Source of the DNA: Moraxellaceae bacterium
GTDB lineage: Bacteria > Pseudomonadota > Gammaproteobacteria > Pseudomonadales > Moraxellaceae
Assembly: GCA_020697295.1 (NCBI GenBank)
Contig: JAJFBF010000024.1
Coordinates: forward strand, 1-64,000
Length of the DNA stretch: 64,000 nt
Reading direction: 5' to 3'
The notes below the pieces were generated by a model. The model ran no database searches and was not told where the DNA came from. It saw only the letters and a program-made list of their open reading frames with translations. Shown here one piece after another: positions 1 to 64,000 of the stretch (the first letter of the stretch is position 1; every line of letters starts with the position of its first letter). The position numbers were made by a program, and so were the translations under genes.

Positions 1-28
1 CAAGTTGTCTGTCAAACTGTTAAAGATC
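1..28 (-). promoter_or_regulatory. rRNA operon leader with boxA antitermination site
   Basis: Read on the minus strand this stretch contains GATCTTTAACAGTTTG followed by CAGACAACTTG. It matches the E. coli rrn leader boxA (CTCTTTAACAATTT, then CAGACAATCTG) in both the core and the flanking sequence. BoxA is the RNA site bound by NusB/S10 to make rRNA transcription resistant to Rho. An imperfect CCAG...CTGG hairpin at 32-50, just upstream in the transcript, could be boxB. It lies downstream of two strong minus-strand promoters, so the 16S rRNA gene should begin outside the window to the left. Confidence 0.8.
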
Positions 29-70
29 TCACCAGAACTCGTCATCCTGGCGTCTCATCAAGAGGCGCGT

Positions 71-98
71 ATTCTACAGCGGCGCTTCTCGATGTCAA
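71..98 (-). promoter_or_regulatory. sigma-70 promoter P2 of the off-window rRNA operon
   Basis: The minus strand has TTGACA (93-98), a 16-base spacer and TAGAAT (71-76). This is a perfect -35 and a 5/6 -10. It is followed by a GC-rich discriminator (ACGCGCC) and preceded by an A/T-rich run (100-120) that resembles an UP element. A short spacer and GC discriminator are typical of stringently controlled rRNA promoters. It points away from every gene in the window and towards boxA. Confidence 0.8.
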
Positions 99-169
99 CG
101 CTTTTTTCTCTTTTCTTTCAGTGCCTTAGCGGCATTTGCGGAAGAAAGAACATCGCGTTGGGAGGGCGC

Positions 170-197
170 ATTATAGGGACTCGCGGAAAGGCGTCAA
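170..197 (-). promoter_or_regulatory. sigma-70 promoter P1 of the off-window rRNA operon
   Basis: The minus strand has TTGACG (192-197), a 16-base spacer and a perfect TATAAT (170-175), followed by the GC-rich discriminator GCGCCCTCCC. It lies about 100 bases upstream of the second promoter and has the same spacing and discriminator type. This fits the tandem P1/P2 arrangement of rrn operons. It begins directly after the msrQ stop codon at 216. No protein-coding gene is credible in 1-215. Confidence 0.75.
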
Positions 198-215
198 CCG
201 GCAAATCCAAAAAAA

Positions 216-824
216 TCATCTTTCCCTGTTCGACTGCTGGAAATATCGCCAAATCCGCACGCCTAGCAGCAAGAACAGCACGGCCGCGTAGGAAAACACC
301 GCCTCGAAGCCCAGCTTTTTGACCCAGGCGAAGTGCAGGAGCACCAGCAGGGCAATGGGATAGACCAGTTGGTGCAACTTTACCCAGCGCCGCTTGAGGC
401 GACGCTGCCAGCCCCGGGTCGAGGTCAGGCCCAGCGGCAGCAGGAGCAGGAGGGCCAGGGCCCCCACCATCACATAAGGACGCTTGGTCACCTCTACCGC
501 CAGCTCGGACCAGCGCGCCCCGAACAGGAGGAAGGTATAGCTGAAGACATGGACCAGAGCATGGAAAAGCGCCAGCAGCCCCAGCATGCGCCGGTAACGC
601 ACCCAGCCGGAATACCCGGTCAGCAGGCGTAGCGGCGTCATGGCCAGGGACAGCAGCAGGAAATGGAAGGCCCACAGTCCGGCCTGGTCGACCAGCGCCT
701 TGGCGGGGTCCGGCCCCGACTGGCCGTTCAGCCCCTGCCATAGGGCCAGCCCCAGCGGCAGCAGCATGAGCGGGAGCAGCAGGATCTTGCTGCGTCCGAT
801 CCAGTCCGTTTTTTCCGACGACAT
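216..824 (-). CDS. msrQ: MsrQ, haem-binding membrane subunit of the MsrPQ methionine sulfoxide reductase
   Basis: MsrQ (formerly YedZ) passes electrons from the quinone pool or a flavin reductase to periplasmic MsrP, which repairs oxidised methionines in envelope proteins. The 202-residue product has about six hydrophobic segments (roughly 13-33, 47-68, 80-102, 117-133, 149-168, 175-192). Histidines at 54, 88, 92, 151 and 164 lie in or beside helices, as expected for haem b ligands of the ferric-reductase-like family. An AGGGG ribosome site stands just before the ATG. The gene follows msrP by 22 bases, so the two are co-transcribed, as in other proteobacteria. Confidence 0.93.
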   Translation of the reverse strand: MSSEKTDWIGRSKILLLPLMLLPLGLALWQGLNGQSGPDPAKALVDQAGLWAFHFLLLSLAMTPLRLLTGYSGWVRYRRMLGLLALFHALVHVFSYTFLLFGARWSELAVEVTKRPYVMVGALALLLLLPLGLTSTRGWQRRLKRRWVKLHQLVYPIALLVLLHFAWVKKLGFEAVFSYAAVLFLLLGVRIWRYFQQSNRER

Positions 825-846
825 CTATACCCCTGCTGGTTACGCC

Positions 847-1899
847 TCAAAAATGGCGATTGAGGTCCATGCCGCGATAGAGGCCAGCCACTTCGCGGGC
901 ATAGCCATTGAAGGGGAGCGTGTCTCGCCAGTTGGGATTGAACAGCGTGCCGGGCAGGCGCCGCTCCCGCGACTGGGTCCAGCGCGGATGGTCCACGGCC
1001 GGGTTCACATTGGCATAAAAGCCGTACTCGGCCGGCGCCAGCCGGGCCCAGGTGGTGGCGGGCTGGGTGTCGGTGAAGCGGATCCGCACGATGGACTTCA
1101 CACTCTTGAAGCCGTACTTCCAGGGCAGGATCAGGCGCAGGGGGGCGCCGTTCTGGGGCGGCAGGGAGCGGCCATAAACGCCCACGGTCATGAGCGCCAG
1201 GGGATGCAGGGCCTCATCCATGCGCAAGCCCTCGACATAGGGCCAGGGCAGGCTGTTGCTGCGCTGCCCCGGCATCTGGTCGGGCGCGTGCAAGGTGGTG
1301 AACTCGACATAGCGGGCCTTGCCGGAAGGCCCGAAGCGGCGCAGCAGGGCGCCGAGGGAAAAGCCCATCCAGGGCACCACCATGGACCAGGCCTCGACGC
1401 AGCGGAAGCGGTAGATGCGGTCCTCGAGGGCGTGCGGCTTGAGGATGTCCTCCAGCGTATAAAGGCCGGGCTTCTCGCACAGGCCCTCTACGCGCAGCGA
1501 CCAGGGCTCGGTGCGCAGGCTGCCGGCATTCTCCGCCGGGTCCGTCTTCTCGAGGCCGAATTCGTAGAAGTTGTTATAGCCGCTGACGGTATCAAAGGGC
1601 GTGATCACCTCGCCGGTCGTATTGGCGGCCCGACCGCGCGCCAGGATCTTTTGCCGCAGGAAGCCGGGCACGCCGGCCCGCTCGGCTGCTGGCGCAAAAG
1701 GTAGCGGAAGAAGCGCCCTGCCCTGCCCGGGCGCCGCCTGCGTGCCCGCCACCGCAGCCGCCTGCAGCAGGGGCGAAAAAAAAGCCGCGGACCCAAACAG
1801 GCCGGCGGCTTTCAGGAAGTGTCGTCGCTGCTGGTACACGGATTCCGGAGTGAGTTCGCTGGAGAGCGGTTCACTGGCGGAGCGTTGGCGAATCAGCAT
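847..1899 (-). CDS. msrP: MsrP, periplasmic molybdopterin methionine sulfoxide reductase
   Basis: The product is the catalytic subunit that reduces protein methionine sulfoxide in the periplasm using a molybdopterin cofactor. The 350-residue protein opens with a Tat signal (RRHFLK at about 26-31, then a hydrophobic stretch ending in an Ala-rich site). Cys167, in YRFRCVEAW, is the expected molybdenum ligand of the sulfite-oxidase fold. I chose the ATG at 1899 because it is preceded by GGAGAG and places the Tat signal near the N terminus; the open frame reaches further upstream but there overlaps pssA. The gene sits between pssA (23 bases upstream) and msrQ. Confidence 0.93.
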
Positions 1900-1921
1900 G
1901 ACGACTCTCCAGAGGCAGGTA

Positions 1922-2749
1922 TCAGGTGGGAGCGGTCGGCGCTCCCGTGGATTTGCGGCGGGACCAGATCGTGGCAATGGGCCCGGAGGCAGCATAGACC
2001 AGCGACACGGTGAGCAGGCCGATGGGCAGGTTGTAGTTGATGATGCCGAAGACCAGCACCACCGGCAGCATGACCGCAAACGGCACGCGCGAGCGGTCCA
2101 GCTCCTTGAAGCTGTAGTAGCGGAAGTTGCTGACCATCAGGAAGGCGGAAAGGACGGTCACCACTGCCACGCCGATGGCCAGTTCCTGCTCGCGCCCGGC
2201 TATGCGGTTGTCGAAGCCGGCCCACACCATGCTCGCGATGATGGCAGCAGCCAGGGGGCTCGCCAGGCCAATGAAATAGCGCTTGTCGACCACATCTATC
2301 TGCACATTGAAGCGCGCCAGGCGGAAGGCCGCGGCCACGGTGTAGATGAAGGCGCAGATCCAGCCCACCTTGCCCAGGGTCTGCAGGCTCCAGCTGAACA
2401 CCACCAGCGCCGGCGCCACGCCAAAGGACACCATGTCGGATAGCGAATCATACTCCGCACCGAAGGCACTCTGGGTATTGGTCATGCGTGCTACACGGCC
2501 GTCCATGCCATCAAAAAGTGCGGCCACGAAAATGGCGATGGCAGCGGCCTCGAAGCGGCCGTTCATGGCGGAAATGATGGCATAGAAGCCGGAGAACAGG
2601 GCCGCGGTGGTGAACAGGTTGGGCAGCAGGTAGATCCCCTTGTTGCGCACCCGGCGACCGCCCTCGTCCCTGTCTTCCTCGATGACCTCGAAGGTAATGC
2701 CGTCGTGGTCTTCCTGTTCGTGATCCTGCTCATTGCGGGGGTTGTGCAT
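1922..2749 (-). CDS. pssA: CDP-diacylglycerol-serine O-phosphatidyltransferase
   Basis: This membrane enzyme makes phosphatidylserine, the precursor of phosphatidylethanolamine, from CDP-diacylglycerol and serine. The 275-residue protein has an acidic, soluble N-terminal tail (1-38) and then about seven membrane segments. The CDP-alcohol phosphotransferase signature DG-x2-AR-x8-G-x3-D-x3-D is complete at residues 83-105. It is therefore the small integral-membrane type, not the E. coli phospholipase-D-like type. The ATG at 2749 has GAGAG five bases upstream. A TTG 12 bases earlier would leave almost no leader after the promoter proposed here. It leads the pssA-msrP-msrQ run. Confidence 0.93.
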
Positions 2750-2778
2750 GACTGCTCTCAAGGCGTGCCGAAGTGGCG

Positions 2779-2807
2779 ATGATAGTCAGGCCGGGCCCGA
2801 TTGACCA
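2779..2807 (-). promoter_or_regulatory. candidate sigma-70 promoter of pssA-msrPQ
   Basis: The minus strand has TGGTCA (2802-2807), a 17-base spacer and TATCAT (2779-2784); matches to consensus are 4/6 and 5/6. Transcription would start about 22 bases before the pssA ATG. Confidence 0.5.
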
Positions 2808-3030
2808 TCGGAACGGGGGGATGGGAGAGGAGCCGACCTAGCATCGCGGCGATGCCAGACTCTGCCCGAGGGCGCCGGCGCGGCACTCGCCGCCCCATCG
2901 GCGCCGGTACCCCGCAAGGTCGCACCGGCGCCACACGCCTTCCGGCGACGGCGAGCCGGCGGCCGCCGCAGGGCGGCTGACCCCGCCAGGCGGGAGTATC
3001 CGGCGCCGTCCGACCGGCTCGCCAGCAACG

Positions 3031-3055
3031 AAAAACGCGGCCCGGGGGCCGCGTT
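3031..3055 (-). terminator. Rho-independent terminator of the ilv operon
   Basis: On the minus strand a perfect GC-rich hairpin (arms AACGCGGCCC and GGGCCGCGTT) is followed directly by a T-run that complements the A-run at 3031-3035. It lies about 40 bases after the ilvC stop. Confidence 0.85.
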
Positions 3056-3093
3056 CTCGCTGGGTCTCGTACCCGCCCGGGGGCGGGGCGGGA

Positions 3094-4703
<1,610 letters not shown>

Positions 4704-4705
4704 GA

Positions 4706-6424
4706 TTATGTACGCTCCGTCTTGGACAGCCACATGTCGCGCATGGAGCCCCCGGCAATCAACATCGGATACACATGCTCGGACGGATCGACGTAGACGT
4801 CGATGAATACGAGCTTGTCCTTCATGGCCATGGCTTCACGCAGGCCGCTTTCGAGCTTGGCGGGATCCGTGATCTTGATGCCGACGTGACCATAGGCCTC
4901 GGCCAGCTTCACGAAGTCCGGCAGCGAATCCATATAGGAGTGCGAGTGGCGGCCTTCGTACTGCATGTCCTGCCACTGCTTCACCATACCCAGGGAGCGG
5001 TTGTTGATGTTCAGGATCTTCACCGGCAGGCCGTACTGCAGGCAGGTGGAGAGTTCCTGGATATTCATCTGGATGGACGCTTCGCCGGTCACGCAGACCA
5101 CGGTCTCTTCCGGGAAGGCGAAGAGCGCGCCCATGGCCGCCGGCAAGCCAAAGCCCATGGTCCCGAGGCCACCGGAGTTGAGCCACTGGCGGGGGCGGTC
5201 GTACTTGTAATAAAGCGCGGCGAACATCTGGTGCTGGCCCACGTCGGAAGTGACGATGGCCTTGCCTTCGGTGACCTTGTACAGCGCTTCCACCACCTGC
5301 TGCGGCTTCATCTCACCCGGATTGGCCGGGGCGTAGCGCAGGCCGTGGTGGGCGCGCCAGCCTTCGATCTGCTTCCACCAGGTCTCGAGTGCCGCCGTAT
5401 CCGGCTTGGCCGCGCCCGGCAGCTGCGCCAGCATTTCGGTCAGCACGGGCTCCACGGCCCCCACGATGGGGATGTCGACATTGATGGTCTTGGAAATCGA
5501 GGCCGGATCGATGTCGATGTGGATGATGCGGGCGTTGGGGCAGAACTTTTTCACGTTGTTGGTGACGCGGTCGTCGAAGCGCGCGCCCACGGCGAGAATC
5601 AGGTCGCAGTGGTGCATGACCATGTTGGCTTCGTAGGTGCCGTGCATGCCGAGCATGCCAAGGAACTGCCGATCGGAGCCCGGATAGGCGCCGAGGCCCA
5701 TCAGGGTATTCGTCACCGGGTAGTTCAGCTTGCGCGCGAGCTCGGTAAGCTGGCTGGAGGCGTTGCCCTGCACCACGCCACCGCCGGCGTAGATCACCGG
5801 ACGCTTGGCGGCGACGAGCTCGTCCACCGCCTTCTTGATCTGGCCGGCATGGCCGCGACCGGGCGGATTGTAGGAGCGCAGCTTGACCTTGGCCGGGTAT
5901 TCGTAGGGGAACTTGTCCGCCGGCAGTGTGCAGTCCTTGGGAATGTCGATGACCACGGGACCGGGGCGGCCGGTGCTGGCAATGTAGAACGCCTTCTTCA
6001 CCATGACCGGAATGTCTTCGGCCTTGCGCACCTGGTAGCTGTGCTTAACGATCGGGCGCGACACGCCGATCATGTCGGTTTCCTGGAAGGCGTCCTCTCC
6101 GATCAGGTGCGTCGGCACCTGCCCGGAAATGATCACCATGGGAATGGAGTCCATATAGGCCGTGGCGATGGCCGTGACGGTATTGGTCGCGCCGGGACCG
6201 GAAGTCGCGAGGACGACGCCGACCTTGCCGGTGGCGCGGGCATAGCCGTCGGCGGCATGGCCGGCGGCCTGCTCGTGACGGACCAGGATGTGCTTGACCT
6301 TGTCCTGCTGGAAAATGGCGTCGTAGATATGCAGCACGGCGCCGCCAGGATAGCCGAACACGTACTCCACGCCTTCGTCGGCGAGGGCACGGATAAGCAT
6401 TTCACCACCAGATAGATGTTCCAC
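4706..6424 (-). CDS. ilvB: Acetolactate synthase catalytic (large) subunit
   Basis: This ThDP/FAD/Mg enzyme condenses pyruvate with pyruvate or 2-ketobutyrate, the first committed step of branched-chain amino acid synthesis. The 572-residue product has the N-terminal pyrimidine-binding domain with the catalytic Glu in [16 protein letters not shown], the central FAD-binding domain, and the C-terminal PP domain. The metal-binding motif reads [12 protein letters not shown] where E. coli has [13 protein letters not shown] chose the GTG at 6424: it gives the family N terminus ([10 protein letters not shown]) with AAGGGTGA upstream. The open frame extends further 5' without similarity. Confidence 0.95.
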
Positions 6425-6483
6425 AGATTCACCCTTGAAAAAGCGCTCTTGCACGCGGGGACCGGCCGGGCGTGGGGGGGCGC

Positions 6484-6492
6484 ATTCTAGCA
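6484..6492 (-). promoter_or_regulatory. candidate extended -10 promoter of ilvBHC
   Basis: The minus strand reads TGCTAGAAT followed by a GC-rich discriminator, with no recognisable -35 at 16-18 bases. A TG one base before TAGAAT fits an extended -10 promoter. The start would be about 55 bases before the ilvB GTG. Confidence 0.45.
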
Positions 6493-6761
6493 CGAGGAAA
6501 TGCGCCGGATGGCGCATTGATGGGGCTTGCCAGTGTCTGCCGCGCCGACCGGGTTCGGTGGCACGGACATCGCCGCCGCTTGCCAGGGGCGATGCGTTAC
6601 AGGCGGGGACGGGAACGGCGTTTGGCCGGTCCGGGCAGGGCTCGCGCCCTGGCGTCGAAAAGGGGGAGGGTGACCCTCTGTCCAACACCCACATCTAGGG
6701 TGCCGATTTTTTCGGCAGACCCGGCAATTGTCAAGCAGGACACAGAGTTAACGGCCGCCTC

Positions 6762-6790
6762 TTATCAGGAGCCCCCCACCTCGCTATAGT
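6762..6790 (+). promoter_or_regulatory. sigma-70 promoter of the DUF4124 gene
   Basis: TTATCA (6762-6767), a 17-base spacer and TATAGT (6785-6790) give 4/6 and 5/6 matches at optimal spacing. The predicted start lies about 25 bases before the ATG at 6822. Confidence 0.6.
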
Positions 6791-6821
6791 GTCCGGAGTA
6801 AGTCCATCCGGTGAGCCCATA

Positions 6822-7316
6822 ATGAAAAGAACCCTTTGTCTGCTGTCCCTGGTGGCGCCCCTGCTGGCCACTGCGCCCGCCGAGGCCGCCAAATTCTACA
6901 AATGGACCGATGCACAGGGCTCCACCCACTACTCCGCCGACCCTCCCCCGGCCTCTGCCAGCAAGGCCAGCGAGGTGCGGGTGCGCTCGCGCCAGGCAGA
7001 TGAGCCCGAGGCGGAGCAGGCTGAGGTGACGGGCGAAGGCGCCAAGCCGGCCACCGCCGGCAAGCCCGCCGCAGCCGCCAAGCCGGCCGCCAAGGAAGCG
7101 GCCGCAGAAGGCAAGGACAAGAACGCCGCGGCCGCCAAGGGCCCTGAGCAATATGCCGAGAAGTGCAAGCAGCTCCGCTCCAACCTCCAGTCCATGGAGG
7201 AACATGCCCGCGTCAAGGAGGCCGATGACAAGGGTGAGGTCAGGGTGCTGACGGACGAAGAAAAGAACGCGCGCCTGGACGCGACCCAGCGGCAGATCAA
7301 GGCTTTCTGCGAATAA
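6822..7316 (+). CDS. Exported DUF4124 domain protein
   Basis: The product is 164 residues. It has a Sec signal peptide (1-23, MKRTLCLLSLVAPLLAT then an AEA cleavage site) followed directly by the DUF4124 motif KFYKWTDAQGSTHYSADPPP. The DUF4124 domain is common in small proteobacterial envelope proteins of unknown role. The middle (about 65-110) is an Ala/Lys/Pro/Glu-rich, probably disordered linker. The C-terminal part (115-164) contains two Cys and a charged, likely helical stretch. The ATG at 6822 is preferred over an upstream in-frame start because it puts the signal peptide at the N terminus. It is a single-gene unit with its own promoter and terminator. Function is unknown. Confidence 0.85.
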   Translation: MKRTLCLLSLVAPLLATAPAEAAKFYKWTDAQGSTHYSADPPPASASKASEVRVRSRQADEPEAEQAEVTGEGAKPATAGKPAAAAKPAAKEAAAEGKDKNAAAAKGPEQYAEKCKQLRSNLQSMEEHARVKEADDKGEVRVLTDEEKNARLDATQRQIKAFCE

Positions 7317-7330
7317 GCCGCTGTCTGTCC

Positions 7331-7366
7331 CATGAAAAAGGCCGCTTTCCAGCGGCCTTTTTCATG
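7331..7366. terminator. bidirectional terminator, DUF4124 gene and C13 peptidase gene
   Basis: A perfect inverted repeat has 16-base arms (CATGAAAAAGGCCGCT and its complement) around a 4-base TTCC loop. The stem is GC-rich and ends in T5 on each strand. It lies between two convergent genes and can end transcription from both. Confidence 0.9.
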
Positions 7367-7392
7367 GGCGATCGGGGCGCCCTGCCCTGCGG

Positions 7393-8781
7393 CTACCTCT
7401 GCCCCCCGGGAAACAGGCCCTGCTCCAGCAGGGGCAGGTCGGCGCTGATGCTGTCGCCGGCCGACCATTGGGGATCCGAGGCCTCGAAGCCCTGCTCCTT
7501 CTCGCGCTGGCGGACCAGCTCGACGGCATTGTCATAGGCGGCGCGCAAGCTGCGCTCCCGGCGCAGGGAATCATCAAAGAAAGCCCGACCGAAGTAGGTG
7601 AGCTCGGCGTCATCGGTACAGCCAAAGGACGTATGGCGGGCATCCGCGGCCGTGATGACCAGCGTATCGGGGGACTGCAGCACCGGGACGAAGCCGCCGG
7701 AATAGCAGGCGGACAGCACGATGACCCGGCGCCGGATACCGCTCTCGTCAAGGGTGGTTCGCAGCCACTCGGGGGTGATGCTCGCCAGCTCCAGCGGCCA
7801 GTAGTTGAGCTCGATCTCGTGATTCTCGCTGCCGTGGGAGGTAATGAACAGGAACAGCACGTCCTGCTCCTTATCCATGCGCGCGGCCATGGCCTTGAGG
7901 GCGCGGGCAATGCTGGTGCGCGTCGCGATGGGCTGGCCCAGGACACTGTCGTCGCTATTGATCAGGACCAGCGAGCGGCCAGAAGTGGAGAAGCGGGTAT
8001 CGAACAGGGTCCGCACCGCCTCGGTCTCCTGGCGGAAGACGCCCTGGTAGAAGGCGCCGCCCACGCCCAGAAAGTACCAGTCCACGCGCTCGGGACGCTC
8101 CGGTTGCAGGCCGGCCAGCGCCCGTTGCAGCAACTCGGGCTGGGCATACCAGACTTCTTCTTCCATCAGGCGCGATGTCGTCGGCAGGTCTTCCTCGGGG
8201 GGCGCTGTGGAGTACCAGAGGCGCTCGTCGCTGAAGGTCAGGCTCCAGGCAGTGAACACGCCCAGAAGGATGACGAAGGCCATGGCCCGCTCCCACCAGG
8301 GCCAGGCCAGGCCGCGGGTGAACACGAACACGACAGCAAGGATGGGCCAGGCATAGAGCCCGGTATAGAGCACGGGGATGTAACTGGCGATGGCCGGCGA
8401 GACCCAGCTGTTCTGCTGGGCCAAGAGCAGGAGGCACTGGGCGAGGCCCAGCAGGATGTCGGCCGCCAGCCAGATGCTGGCCGGGGCAAGGCCGAGGCGC
8501 CAGAGGCCGTGGCGGTTGGCGAGGAACTGGCCGAAAACCAGCAGCACGAAGGCCGGCAGCGCATAGACCGCCACGCCGGAAGGCGACCACTGGCCCGGCA
8601 GGCCCTCGCTGATGAGATCGAAGAGGACGCTGACCGCCAGGCTGATCAGCAGCAGCACCAGGAAGTTGCGGGGCGTTGGCGCCAGCCAGCGCAGGGCGCT
8701 GCGCCGGAAAATGAGCAGATGACAGGCCGCCCAGAGGTTGCGCGCCAGTTCGGTCAACGGAAGAGGGACAGCCTTGTTCAC
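7393..8781 (-). CDS. Membrane-anchored C13 (legumain-like) cysteine peptidase
   Basis: The product is 462 residues. The first ~190 hold about six hydrophobic segments (near 42-58, 72-88, 100-125, 130-155, 165-185). The C-terminal half is a caspase-fold C13 peptidase domain. His316 in TSHGSENHE and Cys359 in LSACYSGGF form the expected catalytic dyad, each after a hydrophobic strand (DVLFLFI, RVIVLSA). The family contains plant legumain and GPI transamidase; the bacterial members are little studied. The start codon is GTG, and no in-frame ATG lies near. The gene lies 99 bases downstream of the OsmC gene on the same strand. Substrate and topology are unknown. Confidence 0.85.
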   Translation of the reverse strand: MNKAVPLPLTELARNLWAACHLLIFRRSALRWLAPTPRNFLVLLLISLAVSVLFDLISEGLPGQWSPSGVAVYALPAFVLLVFGQFLANRHGLWRLGLAPASIWLAADILLGLAQCLLLLAQQNSWVSPAIASYIPVLYTGLYAWPILAVVFVFTRGLAWPWWERAMAFVILLGVFTAWSLTFSDERLWYSTAPPEEDLPTTSRLMEEEVWYAQPELLQRALAGLQPERPERVDWYFLGVGGAFYQGVFRQETEAVRTLFDTRFSTSGRSLVLINSDDSVLGQPIATRTSIARALKAMAARMDKEQDVLFLFITSHGSENHEIELNYWPLELASITPEWLRTTLDESGIRRRVIVLSACYSGGFVPVLQSPDTLVITAADARHTSFGCTDDAELTYFGRAFFDDSLRRERSLRAAYDNAVELVRQREKEQGFEASDPQWSAGDSISADLPLLEQGLFPGGQR

Positions 8782-8880
8782 GAGCTCACATCAACCTTTG
8801 GCCCCGGGGCCTTGCCTGACGCCAGCCGAGGGCTGGCAAGGCCCGCATCATAGCAGGGCCGGACGGCGGCGGCAGCGGGC

Positions 8881-9267
8881 TCAGGCAAGCTCGGTGCTGA
8901 TGCTGATCTCGCCCGACAGGATGCGGTGGATGGGGCACTTGTTGGCGATCTCCAGCAGGCGCGCGCGCTGCTCGTCGCTGAGTTCGCCCTGCAGGGTCAC
9001 GGTGCGGTTCAGGCGGTAATGGCCGGGAGACTCCTCGTGGGTGATGACCACATCGGCGTTGGCCAGCGGCCAGCCCTTGCGGGCGGCATACATCTTGACC
9101 GTGAGCGCGGTGCAGGCACCGAGGGCGCCATCGAGCAGGTCATGGGGGTCGGGCGCGAGACTGTCGCCGCCATCGTCCGTGGGCACATCGGACAGCAGGA
9201 TGTGCGAACCGGCGTCAACGGTTTGGGCGAGTTTGCCCACGGGGGCCTTGTACACGCGAATATTCAT
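8881..9267 (-). CDS. OsmC family peroxiredoxin-like protein
   Basis: The product is 128 residues, typical of the OsmC/Ohr superfamily of thiol peroxidases that reduce organic hydroperoxides. The two conserved cysteines are Cys52 (GACTALTVKMYA) and Cys111 (ANKCPIHRIL), each in the family's usual context. The ATG at 9267 gives MNIRVYKAPVGKL; a longer upstream frame would run back through the clpB terminator and into clpB and is rejected. It lies between clpB and the C13 peptidase gene on the same strand, but a strong terminator separates it from clpB. Its own promoter was not identified. The exact subfamily is uncertain. Confidence 0.88.
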   Translation of the reverse strand: MNIRVYKAPVGKLAQTVDAGSHILLSDVPTDDGGDSLAPDPHDLLDGALGACTALTVKMYAARKGWPLANADVVITHEESPGHYRLNRTVTLQGELSDEQRARLLEIANKCPIHRILSGEISISTELA

Positions 9268-9302
9268 GCGGTGATCCTTGTCAGGGTCGGTCTTGCCTGA
9301 AA

Positions 9303-9330
9303 AAAAAGCCCGGCTTGTACCGGGCTTTTT
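9303..9330 (-). terminator. Rho-independent terminator of clpB
   Basis: The hairpin arms AAAAAGCCCGG and CCGGGCTTTTT surround a 6-base loop. On the minus strand the stem ends in a T-run. It lies 14 bases after the clpB stop. Confidence 0.88.
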
Positions 9331-9343
9331 CACCAGAACAGAC

Positions 9344-11929
9344 TCAGTGGAGCAGCTTCTTGTGAAACACGAACTGGCCGTGCTCGTCCTCGACGAGGAT
9401 GGTATCCCCCGCCACGAACTCGCCCTGCAGCAGCTTCTGCGCCAGCGGATTCTCCAGCAGCGTCTGGATGGCGCGCTTGAGGGGGCGCGCCCCATAGACC
9501 GGATCATAGCCTGCCGCCACCAGGCGCAGCATGGCCGGCTCGGCGATTTCGAGACCCAGCTCACGCTCGGCCAGGCGACCGCGCAGCCGTTCGAGCTGGA
9601 TATCGGCAATGCCCCGGATCTGCGATTCGGCCAAGGGATGGAAGACCACGACCTCATCGATGCGGTTGATGAACTCCGGACGGAAATGGCGGCCCACGAC
9701 ATCAAGCACCGCTGATTTCATGGTGTCGTACTGCGCCTCGCCAGCCAGGGTCTGGATGATGTCCGAGCCCAGGTTGGAGGTCATCACGATCACGGTGTTG
9801 CGGAAGTCCACGGTGCGGCCCTGGCCGTCGGTCAGGCGGCCGTCCTCCAGCACCTGCAGCAGGATGTTGAAGACGTCCGGGTGCGCCTTCTCGACTTCGT
9901 CCAGGAGCAGGACACTGTAGGGACGGCGGCGCACGGCCTCAGTGAGGTAACCACCTTCCTCGTAGCCGACATAGCCGGGGGGCGCGCCGATGAGGCGGGA
10001 CACGGAGTGCTTTTCCATGAACTCGGACATGTCGATGCGCACCATGGCGTCGTCCGAATCGAACAGGAAGCGCGCCAGCGCCTTGCACAGCTCGGTCTTG
10101 CCGACGCCGGTGGGGCCGAGAAAGAGAAAGCTGCCGTTGGGACGATTGGGGTCGGAAAGACCGGCGCGCGAGCGGCGCACGGCATTGGACACGGCGACCA
10201 CGGCCTCGTGCTGCCCGACCACGCGGCGGTGCAACTCATCTTCCATGCGCAGCAGTTTTTCGCGCTCGCCTTCCAGCATCTTGGCCACCGGAATGCCGGT
10301 CGCCTTGGATATGACCTCGGCGATCTCCTCGTCGGTGACGCGATTGCGCAACAGGGTATGTTCCTGCCCGCCCTTGTTCTGGGCATCGGTAAGTTGCTTC
10401 TCGAGTTCGGGGATGACGCCGTACTGCAGCTTGGACATTTTCTCGAGGTCGTTGCCGCGGCGGGCGGCCTCGAAGTCGATGCGCGCCTTCTCGAGCTCTT
10501 CCTTCACCTGCTGCTCGCCCTTGAGCGAGGCCTTTTCGGATTTCCAGATCTCGTCGAGGTCGGCATATTCGCGCTCGAGCTTCTGGATGTCGTCCTGCAA
10601 CTTGAGCAGGCGCTGCTTGCTGGCGGCGTCTTCCTCGGACTTCAGCGCCTCGCGCTCCATCTTGAGCTGGATGAGGCGACGCTCGAGGCGGTCCATGGAT
10701 TCCGGCTTGGAATCCATCTCCATGCGGATACGGGAGGCGGCCTCGTCAATGAGGTCGATGGCCTTGTCCGGCAGCTTGCGGTCGGTGACATAGCGGTGCG
10801 ACAGCTTGGCTGCGGCGATGATGGCCGGGTCGGTGATGTCGACACCATGATGCACCTCGTAGCGCTCCTTGAGGCCGCGCAGGATGGCGATGGTGTCTTC
10901 CACGGACGGCTCGTCGACCAGCACTTTCTGGAAGCGGCGCTCGAGGGCGGCATCCTTCTCGATGAACTGGCGGTATTCGTTCAGCGTGGTGGCGCCGACG
11001 CAATGCAGCTCGCCGCGCGCCAGGGCCGGCTTCAGCATGTTGCCGGCGTCCATGGCGCCCTCGGCCTTGCCGGCGCCGACCATGGTGTGCAGCTCGTCGA
11101 TAAAGAGGATGACGTTGCCTTCCTGCTTGGCCAGCTCGTTGAGCACGGCCTTGAGGCGCTCCTCGAACTCGCCGCGGAACTTGGCGCCGGCGATGAGGGC
11201 TCCCATGTCCAGCGACAGCACCTTCTTGTTGCGCAGGCCCTCGGGCACCTCGCCGTTGACGATGCGCTGGGCCAGGCCCTCGACGATGGCGGTCTTGCCG
11301 ACGCCGGGCTCGCCGATCAGCACGGGGTTGTTCTTGGTGCGGCGCGACAACACCTGGATGGTGCGGCGGATTTCGTCGTCGCGGCCGATCACGGGATCGA
11401 GCTTGCCGCTGGTCGCGCGCTCGGTGAGATCGATGCAGTACTTGTTCAGGGCCTGGCGGTTGTCTTCGGCATTGGGGTCCTTCACGGTTTCTCCTCCTCG
11501 AACCTGGTCGATCACCTGGGCCAGCAGGGCTTTTTGCACACCGGCCTTCTGCAGCAGGCGGGCGACGCCGGCATTGGCATCAAAGAACGCCAGCAGCGCG
11601 AGCTCGCTGGCAATGAACTGGTCGCCGCGCTGCTGCGCGAGCTTGTCGGCAAGATTGAATACGCGATTGAGCTCGGCGCCCACGGGCGCCTCCCCGGTGG
11701 GGCTGCTGATACGCGGCAGGTCAGAGAGATGGCGGGCAAGCTCGGGGCCCAGCACACCCAGGTTGGCGCCGGCCTGGGCGAGCAAGGGGCGCACACTGCC
11801 CCCCTGCTGGTCGAGCAGAGCTGAAAGAAGATGGCCGGGCTCTATGGACGGATTGTCGCTTCCGATGGCCAGCGACTGGGCATCGGCCACGGCTTCCTGC
11901 AGCTTGGCGGTGAGGCGATCGAAGCGCAT
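9344..11929 (-). CDS. clpB: ATP-dependent disaggregase ClpB
   Basis: This hexameric AAA+ chaperone works with DnaK to extract polypeptides from aggregates in the cytoplasm. The 861-residue protein has an N-terminal Clp repeat domain (1-~145), a first AAA+ module with Walker A GEPGVGKT near 205, a coiled-coil M-domain of about 120 residues (near 400-525), and a second AAA+ module with GPTGVGKT near 605. The C-terminal D2 domain follows. The M-domain distinguishes it from ClpA. The ATG has AGAGGA upstream. A heat-shock promoter lies 40 bases upstream, as expected for this gene. Confidence 0.98.
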
Positions 11930-11968
11930 GAAGGTCCTCTTGGCAATAAACGGGTAGATGCCCTACGT

Positions 11969-11995
11969 AATAAGGGCCTTATTCTGTAATTCAAG
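11969..11995 (-). promoter_or_regulatory. sigma-32 heat-shock promoter of clpB
   Basis: The minus strand has CTTGAAT (11989-11995), a 12-base spacer and CCCTTATT (11969-11976). This closely follows the sigma-32 consensus CTTGAAA-N11-15-CCCCATNT. It sits just upstream of clpB, a classic RpoH-regulated gene. Confidence 0.78.
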
Positions 11996-12085
11996 GAAGA
12001 AGGAGGGGGTGCTGTGATGACCTGCGTCAAATCCGGAGTCATCTCCCGCGCTAGACTGATCCCAATGCCAGCCGTGGAGGGAATC

Positions 12086-12367
12086 ATGGGCAAGCCAACC
12101 GCCAGCGAACTGCGTCAGGCCCTGGACCGGGCCATTACCATGCGCGAGTCCGGAAACGACCCGGACTTTCTCGCCAAATCCCTGCTCAACCTGCATTACC
12201 GGGTGCTCAAGCTCGAGCGGGCGCTGGAAATGTCCAAGCGCTACCTGCACTCGGGCCAGGGCGCCACCGAACATCGCCTGCTGCTGCAGGCCGTGCACGA
12301 CGCCGAGGCCGCCAGTGCGGACCCGGGCAGCGACGAGCTGCCCATCCTCGGGCGAGGCGTTCAGTAG
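12086..12367 (+). CDS. Small conserved-looking protein, function unknown
   Basis: The product is 93 residues, mostly predicted helix, with no signal peptide or membrane segment. The central part (about 33-55: LLNLHYRVLKLERALEMSKR) is amphipathic and could form a coiled coil. The ATG at 12086 follows GGAGGG at good spacing, which supports translation; an upstream in-frame ATG lacks such a site. It is divergent from clpB and convergent with yfiH. I do not recognise the family. Confidence 0.65.
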   Translation: MGKPTASELRQALDRAITMRESGNDPDFLAKSLLNLHYRVLKLERALEMSKRYLHSGQGATEHRLLLQAVHDAEAASADPGSDELPILGRGVQ

Positions 12368-12385
12368 GAAGGCGTTCGGAGGAGC

Positions 12386-13138
12386 TCAGGCGAGCCAGAT
12401 CACGGAGGCCATGCGGCCGGTCTGGCCGTCGCGGCGGTAGGAGTAGAAGCGGGCACTGTCGCTGACCGTGCACAGGTCGCCGCCGCCGATGGCGGCTAGC
12501 CCTGCTGCCGCGAGGCGCAGGCGGGCGAGGCCATAGATGTCCGCCAGCCAGCGCCCGGCGTTGGGGCTGGGGCGGAAGTGCGCATCGGCGCCGGCATCCT
12601 GCTGCAGGAAGGCCTGGCGCACCTCCTCCCCCACCTCGAATGCCGCCGGCCCGATCGCCGGCCCCATCCAGGCCAGCACCTGCGCCGGGTCGGGGAAACA
12701 CTTCAGGGTCGATTCCAGCACGCCATCGCAAAGACCACGCCACCCGGCGTGGGCCACGGCAACGCGGGTGCCGGCGCGGTCACAAAAGAATACGGGCAGG
12801 CAATCCGCAGTCATCACCACGCAGGGCTGCTGCGACCGGGTCGTGAAGACGGCATCGGCATCGGGCGCGCCGGCACGGCTTTCCTCCGTCGCTTCCACCA
12901 CCCGGATGCCATGCACCTGGTTCAGCCACTGCGGCGACTGCGCCGGCGCGATCGCCTGCAGTGCCCCGAGCAGCCGCTCGCGGTTTTGCCGCACATGCGC
13001 CGGATCATCCCCGACATGCTGACCGAGATTGAGGCTGTCCCAGGGCGCCCGGCTGACGCCACCCAGGCGCGTGGTGACGACAGCGTGGACGTTGGCCGGC
13101 GCCGGCCAGTCGGGACGCAGAAGAGGCAGCTCGCTCAT
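12386..13138 (-). CDS. pgeF: YfiH/PgeF (DUF152) polyphenol oxidase / purine nucleoside hydrolase-phosphorylase family
   Basis: The product is 250 residues of the DUF152 (multicopper-oxidase-like, LACC1-related) family. The family has been called laccase. Biochemical work shows members act on purine nucleosides, and in E. coli it edits L-serine-containing muropeptide precursors. The family N terminus appears as PDWPAPANVHAVVTTRLGGVS. Zinc-ligand motifs are visible: ADCLPV with the preceding VVMT, and AVAHAGWRGL. The ATG at 13138 is chosen by similarity of MSELPLLRPDWP to E. coli YfiH; another ATG 27 bases upstream is possible. In Pseudomonas the same gene lies between clpB and rluD, as here. 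Confidence 0.88.
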   Translation of the reverse strand: MSELPLLRPDWPAPANVHAVVTTRLGGVSRAPWDSLNLGQHVGDDPAHVRQNRERLLGALQAIAPAQSPQWLNQVHGIRVVEATEESRAGAPDADAVFTTRSQQPCVVMTADCLPVFFCDRAGTRVAVAHAGWRGLCDGVLESTLKCFPDPAQVLAWMGPAIGPAAFEVGEEVRQAFLQQDAGADAHFRPSPNAGRWLADIYGLARLRLAAAGLAAIGGGDLCTVSDSARFYSYRRDGQTGRMASVIWLA

Positions 13139-13278
13139 GACACTCAGGATTCCTTTGCTCGACATTTCAGTTCGGCCGATCGCCCGCCCTGCCGAGGAAC
13201 GAGCTCAGGAGAAGACGCCGTTGTCGCCCGCCTTTTCCTGGCTGCAATGGCGCCCGGCCGCCGGTGCGTCCGCCAGGC

Positions 13279-14484
13279 TCAGGCGCCAGCCGCTTCCGGA
13301 TGGCGCAGCGTGCGCACCTCCATGCGCAGGCCGGCGCGCTCCAGGCGCGGCAGCAGCACCTCGCCCATGGCGGAAGCGGGCGTGATGACGCCCGCTGCCA
13401 CCGGCAGGTTCGGATCGAGCGCCAGGCACAGGCCGGCCTCCGCCATCATCTTGGCAGTGTCGCCATAGCCGGGGTCGCCACCGCTCATTTTGGCCAGCAC
13501 GGTGACACCGCCGGCACTGGCGGTCACAAACATATTGAACCAGCCCTTCTCGCGCTGCTCTGCGCTGGGCCCTTCGCCGGGAGCGCGTCGGCTCAGCAGC
13601 CAGCGCTTGGTCGGGCCAAACTGCGCCAACGTGAAAAGACCGCCAATGCCGGCCGCCAGGCCGGCCAGCGCCAGGGGATTCTTCATCACCAGGTAATGGC
13701 CGTAGGAAAAGGTATGGCCATAGTCGCCGCGCACGCGCGCCGTATGTTGCACGACCTCGGGATCGATGGAGGGCATGAGCATGGCCCAGCGCTGCCAGTG
13801 ATCCTCGCGGAAGAAAGGGGTCTTCACGGCATGCACATGGTCGCCGGGATGGGCCGGACGCGCACCCCACCATTCACGCGCGCTCGCCATGGCCTCGATG
13901 GCGGAATGCCAGGTGCCTCCGGAAAAACCACCGCCCCCTTCCACGCCACCCTTGACGACCACATCGGAGGCATCCAGGACGAGACCGCCGACACGACGCC
14001 GCAGCTCACGGAGCGCCAGCAGCACGGTGAGGTCGGGCGGAATACTCTCGAATCCGCAGCTGTGGACGATGCGGGCTCCCGTTTTTCTCGCCACCGCGTC
14101 GTACTGCTCGCGCATGCGGTGTACGAACTGCGGCTCGCCGGTGAGGTCGGCATAGTGGGTGCCGTTTTCGGCACAGGCGCGAACCAGGGGCTCGCCCAGC
14201 AGGGCATAGGGGCCAACGGTGGTGATGAGAGTGGTGGTCGAGGACGCGAGCGCGGCCAGTGATACGGCATCATTCACATCCGCCAACAGCAGCTCCGGGG
14301 CAATCGCGCCGGGAGTGGCCGAAAGGCGCTGTCGCACCTCTTCGAGCTTGCCGGTGTTGCGGCCGGCCAGCGCCCAGCGAAAAGGCTCCTGCGCCGATAC
14401 CTTCGCGAGATACTCGGCCACGAGACCGCCCGTGAAACCGGTGGCCCCGAAGACCACCACATCGAAACGCCGTGTCGCCGCCAT
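13279..14484 (-). CDS. Saccharopine dehydrogenase family protein (possible trans-acting enoyl reductase)
   Basis: The product is 401 residues. An N-terminal Rossmann motif (VVVFGATGFTGGLVAEYL, near 9-26) and the conserved stretches LITTVGPY, GTHYADLTGEPQF and CGFESIPPDL are typical of the saccharopine-dehydrogenase-like group that includes mycobacterial trans-acting enoyl reductases. The true substrate is unknown; a lysine-pathway role is unlikely here. A hydrophobic stretch (about 265-285) may associate with the membrane. The ATG at 14484 has GGGAG eight bases upstream; a GTG nine bases earlier overlaps that site. Confidence 0.82.
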   Translation of the reverse strand: MAATRRFDVVVFGATGFTGGLVAEYLAKVSAQEPFRWALAGRNTGKLEEVRQRLSATPGAIAPELLLADVNDAVSLAALASSTTTLITTVGPYALLGEPLVRACAENGTHYADLTGEPQFVHRMREQYDAVARKTGARIVHSCGFESIPPDLTVLLALRELRRRVGGLVLDASDVVVKGGVEGGGGFSGGTWHSAIEAMASAREWWGARPAHPGDHVHAVKTPFFREDHWQRWAMLMPSIDPEVVQHTARVRGDYGHTFSYGHYLVMKNPLALAGLAAGIGGLFTLAQFGPTKRWLLSRRAPGEGPSAEQREKGWFNMFVTASAGGVTVLAKMSGGDPGYGDTAKMMAEAGLCLALDPNLPVAAGVITPASAMGEVLLPRLERAGLRMEVRTLRHPEAAGA

Positions 14485-14538
14485 GTCCTTCACTCCCTGC
14501 CAGCAAGAGGCGCAGGGTAGCGCAAATCCGGGCCCGAT

Positions 14539-16647
14539 TCAGCGGGGCAAGGCACGCCCCCTTACCGTGAAAACCACAGCATCCAGCGCCTGCCCCGTCG
14601 CATCGCGCAGCTCCAGCCGGTGAAAACCGGCCACGGGCGCCCAGTCATGGTCGAGAGCCGGCCCCAGGCGACGCCCATCCAGCCACCAGTCCAGTTGTCG
14701 CCGCAAGGTTTCCGCACGGAACCGCAGCCGCTGGTTACGCCCGGGAATATCGGGATCGAGGGCCACCACGGTTTCATTGACGGGATAGACGATGCGATTG
14801 GCATTCCCGGGCACATAGGTGACGGTCGCCATCTCGGTCCCGGACAAGAACCATTCGCCACGAGGCGACTCGGCAAGACCGGCAAAGACCACCTGTTGCC
14901 GGCGCAGTTCCGCGGGCACCGGCGCGTCCTCGCCAAACCGGAAGCGGTCGCCTTCGGCCACCTGCATCACCGACGCCCATACGGGCGCGGCGCCGGCCGT
15001 GCCGGACACTTCGCGCATGGGCGCGCCATCAAGGTTGCCCACCCACACCGCGACCGTATGGCGCGAGGAGAAGCCGATGCACCAGTTGTCCCGCATGTCC
15101 TTGCTGGTGCCGGTCTTTACCGCCGCCGGAAACGGGAGCGCCAGCGGATTGTCGAGCCCGAAGGTCAGGGCGCGCGCGCCACGGTCGGCCAGGATGTCGG
15201 TCACGATGAAGGCCGCGCCCTCCGAGATGACCGCGGCGGCAGGGGCCGGCGGCGCATCGGTAAAATGCAGCGCAGAGAAACGGCCACCATTGCCCAGGGT
15301 GCGATAGGCATTGGCCAGCATTTCCAGGCTGACGTCCGCCGAGCCCAGCGCCAGTGAATAGCCGTAGAACTCGGGCGCTTCCGTCAGGCTGGTGAAACCC
15401 AGGCGACGCAGGCCCAGCCAGAACGCCTCCACACCAACGAGGTTGAGGACGCGAACGGCAGGCACATTGAGCGAGCTGGCCAGCGCCATGCGCGCGCTCA
15501 CCGGGCCTTTAAAATCCTTGTCGTAATTCTGGGGGGAATAAAGCCCGCTGGGAGTGGCCAGGCTGAGCGGGGCATCCTCCAGCACGGAAGCTGCCGTCAG
15601 GAGACGCTGATCGAAAGCCTGGGCATACAGCAGCGGCTTGAGCGTGGAGCCCGCCTGTCGCAGGGCCTGGATGCCATCCACAAATCGTGCGGACGGCACC
15701 AGGCCGGCATTGGCCACATAGGCCCGCACGGCGCCCGTTTCATTATCGAGCACGAGCACCGCTCCCGCGTTGACGTTGCGCTCACGCAACTGCGCCAACT
15801 GCGTTGTCAGCGCCTCGATGGCTTGCGACTGCAGTGCTGCATCCAGTGTGGTACGGCGTTTTTCGCCGGGCGTGCGCAGCAGCTGCACCGCCAGGGAATC
15901 CAGCGCGGGATTTTCCGGATAGGGTGCCAGGCGACGATCGAGGGTAGCCAGCGCGAGATCGCGGACAGACTGGCAGTCGGCATTGATAAAGCCCGCCTGG
16001 ATCAGGGTACAGGCGCGCCGGACCACTCGCGCCGGTGACGCGGACGGCGCCGGCAACAATGCCGCCAGCAGCAGGCTCTCGGTCCGGCCCAGGCCGGCGG
16101 GGGACTTGCCAAACAGGGCACGGCTGGCGGCGCCGACGCCCTGCAGATCGCCCCGGAACACCAGCAGGTTCAACCAGGCCTCGAGGATCTCCGCCTTGCT
16201 CCAGCGCGCCTCCAGTGCTCGCGCCGCTTGCATCTGCCGCCATTTCTGACCGACTGAGCGGCCGCCGCGGCGCCAGCCCAATCCGGGCTCCAGCAGCCCC
16301 GCCAATTGCATGGTGATAGTGCTGGCGCCCCGTGACTTGTCGCCTTTCAGGAATTGCAGGAAGGCCCTCGCCGTTGCGCCCCAGTCGATGCCACGATGGG
16401 CCGCGAAATCACGATCCTCGGCAAACACCACCGCCTCGCGCAGCGCCGGTGATACGTCCTCCAGCGCCACCCAGTCCAGGCGATTGATGCTGGCATCGAG
16501 GCGACGCGCGTGCAGGAAGTGCCCGTTGCGATCCAGCATCTCGGCATAGGATGACCGGTAGCCGGCGCGAACCTCGGCAAAATCCGGCACGGCCGCGCGC
16601 GCGACCGACGCCAGTAACAACAAGGCAAACAGCAGAAGACGCATCAC
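14539..16647 (-). CDS. pbpC: Penicillin-binding protein 1C
   Basis: The product is a bifunctional class A PBP of 702 residues that polymerises and may crosslink peptidoglycan in the periplasm. It has a short N-terminal signal or anchor (1-18). The GT51 glycosyltransferase domain has catalytic Glu77 in FAEDRDFAAHRGIDW and RGASTITMQL. The transpeptidase domain has SxxK at Ser334-Lys337 (GSTLKP), SxN in ASSLNVPAV and KTGTSKDMRDNW. A PBP1C C-terminal domain follows. Two adjacent ATGs (16647, 16644) are equivalent. It lies 56 bases after the alpha-2-macroglobulin gene. In E. coli the two are also paired (yfhM-pbpC), which implies a shared envelope-defence role. Confidence 0.95.
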   Translation of the reverse strand: MMRLLLFALLLLASVARAAVPDFAEVRAGYRSSYAEMLDRNGHFLHARRLDASINRLDWVALEDVSPALREAVVFAEDRDFAAHRGIDWGATARAFLQFLKGDKSRGASTITMQLAGLLEPGLGWRRGGRSVGQKWRQMQAARALEARWSKAEILEAWLNLLVFRGDLQGVGAASRALFGKSPAGLGRTESLLLAALLPAPSASPARVVRRACTLIQAGFINADCQSVRDLALATLDRRLAPYPENPALDSLAVQLLRTPGEKRRTTLDAALQSQAIEALTTQLAQLRERNVNAGAVLVLDNETGAVRAYVANAGLVPSARFVDGIQALRQAGSTLKPLLYAQAFDQRLLTAASVLEDAPLSLATPSGLYSPQNYDKDFKGPVSARMALASSLNVPAVRVLNLVGVEAFWLGLRRLGFTSLTEAPEFYGYSLALGSADVSLEMLANAYRTLGNGGRFSALHFTDAPPAPAAAVISEGAAFIVTDILADRGARALTFGLDNPLALPFPAAVKTGTSKDMRDNWCIGFSSRHTVAVWVGNLDGAPMREVSGTAGAAPVWASVMQVAEGDRFRFGEDAPVPAELRRQQVVFAGLAESPRGEWFLSGTEMATVTYVPGNANRIVYPVNETVVALDPDIPGRNQRLRFRAETLRRQLDWWLDGRRLGPALDHDWAPVAGFHRLELRDATGQALDAVVFTVRGRALPR

Positions 16648-16703
16648 TCAGGCCCATCCCAAGGCAACCGCCCACCTCTTGCCCTGATCCGGCCAGCGCC
16701 GGC

Positions 16704-19700
16704 TCAAGGCACGATGCTCCAGGCGGCATTGGGGATCATGCCGAACATTTCCGGTGCGTACATGGCCTCGACGCGCGTGGGCGGCAGCTGGAAATCACCG
16801 GACTGGTTCAGTCGCACCACATAGGCGACCGTCAGCGGCCCCTTGCTGACGCGCTCGTAGTAGCCGCGATAGCTGTCCTGCCGGTACTCCGCGAAGGACG
16901 GCTCGGACCAGTAGCGCATCCATCCGGCATAGCGCTCCATCTTGCGCCGGAGCAGTTCCGAGTCGCGATCCAGGCCACGGCCCAGCAGACTGGCGCCGGC
17001 CGGCACCGGATCCTCCACCACCACCCAGCCCATGTCGGTCTGGGCATCGATCTTGAGGACGACCAGGGCCACATCGCCCGCCGACCATTGGCCATTCACC
17101 TTCTGCTGCAGCGGCAACACCTGCCTTTCAACCGCATAGCCGGTGGACCACGGCGCCTTGAGCGGAATACGCGCGACACTCTGCACGGTCAGCCAGGGCT
17201 TGCCCTGGCCGTCGTGGGCGACTTCCAGCGTAGCGGGCCTGGCGGGCCAGGCAAGGCGCTGGCCTTCCGTCGCGCCGGCTGCCCAGGTCGCCTTCTTTTC
17301 CGTCGGCGCCAGCACCAGACGGGTCGAGCCCGACACGGGTACTGACTCGAATCGTTCACTGAATTTCTTCATGGCAATCACGGCCCAGGCATTGGCCAGT
17401 GTCGTGTCCCAGTGCCCGTGGCGACTGCGCAGGTCCAGCCCACGGATCAATCGCGGAAGATCCTCCTGCCAGCCCGGCAAAGTCTGCGCCGCCAGGAAAA
17501 GCCGGACGGCGGCGACATCCGCGCTGCTGTAGAGCCACCACTGGTTGCTTTCATTGCGGCTCAGCATGAGCGCCGTGCCCTGCAGGTTGAGGCGGGTGCG
17601 CAGGATCATGGCGGCCTCGGCAAGGCGCTGGTCACGCCCCGCAATGTCACGCCGCTGCTGCAGCAGGCTGACCCAGTCCAGCACCATCGCGGTCGGCCAG
17701 AGGCCGGGCTGGACATTGATGCTTTCCAGCATGACGGGCCGATAGCGCTGGTACCGCGCCAGCACGCTGATGGCCTTGAGCTTGCGCGCATCCTTGTCGA
17801 GCGGCGCAAAGTCCCACAGCCGCGGCCTCAGCTCACCGCTCACGAAGCGCTCGAGCGCGCCCAGCATGCGTTCGCGCGGACCCTTCGGCACTTCCCAGCC
17901 GGCCTCCTTCACCACCTCCAGCACATAGGCGGTAATCAGCGGATCGCCCTGCTCCAGCGGCGTGAACAATTTGAGCAGACCGTTGCCGTCCAGGAAGGCC
18001 GGCAGGTTTTCCTGGATGGACAGCCAGGCCTGGCGATCGTCGAGGGCGATGGCGCGCGAGAGCTGCTGCTCGAGGCAGCTGTAGCGGTAATCACGGAAAA
18101 AGCGCTGCACGCCCGCCAGACCGTCGCCCAGATGCGCGCGCAGCGAGAGATCAAGGCCACCGCCATCAAGCGCATCCGACGGCTTCTGCACGGGCAGCCG
18201 GTAAGGCGTCCCGGGCTCAAGCTGGGTCAGCGTGGCCTGGATCACCTGCTCGGGAACCGAATCAAGCACCTTCTGCACAAGCTTCATGCGATCTTGCGTA
18301 TTCTCGCTTACCGCGGCCAGCACCCACTCGATCTGGCGGATGCCGGCCGGCACCTGCACCGGAAAAGTAATCGTCTGCGATTGGCCGGGGGCCAGCACCA
18401 GCTCCCTCTGCAGCGACGTAATGGAGGCGATGTCGGTGGTCGCGGTGAACTTCACGGACTGCCGCGCGTCGCTGGCGTTGCGCACGGTGAAGCCGGCATC
18501 GAAGCGATCGCCCTCGCGTACCACCAGCGGCAGGCCACTGATCACCTGCAGGTCCTGGAAGGTCTGGAAGCTGCTCTCGCCAACACCGAAGCGGTCACCC
18601 GCCGAAGCTACGGCCGCAAGCCGGAAGCCGCTCAACGAATCATTGATCGGCACAGTGAATTCGGCTACGCCCTGGGCATCCACCGGCGCGCGCGCCTTCC
18701 AGTACAGCAGAGTATCGAAGAGCTCGCGCGCATCACTGCCACGACCACCGCCCCCGCCCGGGGGCAATGCCTTGCGCCCGAAATGACGCTTGCCCACGAC
18801 CTGCAACTGCGAAGTGGAAGTACTGATGCGATGCCCGCGCTCGCCCATCATGGCCTTGAGCAAGTCCCAGCTGGCATTGCCTGACAGCTCGAGCAGCGCT
18901 TCGTCCACCGCGGCAAGCGTGATCTCGGTACCGGCCGGTAGTGCCTGCCCCCCGGGCGCTGTCACCTTTACCTTCACCCTGGCCTGTTCGCGGATGCGAT
19001 AGCGCTTGCGCTCGGGCTCCACCGCCACCGCGAGCCGGAAGGCATCCCAGCCCACCTTCACCTGGGTCAGGCCCATCTTGAAGGCGGGCTTGCCCAGGTC
19101 GACCAGCGCCGTAGGCTGCACCGAGTCATCACGGCCACGCACGGCGAGGGCCGACACATAAACATTCGGCGCATATTCTCCCCGGGCGGGCACGGTGATG
19201 ACGGGAGCGGCCGCCGTCAGCCGCTGCACGCTGGCATCGAGAATGCCCTCGCGCTCGGTGGTCACCAGCACCGTGGCCTGCGGAAAAGGCATGCGCAACT
19301 GCAGGCGCATGGCCTGTCCCGGCTCATAGCTCTTCTTCTCGGGAATGAGATCGATCCGGTCGGTGTTTTCCTGGCCGAACCACCAGGACTCCTGCCCGCT
19401 TACCCAGGCGCTGGCAGACGCCGTGGCCAACTGTCCGCGAGGATCGGTGGCCTGCGCCCGCAGGTGCAGCTCACCCGATGCATTCACGGGAATATCGCAG
19501 TGCAGGCGGCCCGCCGCATCGCTGCGACCGGCGCACTGCGCCGTCAGCGGCTTGAGCACGCTCTCGCTGTTGTAGGCATAGAAGCCCCCTACGGTACGGG
19601 TCCGGTGCGTGAGCGTCTCATTGAGGAACACCTTTACCTGCACCGGCGCATTGCGCACCGGCAGGCCCTTCGTATCCAGCACCACCACGTCCACCGGCAC

Positions 19701-22562
19701 GCGGCTGCCGGTCTTGACCCAGGAATCCACCTTGATCCCCGGCAGATAGGCTCCCGGCCAGTAGCGACTGACCGCGTAGACCGTCTGGGTCTCGCCACCC
19801 GGATCGGTGAACTGCATCTCCACCGTGGCCCGCGCCGGATTCACCCGTGCCGGCAGCGGCACGCCCAGGCGCAGCCCTCCCTGCGCATCCACTTTGCCAG
19901 CCAGCTCCGGCAACGCCTCGGATGCCTCGAAGTCGGAGGGCGGCGGACACAGGTTATTGCCATCGCGGTCGACACAAGTGCGGAAGGAAAACTGTTCATA
20001 ATCGGGAAAACTGGCAAAGTCCTCATCCACTTCGCCGCGCAGGATGACGTCCACGCCGGGGTAAGCGCCGCCATTGAGGTAGGCAAGGCTGAGATCGGCA
20101 TCCAGTGACTCTCGGTAGGCCACCGGACCCGCGGGTATCTGCAAACGCGCCTTGAGCAGGGGCAAGCGGAATTCCGCCACGCGGAAATTACCCGCCTCCA
20201 GCACACCGGCATCGGTATGCAAGGAAATGGCATAGCGACCGAGCTTGGCCGCCGCCGGAATTTTCCACTCGCTATCGGCATTGCCGCCCGCGTCGAAACG
20301 AGGCGTCAGCTCGTATTCCTGGTCACTGCCTTCATGGCGCAGCGCGACCTTCCGCACCACTGTCGCCGGCGGGGCAAAGCCTTCCAGTGTCCGCTGCCGG
20401 AGGAAGTGCCGCATATGTACCGTTTCCCCGGCGCGCAGCAGGGTGCGCGCCAGCACGGTGTGCGCGCTGAAACGCTCGTCGTCACCAAAATAGTGATTGA
20501 TGGCGTAGCGCCAGGGCTGTATGCCCTCGTCCCAGTTCGAGAGTACGAAGCTGCGGTCATCGGCGGTGCGCGCGCTCACCAGCATGCGCGCGCCATTGCA
20601 GCTGCCGCGCTTTTGCAGGGGCTTGCCATCCTCGTCCTCGATCCATTCGCTGCGTTCGGTTTCGGGGAGCCTGGCGTCCACCCGGGAAATGCCTTGTGCG
20701 TCGGTGATGCCCCGCCAAAGCAACTCGCCGGCATTGCAGTCCCGGATTTCCACTGCGGCGCCGGGCACGGGCTCGGCCTTGTCGAGCGCCGTCACCCACA
20801 CCAGCGAATTGGCGACGCCACGCTTGAAGTGCACCGCGAGATTGGTGACCAGGCTGATGCTATGCACATACATCGGCTTGTCGAGGCCGAGCAGGGAATT
20901 GCCCAGGTAGCGGCTTTCGACTTCATGCACATAAATTCCGGGAGCGGGCACCGGAATCCCCAACACCTCGAATTCACGCGATTCCAGCTGCCGTGGCAGC
21001 GGCCGTGACTCAACCCCCGGAGCACTGCCCAGGAAGGCATCGCCGCGCGGATCGGGCGGCGCCGGCCGCGTGATCTTGCGGCCCGGCCGGGCAGGATCGT
21101 CGACCACCTCCGGCGGCACGCCCCAGGGCTTGCGTGCGGCCTCGGCATCCTTTTTCAGCCAGCCGATGAGCGCGGCGTCATCCTCCGGCAGGCGCAAGGT
21201 ATGCAAGCGCGCCTCCGTCAGCGCGCCTGAGCCCGCCTGTCCGGGCTCGAGATTGCGCACCGTCAGCGGCACCGCCCCGACGGCGCGCTCGACAATGCCA
21301 AAGCCGGCGCTGAACTTGGCGAGCGGCGGATAGTCCCCGGTTTTCACCGCCAGCGGAAAACGGGCCTGATTCTTCAGCGGCCGGGCGCTGGGATTGCCAA
21401 AGCCCTGCCCGGGCAAGGCCAGGGTGAAAGCGCTGTTGGGCATGAACGGTCCCTGGAATACCGCAACGCTGCCCGGCTCATAGCTGTCTCCCTCGCCATT
21501 GGGCTGCGGCCGCCAGGTCTGCTCGCCCGCCCCCAGCACGATTTTTTGAAGGGCCTCCGCGCTGATCTCCTCGGTGAACTCCACGCGCATGCTGCCCAGC
21601 GGGCTGCAAGGCTTGCGCGCCGACTCGCGATCGCAGGAAAAGCTGGCGGTGAATTCCGGACGCACCTGATAGGCCAGCAACTGGTCCTGCTGATTGCGGA
21701 TACCGCTCGTAGCCGCGATGCCGCGGTCCCACACCAGCGTCAGCGCGGCCTCGTTGGGCAGCCGCCGCCGACAGGACACCATGGCCTGGCTGACCACCGG
21801 CCGGCGCACCTCGTTGAGCCAGCCGGGTTCCCGGCTTTGCCACCAGTGCGCTTCCCAGTACGGCCGCATCGCCAGGTAGGCCCTTTCCTCCTCCGGACTC
21901 AGCAACCGCACCGGAATTTTTTCCTTGAGCCCTTGTGCCAGGCAGTAGGCGTGAACCGGCACCAGGCGCTTGTCGACCTCGCCATCGAACTTGAGCATGA
22001 AGACCTGCTCTTCCTCGATGCCCCGGTCAGCCGGTTCGACGGCAAGTTCCAGACTGTTGTGGCGCTTGATCAGGAAGAGCTGGTCCGCGCTCGAATAGCT
22101 GATGCCCGCGCGCGGGCGGCTGTCGGTGACCAGGGGGCCGCCAGTGCTGAAACGGTACTTCGGGTAGGTGGTCACCGGGCGGCCGGCCACACTGCGCAGG
22201 CCTTTAACCAACGTGAATTCGCAGGCGATCCCGGCAGGCAGGTCCGCGGCGAAATCATAGGCCCAGTTCCGGGTATCGACCCAGCGCCCCTTGCCGGCGG
22301 CGGGACAGATCACCGTGAAGGGATTGAAAACGCGCGGATCGCCAAAGCGCACCATGTCCTCGGAAAAGCGCGCCTGAACCTGGCGCACGGTGCGCATCTC
22401 GCCCTGCGGGGCAAAGAGGGTCAGGCGGGCGCCGGACGATGCCGCGGCAGCGGTCGCCTGCTTCACGACGGGCGGGTTGGCGGCAGCGACAACGGGTGCA
22501 GTGACCGCGAGCGACACGGCAAGCTGCGCAAGCAGGGCCAGCGGGCGAATGGCGGGGAACAT
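16704..22562 (-). CDS. Bacterial alpha-2-macroglobulin (YfhM-like)
   Basis: The product is 1952 residues, a large periplasmic protease trap thought to protect the envelope when it is breached. It has a Sec signal peptide (1-~26, ending PVVAAANPP). Tandem MG-type beta domains follow, with bait-region and MG7-10 areas. The thioester motif CLEQ (near residue 1492, in YRYSCLEQQLSRAIAL) and the alpha/alpha-toroid that follows are complete, so it is a trapping-competent type. I see no lipobox cysteine, unlike the E. coli lipoprotein. The ATG at 22562 follows AAGGATG. It forms an operon with pbpC. Confidence 0.93.
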   Translation of the reverse strand: MFPAIRPLALLAQLAVSLAVTAPVVAAANPPVVKQATAAAASSGARLTLFAPQGEMRTVRQVQARFSEDMVRFGDPRVFNPFTVICPAAGKGRWVDTRNWAYDFAADLPAGIACEFTLVKGLRSVAGRPVTTYPKYRFSTGGPLVTDSRPRAGISYSSADQLFLIKRHNSLELAVEPADRGIEEEQVFMLKFDGEVDKRLVPVHAYCLAQGLKEKIPVRLLSPEEERAYLAMRPYWEAHWWQSREPGWLNEVRRPVVSQAMVSCRRRLPNEAALTLVWDRGIAATSGIRNQQDQLLAYQVRPEFTASFSCDRESARKPCSPLGSMRVEFTEEISAEALQKIVLGAGEQTWRPQPNGEGDSYEPGSVAVFQGPFMPNSAFTLALPGQGFGNPSARPLKNQARFPLAVKTGDYPPLAKFSAGFGIVERAVGAVPLTVRNLEPGQAGSGALTEARLHTLRLPEDDAALIGWLKKDAEAARKPWGVPPEVVDDPARPGRKITRPAPPDPRGDAFLGSAPGVESRPLPRQLESREFEVLGIPVPAPGIYVHEVESRYLGNSLLGLDKPMYVHSISLVTNLAVHFKRGVANSLVWVTALDKAEPVPGAAVEIRDCNAGELLWRGITDAQGISRVDARLPETERSEWIEDEDGKPLQKRGSCNGARMLVSARTADDRSFVLSNWDEGIQPWRYAINHYFGDDERFSAHTVLARTLLRAGETVHMRHFLRQRTLEGFAPPATVVRKVALRHEGSDQEYELTPRFDAGGNADSEWKIPAAAKLGRYAISLHTDAGVLEAGNFRVAEFRLPLLKARLQIPAGPVAYRESLDADLSLAYLNGGAYPGVDVILRGEVDEDFASFPDYEQFSFRTCVDRDGNNLCPPPSDFEASEALPELAGKVDAQGGLRLGVPLPARVNPARATVEMQFTDPGGETQTVYAVSRYWPGAYLPGIKVDSWVKTGSRVPVDVVVLDTKGLPVRNAPVQVKVFLNETLTHRTRTVGGFYAYNSESVLKPLTAQCAGRSDAAGRLHCDIPVNASGELHLRAQATDPRGQLATASASAWVSGQESWWFGQENTDRIDLIPEKKSYEPGQAMRLQLRMPFPQATVLVTTEREGILDASVQRLTAAAPVITVPARGEYAPNVYVSALAVRGRDDSVQPTALVDLGKPAFKMGLTQVKVGWDAFRLAVAVEPERKRYRIREQARVKVKVTAPGGQALPAGTEITLAAVDEALLELSGNASWDLLKAMMGERGHRISTSTSQLQVVGKRHFGRKALPPGGGGGRGSDARELFDTLLYWKARAPVDAQGVAEFTVPINDSLSGFRLAAVASAGDRFGVGESSFQTFQDLQVISGLPLVVREGDRFDAGFTVRNASDARQSVKFTATTDIASITSLQRELVLAPGQSQTITFPVQVPAGIRQIEWVLAAVSENTQDRMKLVQKVLDSVPEQVIQATLTQLEPGTPYRLPVQKPSDALDGGGLDLSLRAHLGDGLAGVQRFFRDYRYSCLEQQLSRAIALDDRQAWLSIQENLPAFLDGNGLLKLFTPLEQGDPLITAYVLEVVKEAGWEVPKGPRERMLGALERFVSGELRPRLWDFAPLDKDARKLKAISVLARYQRYRPVMLESINVQPGLWPTAMVLDWVSLLQQRRDIAGRDQRLAEAAMILRTRLNLQGTALMLSRNESNQWWLYSSADVAAVRLFLAAQTLPGWQEDLPRLIRGLDLRSRHGHWDTTLANAWAVIAMKKFSERFESVPVSGSTRLVLAPTEKKATWAAGATEGQRLAWPARPATLEVAHDGQGKPWLTVQSVARIPLKAPWSTGYAVERQVLPLQQKVNGQWSAGDVALVVLKIDAQTDMGWVVVEDPVPAGASLLGRGLDRDSELLRRKMERYAGWMRYWSEPSFAEYRQDSYRGYYERVSKGPLTVAYVVRLNQSGDFQLPPTRVEAMYAPEMFGMIPNAAWSIVP

Positions 22563-22688
22563 GGAAGCATCCTTGACAACGGACCGGTCTGGCGCCGGCC
22601 CTGGCAAGGTCGATTCTAGGCGGGCACGCCTGCAAGTCTCAATGCGGACAGGTCACGCGCGGCCGCAGCGCCCCTCCCCTGCGACGCA

Positions 22689-23663
22689 TCAGGGCCTGGC
22701 GTCTTCCGCCAGGATCGCCAGCAGCGCCTGCATGTCCTCCGGCAGCGGCGACTCCCAGCTCATGGGCTCGCCGGTCTCGGGATGCGCCAGCCCCAGCCGG
22801 CGCGCATGCAGGGCCTGCCGGGGAAAGTGCTGGATGGCGTGGATCATCTCCTGGCTGCCGCCCTTGGGCAGGCGCATGCGACCGCCATAGACCGGATCGC
22901 CGACCAGCGGATGGCTGATATGCGCCATGTGCACACGGATCTGGTGGGTACGCCCGGTCTCGAGCTGCACCCGGACATGGGAGTGTCCGCGGAAACGCGC
23001 CAGCACGCGGTAATGCGTGACGGCGTCGCGACCGCGCTCGTCCTCCTCGTGGCGACGGCGCACCACGGCCATGCGCGTGCGGTCGGTGGGATGACGATCG
23101 ATAGGCGCGTCCACGGTGCCGCCGCCGGTCATCACGCCGCAGACGATGGCCTCGTATTCGCGGTAGACGGACTTGTCCGCCAGCTGCGCGGTCAGGTCGG
23201 TATGTGCGGGCAGGGTCTTGGCGACCACGAGCAGGCCCGAGGTGTCCTTGTCGATCCGGTGCACGATGCCCGCGCGCGGCAGCAGGTTGAGATCGGGCCA
23301 GTGATGCAGCAGCGCGTTCATCAGCGTGCCGTCGGGGTTGCCGGCGCCCGGATGCACCACCAGGCCGGCCGGCTTGTCGACCACCAGCAGGAACTCGTCT
23401 TCATAGACGATATGGAGCGGGATGTCCTCCGGCAGCGCCGGCGTTTCTACGGCCAGCTCGGCGTCCAGCACGAGGGTCTCGCCGCCGGCCACCTTGTCGC
23501 GGGGCTTGCCCGGCTTGCCGTTGAGGGTCAGGCGGCCATCCTTGATCCAGTCCTTGAGGCGCTCGCGCGAATAGGCGTCAAAAAGCTGGGCGGCGGCCTG
23601 GTCCAGGCGCATGCCGGCATACTCGAGGGGAACCTCGGCCGAGAGAGTGACAGTTACAGACAT
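22689..23663 (-). CDS. rluD: 23S rRNA pseudouridine(1911/1915/1917) synthase
   Basis: It modifies helix 69 of 23S rRNA, at the subunit interface. The 324-residue product has an N-terminal S4-like RNA-binding domain (about 17-75: MRLDQAAAQLF, SRERLKDWIKDGRLTLNG). The catalytic domain has VVDKPAGLVVHPG and HRIDKDTSG, with catalytic Asp138. The RTHQIRVHMAHISHPLVGDPVYGG block is typical of the RluA/RluD group. The S4 domain and length favour RluD over RluA. It is divergent from bamD, as in Pseudomonas. Confidence 0.95.
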   Translation of the reverse strand: MSVTVTLSAEVPLEYAGMRLDQAAAQLFDAYSRERLKDWIKDGRLTLNGKPGKPRDKVAGGETLVLDAELAVETPALPEDIPLHIVYEDEFLLVVDKPAGLVVHPGAGNPDGTLMNALLHHWPDLNLLPRAGIVHRIDKDTSGLLVVAKTLPAHTDLTAQLADKSVYREYEAIVCGVMTGGGTVDAPIDRHPTDRTRMAVVRRRHEEDERGRDAVTHYRVLARFRGHSHVRVQLETGRTHQIRVHMAHISHPLVGDPVYGGRMRLPKGGSQEMIHAIQHFPRQALHARRLGLAHPETGEPMSWESPLPEDMQALLAILAEDARP

Positions 23664-23690
23664 GCGTGTGGACCCGGTTATAGATAGCGT

Positions 23691-23710
23691 TACAATGGCG
23701 CCGCATTGTA
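23691..23710. promoter_or_regulatory. inverted repeat in the rluD-bamD divergent promoter region
   Basis: TACAATG and CATTGTA form a 7-base inverted repeat with a 6-base spacer in the 104-base gap between rluD and bamD. Each arm reads TACAAT, a plausible -10 box, one in each direction, so the symmetry may reflect two back-to-back promoters. No convincing -35 boxes were found. Confidence 0.35.
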
Positions 23711-23767
23711 GCGGCCGGCCACCCGCCTGTCCCCGACTTCACTCCGCCGCCTGATAACGGATTCTTG

Positions 23768-24607
23768 ATGCCCTGCTTGCTGACCGCGCTGCCGCGTGCG
23801 CTGACCCTCCTCCTGCTGGCCCTCCTCCTCGGCGCCTGCGCCTCCGGCAAGCCCAAGGTGCTGTCCGAGAAGCAGTACTACGAATCCGCCCAGAAAAGCA
23901 TGCGCGCCGGCAATTTCACCAAGGCCACCGAGGACCTGGAGGCGCTCGAGTCCCAGTACCCCGTGGGCGCCTACACGGAGCAGGCCCAGCTCGAGCTGGT
24001 CTACGCCAATTACCGCCATATCGACTATGCCGGGGCCTCGGCCGCCGCCGAGCGCTTCATCCGCCTGCACCCCGGCCATCCGCAGCTCGACTATGCCTAT
24101 TACATCCGCGGGCTGGCCGACTTCGAGGCCAACCGGGACTTCTTCAGCCGCCACCTGCCGGTGAAGCCCTATGCGCGCGACCTCGACAACCTGCGCGACG
24201 CCTTCGTCAATTTCCGGGAACTGCTGCAGCGCTTCCCCGAGAGCGAGTACGCTCCCGATGCCCGTGCCCGCATGATCTGGATCCGCAACCAGTTTGCCGA
24301 GTCGGAAATCCATGTCGCCCGGCTCTATGCCCGCAAGAAGGCCTATGTCTCCTGCCTGAACCGCGCGCGCGCCGTGGTCGAGAACTTCCCGGGCGCCCCG
24401 GCGGTGCCGGACGCGCTGGCCCTGCAGGTCTGGGCCTATGGCAAGCTCGGCCTCAGCGACCTGGCGGAGCAGCAGCGCGCCCTGCTCAAGGCCAGCTATC
24501 CGGACTACCAGGGCCAGGACGAGCTGACCCGCGAAGTCACCGACAACAACACCCGCTCCTGGCTCAACATCGGCACCTTCGGCCTGCTCGGCGACGACGG
24601 CCGCTGA
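23768..24607 (+). CDS. bamD: Outer membrane assembly lipoprotein BamD
   Basis: BamD (ComL) is the essential lipoprotein partner of BamA that recognises outer-membrane proteins for insertion. The 279-residue precursor has a signal peptide and lipobox LLLGAC (lipidated Cys near 22). It then carries five TPR-like repeats; SEKQYYESAQKSMRAGNF, FIRLHPGHPQLDYAYYIRGLA and YPDYQG are family hallmarks. The ATG at 23768 is used; a TTG one codon earlier is less likely. It is convergent with the hemerythrin gene. Confidence 0.95.
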   Translation: MPCLLTALPRALTLLLLALLLGACASGKPKVLSEKQYYESAQKSMRAGNFTKATEDLEALESQYPVGAYTEQAQLELVYANYRHIDYAGASAAAERFIRLHPGHPQLDYAYYIRGLADFEANRDFFSRHLPVKPYARDLDNLRDAFVNFRELLQRFPESEYAPDARARMIWIRNQFAESEIHVARLYARKKAYVSCLNRARAVVENFPGAPAVPDALALQVWAYGKLGLSDLAEQQRALLKASYPDYQGQDELTREVTDNNTRSWLNIGTFGLLGDDGR

Positions 24608-24613
24608 GCCTGC

Positions 24614-24640
24614 CCCGCTCCCGTCAATGCAGGGAGCGGG
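24614..24640. terminator. hairpin between convergent bamD and hemerythrin gene
   Basis: CCCGCTCCC and GGGAGCGGG form a perfect 9-bp stem with a 9-base loop directly after bamD. The hairpin overlaps the last codons of the convergent gene. No T-run follows on either strand, so terminator activity is uncertain. Confidence 0.4.
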
Positions 24641-25121
24641 AGCTCTCCACCGCCAGCACCGGCTGGATTTCCGCCACCGCCCTGACTTCCCGCGCCTTTC
24701 CCGCCTGCCGCATTGCCTCGCCCATTAGCTCTTCAGTGGCGGCATCGAGCACCTTGCGCGCCTTCCGGAACATTTCCTTCTCCTCCTGGCGCATATGCAG
24801 CTCCAGCACCTCGGCCAGCACCGCCAGATAGGCGGTCCAGTCCGGGTCCGCAGGCTCCAGGGCGGCGATGACCTCCATCAGGCTGCCGGCCACGTCGTGG
24901 CGGATGCGTCCCTGCCGCGCCAGGGGCCCGGTCAGCTCATGCTCGAGCAAGGGGGCGTGGAAAGCCGCCTCGACGGCGGCGGCGTGGACACCCAGCAAGG
25001 CCTGCAACTGCAGGAAGAGTCGCTGCCGCGTCGCCGGCCGGCGTTCGCCCAGGTCCTGGATCCGCCTGAGGCAGCTCCGGATGACCTCATGCTCATGCCG
25101 GAGTACATCGTAAATCGTCAT
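24624..25121 (-). CDS. Hemerythrin HHE-domain protein
   Basis: The product is 165 residues and all helical. The N-terminal four-helix bundle carries the ligand pattern of hemerythrin-like cation-binding domains: His9/His11 in RHEHEVIR, a second helix with HAAAVEAAFHAPLLEHE, RHD near 74, and a last helix with ELHMRQEEKEMF. Such proteins bind a di-iron centre and act in oxygen, nitric oxide or iron handling; the precise role here is unknown. A purine-rich Shine-Dalgarno site (GGGAGGGGG) precedes the ATG. It is a single gene on the minus strand. Confidence 0.83.
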   Translation of the reverse strand: MTIYDVLRHEHEVIRSCLRRIQDLGERRPATRQRLFLQLQALLGVHAAAVEAAFHAPLLEHELTGPLARQGRIRHDVAGSLMEVIAALEPADPDWTAYLAVLAEVLELHMRQEEKEMFRKARKVLDAATEELMGEAMRQAGKAREVRAVAEIQPVLAVESSRSLH

Positions 25122-25361
25122 GGTAGCCCCCTCCCCCTGGCCTCACGGTTCAGCATAGTCCCGCCGGATGACGGCGACCGGGATCGCGCCTGGCAAAGGA
25201 CAAGGGGAAGGATAATGGGCGTGGACGGCAGGCGCCGGCCCGGAAGCTGTGCGACAAGTTGACAGCCGGACGCCTAATACTTCTTTTAATTCCTTAAAAT
25301 ACAATATCTTATAAGAAAGCCGGCGGTCGGAAACCGGTGGCCGTCCGCCGGCCCGGCGAAC
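25122..25361 (-). other. AT-rich intergenic island upstream of the hemerythrin gene
   Basis: These 240 bases lie between nadE and the hemerythrin gene. About 25276-25318 is strikingly AT-rich for this genome (for example TTAATTCCTTAAAATACAAT) and could hold promoter or regulator sites for the hemerythrin gene. A loose TTGTAT/TATTAG pair has a 19-base spacer and is not convincing. The nadE terminator occupies 25313-25352. Confidence 0.45.
25313..25352 (-). terminator. probable Rho-independent terminator of nadE
   Basis: On the minus strand the arms GCCGGCGG and CCGCCGGC enclose an 18-base loop. The stem is followed by TTTCTTAT. It lies 10 bases after the nadE stop. Confidence 0.5.
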
Positions 25362-26990
25362 TCAGTCCCCGGCCCGCCAGCCGTTGACGATGGGGTAGCG
25401 CCGGTCCTTGCCGAAGCCGCGGCGGCTGATGCGCGGGCCGATGGCGGCCTGGCGGCGCTTGTACTCGTTGCCGTCGACCATGCGCACCACGCGCATCACG
25501 GTGGCGGCGTCAAAACCGGCGGCCGTGATGGCTTCGGCGCTCTCGTCGTCCTCCACATAGCGCTTGAGGATGGCGTCGAGCACCGGGTAGGGGGGCAGCG
25601 AGTCCTCGTCCTTCTGGTCGGGCGCCAGCTCCGCCGATGGCGGACGGTCAATCACCCGTTGCGGGATGGGCGGATGCTCCGGAGTGAGCGCATTGCGATA
25701 CTCCGAGAGCCGGAACACCAGGGTCTTGGGCACATCCTTCAGCACATCGAAGCCGCCCGCCATATCGCCGTAGAGCGTGGCGTAGCCCACCGCCATCTCC
25801 GACTTGTTGCCGGTGGTCAGCACCATCAGTCCTTTCTTGTTGGAAATGGCCATGAGCAGGACGCCGCGTGAGCGGGCCTGCAGGTTTTCCTCGGTCTTGT
25901 CGCGGGCCAGGCCGTCGAACTCCGGCGCCAGCGTGGCACTGAAGGATTCCACCATGGGCGCGATCGACAGCACCGAGTAATGCACGCCGAGGATGCAGGC
26001 CTCGGCCTCGGCATCCTCCAGGCTCATGGTCGAGGTGTAGTGGTAGGGCATCATCACCGCCTGCACCCGGTCGGCGCCGATGGCGTCGACGGCAATCGCC
26101 AGCGTCAGCGCGGAATCAATGCCACCGGAGAGTCCCAGCACCGCGCCGCGAAAGCCGCTCTTGCCCACATAGTCACGCACGCCCAGCACCAGCGCCTCGT
26201 AGACCTCGGCCTCAGGCGACAGCGCCGGGGCGCGGCTCGCGGCCACAAAGCCCTGCGCCCCGAATTCCACCGTGGCCAGCGCCTCGGCAAAGCGCGGCAG
26301 CTCGGCGGCGATTGCGCCGCCGGCATTCATGGCAAAGGAGCCGCCATCGAAGACCAGCTCATCCTGCCCGCCCACGAGATTGACGTAGAGCACCGGCAAG
26401 CCGGTCTCCTGCACGCGCGCGCCGACGACGGCCATGCGCTCGGCCTGCTTGCCCTGGTGGAAGGGCGAGGCGTTGAGGTTGATCAGCAACTCGGCGCCGG
26501 CATCACGGGCCGCCCGGGCCGGGCCGGCGTGCCAGATGTCCTCGCACAGCGTGAGACCAAGGCGGCGGCCGCCCAGGGAGAACACCACGGGCGCGTGGCC
26601 ATGGGTGAAATAGCGCTTCTCGTCAAAGACCTGGTAGTTGGGCAGCTCCTGCTTGGTGTACTCGCAGACGCACTGGCCGTCGCGCCAGACCCCGGCGAGA
26701 TTGCGCAAGTGGCCGTCGCGCCGGCCCGGATAGCCGATCAGGATATGGATGCCGCCGACTTCCCCAAGCCGGGCCAGCGCGGCGTCGATACGTCCGTCCA
26801 GGCTTGGCCGCAGCAGCAGGTCCTCGGGCGGATAGCCAACCAGGCACAGCTCGGGAAAGACCACGAGGCCGGCGCCCTGCTCATCGCGCGCCCGGGCCGC
26901 CAGCGCCAGCACCTTCTCGATGTTGCCGGGAATGTCGCCTACCAGGAAATCGGCCTGGGCAAGGGCAATGCGCAACACGGACTCGGTCAT
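25362..26990 (-). CDS. nadE: Glutamine-dependent NAD+ synthetase
   Basis: It makes NAD+ from nicotinate adenine dinucleotide, ATP and glutamine. The 542-residue product fuses an N-terminal nitrilase-type glutaminase domain (about 1-265; VVFPELCLVGYPPEDLL carries the catalytic Glu, LTLCEDIW the Cys) to an ATP-pyrophosphatase synthetase domain. The P-loop motif GLSGGIDSALTLAIA lies near 284. It is thus the two-domain type, able to use glutamine directly. The ATG at 26990 gives MTESVLRIALAQADF; upstream in-frame starts exist but lack ribosome sites. Confidence 0.95.
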   Translation of the reverse strand: MTESVLRIALAQADFLVGDIPGNIEKVLALAARARDEQGAGLVVFPELCLVGYPPEDLLLRPSLDGRIDAALARLGEVGGIHILIGYPGRRDGHLRNLAGVWRDGQCVCEYTKQELPNYQVFDEKRYFTHGHAPVVFSLGGRRLGLTLCEDIWHAGPARAARDAGAELLINLNASPFHQGKQAERMAVVGARVQETGLPVLYVNLVGGQDELVFDGGSFAMNAGGAIAAELPRFAEALATVEFGAQGFVAASRAPALSPEAEVYEALVLGVRDYVGKSGFRGAVLGLSGGIDSALTLAIAVDAIGADRVQAVMMPYHYTSTMSLEDAEAEACILGVHYSVLSIAPMVESFSATLAPEFDGLARDKTEENLQARSRGVLLMAISNKKGLMVLTTGNKSEMAVGYATLYGDMAGGFDVLKDVPKTLVFRLSEYRNALTPEHPPIPQRVIDRPPSAELAPDQKDEDSLPPYPVLDAILKRYVEDDESAEAITAAGFDAATVMRVVRMVDGNEYKRRQAAIGPRISRRGFGKDRRYPIVNGWRAGD

Positions 26991-27087
26991 GGCGGCTCGG
27001 GCCTCTGGCGTAACGAAGGGGTGCATAGGATAGACTAGGCCGCAGCAATTCCACATCCGTACCGGATCCGGAAGCCGAGGCATTTAC

Positions 27088-27339
27088 ATGGGCAAGCTGC
27101 TGCAACTCATCATGCTGGGCGTCGTCGCCTGGTTCGTGTTCCGCTACCTGCTGCGCAAGCCGGGCCTGCCGGGCCAGGACAAGGCGCCGCCGCCCGCGGG
27201 CGCGGGCCCCGCCGGCGCCGTCATGCGCCGCTGCGATTTCTGCCAGGTGCATGTGCCGGAGGGGGAAAGCACACAGTCCCGCGGCCACTATTTCTGCAGC
27301 GAGGCCCACCGCGACGCCTTCTTCCGCGGGCAACGCTGA
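27088..27339 (+). CDS. PP0621 family small membrane protein
   Basis: The product is 83 residues. It has one N-terminal membrane helix (about 4-21) and a Gly/Pro/Ala-rich linker. A C-terminal Cys/His motif follows (RRCDFCQVHVP near 47-57, then YFCSEAHRDAFF), likely a small zinc-binding knuckle. The layout matches the PP0621 family found next to pilS in pseudomonads; function is unknown. It ends 2 bases before pilS and is probably co-transcribed and coupled with it. Confidence 0.83.
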   Translation: MGKLLQLIMLGVVAWFVFRYLLRKPGLPGQDKAPPPAGAGPAGAVMRRCDFCQVHVPEGESTQSRGHYFCSEAHRDAFFRGQR

Positions 27340-27341
27340 TC

Positions 27342-28946
27342 GTGGGGCTCACCGCCAAGGACCGCGAGGACTGGCGACTGCTGCGCATCTACGCGTGGTA
27401 CCGCCTGGTCCTGTCCGTCCTGCTGCTGGGCCTGTTTGCCCTGACCCCGCTGCTGCCCATGCTGGGCATCGGCAATCCGCCCCTGTTTTTCGCCACTGCC
27501 CTGGGTTATCTCGTCACCACGGTCTCGGCCTCGCTGTTCCTGCGTACGCCGCGCCGCCAGGTCGCCCCCTTCAGCCTCGTCCTGCTCTTTGTCGACCTGC
27601 TGGTGCTGACCCTGATGACGCATGCCAGCGGCGGCCTCAACACCCAGCTCAGCATGCTGTTCCTGGTCACCATCGCGGCCGGCAACATCCTGCTCTCGGG
27701 CCGCCTCGGCGCCCTGGTCGCCGCAGTCGCCGCCCTCAGCATCCTCTACGAGCAGTTCTATTTCTCGATCAGCAATGACGAGCCGATCTCCGCGCTGGCG
27801 CTGCTGCAGTCCTCCATTCTCGGCATCAGCTTCTTTGCCGTGGCCATGTTCAGCCAGCTCATCGTGCAACGCATGCGTCTGGGCGAGGAACTGGCCGAGC
27901 GTCGCGCCCAGGATATCGCCGACCTGCAGCGCCTGAACGAGCAGATCATCCGCCGGCTGCGCACGGGCATCATCGCCATCAGCGCGGAGCGCCAGGTGCT
28001 GCTGAGCAACCATGCCAGCCAGCTGCTGCTGGGCCTGCAGACGCCCATCCCGGTATTCAGCGAACTCGCGAACGTTTCACTGCTGCTCGATGGCGCCCTC
28101 TATGCCTGGCAGACCAATCCGGGCATGCGCTCCATTCCCTTCAAGAACACGCCGGAAAGCCCCGAGCTCACGGTCAGCTTTGCCCACCTCTCGCCCGCCA
28201 CCGGCAACAGCGGCACCGTCCTGCTCTTCCTCGAGGACAACAGCCTGCTTGCGCAGCAGGCGCAGAAGATCAAGCTCGGCTCGCTGGGCCGCCTCACGGC
28301 CAGCATCGCCCACGAGGTGCGCAATCCGCTTGGCGCCATCAGCCATGCCACCCAGCTGCTGGCGGAGTCGCCGGTCATCACCGGACCCGACCGGCGCCTG
28401 CTGGAGATCATCGAGCAGCACTGCCGACGCGTGAACTCCATCATCGAGAACGTACTCAGCGTTTCACGCCGGCAGACCTCCAGCCCCCAGACCTTCGAGC
28501 TGGAAGAGTGGCTGACGCAGTTCCGCGACGACTACCTGGGCCCGCTCAACAACCAGGATGAAATCGAGTTGCAGCCTCCCGAACCGGGCCTGCTGGTCCG
28601 CTTCGACCCCGAGCAGCTGCACCAGGTACTGAGCAATCTTGTCATGAATGGCCTGCGCTACAGCCGCAAAGAGCGCTCCCGCTCCTGGATCCGCCTTGAG
28701 GCCGGCCGCATCGACCCCATCGGCCTGCCCTATATCGACGTGATCGACTGCGGCCCGGGCGTACCCGAAGGCGAGCGCGGCCACCTCTTCGAGCCCTTCT
28801 TCACCACCGAGAGCGAGGGCACCGGCCTTGGCCTCTACCTGTCCCGCGAAATCTGTGAAGCCAATCAGGCGCGCCTGGATTATATTCCCAAGGAGAAAGG
28901 CGCCTGCTTCCGGATCACCTTCGCGCACCCCGACCGCCTGACCTAA
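27342..28946 (+). CDS. pilS: Type IV pilus sensor histidine kinase PilS
   Basis: This inner-membrane kinase senses pilin levels and phosphorylates PilR. The 534-residue product has about six N-terminal membrane helices (20-185), a cytoplasmic PAS-like region (about 205-300), a dimerisation domain with phospho-accepting His324 (SIAHEVRNPLGAI), and a HATPase with N-box, VIDCGPGVPEGERGHLFEPFFT and GTGLGLYLSREI. The start is GTG, two bases after the preceding gene. It sits 10 bases before pilR. Confidence 0.95.
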   Translation: MGLTAKDREDWRLLRIYAWYRLVLSVLLLGLFALTPLLPMLGIGNPPLFFATALGYLVTTVSASLFLRTPRRQVAPFSLVLLFVDLLVLTLMTHASGGLNTQLSMLFLVTIAAGNILLSGRLGALVAAVAALSILYEQFYFSISNDEPISALALLQSSILGISFFAVAMFSQLIVQRMRLGEELAERRAQDIADLQRLNEQIIRRLRTGIIAISAERQVLLSNHASQLLLGLQTPIPVFSELANVSLLLDGALYAWQTNPGMRSIPFKNTPESPELTVSFAHLSPATGNSGTVLLFLEDNSLLAQQAQKIKLGSLGRLTASIAHEVRNPLGAISHATQLLAESPVITGPDRRLLEIIEQHCRRVNSIIENVLSVSRRQTSSPQTFELEEWLTQFRDDYLGPLNNQDEIELQPPEPGLLVRFDPEQLHQVLSNLVMNGLRYSRKERSRSWIRLEAGRIDPIGLPYIDVIDCGPGVPEGERGHLFEPFFTTESEGTGLGLYLSREICEANQARLDYIPKEKGACFRITFAHPDRLT

Positions 28947-28956
28947 GAACAATAAA

Positions 28957-30351
28957 ATGAGTAAGCCACTAGCACTGATCGTCGATGACGAACCCGATAT
29001 CCGTGAACTCCTCGAGATCACCCTGGCGCGCATGGGTATCGAGGCGCGCAGCGCCGATTGCGTGGCGGCCGCGGAACAGTGGCTGGGCAAGGAAACCTTC
29101 CAGCTCTGCCTCACCGACATGAACCTGCCTGACGGCAGCGGCATCAGCCTCGTGCAAACCATCCAGCGCGACCATCCGCGGCTGCCCGTGGCCGTGATCA
29201 CCGCCTACGGCAGCATGGAGGCGGCGGTCGCCGCCCTCAAGGCCGGCGCCTTCGACTTCGTATCCAAGCCGGTCGAGCTGCCACGCCTGCGCGAAATGGT
29301 GAACACGGCCCTGCGCCTGAGCCAGGACGAACCCGAACTGGCCGAGGATGGCCGCCTGCTGGGCCGCTCGCCGACCATGAGCGAGCTGCGCGAGAAAATA
29401 CAGAAGCTCGCGCGCAGCCAGGCGCCGGTCTATATCAGCGGTGAATCCGGGACCGGCAAGGAGTTGGTGGCTCGCCTCATCCATGAACTGGGGCCCCGCG
29501 TCGAAAAGCCTTTCGTCCCGGTCAACTGCGGCGCCATTCCCACCGAACTCATGGAAAGCGAGTTCTTCGGGCACAAGAAAGGCAGCTTCACCGGCGCCAG
29601 CGAGGACAAGCAGGGCCTGTTCCAGGCCGCCGACAACGGCACCCTTTTCCTGGACGAAGTCGCAGACCTTCCGCTGGCCATGCAGGTAAAGCTGCTGCGC
29701 GCGATCCAGGAAAAATCCATCCGCCCCGTCGGCAGTCCGCGGGAAGTGCCGGTGAACGTGCGTATCGTCAGCGCGACCCACCGTGATCTTGCCACCGAAG
29801 TCGCCGGCGGACGTTTTCGCCAGGACTTGTTCTATCGCATCAATGTCATCCAGCTGAAGGTGCCACCGCTGCGCGACCGTGGCGACGACATCCTCTATCT
29901 GGCGCAGGCTTTCCTGAAACGGCTGAGCAACGACTGGGGCGTGGACGAGCCCGTCCTGAGCGATGAGGCCCGCGCCGCGCTGCGCCGCTATGCCTTCCCG
30001 GGCAATGTCCGCGAACTGCAGAACATTCTCGAGCGCGCCCTGACCCTTTGCGACCACGGCAGCATCCTCCCGGTGCACCTGCAACTGCCCGAGCAGGCAT
30101 TTGCCCCGGAGGTCCGTGAAGTGGCCACCGCCCCGGCCACGGCGAACGAGAACTTCGGCGGCTCGCTGGAGGATTACCTGGTCGAGATCGAGAAGAGCGC
30201 CATCCTGAAGGCGCTTGAGGAAACCCGCTGGAACCGGACGGCAGCGGCGAAAAAACTCGGCATGACCTTTCGCTCCCTGCGCTACCGCCTGAAGAAAATG
30301 GGCCTGGACGACGACAGCAGTGACGACGAAGGCAGCCCGAGCGGCGCCTAG
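28957..30351 (+). CDS. pilR: Sigma-54-dependent response regulator PilR
   Basis: The product is 464 residues. The receiver domain has Asp54 as phosphorylation site (LCLTDMNLPDGSG). The AAA+ sigma-54-activating domain has Walker A GESGTGKE near 163 and the sigma-54 contact loop KGSFTGA. A C-terminal Fis-type helix-turn-helix follows (NRTAAAKKLGMTFRSLRYRL). In Pseudomonas it switches on pilin transcription from a sigma-54 promoter; here a candidate such promoter precedes the pilin gene at 31574. Its TAG stop overlaps the stop codon of convergent thiO. Confidence 0.96.
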   Translation: MSKPLALIVDDEPDIRELLEITLARMGIEARSADCVAAAEQWLGKETFQLCLTDMNLPDGSGISLVQTIQRDHPRLPVAVITAYGSMEAAVAALKAGAFDFVSKPVELPRLREMVNTALRLSQDEPELAEDGRLLGRSPTMSELREKIQKLARSQAPVYISGESGTGKELVARLIHELGPRVEKPFVPVNCGAIPTELMESEFFGHKKGSFTGASEDKQGLFQAADNGTLFLDEVADLPLAMQVKLLRAIQEKSIRPVGSPREVPVNVRIVSATHRDLATEVAGGRFRQDLFYRINVIQLKVPPLRDRGDDILYLAQAFLKRLSNDWGVDEPVLSDEARAALRRYAFPGNVRELQNILERALTLCDHGSILPVHLQLPEQAFAPEVREVATAPATANENFGGSLEDYLVEIEKSAILKALEETRWNRTAAAKKLGMTFRSLRYRLKKMGLDDDSSDDEGSPSGA

Positions 30352-31478
30352 AGCACCTGGTAGGGGCGCGGATCGACCCGGGGCTCGCGCCCGAGCAGGA
30401 GGTCGGCCAGCAACTGCGCCGACGCCGGCGCCAGCACCAGCCCGTTGCGGAACTGGCCGGCATTCACCCAGAGGTTATCGAATTCCGGCACCCGTCCGAT
30501 AAAGGGAATGCCGTTGGGCGCCGCCGGACGCAGTCCGGCCCACTGCGCCACCGGCAAGCTCCCGCACAAGGCCGGCCACAACCGTCCGGCACTTTTCATC
30601 AAGCTATCGTACGCCACCGCCGTCGGGACGGTATCGAAGCCCGCCTCCTCCAGCGTCGAGCCACACAGCACATGCCCGTCCCGGCGCGGGATGACATAAC
30701 GCCCCTCGCCCAGGATGATGGCCGGCAGCTCGCCCGGCGCCAGCCGGTACATCAGCATCTGCCCGCGCACCGGCTTTACCGGAAGGCCGGCCCGCAGCGG
30801 CGCCAGCAGGCGGCTGCTCCAGGCCCCGCCGCACACCACGAAACTGTCGGCAGCAAAGGCCTCGCCGCTGCCCGTGACCGCAGCCGTCACCCGTCCGCCC
30901 GCCTGGCGCCAGTCCACCACCGCCGCCTGCTCCCGCACGTCGACGCCCAGCGCGCGCAGCGAGGCCGCCAGCGCCGCCAGGAGGCGGGGATTGCGGATAT
31001 TCGCGATGGCCGGCATCCACAGCCCGGAACGCCAGCCCGGACCCAGGCCCGGAACCTGGCGGCTGAGCGACTCCCCGCCCAGCACCTTGAGCATCTGGCC
31101 CTGGATACCCGCCCAGGCGCGCGCATCACGCGCATCTTCGGCATCCACCAAGAGCATGCCGCAGGAAAAATACTCCGGATCGATGCCGGTGTCGGCGAGC
31201 AGCCGGCTTGCCAGGACCGGATAGGCTTGCTGGGCAAGGTGGGCCAGGGCGGTGACTGCCGGCGGATAGCGCCAGGGATAGAGCGGCGAGACGATTCCAC
31301 CGCCGGCCCATGAAGCCTCGGCGCCGACCTGCCCGCGCTCGAGCAGGAGGACGCGGCGGCCCGCCAGCGCCAACTCCCGCGCTGTCATCATGCCCATGAC
31401 GCCGCCGCCGACCACAATGACATCGGCCGTGGCTGGCGCACAGGCATCCATAAGGAGGGGCGGATTCGGGCTATGCAT
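30348..31478 (-). CDS. thiO: Glycine oxidase ThiO
   Basis: This FAD-dependent oxidase makes iminoglycine for the thiazole half of thiamine. The 376-residue product has the N-terminal dinucleotide-binding motif VIVVGGGVMGMMTAREL and ERGQVGAEASWAGGGIVSPLYPW, typical of ThiO. C-terminal motifs include AQWAGLRPAAPNGIPFIG and the flavin-binding NAGQFRNGLVLAP. The start is uncertain: ATG at 31478 is used, with a GTG one codon earlier and an ATG at 31451 as options. Placement between pilR and the pilin genes is also seen in Pseudomonas. Confidence 0.92.
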   Translation of the reverse strand: MHSPNPPLLMDACAPATADVIVVGGGVMGMMTARELALAGRRVLLLERGQVGAEASWAGGGIVSPLYPWRYPPAVTALAHLAQQAYPVLASRLLADTGIDPEYFSCGMLLVDAEDARDARAWAGIQGQMLKVLGGESLSRQVPGLGPGWRSGLWMPAIANIRNPRLLAALAASLRALGVDVREQAAVVDWRQAGGRVTAAVTGSGEAFAADSFVVCGGAWSSRLLAPLRAGLPVKPVRGQMLMYRLAPGELPAIILGEGRYVIPRRDGHVLCGSTLEEAGFDTVPTAVAYDSLMKSAGRLWPALCGSLPVAQWAGLRPAAPNGIPFIGRVPEFDNLWVNAGQFRNGLVLAPASAQLLADLLLGREPRVDPRPYQVL

Positions 31479-31481
31479 CAC

Positions 31482-31497
31482 AGGTCACGTAATTGCT
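31482..31497 (+). promoter_or_regulatory. candidate sigma-54 promoter of the pilE gene
   Basis: AGGTCACGTAATTGCT has the invariant GG and GC dinucleotides at 31483-31484 and 31495-31496, exactly 10 bases apart, with TTGCT at the -12 element. The -24 side is imperfect (AGGT, not TGGC). Start would be about 65 bases before the pilE ATG. PilR, encoded next door, is a sigma-54 activator, which supports the reading. Confidence 0.55.
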
Positions 31498-31573
31498 GAA
31501 GGGGGCATGAGCAGATAAGCTCAAGGCATCTGCGGGAACCCGCCAAGACGACAAAGAAGAAGGGATAGCAGCC

Positions 31574-32062
31574 ATGAAAAAACAGCAAGGCTTCACGCTG
31601 ATGGAGCTGATGATAGCAGTTGCCCTGGTGGCCATCCTAACCATGATGGCCGTGCCTGCCTACGTGGGTTATGGCGAGCGTTCCGCGCGCGCCAGTGTCC
31701 AGGCCGACCTGGCCACTGCCGCCAGCGCCCTCGAGCGGCGCAAGGCGCAGAACTTTACCTACGCAGGCGCCACCGCCGGCAGCGGCCCCACGGACACTTT
31801 CTCGAACCGCTCCCCCTCCGACGCTGCCCCCGGTGAGCAAAAATACAATATTATCCTGACGCTCCTGACAAGCGACGGCAGCCCGGTGGCGGCCGTCACC
31901 GATGTGGCTGTTGGCTATGAGGTAACCGCGGTCTCCACGAACACCTTCGCGACAGGCAAAAGCGAAGCCCTCAAGATCAATCATATGGGCCAGAAGTGCT
32001 ACAAGCCGCTCGGCGCCGGGGTAACCGACTGCGTCTTCGGTACCGACAAGCCCTGGCCCTGA
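31574..32062 (+). CDS. pilE: Type IV pilin-like protein PilE
   Basis: The 162-residue prepilin has a class IVa leader: six residues (MKKQQG) before FTLMELMIAVALVAIL, with Gly-1, Phe+1 and Glu+5 as required by PilD. A hydrophobic helix is followed by a globular domain. A C-terminal disulfide pair lies at Cys in GQKCYKPL and VTDCVFG. It could be a minor pilin (PilE) or the major subunit; the length and the nearby minor pilin genes favour PilE. Separate placement next to pilSR, not at the end of the minor pilin operon, differs from P. aeruginosa. Confidence 0.88.
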   Translation: MKKQQGFTLMELMIAVALVAILTMMAVPAYVGYGERSARASVQADLATAASALERRKAQNFTYAGATAGSGPTDTFSNRSPSDAAPGEQKYNIILTLLTSDGSPVAAVTDVAVGYEVTAVSTNTFATGKSEALKINHMGQKCYKPLGAGVTDCVFGTDKPWP

Positions 32063-32071
32063 TACCCGCCG

Positions 32072-32647
32072 CTAGCTCCAGCCACAGGCCTTGCGCGCCG
32101 CCAGCAGCACGCTGGCGCCGGCGCGCTCCGGCACTACCGCCCGCGTCCGACCCGTCCGGTTGACCACGACCTGCCGCAGCCATTCGTTGCGCTGCGCACT
32201 GTTACATACCGTGAAAGTGCCGTTCATGCTGTCGGTGCGCCCCGCCGCCCAGCGCAGGTAAGGCTTGTTCTGGAAAGAGCGCCAGACCAGCCGGAACTCG
32301 CTGCCACCGGCAAAGGCATCGTGTCCCAGCACGACCTCCCCCGGGTCCACGCGCCCATCGGCATCGGCATCCAGGAACATGATGACGCGCTGCCCGTCGT
32401 CACGACCGCAGACGATCCCGTCCGGGCTTCCGCAGATGGTCACCGGCCGGTGCATGCTCAAGGAGCGGTAGCGCATGGCCTCCAGCATGCCAATGAAATG
32501 GTTGCTGACTGACCTGACGCGCACCCCCTGCCACCAGCGGTCCATTGCCGGCACGGCCCAGCCGGTCACCATGCCCACGAGGGCGAGCGTCACCAGCAAC
32601 TCCACCAGGGAAAAGCCCCTCTGCGCAAACCTCTTCTGCCCGTGCAT
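32072..32647 (-). CDS. GspH/FimT family type IV pseudopilin
   Basis: The product is 191 residues with a prepilin leader (MHGQKRFAQRG) and FSLVELLVTLALVGMVTGWAVP. A GspH/FimT-type globular domain follows (FIGMLEAMRYRSLSMHRPVTIC, and a C-terminal Cys in KACGWS). A DADADGRVDPGE segment resembles a calcium loop. The ATG at 32647 places the leader correctly. It is convergent with pilE (9-base gap) and lies beyond the terminator of the first pilY1, so it is probably transcribed alone. It likely primes pilus assembly with the other minor pilins. Confidence 0.85.
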   Translation of the reverse strand: MHGQKRFAQRGFSLVELLVTLALVGMVTGWAVPAMDRWWQGVRVRSVSNHFIGMLEAMRYRSLSMHRPVTICGSPDGIVCGRDDGQRVIMFLDADADGRVDPGEVVLGHDAFAGGSEFRLVWRSFQNKPYLRWAAGRTDSMNGTFTVCNSAQRNEWLRQVVVNRTGRTRAVVPERAGASVLLAARKACGWS

Positions 32648-32736
32648 GAGTGGCGTCCCTGCCAGCTGCCCGCAATGGAGGCACGTTATCGCCCGGGCCC
32701 GGCGCCGCCCATACGCCATGCGGCCGTAACGCAGGC

Positions 32737-32765
32737 AAAAAAAAGCCCGCCGGAGGGCGGGCTTT
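32737..32765 (-). terminator. Rho-independent terminator of the first pilY1
   Basis: The perfect arms AAAGCCCGCC and GGCGGGCTTT enclose a 4-base loop. On the minus strand the stem is followed by T8. It lies 16 bases after the pilY1 stop. Confidence 0.9.
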
Positions 32766-32780
32766 CCTGCAGCGACTTTC

Positions 32781-35700
32781 TTACTTGGTGAACCAGCGCG
32801 TGCGGCGCATGCCAGGCGAATTGAAGTCCTGGTTGCGCACCGCCCCCGTGCCGGTGATCACGGCATTCTTGCCGTCGTCGCCAATGATGAGCTGGGGCGC
32901 GCCACCCAGTCCCTTCACCACGGTGTCGATGAAACGGTCCTCGACGGTGACCACGCCATCCCCGTTGGTATCCCGCTTGATGGCGCCATCATTCACGCTC
33001 ATGCGCCAGAGCTTGCTGATCCCGATGACCGGGTCGCACTTGCTGGTCAAGCTGCCCATGCGCGGCACATAGGAGGAGAAAAAGACCTCGCCAAAGAGAA
33101 TGATGGGAGTCGCCAGGACCTTCTCGCCATCCTCCGGCAAATCCATCTTCCAGCCCATGGCGTCCGTCATGTCCACGCCCTCGGTCACGGTAAGGTCCAC
33201 CGTGGCGAGATTGTCCGGCTCTATGGTCGCCTGCAGGGAGTTCTCGTCGGCGCTCGCCAGGTCGGCCCGCAGGGCGTCCATGTCCTTGAACACATAGAAG
33301 AAGTCATTGGTTCCCGTATCCAGGGGATGGCTGCGGTAGCCCGCGCCCATGGCCACCACCACATAGGGCGTGCCCGAGGCGCCCAGCAGGGTCGCCACGC
33401 TGGGCGGCTCGAAGAAGCGGCGCTGGTTTTCGGTATTGGCGACGACACCCTGGCCCACGGTGGCCAGCAGGTGCATGCGCTTGCCGATCTGGCTGTCGGT
33501 GCTGGCCGCATGATTGATGTCGAGGCGGAAGACCTGGCCCCCGAGGTCCCCGACATACACCGCATCGACCAGGCCATCCTTGTTGGCGTCAAAGAGCTTG
33601 GGCTCGGCCGGGATGCTGTACTTCATGGCGGGAACATTCAGGTTGGCGCCGGTGTTGCTGGCCCACCAGAGCAGCTTGCCGGTGTCCGGATCCACGATAT
33701 AAAGCTGGTTGCCGCGGGCATCGCTGACGTTGGCGGCGGTATACCCCGCGCTCTCATGCTTGGGATCATAGCCACCCGCGAAGAACAGCACGGTCTTCAC
33801 CACACCGCCGACCTTCACATCCCCCAGCACCGGCTTCGACCAGGTCTGGCCCATGTTGATGAAGCCCGCGTCCACGCCGCCCTGCTTCACCCACTTGAGC
33901 CTGGGCTTGCTGCGATCGGTGACGTCCAGCGCATAGTAGTTGCGACCGCCCATGCGCATGCCGCCGAAGAGCCAGACCTTGTCGGCGGGGGTCGCGTCAG
34001 GAGTGATCTTCAGGTCCTTGTTGCCATCGACGCGCCATACAGCCCAGGTGGAGTCCATGCCGAACTCGGGCAAGTCCTGCTCGGCATCGAGGACGAATTC
34101 GTCGGCGCGCGCCAGCTTCTCCTTGGGCATGAAGGCAAAGCTCTCGACGCCGGTATTGGCATCCACCGCATGCAACATGCCCTCCATCGTGCTGAAGAAC
34201 AACATGTTGTCCTGCAGGCTGGCATCCAGCTGCGCCGCCTCGGGCGTCTTGCTTGTATAACCGTAGTTGACCAGCACCGGCTGCGAGTGCAGCACGCCGC
34301 CCAGTTCGTTGCGCACCTTGGTGGTGTCGCTCACGGCCTCGGCGTCGACCTTGATGGTAGGGACGCTTCCCGCAACGTTGGGGTCCTTGTCCTTGACAAT
34401 AATGCTGCCGTAGCCCTTGAGCCAGTTGAACACATTCTCGACCTGGCCGTCGGTCGTCAGGCCCATCAGCGACCTGGCCGCCGCCACGTCCACTTCATCG
34501 AGCGTACTCAGGGTCATCTCAGTGCCATACGCTGGCAGATACGTATAAATCAGGCGCTCTGCAGGAAGGGGCAGCATGCTGGCGACGCCGCCCTCCACGG
34601 CCTTGTTGCCATCGGCCGACGTGCTCCAGAAGCTGTGCGCCGCAGTGGAAAAGAACGTGGTCGCCGGGTCAATCGCCGGCTTGCCGTCCTGCCCGACAAT
34701 CGTGGTGGTCTGCTTGATGCTGCCATCGGCCATCGGTGTGTCCTGGAACATCAAGCGGTAGCGCTTCACGTTGCCGCGCCAGCGGGCCGTCAGGCCGTCA
34801 GGATCGAACATCGCATAGTAGAGTTGGTCGAGGTGGGTGAGCCGGTTGAACTGGTTCACGGCCACGCCAGGAGCGGTGATGGAGCCCGCCTGGTTGATCA
34901 TGCTGGTCATCGTGCTGAGCAGGGAGTCGGTGAGCTGCGCACTGGTCTTGGCATGGAAGAACTGACCCTTGCCGTAGTCGTCGGCCACCGTTTCCATGTC
35001 GGTCACGACCGAGCCCGTGAGGGTGTCGTCAAACAGGACGGTATTGGTGCGGATGACCGCCTTGCGCTGGTTGACGCCGGAGGAGAGGTGCTGCGCCACG
35101 GACATCATGCAGGAGAAGTTAGTATTCGTGTTGCCGGACGAGGTCGGGATCTTGCTGTAGCTGGTGCAGGGCTGGTTATAGCCGCCAGTGATGCCGTTGC
35201 TGTTGTTGTTCACGTTGGAGGCATTGTTCGGCTCGCCGTCCGACATCAGGTAGATGTAGTTGGCCGAGCACTCGCTGGTGTTTTCCAGCGGTGACACGTA
35301 CTTTCCCGCCGCAACCGTGCGGGAGTCGGGCTGGGAGTAAGTCTGCGAGGGAATCTGGTCGTCAAAGGTGGTAGTGAAGATATCCTTCGAATATGCCGCC
35401 ATCCCCAGCAGGTAGCGGGCCGCCTCGGCATAGGCATCACCCAGCGGCGTGCCGCCACTGGCATACATGCGCGCAGAGATGTCATCGTACAGATCCTGGC
35501 GCGCGGTCTTGTCGATCTCGTCCAGGTTGCTGAACTGCTTGCGATAGATGATGTGCAGGAAAGCCGACCGGGACAGCGTGCTGTCCATGGCATAAATGGA
35601 ACTGCTGACATTGGTCGAGCCGGAGTTGCGCAGCAGGAAGCCCAGCGAATTGTTGCTGGCCCAGCCGGGCCGACCGGTCACAGCGGCCACCTGCGCGGTG

Positions 35701-37103
35701 ACATCCAGCGCGCGGTGCACGCCATCGGTGCTGACATCGGCGGCACTGCCCGGCAGCGTGAGCGTGGTCATCGGCGTCAGCGCGCCCGCGGGGGGTGGCG
35801 TGCAGCTGACCTTCCGGGTGGTCGCATTCTGGGTGCAGAACTCGGCCAGGTTATCCGTCGCAAAGGCGCCCACCTCAATCGGGGCCGGCACCGTATCGCT
35901 CTTGGCCGAGGTCAGGTAGAGCCAGGCCTTCTGGATGGTGGCATTGGGAATCACGGGGACTTCGGGAAAGCGCAGGGCCACCAGGTTGCGAACGCTGTCG
36001 GGAACCGCGGCCGGGGACATCGTGGGCTGGCGATAGCTCACATCGATGCCGCTGCCACCTTCGGGCCACTCGATGTCATCGTAGGAGGAGCGCACGCCCA
36101 GCACCACGTCAACGGGTGCGGAGATGCAACTGCCGGTGCGGGCGGCGGCGGTCGTGTAGCTGACGATCAGTACGGGGGCTGCTCCCTCGTTGCCCTCGAA
36201 GGAGTGCACGGATGCCGTGCGACTGCCGCCATTGGAGGTGACACGCAGGCTGAGGGCATTGCCCCCGCACCAGTCGGCGCGATTGACCACGCCCTGGACC
36301 AGGCTGCCCACGTTCACATAAAAAGTCGTGACGCCGTCATCGGTGGACGGCGAGGTATCCGCGCTCCAGGTGCGCCCGTCGGTGCCATCGGTGGTGAAGA
36401 CCGCCGAATTGCCGGCACTCTCCGCCGCCACCTTGAGGGAGTTGGGCACGGAGCCGCTGGTGCCGGCGCGGGTAAAATGGAGCATGGCGCCGGTGATGGT
36501 CGCGTTGCGCGGAATCTGCAGGTCTTCAAAGCGCAGCCCCAGGGCCGACATGGAGGCGCCCACCGTATAGGAGCCGCCACCGAGGGCGCTGCCGGAGACA
36601 TCGTTGGCGCCGAGGTTGTTGCCAAAGGCATCCTTGCCGCTGGCGCCGATGCGGTTCTCAAGGGAGGAGCTGATCGTCCAGGCGTCCGGCACGGTCTTGC
36701 TCAGCTTGAGCGCGGGATAGCGCATCCAGCCGCCATCGTTGGCATCGGGATTGAAGCGGGCGTAGCCCATCTTGATGAAGTCGGGAGCTGGCTTGACCAC
36801 GCCGCCCGTCACGGGCTCGGGGTCGCCGAAGAGCACCTTGCGCATGGACTGCCGCAGCGCCCCGATGCGGGTCAGGCGGGCCGGATTGCCGGCATTGCAG
36901 TTTTCCAGGCAGTCCCGCATGGAGCCGGAGCTGTCCAGCACCATCATCAGGACCGGGGTGACATCGCCGCTGAAGTCGACAGGACGGACATAAACTTCCG
37001 TATCACTGGCATAGACAGGCGCCAGGCTGAGGCAGCCCAGCAAGAAGGCCAACAGCCCGGCAAACAGGCGGCGGCGGGCGAATACGCCCTTGACTGCATC
37101 CAT
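32781..37103 (-). CDS. pilY1: PilY1-type pilus tip adhesin, copy with intact MIDAS
   Basis: PilY1 caps type IV pili, promotes extension and can bind surfaces. The 1440-residue protein has a signal peptide (1-32). A vWA domain carries DSSGS (57-61, the MIDAS motif), TPLG and LMSDGEPNN. About residues 190-520, between the first and later vWA motifs, hold two tandem beta-sandwich modules with IPRNATITGA and IPNATIQKAW. The C-terminal beta-propeller has FFSTMEGMLHAVD and calcium loops DANKDGLVDA (near 1171) and DTNGDGVVTVED (near 1377). The start at 37103 is set by alignment to the second copy and by AGGGA upstream. Confidence 0.92.
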   Translation of the reverse strand: MDAVKGVFARRRLFAGLLAFLLGCLSLAPVYASDTEVYVRPVDFSGDVTPVLMMVLDSSGSMRDCLENCNAGNPARLTRIGALRQSMRKVLFGDPEPVTGGVVKPAPDFIKMGYARFNPDANDGGWMRYPALKLSKTVPDAWTISSSLENRIGASGKDAFGNNLGANDVSGSALGGGSYTVGASMSALGLRFEDLQIPRNATITGAMLHFTRAGTSGSVPNSLKVAAESAGNSAVFTTDGTDGRTWSADTSPSTDDGVTTFYVNVGSLVQGVVNRADWCGGNALSLRVTSNGGSRTASVHSFEGNEGAAPVLIVSYTTAAARTGSCISAPVDVVLGVRSSYDDIEWPEGGSGIDVSYRQPTMSPAAVPDSVRNLVALRFPEVPVIPNATIQKAWLYLTSAKSDTVPAPIEVGAFATDNLAEFCTQNATTRKVSCTPPPAGALTPMTTLTLPGSAADVSTDGVHRALDVTAQVAAVTGRPGWASNNSLGFLLRNSGSTNVSSSIYAMDSTLSRSAFLHIIYRKQFSNLDEIDKTARQDLYDDISARMYASGGTPLGDAYAEAARYLLGMAAYSKDIFTTTFDDQIPSQTYSQPDSRTVAAGKYVSPLENTSECSANYIYLMSDGEPNNASNVNNNSNGITGGYNQPCTSYSKIPTSSGNTNTNFSCMMSVAQHLSSGVNQRKAVIRTNTVLFDDTLTGSVVTDMETVADDYGKGQFFHAKTSAQLTDSLLSTMTSMINQAGSITAPGVAVNQFNRLTHLDQLYYAMFDPDGLTARWRGNVKRYRLMFQDTPMADGSIKQTTTIVGQDGKPAIDPATTFFSTAAHSFWSTSADGNKAVEGGVASMLPLPAERLIYTYLPAYGTEMTLSTLDEVDVAAARSLMGLTTDGQVENVFNWLKGYGSIIVKDKDPNVAGSVPTIKVDAEAVSDTTKVRNELGGVLHSQPVLVNYGYTSKTPEAAQLDASLQDNMLFFSTMEGMLHAVDANTGVESFAFMPKEKLARADEFVLDAEQDLPEFGMDSTWAVWRVDGNKDLKITPDATPADKVWLFGGMRMGGRNYYALDVTDRSKPRLKWVKQGGVDAGFINMGQTWSKPVLGDVKVGGVVKTVLFFAGGYDPKHESAGYTAANVSDARGNQLYIVDPDTGKLLWWASNTGANLNVPAMKYSIPAEPKLFDANKDGLVDAVYVGDLGGQVFRLDINHAASTDSQIGKRMHLLATVGQGVVANTENQRRFFEPPSVATLLGASGTPYVVVAMGAGYRSHPLDTGTNDFFYVFKDMDALRADLASADENSLQATIEPDNLATVDLTVTEGVDMTDAMGWKMDLPEDGEKVLATPIILFGEVFFSSYVPRMGSLTSKCDPVIGISKLWRMSVNDGAIKRDTNGDGVVTVEDRFIDTVVKGLGGAPQLIIGDDGKNAVITGTGAVRNQDFNSPGMRRTRWFTK

Positions 37104-37451
37104 AGCAAACTTATCCCTGAGCATATAACTCTTTGTTTTTTTAGGCCTATCGCCACAAATTACCCAACGGAGGGGGGAGTTGCGGACCCGATACGACCTG
37201 CCCGGTTCGGTCCCGCCGCAGAGGTTGATCCCCGCACAAGCACCGATTCGGACGCGCGCATTTTTCCATGCCAGCCCGGTCATTAAAAGGACTGAATTGT
37301 TTCAGCTCTACAGCCGCAGGACCGGCAAACCCCATCATCGGCCCGTCGCCGGCCTTGTGCCGCCCACACCATCACACCCCCCGTGTGCACCGCTTCGCAC
37401 CCGCCAAAAGAAAAGCCCGCTCGGGAGCGGGCTTTTCGGTGGCCTCGGGCC
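37104..37451 (-). other. intergenic region between the two pilY1 genes
   Basis: These 348 bases hold the terminator of the upstream pilY1 copy (37407-37436) and a ~300-base leader for the downstream copy, so the latter probably has its own promoter. A near-miss to a sigma-54 site (37258-37273) has 11, not 10, bases between GG and GC. No convincing sigma-70 pair was found. An open frame continues upstream of the chosen start but has no family similarity. Confidence 0.5.
37407..37436 (-). terminator. Rho-independent terminator of the fimU-pilVWXY1 operon
   Basis: The arms AAAAGCCCGCT and AGCGGGCTTTT enclose a 4-base loop. On the minus strand the stem continues into TTTTCTTTT. It lies 16 bases after the second pilY1 stop. 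Confidence 0.9.
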
Positions 37452-40400
37452 TCAGCGCTTGGTCTTCTCGAACCAGCGCGTCCGGCGCATGTTGGCGCTG
37501 CTCAGGTCGGAGTTACGCTCGACCCCGGTGCCGGCGATGATGGCGTTCTTGCCGTCCTCGCCAACCAGCAGCTGGGGCGCCCCACCCAGGCCTTCCACCA
37601 GGTTGTCCTGGAAGCGGTCCTCAGCCGTGACCTCGCCATCCTTGTTGGTGTCCCGCACCACGGCAGCATCGAAGGCATTCATGCGCCACAGCTTGGTCAC
37701 CCCGATTACGGGCGAGCACTTGTTGCTGGTGAGGCTCTGGCGCGGCACATAGGAGGTGAAGAAGGCTTCGCCAAACAGCAGGATGGGCGCCGCCATCACC
37801 TTCTCGCCGTCGTCCGGCAGGTACATCATCCAGCCCATCTTGCCCGTCACGTCGACAGCATCCTTGGAGGCCGGGTCCACACTGGCCAGGCTGTCAGGCT
37901 TGATGGTGTCCTGCAGGTCGGTCGCGGTCACCAGATCCTTGCGCAGCACGTCATTGTCGCGGAACACGTAGAACGCATCCTCGGTGCTCTCGTTCAGGGG
38001 ATGGCTGCGATAGCCGGAGCCCATGGCGACGATGACGTAGGTCTGCCGGGTTGCCGCGTCAATCATGGTGGCCACGCTGGGCGCCTCGTAGAAGCGGCGC
38101 TGGTTCAGCGTGTCGGCAACAATGTCCTGGCCGATCGTTGCCAGCAGCTTTACCCGCAGGCCCAGGTCCTTGCCCGTTGTAGCGCTGTTGTTGATGTCCA
38201 GGCGCAGGACCTGACCGCCCATGTCGCCCACATAGACGGCATCCACCAGGCCATCCTTGTTGGCATCGAAGATCTTCACTTCGCTCGGGATACTGTACTT
38301 GAGGTCCGCGCTCTCAAGATGGGCGCCCGATCCCGTGCCGCTGGCCCAGAAGAGCACCTCGCCGGTATCGGGGTCGACCACGTAGAGCTGGTTGCCCAGG
38401 TCGTCGCTGGTGCTGGTCGCGGGATTGTAGCCCTCGACCTCATGCTTCTCGTCGTAGCCGCCGGCAAAGAAGGCGAACTCGCCCGAACCGCCCTCGATAA
38501 CCCACTTCAGCCTGGGCGAATCCAGGTCGGTCACATTAAGGGCGTAGTAGTTGCTGCCGCCCATGCGCATGCCGCCAAAGAGCCAGACCTTGTCGTCATC
38601 GCCACTTGCGCCGTTGCCGGTGATCTGCAGGTCCTTGTCGCCATCCACGCGCATCACGGTCCAGGTCAGGTCGAGGCCGAAGAACGGCAGGTCGCTGGGA
38701 ATGTTGAGCGCCTGCTCGTCGGCATTGGCGAGGGCTTCGCGGGGCATGAAGGCGAACTTCTCGGTCCCGCTGGCGCTATTGGTATCGACCGCATGCAACA
38801 TGCCCTCCATCGTGCTGAAGAACAGATAGTTCTTCTGCAGGTCAGGGTTGGCGGCGGCCTCGTTGGCCGTATAGTCAGTATCAAAACCGAAGTTGATCAG
38901 CACCGGCTGCGAGTGCAACACACCGCCCAGGGCATGGCGCTGGCCCACGCCCGTGGTGGAAAGCAGCGTGCTCTTCACCAGGCTAGCGTTGGTGCTGTCC
39001 GCCACGGTGAGGTCATAACCCAGCAACCAGTTCAGCACGTTCTTCACCTGATTGTCATCGCTCAGGCCCATCGTGGCCTTGGAGCTGGCAATCACGGTGG
39101 CATTGGTCGTGTTGAGGGTGGTGAGCGCGATGTCCCCGGAGGACGGCCGCACATAGTCCGGGAAGCTCGTGTAGATCTTGCGCGTTGACGGAGTCGGCAG
39201 CTTGCTGCCCACGCCACCCAGGGAGGTGTTCTTGCCGTCCTTGATGGGCGACCAGAAACTCCAGGCATCATCCGAGAAGAAGGTGTCCGCATCGATTGCA
39301 GGATTATCCGACTTGTCGACAATAAAGGCCTCGGTTTCGGTGAACTTGAGGCGATAGCGCTTCACGTTGCCGCGCCAGCGCGAATTGCCCTGGTCCGGAT
39401 CGAACACCGCGTAATAGAGCTGGTCGAGATGGGTGAGCCGGTTGAACTGGTTCACGGCCACGCCGGGCGCGGTGATGGAGCCGGTCTTCTCGATCACCGA
39501 GCGCAGGGTGTCGAGCAGGGCCTCGAGCAGCGAATCTTCGTCGACCGCAACATAGGCCGTACCGCCACCGGCCTGGGCCACGGCCTTCATGCCCAGCACC
39601 ATCTGCTGCTGGCCGGCGGTGTCGCCGTTAAACAGCACAGTGCTGGTGCGGATGATGGGCTTGTAGCTGTCCGGGAAGTCGGCCGGGTTGCGCAAGTCCT
39701 TGGTATACATGTACTTGGCCATCGAGCCCATGCACTCGAGGTTACCGTCGTCATTGCCGGTCAGGGTGTAGCCCACCGGGAAGGTGAAGCCGTCGCCGCA
39801 CTTGGTGACGCCCGGCGTCTTGGGCGTGGCGGCCAGGACCTCACCCGTCTTCGTGCCCACGCCCGCCATGCTCTGCGCATAGCCGCTGGTGAGGGCGAAG
39901 ACATAGGCGGCGGAACAACTTTCGCCCGTACGGTCCACCGGCGTGAGGTACTTGCCGTCTTTGATCGTGCGCGTATCAGGCGCATTGAAGGTCTCGACCA
40001 GGCCCGGCAGGACGATGCCCGTGGCGGTGTCCGCCGGGGCCATGCCGAGCAGGTAGCGACCTGCCTCCTGGAAGCCGGCGCCCAGCGGCGTGCCGCCGTC
40101 CGGCACCATCAGACTCTCGATGTCCTCAACCAAGTCCTGGCGCACGGTCTTGCGCAGGTTGTTGAGGTCGGTGATGGCGCTCAGGGCGCGTACGTGCAGC
40201 ACCATGGACTTGCTGAGGCCGCTGTCGGCGGCGGCCAGGCCGCGCAGGGTGCTGGTGGCGCCGTTATTCTGCAGCACGAAGCCCATGGTGTTGCCCTGGT
40301 TCCACGTTCCCTGGTTAACCACTTCCTGGACGACGCCCGTCACGTCGGCCACGAAGTTCTTGCCGGTGCTGACGGGATTCCCGTCCACATCGAGAAAATT

Positions 40401-41828
40401 CGGGATACTGAAGGTGGAGGCGGCCGTGGTGCGGCTTGCACTTGGGACCGTACAGACTACTGGCTTGACGTCAGGATTGCAGAAGCGGCCGATATTACCT
40501 TCCTTGATGCCCTTGACGTCGATCACGGGTTCTTCGGAGTCCGATTCGCCCGAGCTCAGCGTGGAATACAGGCGGGCATACTGCACGGCGGCGTTGCGGG
40601 CCACCTGCAACTGGTCGAAGCGCACGGCGACCTGGTTCTTGTTGCCTTCGAAGATGGCGGCGGCCTTGAGAGTGTTGTTGCGCGGCTGCACGGCCGGCGA
40701 GCCGTCCTGCCACTCGATGTCATCCCATACGCTGTCGACCAGGGCCACCGAGTCCAGCGCCACCTTCTGGCAGCTGTCGCCCAGCTTGACCGGATCGGTC
40801 AGGCTCCAGTTGATGACGAGTCGCGGACGCCGGTTGATGTCAGTCGACGTACCGGCCGTCGTACCATCGTAGGAATAATAGGTTCGGGTGCCGGCACCGC
40901 CCAAGGTCGGGGAGGGGCGGAGGCGCAGGCCCAGGGCATTACGGCCGCACCAGTCCGCCTGGTTGACGATGGCCTGCACCTGGGCGGTCACGCTGGTCGT
41001 GATGGTGGCAGTGCCCGCGGTTTTTGCCGTGGCGTTGTTGACATAATTGCGCAGGTTCAACGCCTGCGTCGCAAACGACTCCGACTCCCCTGACATCTCG
41101 GGGTCGACATAGAATATCGGGGACTGCGCGCTGTTGCCCACGGTGCTCTTTACCGTTAGCGTCAGGTTGGCCGAGGTGATCGTGGCGTTCTTGGGGATGT
41201 TCAGGTTCTCGAAGCGCAGGCCGGTCGCCGGCGCGGTCTTGGAGATGGTGAAGTCGACCGCAGTCGTGTTCATCGTGCAGGCGAGCGGGGGAATCAAGCC
41301 CTCCGTCAACGCGGTACACTGGCCATCGCTCTGAGAATTGACGACACGCGCCGTCCAGACCTGAGCCGGGAAGCCGGCACCCGCCGTGGTGGGCGCCAGG
41401 TCATCCAGCGCCAGCGCCGGGTAGCGCACCCAGCCACCGCCGGAACCACTGTTCAGGAAACGTGAGTAGCCGAGGCGCAGGAAACCCGGCGCCGGCTTGA
41501 TGATGTCGCCATCCGCCGCGATGTGATTGCCGAACAGCGCCTTGCGCATGGCGCGGCGCATATGGTTGATGCGCATGTCGTTCTCGTCCGCGCAGTCGCT
41601 GCCGCTCGGATTGGTCGCCGTGCTCGCCATGCAGTGGTTCATGAACAGCGACGAGTCGAGCATCATCATGAGCGAGGGCGCGGCGTCGGCGCTGTCGATC
41701 TCGATGAGGCGGGCATAGACCTCGGTATCGCTGGCATAGACCGGCGTCAGGCTGAACGATCCCAGCAAAAAGGCGGCAAGCGCCGTCAGCAGGCGATCCC
41801 TGGTTGTTTTTTTCTCGACTGCGTTCAT
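37452..41828 (-). CDS. pilY1: PilY1-type pilus tip protein, copy with degenerate MIDAS
   Basis: The 1458-residue paralogue of the neighbouring PilY1 shares the signal peptide region (LLGSFSLTPVYASDTEVYAR). It also shares the interrupted vWA domain with two inserted beta-sandwich modules, the C-terminal propeller and the calcium loops DANKDGLVDA (near 1187) and DTNKDGEVTAED (near 1388). The first metal motif is DSSLF (58-62) where the sister has DSSGS. The later LMSDGEPNN is replaced by ALTSGYAQS, so metal binding by the vWA domain is doubtful. The ATG follows GAGGTGAT. It is the last gene of the minor pilin operon, 24 bases after pilX. Confidence 0.92.
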   Translation of the reverse strand: MNAVEKKTTRDRLLTALAAFLLGSFSLTPVYASDTEVYARLIEIDSADAAPSLMMMLDSSLFMNHCMASTATNPSGSDCADENDMRINHMRRAMRKALFGNHIAADGDIIKPAPGFLRLGYSRFLNSGSGGGWVRYPALALDDLAPTTAGAGFPAQVWTARVVNSQSDGQCTALTEGLIPPLACTMNTTAVDFTISKTAPATGLRFENLNIPKNATITSANLTLTVKSTVGNSAQSPIFYVDPEMSGESESFATQALNLRNYVNNATAKTAGTATITTSVTAQVQAIVNQADWCGRNALGLRLRPSPTLGGAGTRTYYSYDGTTAGTSTDINRRPRLVINWSLTDPVKLGDSCQKVALDSVALVDSVWDDIEWQDGSPAVQPRNNTLKAAAIFEGNKNQVAVRFDQLQVARNAAVQYARLYSTLSSGESDSEEPVIDVKGIKEGNIGRFCNPDVKPVVCTVPSASRTTAASTFSIPNFLDVDGNPVSTGKNFVADVTGVVQEVVNQGTWNQGNTMGFVLQNNGATSTLRGLAAADSGLSKSMVLHVRALSAITDLNNLRKTVRQDLVEDIESLMVPDGGTPLGAGFQEAGRYLLGMAPADTATGIVLPGLVETFNAPDTRTIKDGKYLTPVDRTGESCSAAYVFALTSGYAQSMAGVGTKTGEVLAATPKTPGVTKCGDGFTFPVGYTLTGNDDGNLECMGSMAKYMYTKDLRNPADFPDSYKPIIRTSTVLFNGDTAGQQQMVLGMKAVAQAGGGTAYVAVDEDSLLEALLDTLRSVIEKTGSITAPGVAVNQFNRLTHLDQLYYAVFDPDQGNSRWRGNVKRYRLKFTETEAFIVDKSDNPAIDADTFFSDDAWSFWSPIKDGKNTSLGGVGSKLPTPSTRKIYTSFPDYVRPSSGDIALTTLNTTNATVIASSKATMGLSDDNQVKNVLNWLLGYDLTVADSTNASLVKSTLLSTTGVGQRHALGGVLHSQPVLINFGFDTDYTANEAAANPDLQKNYLFFSTMEGMLHAVDTNSASGTEKFAFMPREALANADEQALNIPSDLPFFGLDLTWTVMRVDGDKDLQITGNGASGDDDKVWLFGGMRMGGSNYYALNVTDLDSPRLKWVIEGGSGEFAFFAGGYDEKHEVEGYNPATSTSDDLGNQLYVVDPDTGEVLFWASGTGSGAHLESADLKYSIPSEVKIFDANKDGLVDAVYVGDMGGQVLRLDINNSATTGKDLGLRVKLLATIGQDIVADTLNQRRFYEAPSVATMIDAATRQTYVIVAMGSGYRSHPLNESTEDAFYVFRDNDVLRKDLVTATDLQDTIKPDSLASVDPASKDAVDVTGKMGWMMYLPDDGEKVMAAPILLFGEAFFTSYVPRQSLTSNKCSPVIGVTKLWRMNAFDAAVVRDTNKDGEVTAEDRFQDNLVEGLGGAPQLLVGEDGKNAIIAGTGVERNSDLSSANMRRTRWFEKTKR

Positions 41829-41852
41829 GACATCACCTCGCGGGTGTGGAAC

Positions 41853-42536
41853 TCACTTGTAGCCGCCGTAGCCGTAGACAAATTCCTGCACTACGGTTTC
41901 AAAGGAGGCGTTCTTGGAAGTCAGGCATTCCGTTGCGGTGGTGCCAGCGGCCCCTTCCTGGGGCTTGGCCAAACAGTCAGTGATCTCAGCTTTGGTCGCG
42001 CTGCCATAGTTCGGCATCACGGCGGTGGAATAGACGGCCACCAGGGCGCCGCCACCGCCCGGCAGGATGCTGTCGTCGGTGCCGTAGTTCAGCACCACCT
42101 GGGCCTTGCCCGAGGCGTCGACCGGGCTCATGACCGCCACCTGCACCGCCGTCACCTCGCGGCCACTGACGAATTCGTCCGTGTCGGTCAGGTCGCAGCT
42201 GCGCGGCGCACCGACATCGGTGGCGAGCTGGAGGCCGGCCTTGTTGAAGCAGCCCACCACCGCCATGCCCGGGTTGTCCTTGATCAGGGTGATCGGGCCC
42301 GTCGGGCCATTGGCGAAGGTCATGTCGGAATTGATCACCGTCTCGACGCTGCCCGTGCCCGCATCCGCATTCTGGAACAGCACCACGCTGACCTGGGAGT
42401 TGGTGGCCATGGCCACCTGCAGCAGGCCGGCGCGCATGGCGATCAGGCCCATGAAAGTTACGATCACCAGGATGAAGAGGGTGACGATCAGGGCGACGCC
42501 GCGTTCCCGGTGACGGAAAGTCATTGCTTTTCTCAT
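41853..42536 (-). CDS. pilX: Type IV pilus assembly protein PilX
   Basis: The minor pilin is 227 residues. Its N terminus is RERGVALIVTLFILVIVTFMGLIAMRAG, with Gly before the processed helix, as in PilX. A globular part has a C-terminal YGYGGYK tail. GAGGAA lies six bases before the ATG. It begins 7 bases after pilW ends and precedes pilY1, the order seen in P. aeruginosa. Family members form part of the tip priming complex with PilV, PilW, FimU and PilY1. Confidence 0.9.
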   Translation of the reverse strand: MRKAMTFRHRERGVALIVTLFILVIVTFMGLIAMRAGLLQVAMATNSQVSVVLFQNADAGTGSVETVINSDMTFANGPTGPITLIKDNPGMAVVGCFNKAGLQLATDVGAPRSCDLTDTDEFVSGREVTAVQVAVMSPVDASGKAQVVLNYGTDDSILPGGGGALVAVYSTAVMPNYGSATKAEITDCLAKPQEGAAGTTATECLTSKNASFETVVQEFVYGYGGYK

Positions 42537-42543
42537 GGCTTCC

Positions 42544-43431
42544 TCACACTCCGCTCAAAACGACATTGCGCAGGCTGATGGTGGTGATGAACAGGCGACG
42601 CAGGAAACCGTCGTTCGGCACATTCGCTGCGGGGATCGTACCGTCCAGCACCATCACGTTATTGGGCGGAGGCGGCGAGTTGGTGGCGCGCTCCAGGGAA
42701 TGCATATAGACCCCGAGGCGCACGGCCAGAATGACGGGCCGGGGCGCCACCAGCGCCCTGTAGGTGTCGGCATCGATATAGCGGGCAATACGCGCCATGC
42801 CGTTCCCGGTGTTGTCGACAATGCGGTCGTCAACGCCGTAGAGCACCTGGAAACTGTCCACGCCGTTGAGCAGGATGGCGCCGTTGTCGCCATATGCCCT
42901 CCCGACTGTCGCGTCGAGGGTAGTGCCATCGTGGTTGCCGCCGTCGCAGGCCAGCGAGGGCATGCCGTTGTCGAGGCGGATGAAGTAACGGGCCACCAGG
43001 ATGCGCCCCGCCACCACCGCGTTGCCTTCGCAGTCCACGGTGTTGTTCAGGGCCAGGTACTGCACCACCAGCTGATCGCTGTTTTGCAGCAGGCCGGGCA
43101 AGGCGCCCGTGGTGGCGCTGGCGTTGTCGTTGATCGCCGTGCTGGCGGCGGCCAGGTTGGCGATGTCGCTGGTCGCAAAAGGAAGGCCCACCACGTTCAC
43201 CTCGGCCGTGGTGGCGGAGCTCGCCGGGCTCAGGCCGGCCACCCGCACGTCATGCACCATCTGGTCGATGGCGAAGCGGCCGTTGGCCTGCACGTCGTTC
43301 ATGCCGCGCTGGAAGTTCAACGAAATCTGGTTGGCCAGGAAGAGCTGGATGGCGGCGCCGGAAATCAGCAGGCCCAGCGCCATGGCCACCATCAGTTCAA
43401 GCAGGGAGAAGCCCCGGAGGCGGCGGTTCAT
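42544..43431 (-). CDS. pilW: Type IV pilus assembly protein PilW
   Basis: The minor pilin is 295 residues, with leader MNRRLRG and FSLLELMVAMALGLLISGAAIQLFL (Glu+5 present). The PilW-type body follows (NGRFAIDQMVHDVRVAGLSP, then VDSFQVLYGVDD). The ATG at 43431 overlaps the pilV TGA stop by one base (TGATG), so translation is coupled. The open frame extends further upstream, but only this start gives a prepilin leader. Confidence 0.92.
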   Translation of the reverse strand: MNRRLRGFSLLELMVAMALGLLISGAAIQLFLANQISLNFQRGMNDVQANGRFAIDQMVHDVRVAGLSPASSATTAEVNVVGLPFATSDIANLAAASTAINDNASATTGALPGLLQNSDQLVVQYLALNNTVDCEGNAVVAGRILVARYFIRLDNGMPSLACDGGNHDGTTLDATVGRAYGDNGAILLNGVDSFQVLYGVDDRIVDNTGNGMARIARYIDADTYRALVAPRPVILAVRLGVYMHSLERATNSPPPPNNVMVLDGTIPAANVPNDGFLRRLFITTISLRNVVLSGV

Positions 43432-43976
43432 CACTGCACCTCCAGCATGACGCAGGAAATGGCGGCCCTGCCGGGCGCTGCAGCCCGGTAAAAGCCATTC
43501 TCGTCCACGCACTCACCGGCGAGGCCGGCGGTGGGCTGGAGCCCGTCCCAGGAGACAAAGATGCAGTTGAGGGCGCTGCCGGCGCAGGCCTGCATATTGA
43601 CCAGGCCTTGCGGCAGCAGGGTTTCCGCATTGAAGCGCACGCTGGCGGCATCGAAGGCGGTCATCTGCAGGGGAGTGCAGTTACCCACCATGCAGTCATC
43701 CAGCGTGGTCTGGTCCACGGCCGTGGTCGGCCATGTTGCCGCCGCCACATAGGTGGCCATCTGGGAACTATTGGAACGGGCGCGCTCGGCCAGGTCCTGG
43801 GCAATCGACATGGCCTGCGTGCGGTAATAGGAGTCGCCACTGGTCTGCACGGCCCGCATCTGCAGCGCGGCAAACCCGACCACGCCCACGGCCAGCACCA
43901 GCACGGCGGCCAGCACCTCAATCAACCCGAAGCCCGCTTCCTGCCGGCCTGAACTTGTCCTGCTCATGATACTCAT
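43431..43976 (-). CDS. pilV: Type IV pilus modification/minor pilin protein PilV
   Basis: The minor pilin is 181 residues. The leader ends in EAG before FGLIEVLAAVLVLAVGVVGFAALQMRAV, which is diagnostic of PilV. The body has several Cys (DDCMVGNC, CAGSALNC). The start is ambiguous between the ATG at 43976 and an ATG three codons later; both keep the leader. The gap to fimU is 7 bases, and the stop overlaps the pilW start. Confidence 0.9.
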   Translation of the reverse strand: MSIMSRTSSGRQEAGFGLIEVLAAVLVLAVGVVGFAALQMRAVQTSGDSYYRTQAMSIAQDLAERARSNSSQMATYVAAATWPTTAVDQTTLDDCMVGNCTPLQMTAFDAASVRFNAETLLPQGLVNMQACAGSALNCIFVSWDGLQPTAGLAGECVDENGFYRAAAPGRAAISCVMLEVQ

Positions 43977-43983
43977 CACTGAC

Positions 43984-44493
43984 TCACGGATTACAGATGC
44001 TGGTAGTGGCATTCGGAAATGCCCGGATACGGCCTACCCGGCTCAGGGCGATGCTCCGGCCGAGCTCTTTCGGGCTCGAGCTGTCACATACGGTAAGCGT
44101 CAGGTCCAGGGGCACCGGCGGCCCCGGCTTGGTCTTCTGCACATAGCCCGAGGGCAGGAAGGTGAGTTCATCCACGCTTGCCGTCCAGTTCAGGCGGACA
44201 GTGCCTTCGATGCGGTGCCGGGAGAGGACCTCGCCGGCGTCGCTGTCGAGGTAAACCGTCCAGGAAGGAAGATCGACAGAGTCAGGCACGACCACGACCG
44301 TACGGCGCCGGGAAATGGCCGTATTGCGAGCCAGCGCCAGGGAATTGACCATTTCCTCGGCGGTGGCATTGGTCCGGGTCCGGGACATCACATCCTGAAA
44401 GGCCGGGATCGCAAACGCCGTCACGAGGGCAGCGATAGCGACCGCAATCATCATTTCAAAGAGTGTGAAGCCCTGTGCTTTACGTACTGACAT
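43984..44493 (-). CDS. fimU: FimT/FimU-type minor pilin (GspH family)
   Basis: The minor pilin is 169 residues with leader MSVRKAQG and FTLFEMMIAVAIAALVTAFAIP (Glu+5 present). A GspH domain follows (EEMVNSLALARNTAISRRRTV) and a C-terminal Cys pair (LTVCDSS, SICNP). It heads the operon with pilV, pilW, pilX and pilY1. By position it corresponds to fimU or fimT of P. aeruginosa; sequence alone does not separate the two. Confidence 0.86.
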   Translation of the reverse strand: MSVRKAQGFTLFEMMIAVAIAALVTAFAIPAFQDVMSRTRTNATAEEMVNSLALARNTAISRRRTVVVVPDSVDLPSWTVYLDSDAGEVLSRHRIEGTVRLNWTASVDELTFLPSGYVQKTKPGPPVPLDLTLTVCDSSSPKELGRSIALSRVGRIRAFPNATTSICNP

Positions 44494-44832
44494 ATCCTGT
44501 CCAAAAGTGACAAACCGATACCCTTCTCGGATGTGTGAACCTTAGTTACCCCCCCTGTCCATCACAACCGCCAACAGGATGGCCGGCAAATTGTGGCCAC
44601 CGGACGGGAACGGGTGTTCACATCCCGTGAACTGGTTCAAATTTCAGTCACTTAGCGCTGCTGGAGGACAGGCGGCCGCCAGTGGCGATGAGCGCCAAGG
44701 GAAGCCCGGCGGAGGTGAAAACACCTCCTTTTGTCAGACAGCACGGAGCAGAAATCGTCAGCGGGACAGAATGTGTCACCCCGACGGTTTTTTTGGGCCC
44801 GCCCGGGGCGGGCGCTCCCTCGCCGGCAAGGG
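44494..44832 (-). other. intergenic region upstream of the minor pilin operon
   Basis: These 339 bases lie between the ispH stop and the fimU start, both on the minus strand. They should contain the minor pilin promoter, but no convincing -35/-10 or sigma-54 pair was found. Features seen: a GTTCAC/GTGAAC inverted repeat at 44616-44632; a GGAGGTG/CACCTCC hairpin at 44711-44732; and a GC-rich hairpin at 44797-44813 whose T-run lies on the wrong side to terminate ispH. Confidence 0.5.
44616..44632. repeat. GTTCAC-N5-GTGAAC inverted repeat
   Basis: Perfect 6-base arms flank a 5-base spacer about 125 bases upstream of fimU. GTGAAC also occurs alone at about 44556, in the same leader. The shape suggests a dimeric regulator site, but no regulator can be named. 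Confidence 0.35.
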
Positions 44833-45783
44833 TCAGACCGACCGGGTGGGAATGCGCAGTTCCTTCGGCATGGAGAAGACGATGTGTTCCGGACGCCCTT
44901 CCAGCTCCTGCGGCACCTCGCCCCCCCACTCGCGCAGGCGGGCGATGACATCCTGGATCAGGACTTCGGGGGCCGAGGCGCCCGCCGTCAGCCCTACCAC
45001 TGCCACCCCCTCCAGCCAGGCCCGCTCGATCTGGCCGGCATTGTCGATGAGGTAGGCGCGGGCACCCATGCGCTCGGCCAGCTCGCGCAGGCGGTTGGAG
45101 TTGGAGGAGTTGGGCGAGCCCACGACCAGCACCACCTGGGCATCGGACGCCAGCTGCTTCACCGCGTCCTGCCGGTTCTGGGTGGCGTAGCAGATATCGT
45201 CCTTGCGCGGCCCCTGGATGGCGGGGAAGCGGGCGCGCAGTGCGTCAATGACGCGGGCGGTATCGTCCACGGACAGGGTGGTCTGGGTCACGAAGGCGAG
45301 CTTATCGGCATTGCGCACGCCAAGCGCCGCCACGTCGGCCTCATCCTCGACCAGATAGATGGCGCCGCCCTGGCGGGTATCGTACTGGCCCATGGTGCCC
45401 TCGACCTCGGGATGCCCTTCATGCCCGATGAGGATGGCCTCGGTGCCGGTCTTTGCATAACGGCTGACTTCCATATGCACCTTGGTGACCAGGGGGCAGG
45501 TGGCATCGAAGACGCGCAGGCCGCGCCTGCCGGCCTCCTCCTGGACTGCCTTGGACACCCCGTGGGCGGAAAAGATCACGACGCCGTCATCCGGCACCTG
45601 GTGCAGTTCCTCGACAAAGACAGCGCCGCGATTGCGCAGGTCATCGACCACGAACTTGTTGTGGACGACCTCGTGGCGGACATAAATGGGCGGCCCGAAG
45701 ACCTCGAGGGCGCGATTGACGATCTCGATGGCGCGATCCACGCCCGCACAGAAGCCCCGGGGATTAGCGAGTTTGATTTGCAT
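44833..45783 (-). CDS. ispH: 4-hydroxy-3-methylbut-2-enyl diphosphate reductase
   Basis: The last enzyme of the MEP isoprenoid pathway is an iron-sulfur protein making IPP and DMAPP. The 316-residue product equals E. coli IspH in length. The three cluster cysteines are in [21 protein letters not shown] and CYATQNRQ. The ATG at 45783 ([11 protein letters not shown]) matches the family and has GGGAG eight bases upstream. It is last in ileS-lspA-fkpB-ispH, where fkpB is broken. Confidence 0.96.
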
Positions 45784-45848
45784 TTTCATTTCTCCCGGCA
45801 CGAAAGTGCCGCCATTCGCCCATGACTCGCTGGCGTCCTGCCAGGCAT

Positions 45849-46159
45849 TTACTTCAGCGCAAGACTGACCGGCGCCGCGTCGGCATCCATGACCCGGATG
45901 ATATCGACCTCGAACACAAGATCACGGCCGGCCAGGGGATGATTGAAGTCGACCAGGACCGTCTCCTCGCTCACCTCCTTCACCACGCCCGGCGCAGGCC
46001 GAACAGCGCCGACTCGAAGCCCGGCAGCAAGCTGCCGTCGCCCACCGTGAACTCGGCCGGTACGCCGCCCGGCCGCGTATTGTCGACCACCTCGCCGTCG
46101 GCCAGCGCGACGGAGAAATGCAGGGTGACTTTCTTGCCCGGACCAATGCGATCAGACAT
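45849..46159 (-). pseudogene. fkpB: fkpB (SlpA) peptidyl-prolyl isomerase, disrupted by an internal frameshifting deletion
   Basis: The reading frame opens normally (MSDRIGPGKKVTLHFSVALA ... GFESALFGLR) but ends at a TGA at 45980-45982 after 59 codons. The conserved C-terminal part (PGVVKEVSEETVLVDFNHPL ... SLALK) resumes in another frame from about 45989 and stops at 45849. Compared with the ~149-residue E. coli FkpB, about 45-50 codons are missing, including the insert-in-flap chaperone domain. The junction GCGCCGG could be a product of deletion between short repeats. The gene keeps its place between lspA (8-base overlap) and ispH. A sequencing or assembly error cannot be excluded. Confidence 0.85.
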
Positions 46160-46652
46160 TTTCGGCCTGCCGTCTTCTCTCAAGGAAAAGGGAATCGAAA
46201 ACCAGGATGAAGGCGCCCACGGTGATGCCGCTATCGGCAATATTGAAGGCCGGGAAGTGCCAGGTGCCGTAATGCACATGGATAAAATCCACCACGTAGC
46301 CCAGCATCATGCGGTCATGGAGGTTGCCGAGGGCGCCGCCCAGCACAAGGGCAAGGCCGAACGCCAGGAACTGCTCATTGGCCTTGAGCTTGAACAGCCA
46401 GGCCACGATGCCCACGCTCACCACCACTGCAATGGCGCCGAAGAACCAGCGCTGCCAGCCGCCGGCGTCGTGCAGGAAGCTGAAGGCGGCACCGTAGTTG
46501 TGCGCCAGCGTCCAGCTGAAGAAAGGCAGCAGCGGGCGCGACTCGCCCAACTGCATATTGGCGCTGAACCACGCCTTGGTCGCAAGGTCGAGCACAACGA
46601 CCGCCAACGCGAGCCACAGCCACTTCAGGTTTTTTCGAGCTTGTTGATCCAC
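46152..46652 (-). CDS. lspA: Lipoprotein signal peptidase (signal peptidase II)
   Basis: This inner-membrane aspartic peptidase cleaves prolipoprotein signal peptides after lipidation. The 166-residue product has four membrane helices. Catalytic motifs are complete: AHNYGAAFSFL, GNLHDRMMLGYVVDFI and FNIADSGI. It follows ileS on the same strand after a 180-base gap holding palindromic repeats, and its end overlaps the start of fkpB. Confidence 0.96.
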   Translation of the reverse strand: MDQQARKNLKWLWLALAVVVLDLATKAWFSANMQLGESRPLLPFFSWTLAHNYGAAFSFLHDAGGWQRWFFGAIAVVVSVGIVAWLFKLKANEQFLAFGLALVLGGALGNLHDRMMLGYVVDFIHVHYGTWHFPAFNIADSGITVGAFILVFDSLFLERRRQAENV

Positions 46653-46732
46653 TGCATTCTCTCCGTGTCACCCCTGCCCTCAGGCCAGCCTCCTTCGTCG
46701 CGCAAGCGGGGCTGGAGGACCGGACGGCAGGG

Positions 46733-46818
46733 TCCCGCTTGCGCGGGAATGACGGTTCGTCTTGCATCCCGACGGTGCGGGAGTGACGGCTGGTGTTGCT
46801 TCCCGCTTGCGCGGGAAG
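46733..46818. repeat. REP-like palindromic repeat array, three units with 34-bp period
   Basis: Three palindromic units begin at 46733, 46767 and 46801, exactly 34 bases apart. Units 1 and 3 share TCCCGCTTGCGCGGGAA; unit 2 is TCCCGACGGTGCGGGAG. Units 1 and 2 are both followed by TGACGG. A further partial copy of the stem (CGCAAGCGGG) lies at 46711-46720. The array fills most of the ileS-lspA gap. Such elements are common in high-GC proteobacteria and may affect mRNA ends. Confidence 0.75.
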
Positions 46819-46832
46819 GGCGAGCTATCGGG

Positions 46833-49622
46833 TCAGGCGAAGCGACGCGTTTCGCCAGCGCCACCCGGCAGGTTATCCACGCAGCGCAGGCAGATGTCGG
46901 CATGCGCCGCATTCGCGCCCACATCGGCCCGGTAATGCCAGCAGCGCGCGCACTTAGGCCAAGCCGAGGCCGCGACTTTCACGCGCAGCCCTTCCACTTC
47001 GGTGGCCACGCCCTGCTCCGCGAAGGGCTGCAGGCGCACCGCCGAGGTGATGAGCACGAAGCGCAGCTCGTCGCCCATGGCGGCCAGCGTTTTTTCCTGC
47101 GCTGGCGACACATAGAGGTCGACTTCCGCGGACAGGCCGGAGCCGACTTCCTTGCGGTTGCGCGCCTCCTCGATTTCCTTGTTCACCGCCGACTTCACCG
47201 CCATGACCTCATCCCAGTAGGCACGGGTCAGGGTGGGCTCGCCGGCGCCCTGCGGCAGTTCGGCGAGGCCGGTGTACCAGGTTTCGAGCTGAACGGATTC
47301 ACTGCGCGCGCCCGGCAGCACCGCCCAGATCTCGTCGGCTGTGAAGCTCAGGATGGGCGCCATCCAGCGCGTGAAGGCCTCGGCAATATGATAGAGGGCC
47401 GTCTGCGCCGAGCGTCGCGCCAGCGAATCCGGCTGCGTCGTGTACTGACGATCCTTGATGATGTCCAGGTAGAAGCCCCCCAGCTCCGCCACGCAAAAGC
47501 CGTGCAGCTTGTGGTAGATCTGGTGGAACTGGAAGCTGTCATAGGCGCCCACGATGTCGCTCTGCAGCAGCGCAGCGCGATCCACCACCCAGCGGTCCAG
47601 CGCCAGCATCTGGTCGGCCGGCACCAGGTGCTGCGCCGGATCAAAGCCGTTCAGGTTGGAGAGCAGGAAGCGCAGCGTGTTGCGGATGCGGCGGTAGGAG
47701 TCCGACATGCGCGTCAGGATCTCGTCGCTCACGGACATCTCGCCGCGGTAATCGGTGGCGGCCACCCAGAGGCGGATGATGTCCGCGCCCAGGGTCTGCA
47801 TGACCTTCTGCGGCGCCACCACATTGCCCACCGACTTGGACATCTTCTTGCCCTGCCCGTCCACGGTGAAGCCGTGGGTCAGCACCGTCCGGAACGGCGC
47901 CTGGCCATTGGCGGCGAGCGCCGTCAGCAGCGAGGACTGGAACCAGCCGCGATGCTGGTCGGAGCCTTCCAGGTAGAGATCGGCCGGGTACTGCAGGCCG
48001 TCAAAGCGCTTGAGCACGCAGGTGTGGGTCACGCCGGAGTCGAACCACACGTCCAGGGTGTCGGTGACCTTGTCATAATTCTGGGCGTCATCGCCCAGCA
48101 ACTCAGACGGCGCCAGGTCGAACCAGGCATCGATACCCGACTGCTCAACTTTCTCTGCAACTTTCTCGATGAGCTCCGCGGTCTGCGGATGCAACTCGCC
48201 GCTTTCCTTGTGCACGAACAGGGTGATGGGCACGCCCCAGGTGCGCTGGCGCGAGATGCACCAGTCCGGGCGGCCGGCGATCATGCCCTCGATGCGGGCC
48301 TGACCCCAGTCCGGCACCCACTGCACGCCCGGAATGGCCGTCATGGCGCTGTCGCGCAGGCCGGCCTGTTCCATGCTGATGAACCACTGCGGCGTGGCGC
48401 GGAAGATGATGGGCGTCTTGTGCCGCCAGCAATGCGGATAGCTGTGCTGGATCTTCTTGTGCGCCAGCAACAGCGAGCGATTGGCGCGCGAATGCGCCTT
48501 CAGCGCCTCGATGATCGGCTCGTTGGCCTTGTTCACGTGCATGCCGGCGAACAGCGGCGTACTCGGCAGGAACACGCCGGCGTTATCCACCGGGTTATCA
48601 ACGGCGAGACCGTATTTGCGGCCGATCACAAAGTCGTCCTGGCCGTGGCCGGGTGCGGTATGCACGGCGCCGGTGCCGGAGTCGGCAGTGACATGCTCGC
48701 CAACGATGACCGGTACTTCGCGCTCGAAGAAGGGATGCAGCAGCGCCAGGTGCTCAAGAGTGGCGCCGGTGACGGTGGCCAGGGTCTCGGCGTCGGTCGC
48801 CTCGTAGCGCGCCAGCGCGCCTTCCACGAGCGCGGCGGCGACGATGAAGGCGCGGCGCTCGCCAGCGATGGTGGCCGCGACGAGGGCGTAATCGAATTCC
48901 GGGTGCAGGCTCACCGCCTGGTTGGCCGGCAGCGTCCACGGGGTCGTGGTCCAGATCACCACGTCCACCGGCAGATCGAGAGTGGCCAGGCCCGCGCGCT
49001 TCGCAAGATCCGCCGGGTCCTTGACCGGGAAACCCACGTCCACGGCATGCGACTGCTTGTCCTCGTACTCGACTTCCGCCTCAGCGAGTGCGGAGCCGCA
49101 ATCCATGCACCAGTGCACCGGCTTCAGGCCCTTGTGCAGGTGGCCGTTCTGCGCAATCTGCCCCAGCACGCGGATGATGTCGGCTTCCTGCCTGAAGTTC
49201 ATGGTCAGGTAGGGATTGAACCAGTCCCCCAGCACGCCCAGGCGCATGAAGTCAGTGCGCTGCTTTTCCACCTGCGACTGCGCGTACTCGCGGCAGTGCT
49301 GGCGGAATTCCCTGGCCGTCACCTTGTCGCCGGGCTTACCGAACTTTTTCTCGACATTGAGCTCGATGGGCAGGCCATGGCAGTCCCAGCCCGGCACATA
49401 GGGCGCGTCAAAGCCCGACAGCGTCTTCGACTTGACGATGATGTCCTTGAGGATCTTGTTGACGGCATGGCCGATGTGGATGTCGCCGTTCGCATACGGC
49501 GGGCCATCGTGCAGGATGTACTTCGGCGCGCCGCGACGGGCCTCGCGAATCTTCTCGTAGAGCTTCTTTTCCTGCCAGGCGGCCACCATGGCGGGCTCGC
49601 GCGTGGCGAGACTGGCCTTCAT
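46833..49622 (-). CDS. ileS: Isoleucyl-tRNA synthetase
   Basis: The class I aminoacyl-tRNA synthetase has 929 residues from the first ATG at 49622. Motifs: [15 protein letters not shown] (HIGH), the CP1 editing domain with [17 protein letters not shown] in [12 protein letters not shown], and a C-terminal zinc finger (KCARCWHY ... CLRCVDN). Homologous coding continues 15 codons upstream of this ATG ([13 protein letters not shown], as in E. coli IleS) to an ACG codon at 49667, directly after an in-frame TGA. An ATG at 49675 is in a different frame. So either the start is non-standard or there is a small indel. Confidence 0.93.
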
Positions 49623-49690
49623 GGCGAAGCCGGTTTCCGGCAGGTTCAGCGTCGGCTTGTAGTCCGTTCAGTCATGGTGATTCTGGCTTC

Positions 49691-50617
49691 TCAAATTCCG
49701 AAATACCGGCGCGCATCGGCGATATCCTTCGCCATGGCGATCTTTAATTCGTCGAGGGAGTTGAACTTCAGCTCCTCCCGCAGTTTTTCCCGGAAGATCA
49801 CGTGGATGCGATGTCCGTAGATATCGCCCTCGAAATCCAGCAGATAAGTTTCGATGCGTTCGTCCTGGCCGTTCACCGTCGGGCGCTTGCCGACGCTGCA
49901 GACGCCATGCACAGGCTGCGGCAGCGCATTGCTCACGGTGACCGCATAGATCCCGCTGAGCGGCGACACCTGGCGCTGCGACAGCACATTGGCCGTGGGC
50001 ACGCCCAGTGTGCGCCCGATCTTGTCGCCATGGGTCACGTGGCCACTCACCGCATAGGGCCTGCCCAGCAGTTTCCCGGCCAGCGTAAAATCTCCCGTCC
50101 GGATGGCCGCGCGGATGCGGGTGCTGCTGACGCGGGCGCCCGCCACCTCGATGGTGGGCGTGTTCTGCACCGCAAAGCCGAATTCCTGTCCCGCCGCCTG
50201 CAGCAGGGCGAAATCCCCGCTGCGATCACAGCCGAAGCGGAAATCGTCACCGATCACCAGGTGCCGGCAGCCCAGGCCATCGACCAGCAGCTGCTGCACG
50301 AACTGCCGCGCTGTCAGGGCGCGAAAGCGCTCGTTGAAGCGCACGCACAGCACCCGCGCCACGCCGGCGGCGGCGAGCGCATCAACCTTGTCACGCCAGT
50401 GCATGAGTCGCGCGGGCGCCGCCTCGCCCTGGAAGAACTCCTGGGGCTGCGGCTCGAAGATCATGACGGTATCCGGCAATCCCAGGCGCGCGCCGGCCTC
50501 CCCGAGGGCGCCCAGGATGGCCTGGTGACCGAGGTGGACGCCGTCGAAATTGCCGATCGTCACCACGGAGCCGTGGTGGCGGGGGCGCAGGTTGTGGAGG
50601 CCGCGGATCAGTTCCAT
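49691..50617 (-). CDS. ribF: Bifunctional riboflavin kinase / FAD synthetase
   Basis: It makes FMN and FAD from riboflavin. The 308-residue product has an N-terminal nucleotidyltransferase domain (VTIGNFDGVHLGHQ, then VIGDDFRFGCDRSGD, SSTRIR) and a C-terminal kinase domain (GRPYAVSGHVTHGDKIGRTLGVPTANV). It lies 57 bases after murJ and ends 15 bases before the expected ileS start, the common murJ-ribF-ileS-lspA order. Confidence 0.96.
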   Translation of the reverse strand: MELIRGLHNLRPRHHGSVVTIGNFDGVHLGHQAILGALGEAGARLGLPDTVMIFEPQPQEFFQGEAAPARLMHWRDKVDALAAAGVARVLCVRFNERFRALTARQFVQQLLVDGLGCRHLVIGDDFRFGCDRSGDFALLQAAGQEFGFAVQNTPTIEVAGARVSSTRIRAAIRTGDFTLAGKLLGRPYAVSGHVTHGDKIGRTLGVPTANVLSQRQVSPLSGIYAVTVSNALPQPVHGVCSVGKRPTVNGQDERIETYLLDFEGDIYGHRIHVIFREKLREELKFNSLDELKIAMAKDIADARRYFGI

Positions 50618-50674
50618 CGGGATATCAGGCTGGGTCGGACAAGCGGCGCAGTATAAAGAAAGACGCGCCCCCCG

Positions 50675-52273
50675 TCAGTGATGCCGGATCTCCCGCAGCC
50701 GGAAGCCCAGGGCGAACAGGGCGGCGAAATAACTCAGCGCCCCGGCGGCGCAGATCCCGAGGATGGCCCCCACCTTCAGCCAGTTGCCCTGGGGCGCCAG
50801 CCACCAACTCCCCTCCGGACTGATGGCCAGCAGCACCGCGACCATCACGACATTGGCGCCAAGGTAGCGCAGCCCCAGCCTCAGCCAGTGCCGCTCGATG
50901 CGGTAGACCCCGCGCTGGTGCAAGCCCCAGTAGAGCAGGCCGGCGTTGAGGAAGGCGGACAGGGTGCTGGCCAGGGACAGGCCGACATGGGCCATGTCGA
51001 GGCCCAGCACCAGCACCAGGTTGAAGGCCATGTTGGCGACCATGGCGATGATGCCGATCCGCACCGGCGTCCTCACGTCCTGGCGCGAGAAATACCCCGG
51101 CGCGAAGACCTTGATCATCATGAAGGCGAGGATGCCGCCCGACAGGGCCTGCAGGGCGGCGGCGGACATGCGCACATCATCTGCAGTGAACTTGCCGTGC
51201 ATGAACAGGGCGGCGATCAGCGGCTCGGCCAGCAGGCCCATGGCCAGCGACGCCGGCAGGCCCACCATCACGATCACCCGCAGCGCCCAGTCCAGCATGG
51301 CCTTGAACTCGTCATGCGACTTCTCGGCGTACTTGGCGGAAAGCGAGGGCAGGATCACGGTGGCCACGGCGATGCCGATCAGGCCCAGCGGCAGCTCGGT
51401 CAGGCGCTCCGCCGTGTAGAGCCAGGACACCGAGCCGGTGACGAGAAAGGAGGCCAGGATGGTGTCGAGCAGCAGGTTGATCTGGCTGACCGAGACCCCG
51501 AACATGGCCGGCACCATGAGGCCCAGGATGCGCTTCACGTCTGGATCCCGGAAGCCCACCCGCGGCCGCGGCAGCATGCCGATCTGGCGCAGGTAGGGCA
51601 CCTGGAAGCCGAGTTGCACAAAGCCCGCGATCAGCACGCCCCAGGCCAGTGCCATCACCGGCTGATCCATCAGCGGCGACAGCCAGAGCGCGCAGCCGAT
51701 CATGGTCAGGTTCATGAGCACGGGGGTAAAGGACGAGCTGCCAAAGCGCTGGTAGCAATTGAGGATGCCGCCGGCAAAGGCCGTGAGCGAGATCAGCAGC
51801 AAGTAGGGAAAGGTGATGCGCAGCATGTCCGCGGCCAGGTCGAACTTGGCGACATCCTCGCGAAAGCCGGGGGCGAACAGGAAGATGATGGCCGGCGAGG
51901 CCACCATGGCCAGCACTGTGACGCCGCCCAGCACCACCGACAGCGTCCCGGCCACGCGATCGACCAGCTCCTTGACCGCGCCGTCGCCACGCTGCGACTT
52001 CACCTCCGACAGCACCGGCACGAAGGCCTGGGCAAAGGCACCCTCGGCGAACAGCCGGCGCAGGAAGTTGGGGATCTTGAATGCGACCAGGAAGGCGTCC
52101 ATGAGGCGATCGGCGCCGAACAGGTTCATGAACACCATGTCGCGGACCAGGCCGGCGATGCGCGACAGCATGGTCATGGCGCTGACCACGAAGGTCGAGC
52201 GCCAGAGGCCGCTCCCCTTCTTCTGGGCGGGACCGGGCGTGCTGGCGGGAACGGGGGCGACAGGCGTGGACAT
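50675..52273 (-). CDS. murJ: Lipid II flippase MurJ
   Basis: The MOP-family flippase moves lipid II across the inner membrane for peptidoglycan synthesis. The 532-residue product has about 14 hydrophobic helices. Hallmarks include MTMLSRIAGLVRDMVFMNLFG and RRLFAEGAFAQAFVPVL near the N terminus, with conserved Arg and Glu/Asp in the central cavity. A Pro/Ala-rich N-terminal stretch of about 20 residues precedes the first helix. It heads the murJ-ribF-ileS-lspA run and is divergent from rsuA. Confidence 0.96.
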   Translation of the reverse strand: MSTPVAPVPASTPGPAQKKGSGLWRSTFVVSAMTMLSRIAGLVRDMVFMNLFGADRLMDAFLVAFKIPNFLRRLFAEGAFAQAFVPVLSEVKSQRGDGAVKELVDRVAGTLSVVLGGVTVLAMVASPAIIFLFAPGFREDVAKFDLAADMLRITFPYLLLISLTAFAGGILNCYQRFGSSSFTPVLMNLTMIGCALWLSPLMDQPVMALAWGVLIAGFVQLGFQVPYLRQIGMLPRPRVGFRDPDVKRILGLMVPAMFGVSVSQINLLLDTILASFLVTGSVSWLYTAERLTELPLGLIGIAVATVILPSLSAKYAEKSHDEFKAMLDWALRVIVMVGLPASLAMGLLAEPLIAALFMHGKFTADDVRMSAAALQALSGGILAFMMIKVFAPGYFSRQDVRTPVRIGIIAMVANMAFNLVLVLGLDMAHVGLSLASTLSAFLNAGLLYWGLHQRGVYRIERHWLRLGLRYLGANVVMVAVLLAISPEGSWWLAPQGNWLKVGAILGICAAGALSYFAALFALGFRLREIRHH

Positions 52274-52418
52274 GGGGAAGCCGGCTCAGGAAAGGCGGCA
52301 TGGTAGCGAAGGGGGCGGCCTAGTGAAACCGGGCGAGGACTGGCGATTCGTAACCGTACCCTCCTTCCTGCTCACGAAGCAGTCGTGCGCGCCCTCCTTC
52401 GCCGTTAGAATGGCGACC

Positions 52419-53114
52419 ATGAGACTAGACAAATTCATTGCCCATGCCACCCCCCATTCCCGCCGCGAAGTGCGCCTCCTGTTGCGCGCCGGCCGCATCC
52501 AGGTGGATGGCCAGGCCACCGACGATGCCAGCCTTGCCATAGCGCCGGAGGCCCGCGTCACTCTCGATGGCCAGGCCCTGTGCCTGAGCGGGCCGCGCTA
52601 CCTCATGCTGCACAAGCCCCTGGACGTGGTTTGCGCGACCACGGATGGCCTGCACCGTACCGTGCTGGACCTGCTGCGCGGCGACGGGGCCGGGCTGCAT
52701 GTGGCCGGCCGCCTGGACGCCGACTCCACCGGCCTGGTGCTCCTCACCGACGATGGCCAGTGGTCCCACCGCATCAAGGCGCCCGGTCGCCATGAAAAAC
52801 GCTATCGCGTGCACACCGCCCGTCCGATCGCGCCCGACACCGCGGCCCGTTTCGCCGCCGGGCTCCTGCTGCGCGGCGAGGAGGACCAGCCCACCCGGCC
52901 GGCCCGCCTCGAGCAGCTGGCCCCTTGCGAGGCGCTGGTCTGGCTGCAGGAGGGCCGCTACCACCAGCTCCGCCGCATGTTCGCCGCCGTGGGCAACCAT
53001 GTGACGACCCTGCACCGCGAAGCCGTGGCCGGCATCGAGCTCGACAACGGCCTGGCGCCCGGCGAATGGCGGGTGCTGACCCCCGCCGAGGTGGCCGAGG
53101 GACAAGCGAGCTGA
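52419..53114 (+). CDS. rsuA: 16S rRNA pseudouridine(516) synthase RsuA
   Basis: The product is 231 residues. An N-terminal S4 domain (MRLDKFIAHATPHSRREVRLLL) is followed by the RsuA-type catalytic domain. GRLDADSTGLVLLTDDGQWS has the active-site Asp, and EGRYHQLRRMFAAVGNHV is almost identical to E. coli RsuA. This places it as RsuA, not RluB/E/F. The ATG at 52419 fits the family start; an ATG nine bases earlier is possible. It stands alone on the plus strand between murJ and rpsT. Confidence 0.9.
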   Translation: MRLDKFIAHATPHSRREVRLLLRAGRIQVDGQATDDASLAIAPEARVTLDGQALCLSGPRYLMLHKPLDVVCATTDGLHRTVLDLLRGDGAGLHVAGRLDADSTGLVLLTDDGQWSHRIKAPGRHEKRYRVHTARPIAPDTAARFAAGLLLRGEEDQPTRPARLEQLAPCEALVWLQEGRYHQLRRMFAAVGNHVTTLHREAVAGIELDNGLAPGEWRVLTPAEVAEGQAS

Positions 53115-53133
53115 GTCCAATTGCCGGGTGGTG

Positions 53134-53162
53134 TTGACTTACGGCCAGTCACTCGGCAAAAT
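53134..53162 (+). promoter_or_regulatory. candidate promoter of rpsT
   Basis: TTGACT (53134-53139), a 17-base spacer and CAAAAT (53157-53162) give 5/6 and 4/6 matches. The start would be about 57 bases before rpsT, leaving room for autoregulation as known in E. coli. Confidence 0.55.
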
Positions 53163-53225
53163 CCCGCGCCTTGTTTCGGGTAATTCCCGGACCCCGGTTT
53201 CAACAGAATTTTCAGGAGAGCCCAC

Positions 53226-53489
53226 GTGGCCAATTCCGCACAAGCCAAGAAGCGTGCTCGCCAGAACGACAAGTTGCGCGCCCACAATGCCAGCCTGCGC
53301 TCCATGGTTCGCACCTATATCAAGAAGGTCGTCAACGCCATTGCCAGCGGCAACAAGACTGACGCCCAGACCGCCTACACCAGCGCCGTTCCGGTCATCG
53401 ACCGCATGGCCGACAAGGGCATCATCCACAAGAACAAGGCTGCTCGTCACAAGAGCCGCCTGAATGCCCAGATCAAGGCTCTTGCCTGA
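53226..53489 (+). CDS. rpsT: 30S ribosomal protein S20
   Basis: The product is 87 residues, the normal length, beginning [21 protein letters not shown] with the basic helices that bind 16S rRNA. The start is GTG at 53226, six bases after CAGGAGAG. E. coli rpsT also uses a rare start (UUG) that is tied to autogenous repression; the GTG here may serve the same purpose (inference). It has its own promoter and a strong terminator. Confidence 0.97.
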
Positions 53490-53511
53490 ACCTCTCAGGG
53501 TTTGCGATCTG

Positions 53512-53540
53512 AAAAAACCGGCCTGATGGCCGGTTTTTTT
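53512..53540 (+). terminator. Rho-independent terminator of rpsT
   Basis: The arms AACCGGCC and GGCCGGTT enclose a TGAT loop and are followed by T7. The hairpin lies 23 bases after the rpsT stop. A-tract symmetry means it can also end the convergent yedA-like transcript. Confidence 0.9.
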
Positions 53541-53596
53541 ATGGGCGGGCCCAGCTGCCCCAGGCTCCGCACCGCCCCGGGCCGGCTCTCCCCGGC

Positions 53597-54496
53597 TCAG
53601 CCCTCCGGCGCCACCCTTGCCGGCACCGGTGCCCGCGCGGCCGCCGGCAGGTAAACCATCACCACCCCGCCCAGGATCACGGCCAGCCCGGCCAGCTCCA
53701 TCACATCGACGCTTTCGCCCCCCAGCCAGACCCCCAGCCCCACCGCCACCAGTGGATTCACGTAGGCATAGCTGGTCGCCAGCGCCGGCCGCACCGCCCC
53801 CAGCAGGTAAACATACGCCGAGAAGCCCAGGATGGCGCCAATGAAGATCAGGTAGGCCAGCGCCCACAGGGTCTTCGCCGATGGCGGCCCCAGCAGTGCC
53901 TCGCCTCGCAGCTGCGAGGCCAAGAGCATGGCGAGGCCGCCCGCCAGCATCTGCGCCGCGCTCGCCATGAAGCCCGGCGGCAACTGCAGGTGCCGCCCCC
54001 ACATGGAGCCGAAGGACCAGCTCAGTGCGGCGAGGATCAGCAGCCCGGCCGCCACCGGACTGGCTGACAGTTCATGACCGAAATTGAGCAAAACGAGTCC
54101 GGCCAGGCCCATGCCGATTCCCGTCCACTCGCGACCCTGCGCGCGCTGTCCCCAAAGCCTGGCGAACACCAGCGCGAACAGCGGCGTCACCCCCACCACG
54201 AGCGCGGAAAGACCGGAGCTCACGCCCCGCTCCATGGCGAGCCCCACGAGGCCGTTGCCCCCGAGCAGGAGCAGGCTGCCAACGATGGTGGAGTCGCGCC
54301 ACTGCCGCGCGCTGGGCCAGGCATGGCCGCGCAGGCGCAGGACCAGGAGGATGAGGGCGCCGGCACAGACATAGCGGATACCCCCCATCAGCAGGGGCGG
54401 CAGGGTCTCGATGGCAAAGCGCATCGCGAGATAGGTGGAACCCCAGATGAGGTAGACCCCCAGCAGGGCCAGCAGCACCGGCGGTCGAAGACTCAC
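53597..54496 (-). CDS. yedA: YedA-like EamA/DMT family exporter
   Basis: The drug/metabolite transporter has 299 residues and ten membrane helices in two EamA repeats. YLIWGSTYLAMRFAIETLPPL and RPALATSYAYVNPLVAV closely follow E. coli YedA. The substrate is unknown. The start is taken as GTG at 54496, which overlaps the lpxR stop (GTGA); a TTG six bases earlier is also open. The 4-base overlap makes it translationally coupled to lpxR. Confidence 0.88.
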   Translation of the reverse strand: MSLRPPVLLALLGVYLIWGSTYLAMRFAIETLPPLLMGGIRYVCAGALILLVLRLRGHAWPSARQWRDSTIVGSLLLLGGNGLVGLAMERGVSSGLSALVVGVTPLFALVFARLWGQRAQGREWTGIGMGLAGLVLLNFGHELSASPVAAGLLILAALSWSFGSMWGRHLQLPPGFMASAAQMLAGGLAMLLASQLRGEALLGPPSAKTLWALAYLIFIGAILGFSAYVYLLGAVRPALATSYAYVNPLVAVGLGVWLGGESVDVMELAGLAVILGGVVMVYLPAAARAPVPARVAPEG

Positions 54497-55500
54497 AGGC
54501 AACCCCAGGAGTAGGCGAGCGTGCCATAACGGGGGAGTTCCACCGCCTGGGTCTGGAAGGCGCGGGTACTGATGTTCAGCCCCAGCTGCACCGCCCAGCA
54601 GGAGCGCCCGTAGCCGAAGAGGACCTGGGCCGAGCCCAGCAGGGGCTCGTGATCGACGCGGGCAGGGCTGTCGACCCAGGTATTGCCGTTCAGGAACAGA
54701 TTGCGCAGCACGCCGGTCACCTGGAGGCCGGCCAGGGCATAGAAGCCGGCCGGACGCCCGGGGCTGATGCGGGGATAGCGCCCGAGGTAGTTGGGATTGA
54801 GCCCGAATACCACATCCGGGTCGCGGGCATAGAGAACATTGATGCCCGCGGCGGCAGACGTCATCAGGGGCCCCAGGGCAAAGTCCATGTTGTCGAAGAA
54901 GCTGAGCCCCCAGTCACCCAGGGCCCGCTCGCTGACGACTTCCTGGCGATCATAGCGGAGGTTCAGCACGAACTCATTGCGCAACTGGCCGTCCCAACCC
55001 CTGGCCTCGTTGGCGCCGACCACCCGATGCACAAAGTGCTGACCCTGCTCCGCCAGTGACCAGGGCCCGACCACGCCGAACTGCAGCCCCAGCGATTCCA
55101 GCCGGCTGGCGCTGCGCAGGTGGTAGCCGCAGCCGCCATAGAGCAGGCCGGCATAGGGCTGGTCGTCGGGATCGGGAGGACGGGAGCGCTTGTCGAAGGG
55201 TGTCTGGATGATCTGCCCCAGCTCGAAGGAATGCTGGTAGCGGGTATTTTCATCCACCGGAATCAGCGCTGGCGCCAGCAGGCGGGATAGCGCGGACAGG
55301 CCGGGACAGTCGCGCCACTGCCGGCCCTCTTCCGGCGGCACCGGATCACGGACATGGTGATAGACAATGCCATTGGTGTAGTAGGCATCGGTGCCGCGCG
55401 GCGAAAACAGATCGTTGTCCCAGAGGATGGCATTGAAATCCGCCCGGGCCAGCAGCGGCCAGAGCAACCATCCCGCCAGGACCAGGCGAGATCGGGTCAT
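54493..55500 (-). CDS. lpxR: Outer-membrane lipid A deacylase LpxR family (DUF2219)
   Basis: LpxR removes the 3'-acyloxyacyl chain from lipid A at the outer surface. The 335-residue precursor has a signal peptide (1-20, ending ARA). A beta-barrel of alternating hydrophobic strands ends in an aromatic-containing C terminus. Active-site motifs are visible: AILWDNDLFS and YYTNGIVYHHV near the mature N terminus, and a GPWSLAEQGQHFVH segment. It is upstream of and overlaps the yedA-like gene. Confidence 0.88.
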   Translation of the reverse strand: MTRSRLVLAGWLLWPLLARADFNAILWDNDLFSPRGTDAYYTNGIVYHHVRDPVPPEEGRQWRDCPGLSALSRLLAPALIPVDENTRYQHSFELGQIIQTPFDKRSRPPDPDDQPYAGLLYGGCGYHLRSASRLESLGLQFGVVGPWSLAEQGQHFVHRVVGANEARGWDGQLRNEFVLNLRYDRQEVVSERALGDWGLSFFDNMDFALGPLMTSAAAGINVLYARDPDVVFGLNPNYLGRYPRISPGRPAGFYALAGLQVTGVLRNLFLNGNTWVDSPARVDHEPLLGSAQVLFGYGRSCWAVQLGLNISTRAFQTQAVELPRYGTLAYSWGCL

Positions 55501-55533
55501 GCCATGCTCCCGGATGCATTCCTTGCAGGGAGA

Positions 55534-56661
55534 TCAGACCAGGACCAGGTTATCCCGGTGCATCAGCTCGGCATCATCGACATAGCCCAGCAGGGCCTCG
55601 ATGCGATCGGAGGCCTGCCCGGCAATCCGCCCGGCCTCCTCGGCGCTGTAGTTCACCAGTCCCACCGCGACCGTGGCGCCCTGCTCGTCGACGCAGGCCA
55701 CGACTTCGCCGCGCTGGAAATTGCCTTCCACCGACTTCACGCCGACCGGCAGCAGGCTGCGGCCGCCCTGGCGCAGCGCCTTCACGGCGCCGGCGTCGAT
55801 GACGACGCGACCGGCATGCTGCAAGTGCGCCGCCAGCCATTGCTTGCGCGCGGCGAGGCGGTCCTGCTCCGGCAGCAGCAGGGTGCCGACGACCTCGGCC
55901 TGGCGCAGGCGCACCAGGATGTTGTCGCCCTGCCCGCTGGCAATCACCGTGGCACAACCCGAGCGCGCCGCCAGGCGGGCCGCGCGCACCTTGGTCACCA
56001 TGCCGCCACGACCCAGCGCGCCACCACCGCCGGCCATGGCCAGCAAGCGTTCATCCAGGGCCTGCACCTCGGGGAGGAGCACGGCATCGGGGTCATGGCG
56101 GGGGTCACGGTCGAACATGCCTTCCTGGTCGGTGAGGATCACCAGGGTATCGGCCTCGACAAGGTTGGCGACCAGCGCGCCCAGGGTGTCGTTGTCGCCA
56201 AAGCGGATTTCATCGGTGGCGACCGTGTCATTCTCATTGATGACCGGCAGCACCTTCCATTCGATCAGTGTACGCAGCGTGTTGCGCGCATTGAGATAGC
56301 GCTGGCGATCGGACAGGTCGTCGTGGGTCAGCAGGATCTGCGCGGTGCGCGTGCCATGGTCGCGAAAATGCGATTCGTAGGCCTGCACGAGGCCCATCTG
56401 GCCAATGGCGGCGCAGGCCTGCAATTCATGCACGGCCTCGGGACGCGCCTTGAGGCCCATGCGCACCATGCCCTCGGCGACAGCGCCGGAGGACACCAGC
56501 ACCAGCTCCACGCCGGACTGCTGCAAGGCCACCATCTGCCGCACCCAGCTTGCCATGGCCTGCATGTCGAGGCCCTGGCCGTTGGCGGTGAGCAGGGCCG
56601 ACCCGATCTTCACGACCCAGCGGCGGCCCTGGGCGAGGCGTTGGCGATTATCTGTTGTCAT
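55534..56661 (-). CDS. proB: Glutamate 5-kinase
   Basis: It is the first enzyme of proline synthesis. The 375-residue product has an amino-acid-kinase domain ([49 protein letters not shown]) and a C-terminal PUA domain (from about 280; [22 protein letters not shown]). The ATG at 56661 is used; the frame continues upstream from a TTG. It follows obgE by 24 bases, so the two probably share a transcript. Confidence 0.96.
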
Positions 56662-56685
56662 CTCAGGGAATAAACCAGGCAAGTC

Positions 56686-58249
<1,564 letters not shown>

Positions 58250-58285
58250 GTCGGATTACTCCTGAATCGTAACGGGGGCCAGCGC

Positions 58286-58597
58286 TCAGGCGCTGATGCC
58301 GGTAATCTTGAGTTCGGTGTAGTACTGGCGGTGGCCAGCCTGCTTGCGGTGATGCTTGCGGCGACGGAACTTCTGGATGCGCACCTTGGCGTGACGGCCA
58401 TGGGTCACCACTTCAGCCAGCACCTTGGCGCCGACGACGATCGGGGTGCCGATCTTGATGTCAGCACCGTTCACCACCATCAGCACGTCTTCGAGGGTGA
58501 TGGTCTGGCCCGGCTGGACATCCAGCAGCTCGACCTTCAGCAGCTCGCCTTCAACCACGCGATGCTGCTTGCCACCGCTCTTGATAACCGCGTACAT
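58286..58597 (-). CDS. rplU: 50S ribosomal protein L21
   Basis: The product is 103 residues, the same length as in E. coli: [14 protein letters not shown] at the start and [16 protein letters not shown] near the C terminus. The ATG at 58597 is chosen over an in-frame ATG 30 bases upstream on family length. It leads rplU-rpmA and is divergent from ispB. Confidence 0.98.
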
Positions 58598-58696
58598 GTT
58601 GCCACTCCCGCTATTTGGGTCTGCCACTACCGCTGTAGTGGCCTCGTTGCACAGGCCGGACGCCAGGCGCCCGCCTGCCAGAATGCAAGGCGCGCA

Positions 58697-58725
58697 ATTC
58701 TACGGAAAAGCCACCCGCGCCGCAA
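58697..58725 (-). promoter_or_regulatory. candidate promoter region of rplU-rpmA
   Basis: The minus strand has TTGCGG (58720-58725), a 17-base spacer and TAGAAT (58697-58702), followed by the GC-rich discriminator TGCGCGCC. A second perfect TATAAT lies upstream at 58731-58736 without a good -35. Either could serve; the discriminator resembles that of the rrn promoters at the left end. Confidence 0.5.
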
Positions 58726-58845
58726 GCCGCATTATATGGCTAAAAACCTTGTCCGAAATTGCCCCTTTGGCGCGCGGAGCATAGCCCCGGCAGGGGCTCT
58801 GCTGCTAGGATTCGCGGCCTCTCCCCCCGGGCTGATCCTGATCCC

Positions 58846-59808
58846 ATGGACTTCAAGAGCATTGTCGCTGTAGTGGCCGAAGACTTTGCGGCCGTCGATA
58901 CCTTTATCCGCAAGAGCCTGGAATCCCGTGTCCCGCTCATCAACGAGGTCGGGCACTACATCGTCCAGGGTGGCGGCAAGCGCCTGCGCCCGCTGGTCTG
59001 CCTGCTGTCGGCGCGCGCCTGTGGCTACAGCGGCCACCGCCATATAGAAGTTGCCAGCATCATCGAGCTGCTGCATACCGCCACCCTCCTGCATGACGAC
59101 GTGGTCGACGAGTCCGGCCTGCGCCGCGGCCGCGCCACCGCCAATGCGCGCTGGGACAACCCCACCGCCGTGCTGGTCGGGGACTACCTGATTTCCAAGG
59201 CTTTCGCCCTGATGGTGGCGTTGCGCGATCCCGTGGTCATGGACATCATGTCCGCCGGCACCTGCGTCATCGCCGAGGGCGAGGTCCTGCAGCTCATCAA
59301 CCAGCGCGACCCGGACACCACCGAAGACCGCTACATGCAGGTCATCTACGGCAAGACCGCCAAGCTATTCGAGACTGCCGCCGAGACCGGCGCCAGCCTG
59401 GGCAGCCGCGACTACCAGGACGCCTGCGCCACCTTCGCCCGCCACCTCGGGGCCGCCTTCCAGATCATCGACGACGTGCTGGACTACACCAGCTCGGCCG
59501 AGGTCATGGGCAAGAATGTCGGTGACGACCTGGCCGAGGGCAAGCCCACCCTGCCCCTCATCCAGGCCATCAAGACCTCGGCCCCGGCCGAGGCCGAACT
59601 GATCCGCAACGCCATCCGCACCGGCGGCCTCGAGCACCTGGACGAGATCATCGCCATCGTCCAGGGCTGCGGCGCGCTCGATTACACGCGCCAGCGCGCC
59701 CGCCAGGAAACCGAAGAGGCCCTGGCGGCCCTCGCCGTGCTGCCGGACTCGCCCTACAAGGCGGCCCTGGCCGACCTGACGCACCTGGCCCTGCAACGCG
59801 ACAACTGA
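58846..59808 (+). CDS. ispB: Octaprenyl (polyprenyl) diphosphate synthase
   Basis: The long-chain trans-prenyl synthase makes the ubiquinone side chain. The 320-residue product has GGGKRLRPLV, the first Asp-rich motif LLHDDVVDES and the second IIDDVLDY. The ATG at 58846 gives MDFKSIVAVVAEDF, matching the family; the upstream frame is not conserved. It is divergent from rplU, an arrangement shared with E. coli and Pseudomonas. A weak hairpin (59818-59840) follows the stop. Confidence 0.96.
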   Translation: MDFKSIVAVVAEDFAAVDTFIRKSLESRVPLINEVGHYIVQGGGKRLRPLVCLLSARACGYSGHRHIEVASIIELLHTATLLHDDVVDESGLRRGRATANARWDNPTAVLVGDYLISKAFALMVALRDPVVMDIMSAGTCVIAEGEVLQLINQRDPDTTEDRYMQVIYGKTAKLFETAAETGASLGSRDYQDACATFARHLGAAFQIIDDVLDYTSSAEVMGKNVGDDLAEGKPTLPLIQAIKTSAPAEAELIRNAIRTGGLEHLDEIIAIVQGCGALDYTRQRARQETEEALAALAVLPDSPYKAALADLTHLALQRDN

Positions 59809-59842
59809 ACCCGGAATGCCGCGGCGAAGTTCTCCGCGGCAC

Positions 59843-59871
59843 TTTCCATTACGCAACAGTTTCTATAGAAT
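59843..59871 (+). promoter_or_regulatory. candidate promoter of the proline tRNA gene
   Basis: TTTCCA (59843-59848), a 17-base spacer and TAGAAT (59866-59871) are followed by the GC-rich discriminator GCGCGCC. The mature tRNA begins about 40 bases downstream. Confidence 0.55.
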
Positions 59872-59911
59872 GCGCGCCTCGTAACCGGAACAGCGGGTTA
59901 CGAAACAGTGT

Positions 59912-59988
59912 CGGGGTGTAGCTCAGCTTGGTGGAGCGCTACGTTCGGGACGTAGAGGCCGGAGGTTCAAATCCTCTCACCCCGACCA
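59912..59988 (+). tRNA. tRNA-Pro (anticodon CGG)
   Basis: This 77-base sequence folds as a standard cloverleaf. The acceptor stem is CGGGGTG with CACCCCG. The D-arm contains GTAGCTCAGCTTGGT. The anticodon stem CTACG/CGTAG has loop TTCGGGA (anticodon CGG), and the T-arm contains GGTTCAAATCC. CCA is encoded. A T6 run follows at once and may terminate transcription. Confidence 0.97.
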
Positions 59989-60121
59989 TTTTTTCCGCAG
60001 CATCGATTTCCCTCTAGGACCCCTTGCGGTCCCGCACTCCCCCTCTCCTGCATTCTTGTAACAGTCGGTTCATGGCCGGGCCCTGCCGTTTTGCGCATAC
60101 TGCGCGGCCGGAGGGACATGA

Positions 60122-62167
60122 ATGCCTGAGCTGGAAGCCACTCTCGACACTATCGCCCACGGCAACGACAGCGGACCGGAACTGCTGGTCGCCCTGATCG
60201 ATGCCCTGCGCCCCGCCCACGCCGACGAAGCCGGGCCGGCCCATGCCCGCCTTACCGAACTGTGCGAACGCCTCGAGGCGGAGCCGGCGCTCCGTCTGGG
60301 CCTGCGCGACTACCTGCTGCGCATGGTCGGGGCCCGCAAGCAGTCCCATCTTTACTCCGATACCGGCATCTTCGACGGCACCGGCTTCTTCAGCGAGCTG
60401 CGCCAGCGCCTGGCCTGGAAGCTCCTGCCTCCCGCCCTCAACGACGACCACTTCCGTGATGTGTTCGGCCTTGCCTTTCATCATGCCGACGACGGGGACT
60501 GGATAGGCGCGCTCGACGATGCGCTCTGGCTGCGCCTGCTGGCGGCGCTGGAGGCAACGCCGGCGCCACTGCCGGAGATGGCGCGGCATCCCGTGCACGA
60601 GACGCTGGAAAGCCTGTCGACGCTCTCGCACCGGCTGACCGCCCTGGGGCTCGACCTGCACCTGGTGCGCGTCTACCCCGAGATCGAGTCGTATGAATCG
60701 CCCTTTCTCGCGCTCAGCGCCGAAATTGGCGACTTCACCCGCGCCTACCATGAGCTGCTTTCCGGCCACCAGCCGCAACGCGAGGATGCGCGGCAGGCAC
60801 TGGTGCTGATCGCACAGTGCCGGGACATGCTCACGCGCATCCGCAAGCGCGCGCCCGAAACCGGCATCAGCATTCGCCTCACCCAGATACTGGTGCGCAT
60901 GCAGCAGACGCTGCGCCGGATGGAAACCCTGCTCGGACTGCTGGAAAGCACCGGCCCCGACTTGCGCCGGCAGGCAGTGGGCTTCTTCAAGGAACTGGTG
61001 CAGGCCGACAACCGCAAATACAGCCTCCGCGAGGTGCTGGGCACCCACACTTCATTGCTGGCGCTGCGGGTCACCGAGAACGCCGGCCATACCGGCGAGC
61101 ACTATGTCACGACCTCGCGCCGGGACTATTTCGCCATGCTGCGCTCCGGCCTCGGCGCCGGCTTCATCGTCGGCTTCATGGCGCTGCTGAAAATGCTGGC
61201 CGGCAAGCTCAGCCTCGCGCCCATCGGCGCCGCCTTCGTGTACAGCCTCAATTACTCGCTGGGCTTCATGCTCGTGCACATGCTGCACTTCACCATTGCC
61301 ACCAAGCAGCCGGCCATGACCGCGGCGCGCATCGCCGGCAGCATCCAGGACATCGAGAGTGGCCGCGAGCGCGACCTTGATACGCTGGCCGCGCTTTGCG
61401 TAAACGTGTTTCGCACCCAGTTCATCGCCATCATGGGCAATGTGCTGCTGGCCCTGCCCACGGCCATCCTGCTGGCCTGGCTCTGGCGGGCCGGTACCGG
61501 CGCGCACCTGGCCGACCCCGCCAAGGTCGCGCAGCTGCTGCATGACCTCGATCCCTTCTCCAGCCTCGCGCTCTTTCACGCCGCCATCGCCGGCGTCTGC
61601 CTCTTCCTCGCCGGACTGATTTCGGGCTATTACGACAACAAGGCCGTGTACACGCGCATTCCGGACCGTCTCCGTCAACGCCGCACGCTGCGTCGCCTGC
61701 TCGGCGAAGAGCGCCTGGATCGGGTCGCCACCTATGTCGGCGACAACCTCGGCGCGCTGGCGGGCAACTTCTACTTCGGCATCATGCTGGGCAGCATGGG
61801 CACGCTGGGCTTCATCCTGGGCCTGCCACTCGACATCCGGCACATCACCTTCTCTTCGGCCTTCCTGGGCATCGCCCTCGTCGGCAGTGATCTCGCACTG
61901 CCGCTGGAGACGCTGCTCATCAGTCTGGGCGGCGTGGCCGCCATCGGCTTCATCAACCTGGTGGTGAGCTTCGGGCTTGCGCTGCTGGTCGCGTTGCGTG
62001 CGCGCAATGTGAATTACCGGCAATGGCTGCCCTTGCTCGGCCTGATCCTGCGCAGTTTCCTGCAAAATCCCCGGCGCTTCTTCTGGCCGCCGCCGGACGC
62101 CCCGGCCGCGGCCGGCGCACCGGAAGCGCCCCCAAAAATTGCGGGCGAAAAAAAGGCCGCATCCTAG
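60122..62167 (+). CDS. Membrane protein of the 'site-specific recombinase' (Gcr-like) family
   Basis: The product is 681 residues. The N-terminal ~340 are soluble and helical (a long HxxLxR-rich region around 190-300). The C-terminal half has about seven hydrophobic segments, including near 347-363, 374-396, 440-460, 481-505, 545-570 and 595-630. Databases often call this family site-specific recombinase after a Neisseria gcr gene. I see no tyrosine- or serine-recombinase catalytic pattern, and the membrane topology argues against that role. GGAGGG precedes the ATG. It is a single gene after the tRNA; function is unknown. Confidence 0.8.
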   Translation: MPELEATLDTIAHGNDSGPELLVALIDALRPAHADEAGPAHARLTELCERLEAEPALRLGLRDYLLRMVGARKQSHLYSDTGIFDGTGFFSELRQRLAWKLLPPALNDDHFRDVFGLAFHHADDGDWIGALDDALWLRLLAALEATPAPLPEMARHPVHETLESLSTLSHRLTALGLDLHLVRVYPEIESYESPFLALSAEIGDFTRAYHELLSGHQPQREDARQALVLIAQCRDMLTRIRKRAPETGISIRLTQILVRMQQTLRRMETLLGLLESTGPDLRRQAVGFFKELVQADNRKYSLREVLGTHTSLLALRVTENAGHTGEHYVTTSRRDYFAMLRSGLGAGFIVGFMALLKMLAGKLSLAPIGAAFVYSLNYSLGFMLVHMLHFTIATKQPAMTAARIAGSIQDIESGRERDLDTLAALCVNVFRTQFIAIMGNVLLALPTAILLAWLWRAGTGAHLADPAKVAQLLHDLDPFSSLALFHAAIAGVCLFLAGLISGYYDNKAVYTRIPDRLRQRRTLRRLLGEERLDRVATYVGDNLGALAGNFYFGIMLGSMGTLGFILGLPLDIRHITFSSAFLGIALVGSDLALPLETLLISLGGVAAIGFINLVVSFGLALLVALRARNVNYRQWLPLLGLILRSFLQNPRRFFWPPPDAPAAAGAPEAPPKIAGEKKAAS

Positions 62168-62178
62168 CGGCCTTTTTT
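62148..62178. terminator. terminator shared by convergent recombinase-like gene and acs
   Basis: The arms AAAAAAGGCCGC and GCGGCCTTTTTT enclose a 6-base loop. The 5' arm lies within the last codons of the plus-strand gene. T-runs on both strands suit the convergent layout. Confidence 0.85.
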
Positions 62179-62316
62179 ACTTTGCGGCACCCGCCCGGTG
62201 AGCACGCCTTGCGGCAGCCTCCCGTGCGGCAGGCCCGGTACCCACCGCCTGGCCGCGGCCCGAAAGCTCCGGGTTGCGGCATTCGCCCATCGGTCAGGCG
62301 GCAGCGCGGATGCGCC

Positions 62317-64000
62317 TCAAACGCTTTCCTGCAATTGCTGCAGGATGGCGGGATTCTCCAGCGTCGACACGTCCTGGGTGATGGTTTCGCCGCGCGCGAT
62401 GGCACGCAGCAGCCGGCGCATGATCTTGCCGGAGCGGGTCTTGGGCAGGTTGTCGCCAAAGCGGATGTCTTCGGGCTTGGCGATGGCGCCAATCTCCTTG
62501 GCCACCCACTCGCGCAGGTCGGCGATGATGCGCTTGCCTTCCTCGCCACTCGGCCGCGCGCCTTTCAGCACCACAAAGGCCACGATGGCCTCGCCCTTGA
62601 GGGGATCCGGACGCCCCACCACGGCGGCTTCCGCCACCAGGGGATTCGCCACCAGCGCCGACTCGACTTCCATCGTGCCCAGCCGGTGGCCGGACACGTT
62701 CAGCACATCGTCAATGCGGCCCATGATCCAGAAATAGCCGTCGTCGTCACGGTGCGCGGAGTCGCCGGCCAGGTAGTACCTGCCCTGGTATTCCTCGGGG
62801 AAATACGATTTTTTGAAGCGCTCCGGGTCGCCCCACAGGGTACGCACCTGAGAGGGGAAGGGACGCGTGATCACGAGGAAGCCACCGCCTGTTTCCACCT
62901 TGGCGCCCGTCTCGTCGACGATGTCGGCCATGATGCCCGGCAGCGGCAGCGTGCAGGAGCCCGGCTTGGTGGCGATGGCGCCCGGCAGCGGCGCCAGCAT
63001 GTGCGAGCCGGTTTCGGTCTGCCACCAGGTGTCGACGATGGGGCAGCGGCCACCGCCCACCTGCTCGTGGTACCACATCCAGGCTTCGGGATTGATGGGC
63101 TCGCCCACCGTGCCGAGCAGGCGCAGCGACGACAGGTCGTGGCGCTTCGGCAAATCGCCGCCGAGCTTGATGAGGGAGCGGATGGCGGTCGGCGCGGTGT
63201 AGAAGATGCTGACCTTGTGGCGCTCGATCATCTGCCAGAAACGGCCGGCGTCGGGATAGGTCGGGACGCCCTCGAAGATGACCTGGGTACCGCCGACCGC
63301 GAGCGGACCATAGGCCACATAGGAATGGCCGGTGATCCAGCCCACGTCGGCCGTGCACCAGAAAATATCGTCCGGCTTGTAGTCGAATACCCAGTTCATG
63401 GAATTCACGGCACCGAGCAGGTAGCCGGCGCTGGAGTGCTGCACGCCCTTGGGCTTGCCGGTGGAGCCGGAGGTGTACAGGATGAACAGGGGATCATCGG
63501 CTCCCACCCAGGTGGGCTCGCAGACATCGGGCTTGTCGGCCACGAGGTCATGCCACCAGAGGTCGCGGCCGCGGTGCCACTCGATGGGCGCGTCCTTCTC
63601 CTCGGCGCGGCGGTAGACCACCACGCGCTCGAGGCTGTCGCAGCCGCCCATGGCGACGGCTTCATCCGTCGTGGTCTTGAGGGGAACGACCTTGCCGCCA
63701 CGGATGCCGGCATTGGCGGTGATGACGAGCCTGGCCTTCGCGTCGATGATGCGTTCATTCAGGCTCTTGGCGGAAAAGCCGCCAAAAACCACGGAGTGGA
63801 TGGCGCCGAGGCGGGCGCAGGCCTGCATGGCCACCACGGCCTCGATGCTCATCGGCATATAGACGATGACGCGGTCGCCCTTGGTCACGCCCAGGGATTT
63901 CAGGCCGTTGGCGAACCGGCCGACCAGCCGGGAAAGCTCGGCATAGGTGACGCGGCGCACGGTGCCATTGTCGGATTCGAAGATCAGCGCGACCTTGTTG
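62317..64000 (-). CDS. acs: Acetyl-CoA synthetase, C-terminal 561 residues (5' end outside window)
   Basis: It activates acetate to acetyl-CoA through acetyl-AMP. The visible part shows P-loop [14 protein letters not shown], the aryl/acyl-binding [12 protein letters not shown], the hinge [21 protein letters not shown], and the C-terminal lysine motif [14 protein letters not shown], whose Lys is acetylated in regulated homologues. The frame continues through the window edge ([12 protein letters not shown] before [10 protein letters not shown]), so about 90 N-terminal residues and the promoter are missing. It is convergent with the preceding gene. Confidence 0.96.

Follow-up and report, generated by a model that had tools for sequence, protein, structure and literature searches.

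In Escherichia coli, fkpB lies between lspA and ispH. The window analyzed here, a 64,000-nt stretch of a draft Moraxellaceae genome, likewise holds an fkpB gene between lspA and ispH, with its start codon ATG at 46159 on the minus strand, and the question it raises is whether this gene has been broken and, if so, whether the break belongs to the organism or to its assembly. On the same strand, the end of lspA (signal peptidase II, 46152-46652) overlaps the fkpB start, and ispH (lytB) occupies positions 44833-45789. Both neighbors had been described as intact, which was confirmed by family matches and by comparison with two relatives. Upstream of lspA, our reading of the sequence gives a 929-aa open frame (46833-49622, minus strand), which we take to be ileS from the usual operon order. 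A palindrome-like G+C-rich word, CCCGCTTGCGCGGGA, occurs in two copies (46734 and 46802) between lspA and this frame.

The fkpB sequence is distributed over two frames. From the ATG, the N-terminal remnant (45980-46159, minus strand) reads MSDRIGPGKK...LLPGFESALFGLR and stays open for 59 aa, comprising 55 conserved codons plus 4, before a premature TGA at 45982-45980. The C-terminal remnant (45849-45992, minus strand) consists of 47 codons, PGVV...ALK, running from CCG at 45992 to the natural TAA at 45851-45849 in a frame offset by 2 relative to the N-terminal one. The deletion junction lies at 45991-45994 (minus strand), the exact point being ambiguous within these bases. In the heptamer GTGGTGA (45980-45986, minus strand), the premature TGA overlaps GTG codons of the C-terminal frame through a 4-nt GTGA overlap, a putative restart site. 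The NCBIfam profile PRK15095, which represents the FKBP-type 16-kDa prolyl isomerase FkpB/SlpA (PDB entries 4DT4 and 2M2A), matched the two remnants separately and in order, the N-terminal part at profile positions 2-57 and the C-terminal part at 112-145, and the match of each part excludes a chance pair of ORFs. Both parts scored below the curated cut-off of 125 bits, as did the intact FkpB of the congener G003 (120.7). The 55 and 47 codons align to the congeners in the right order, indicating that the locus is a gene remnant by descent. An intact FkpB, with its FKBP core and insert-in-flap domain in one open frame of about 150 aa, was not found in the window.

In all seven congeners with a detectable copy, 52 codons separate the codon after GL from the proline of PGVV, an interval of 156 nt. 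The window gene keeps 2 nt of this interval; 154 nt (51 codons plus 1 base), present in the seven congener copies, are therefore gone, and the frame has changed. The sequence-only reading had proposed a frame-changing deletion between conserved N- and C-terminal parts, and this diagnosis stands together with its coordinates; its estimate of some 45-50 missing codons, or 140-150 bases, was right about the loss and too low about its size.

The residues lost are 56-107 in congener numbering. We delimited the insert-in-flap domain as residues 73-131 of G003 FkpB from published crossover points, given in the consulted excerpt of PMC11013033 as an Ala-Tyr-Gly stretch before the insert and Leu-Xaa-Phe after it. 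By this definition the deletion costs the FKBP core 17 residues and the insert 35 of its 59. The earlier statement that the chaperone insert had been removed thus holds for these 35 residues and is too narrow, as part of the isomerase core went with them. Residues 1-142 of G003 FkpB align to E. coli FkpB (PDB entries 2M2A and 4DT4). In a predicted model of the G003 protein (mean pLDDT 81.2, pTM 0.59, built with ten sequences), the deletion removes two helices (67-71 and 84-87), three whole strands (60-65, 79-83, and 97-102), and the first part of strand 105-114. Initiation at the usual ATG is expected to give a 59-aa product that keeps the first 55 residues and would be without residues 56-72, the last isomerase-core strand, and the whole chaperone insert. 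With this part of the core and the entire insert missing, no FkpB activity is expected of the fragment. According to the portion of PMC7353009 consulted, E. coli FkpB needs an Asn-His-Pro region near residues 126-128 for full isomerase activity; in the window, the corresponding FNHPL is encoded solely in the frame that cannot be reached from the normal fkpB start.

A comparison with close relatives had been suggested as a check, and it placed the lesion in the window only. fkpB was found in seven of the eight congeners, each time as a single uninterrupted frame 157-182 codons long; the eighth, G005, is 59% complete and gave no match. Counted from the conserved start, the seven proteins are 154-156 aa long (L009 counted from its matched second residue). 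Among these relatives, the 154 nt are missing from the window alone. The N-terminal remnant shares 86% identity with G003 over residues 1-57, and as a query it matched 56 of 58 genomes, its own included, the misses being G005 and G044.

We extended the search with an FkpB alignment to an even sample of 299 family genomes. Some match was obtained in 298 of them, and a match at 1e-40 or better in 291, which is an E-value count and not a count of confirmed full-length frames. The eight genomes short of this threshold included the present one. G023 and G005 are incomplete genomes, G026 has a C-terminal fkpB piece at a contig end, and G077, in which not even IspH was matched, was set aside as unreadable. 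In G294 (C131) fkpB is interrupted by a run of N flanked by two copies of one sequence, a pattern suggestive of a scaffolding artefact. In G282 (C166) the fkpB frame runs into the contig end, where the translation resembles leftover sequencing-adapter sequence. The last, G106, is rated 100% complete and has its fkpB split over two abutting frames (G106:C12:16279-16736), while retaining another FKBP of the SlyD/FkpB type. It resembles the window in carrying an isolated disruption of fkpB of the indel or deletion pseudogene type; unlike the window, it lacks no large segment, and its split may be a sequencing error. The titles and abstract openings listed by the literature searches held no report of the window allele, which is most likely ordinary in kind, an isolated loss and no new kind of system.

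These family members bear directly on the possibility that the cells hold an intact fkpB and that the draft assembly followed a chimeric read or the path of a minor strain. The assembly is a draft in 145 contigs with 5.02% contamination (rated 99.17% complete), fkpB is intact in the seven detectable congener copies, and the breaks in G294 and G282 resemble artefacts, all of which speak for such an error. Against it, the assembly contains no second fkpB copy: the lost segment had no match in its own genome at an E-value of 10, the same query matching seven of nine genus genomes (the two without a match were G005, 59% complete, and the own genome), and the operon stretch is present once in the own assembly. 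Across the 85-kb contig, fkpB was the only frame split in two relative to both of the relatives compared. G003 supplied 57 homologous frames, extending to about 77 kb, and G006 supplied 64 over the full length. A further three frames were split against G003 only, and several showed partial coverage, some of them falling in one region (about 23.8-25.1 kb) in both comparisons; we read the partial and the G003-only cases as probable frame-start differences or divergence. A collapse of repeats would require a long repeat at the deletion ends, and none was found in 120-nt windows of the seven congeners, in which the longest common words measured 6 to 9 nt, too short for this mechanism. Together, the searches of the own genome, the contig-wide frame comparison, and the shortness of the shared words favor a real deletion. 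We consider an assembly or population artefact unlikely, and it is probable that the window carries a recent null allele of fkpB produced by a 154-nt internal deletion.

The deletion would begin immediately past codon 55 and end midway through the part encoding the insert-in-flap domain, fusing the two sides out of frame. The sequence-only reading had pointed to GCGCCGG at the junction as a word that might have recurred at both ends of the lost segment. This idea failed, as GCGCCGG is present at neither end in the seven congeners; it occurs once in their coding sequences, in L012, about 70 nt before the first end. The codon at the junction is an arginine codon in four of the seven congeners, and if the ancestral codon was CGC, the two sides would have had only 2 nt (GC) in common at the junction. 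Two other shared words were considered and rejected. TGCCGG (6 nt) is common to both ends in three of the seven congeners, and a 9-nt word, TGAAGGAGG, lies near both ends in G003; slippage on either would not leave the observed junction. We infer a single deletion step with little or no shared sequence.

The remnants show little decay. Compared with the nearest relative, G003, 8 of 90 residues differ in the retained pieces, and six outgroups placed three of these differences on the window side and one on the G003 side, leaving four unplaced. The dN/dS ratio of the retained pieces between the window and G003 was 0.09; ratios ranged from 0.09 to 0.18 in the seven pairs that include the window versus 0.056 to 0.145 in the other pairs (20 with a value, one undefined), all of them rough because many dS values are high. 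The slightly higher window ratios are compatible with a brief relaxation or with noise. Since intact genes also show low dN/dS, the ratio does not discriminate between an assembly error and a real deletion of recent date. Nucleotide identity of the operon stretch to G003 is 81-83%. If real, the lesion postdates the split from G003 and, because the retained pieces have decayed so little, probably falls late on the branch.

The consequences for ispH depend on how the two genes are connected. In E. coli, where fkpB adjoins ispH, any one of the six genes for cytoplasmic prolyl isomerases can be lost singly, fkpB among them, but disrupting fkpB produced the behavior of ispH mutants, which disappeared once the deletion was constructed in non-polar form; disruption was polar on ispH because the two genes are coupled (PMC7353009). 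The earlier suggestion that loss of FkpB may be tolerated agrees with single dispensability, but given this polarity tolerance does not follow automatically, and by analogy a cost is predicted for the loss in the window. Counted from the fkpB stop, the likely ispH start, ATG 45789 or 45783, is 59 or 65 nt away, with GGGAG just before it; an in-frame GTG also occurs at 45801. The distance from the fkpB stop to the homologous ATG is 70 nt in G003, which has further in-frame ATGs at 46 and 22 nt, and 10-38 nt in the remaining six congeners; fkpB and ispH overlap in some more distant relatives. Around fkpB-ispH, no sigma-70-like promoter was found on either strand, a terminator search returned a single plus-strand match, which was weak (shuffle mean 0.4), and the ispH leader folded no better than shuffled sequences (z 0.02). 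A small hairpin, GGCAC-TTTC-GTGCC, sits on the minus strand at 45797-45810, immediately ahead of the GGGAG that precedes ispH.

Polarity on ispH may be mild in the window, as proposed from the distance of 59-65 nt and the GGGAG preceding the start. The own genome also retains a short FKBP, an FkpA/FklB-like FKBP, and trigger factor (names given by reading of the sequence), so that loss of FkpB could be tolerated through the prolyl isomerases that remain. The remaining prolyl isomerases and a separate ispH start make tolerance plausible.

Ribosomes may also restart at the GTG that overlaps the premature stop, which raises the possibility that the split gene is still used, its second piece being made by restart and its translation keeping ribosomes moving toward ispH. 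The GTGA overlap (45983-45980), a C-terminal frame open to its natural stop, the continued conservation of that piece, and the fkpB-ispH coupling in E. coli are consistent with this reading. However, we saw by eye no Shine-Dalgarno-like word upstream of the GTG, and the overlap derives from ancestral VVK codons that are identical in the intact G003 gene. Moreover, some 51 residues are missing, among them strands and helices of both core and insert, and the distance to ispH is similarly wide behind the intact G003 gene. We regard continued use of the split gene as very improbable. Still more remote is frameshifting by the ribosome at the junction to yield a shortened FkpB. The open C-terminal frame speaks for it, but within the 60 nt preceding the stop no X XXY YYZ heptamer begins, and the fused product would still be without residues 56-107. 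The null allele remains our preferred reading.

Whether the loss extends to a related chaperone was addressed with SlyD (NCBIfam PRK10737), which, according to the consulted excerpt of PMC11013033, has the same FKBP plus insert-in-flap architecture as FkpB. The SlyD model matched the window remnant more weakly than the FkpB model did, and in the congeners slyD is a separate gene, detected in seven of eight (five above the curated cut-off; the G008 match covers positions 1-121 of 196). In the own genome, rated 99.17% complete, the SlyD model found the fkpB remnant only. With fkpB broken and slyD undetected, the lineage could be in the process of giving up its insert-in-flap FKBP chaperones altogether, which we consider quite unlikely. 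In G006 the gene order, with labels by reading, is gpsA, htpG, a DUF3015-like gene, a DUF4105-like gene, slyD, TetR, and a FadH-like gene. In the own assembly, contig C137 starts inside htpG beside gpsA (G000:C137:1-1053), and C132 starts in a repeat-rich frame that reads as adhesin-like, beside TetR and FadH (G000:C132:1-1298), on the TetR side, where the congeners have slyD. The DUF4105-like neighbor was not found in the own genome either, in a search run without a like-for-like positive control; tblastn with the DUF4105-like protein matches G006 and G002. Because both contigs end where slyD would lie and this neighbor went undetected too, the simplest reading is that slyD falls in an unassembled gap, which is likelier than its loss.

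If the deletion is real, the window would hold a naturally occurring fkpB null within an operon in which, in E. coli, fkpB is coupled to the essential ispH, and it would thus offer a natural case of relaxed coupling between the two genes. Otherwise, the locus is a routine pseudogene call, of value chiefly as a caution for annotation.
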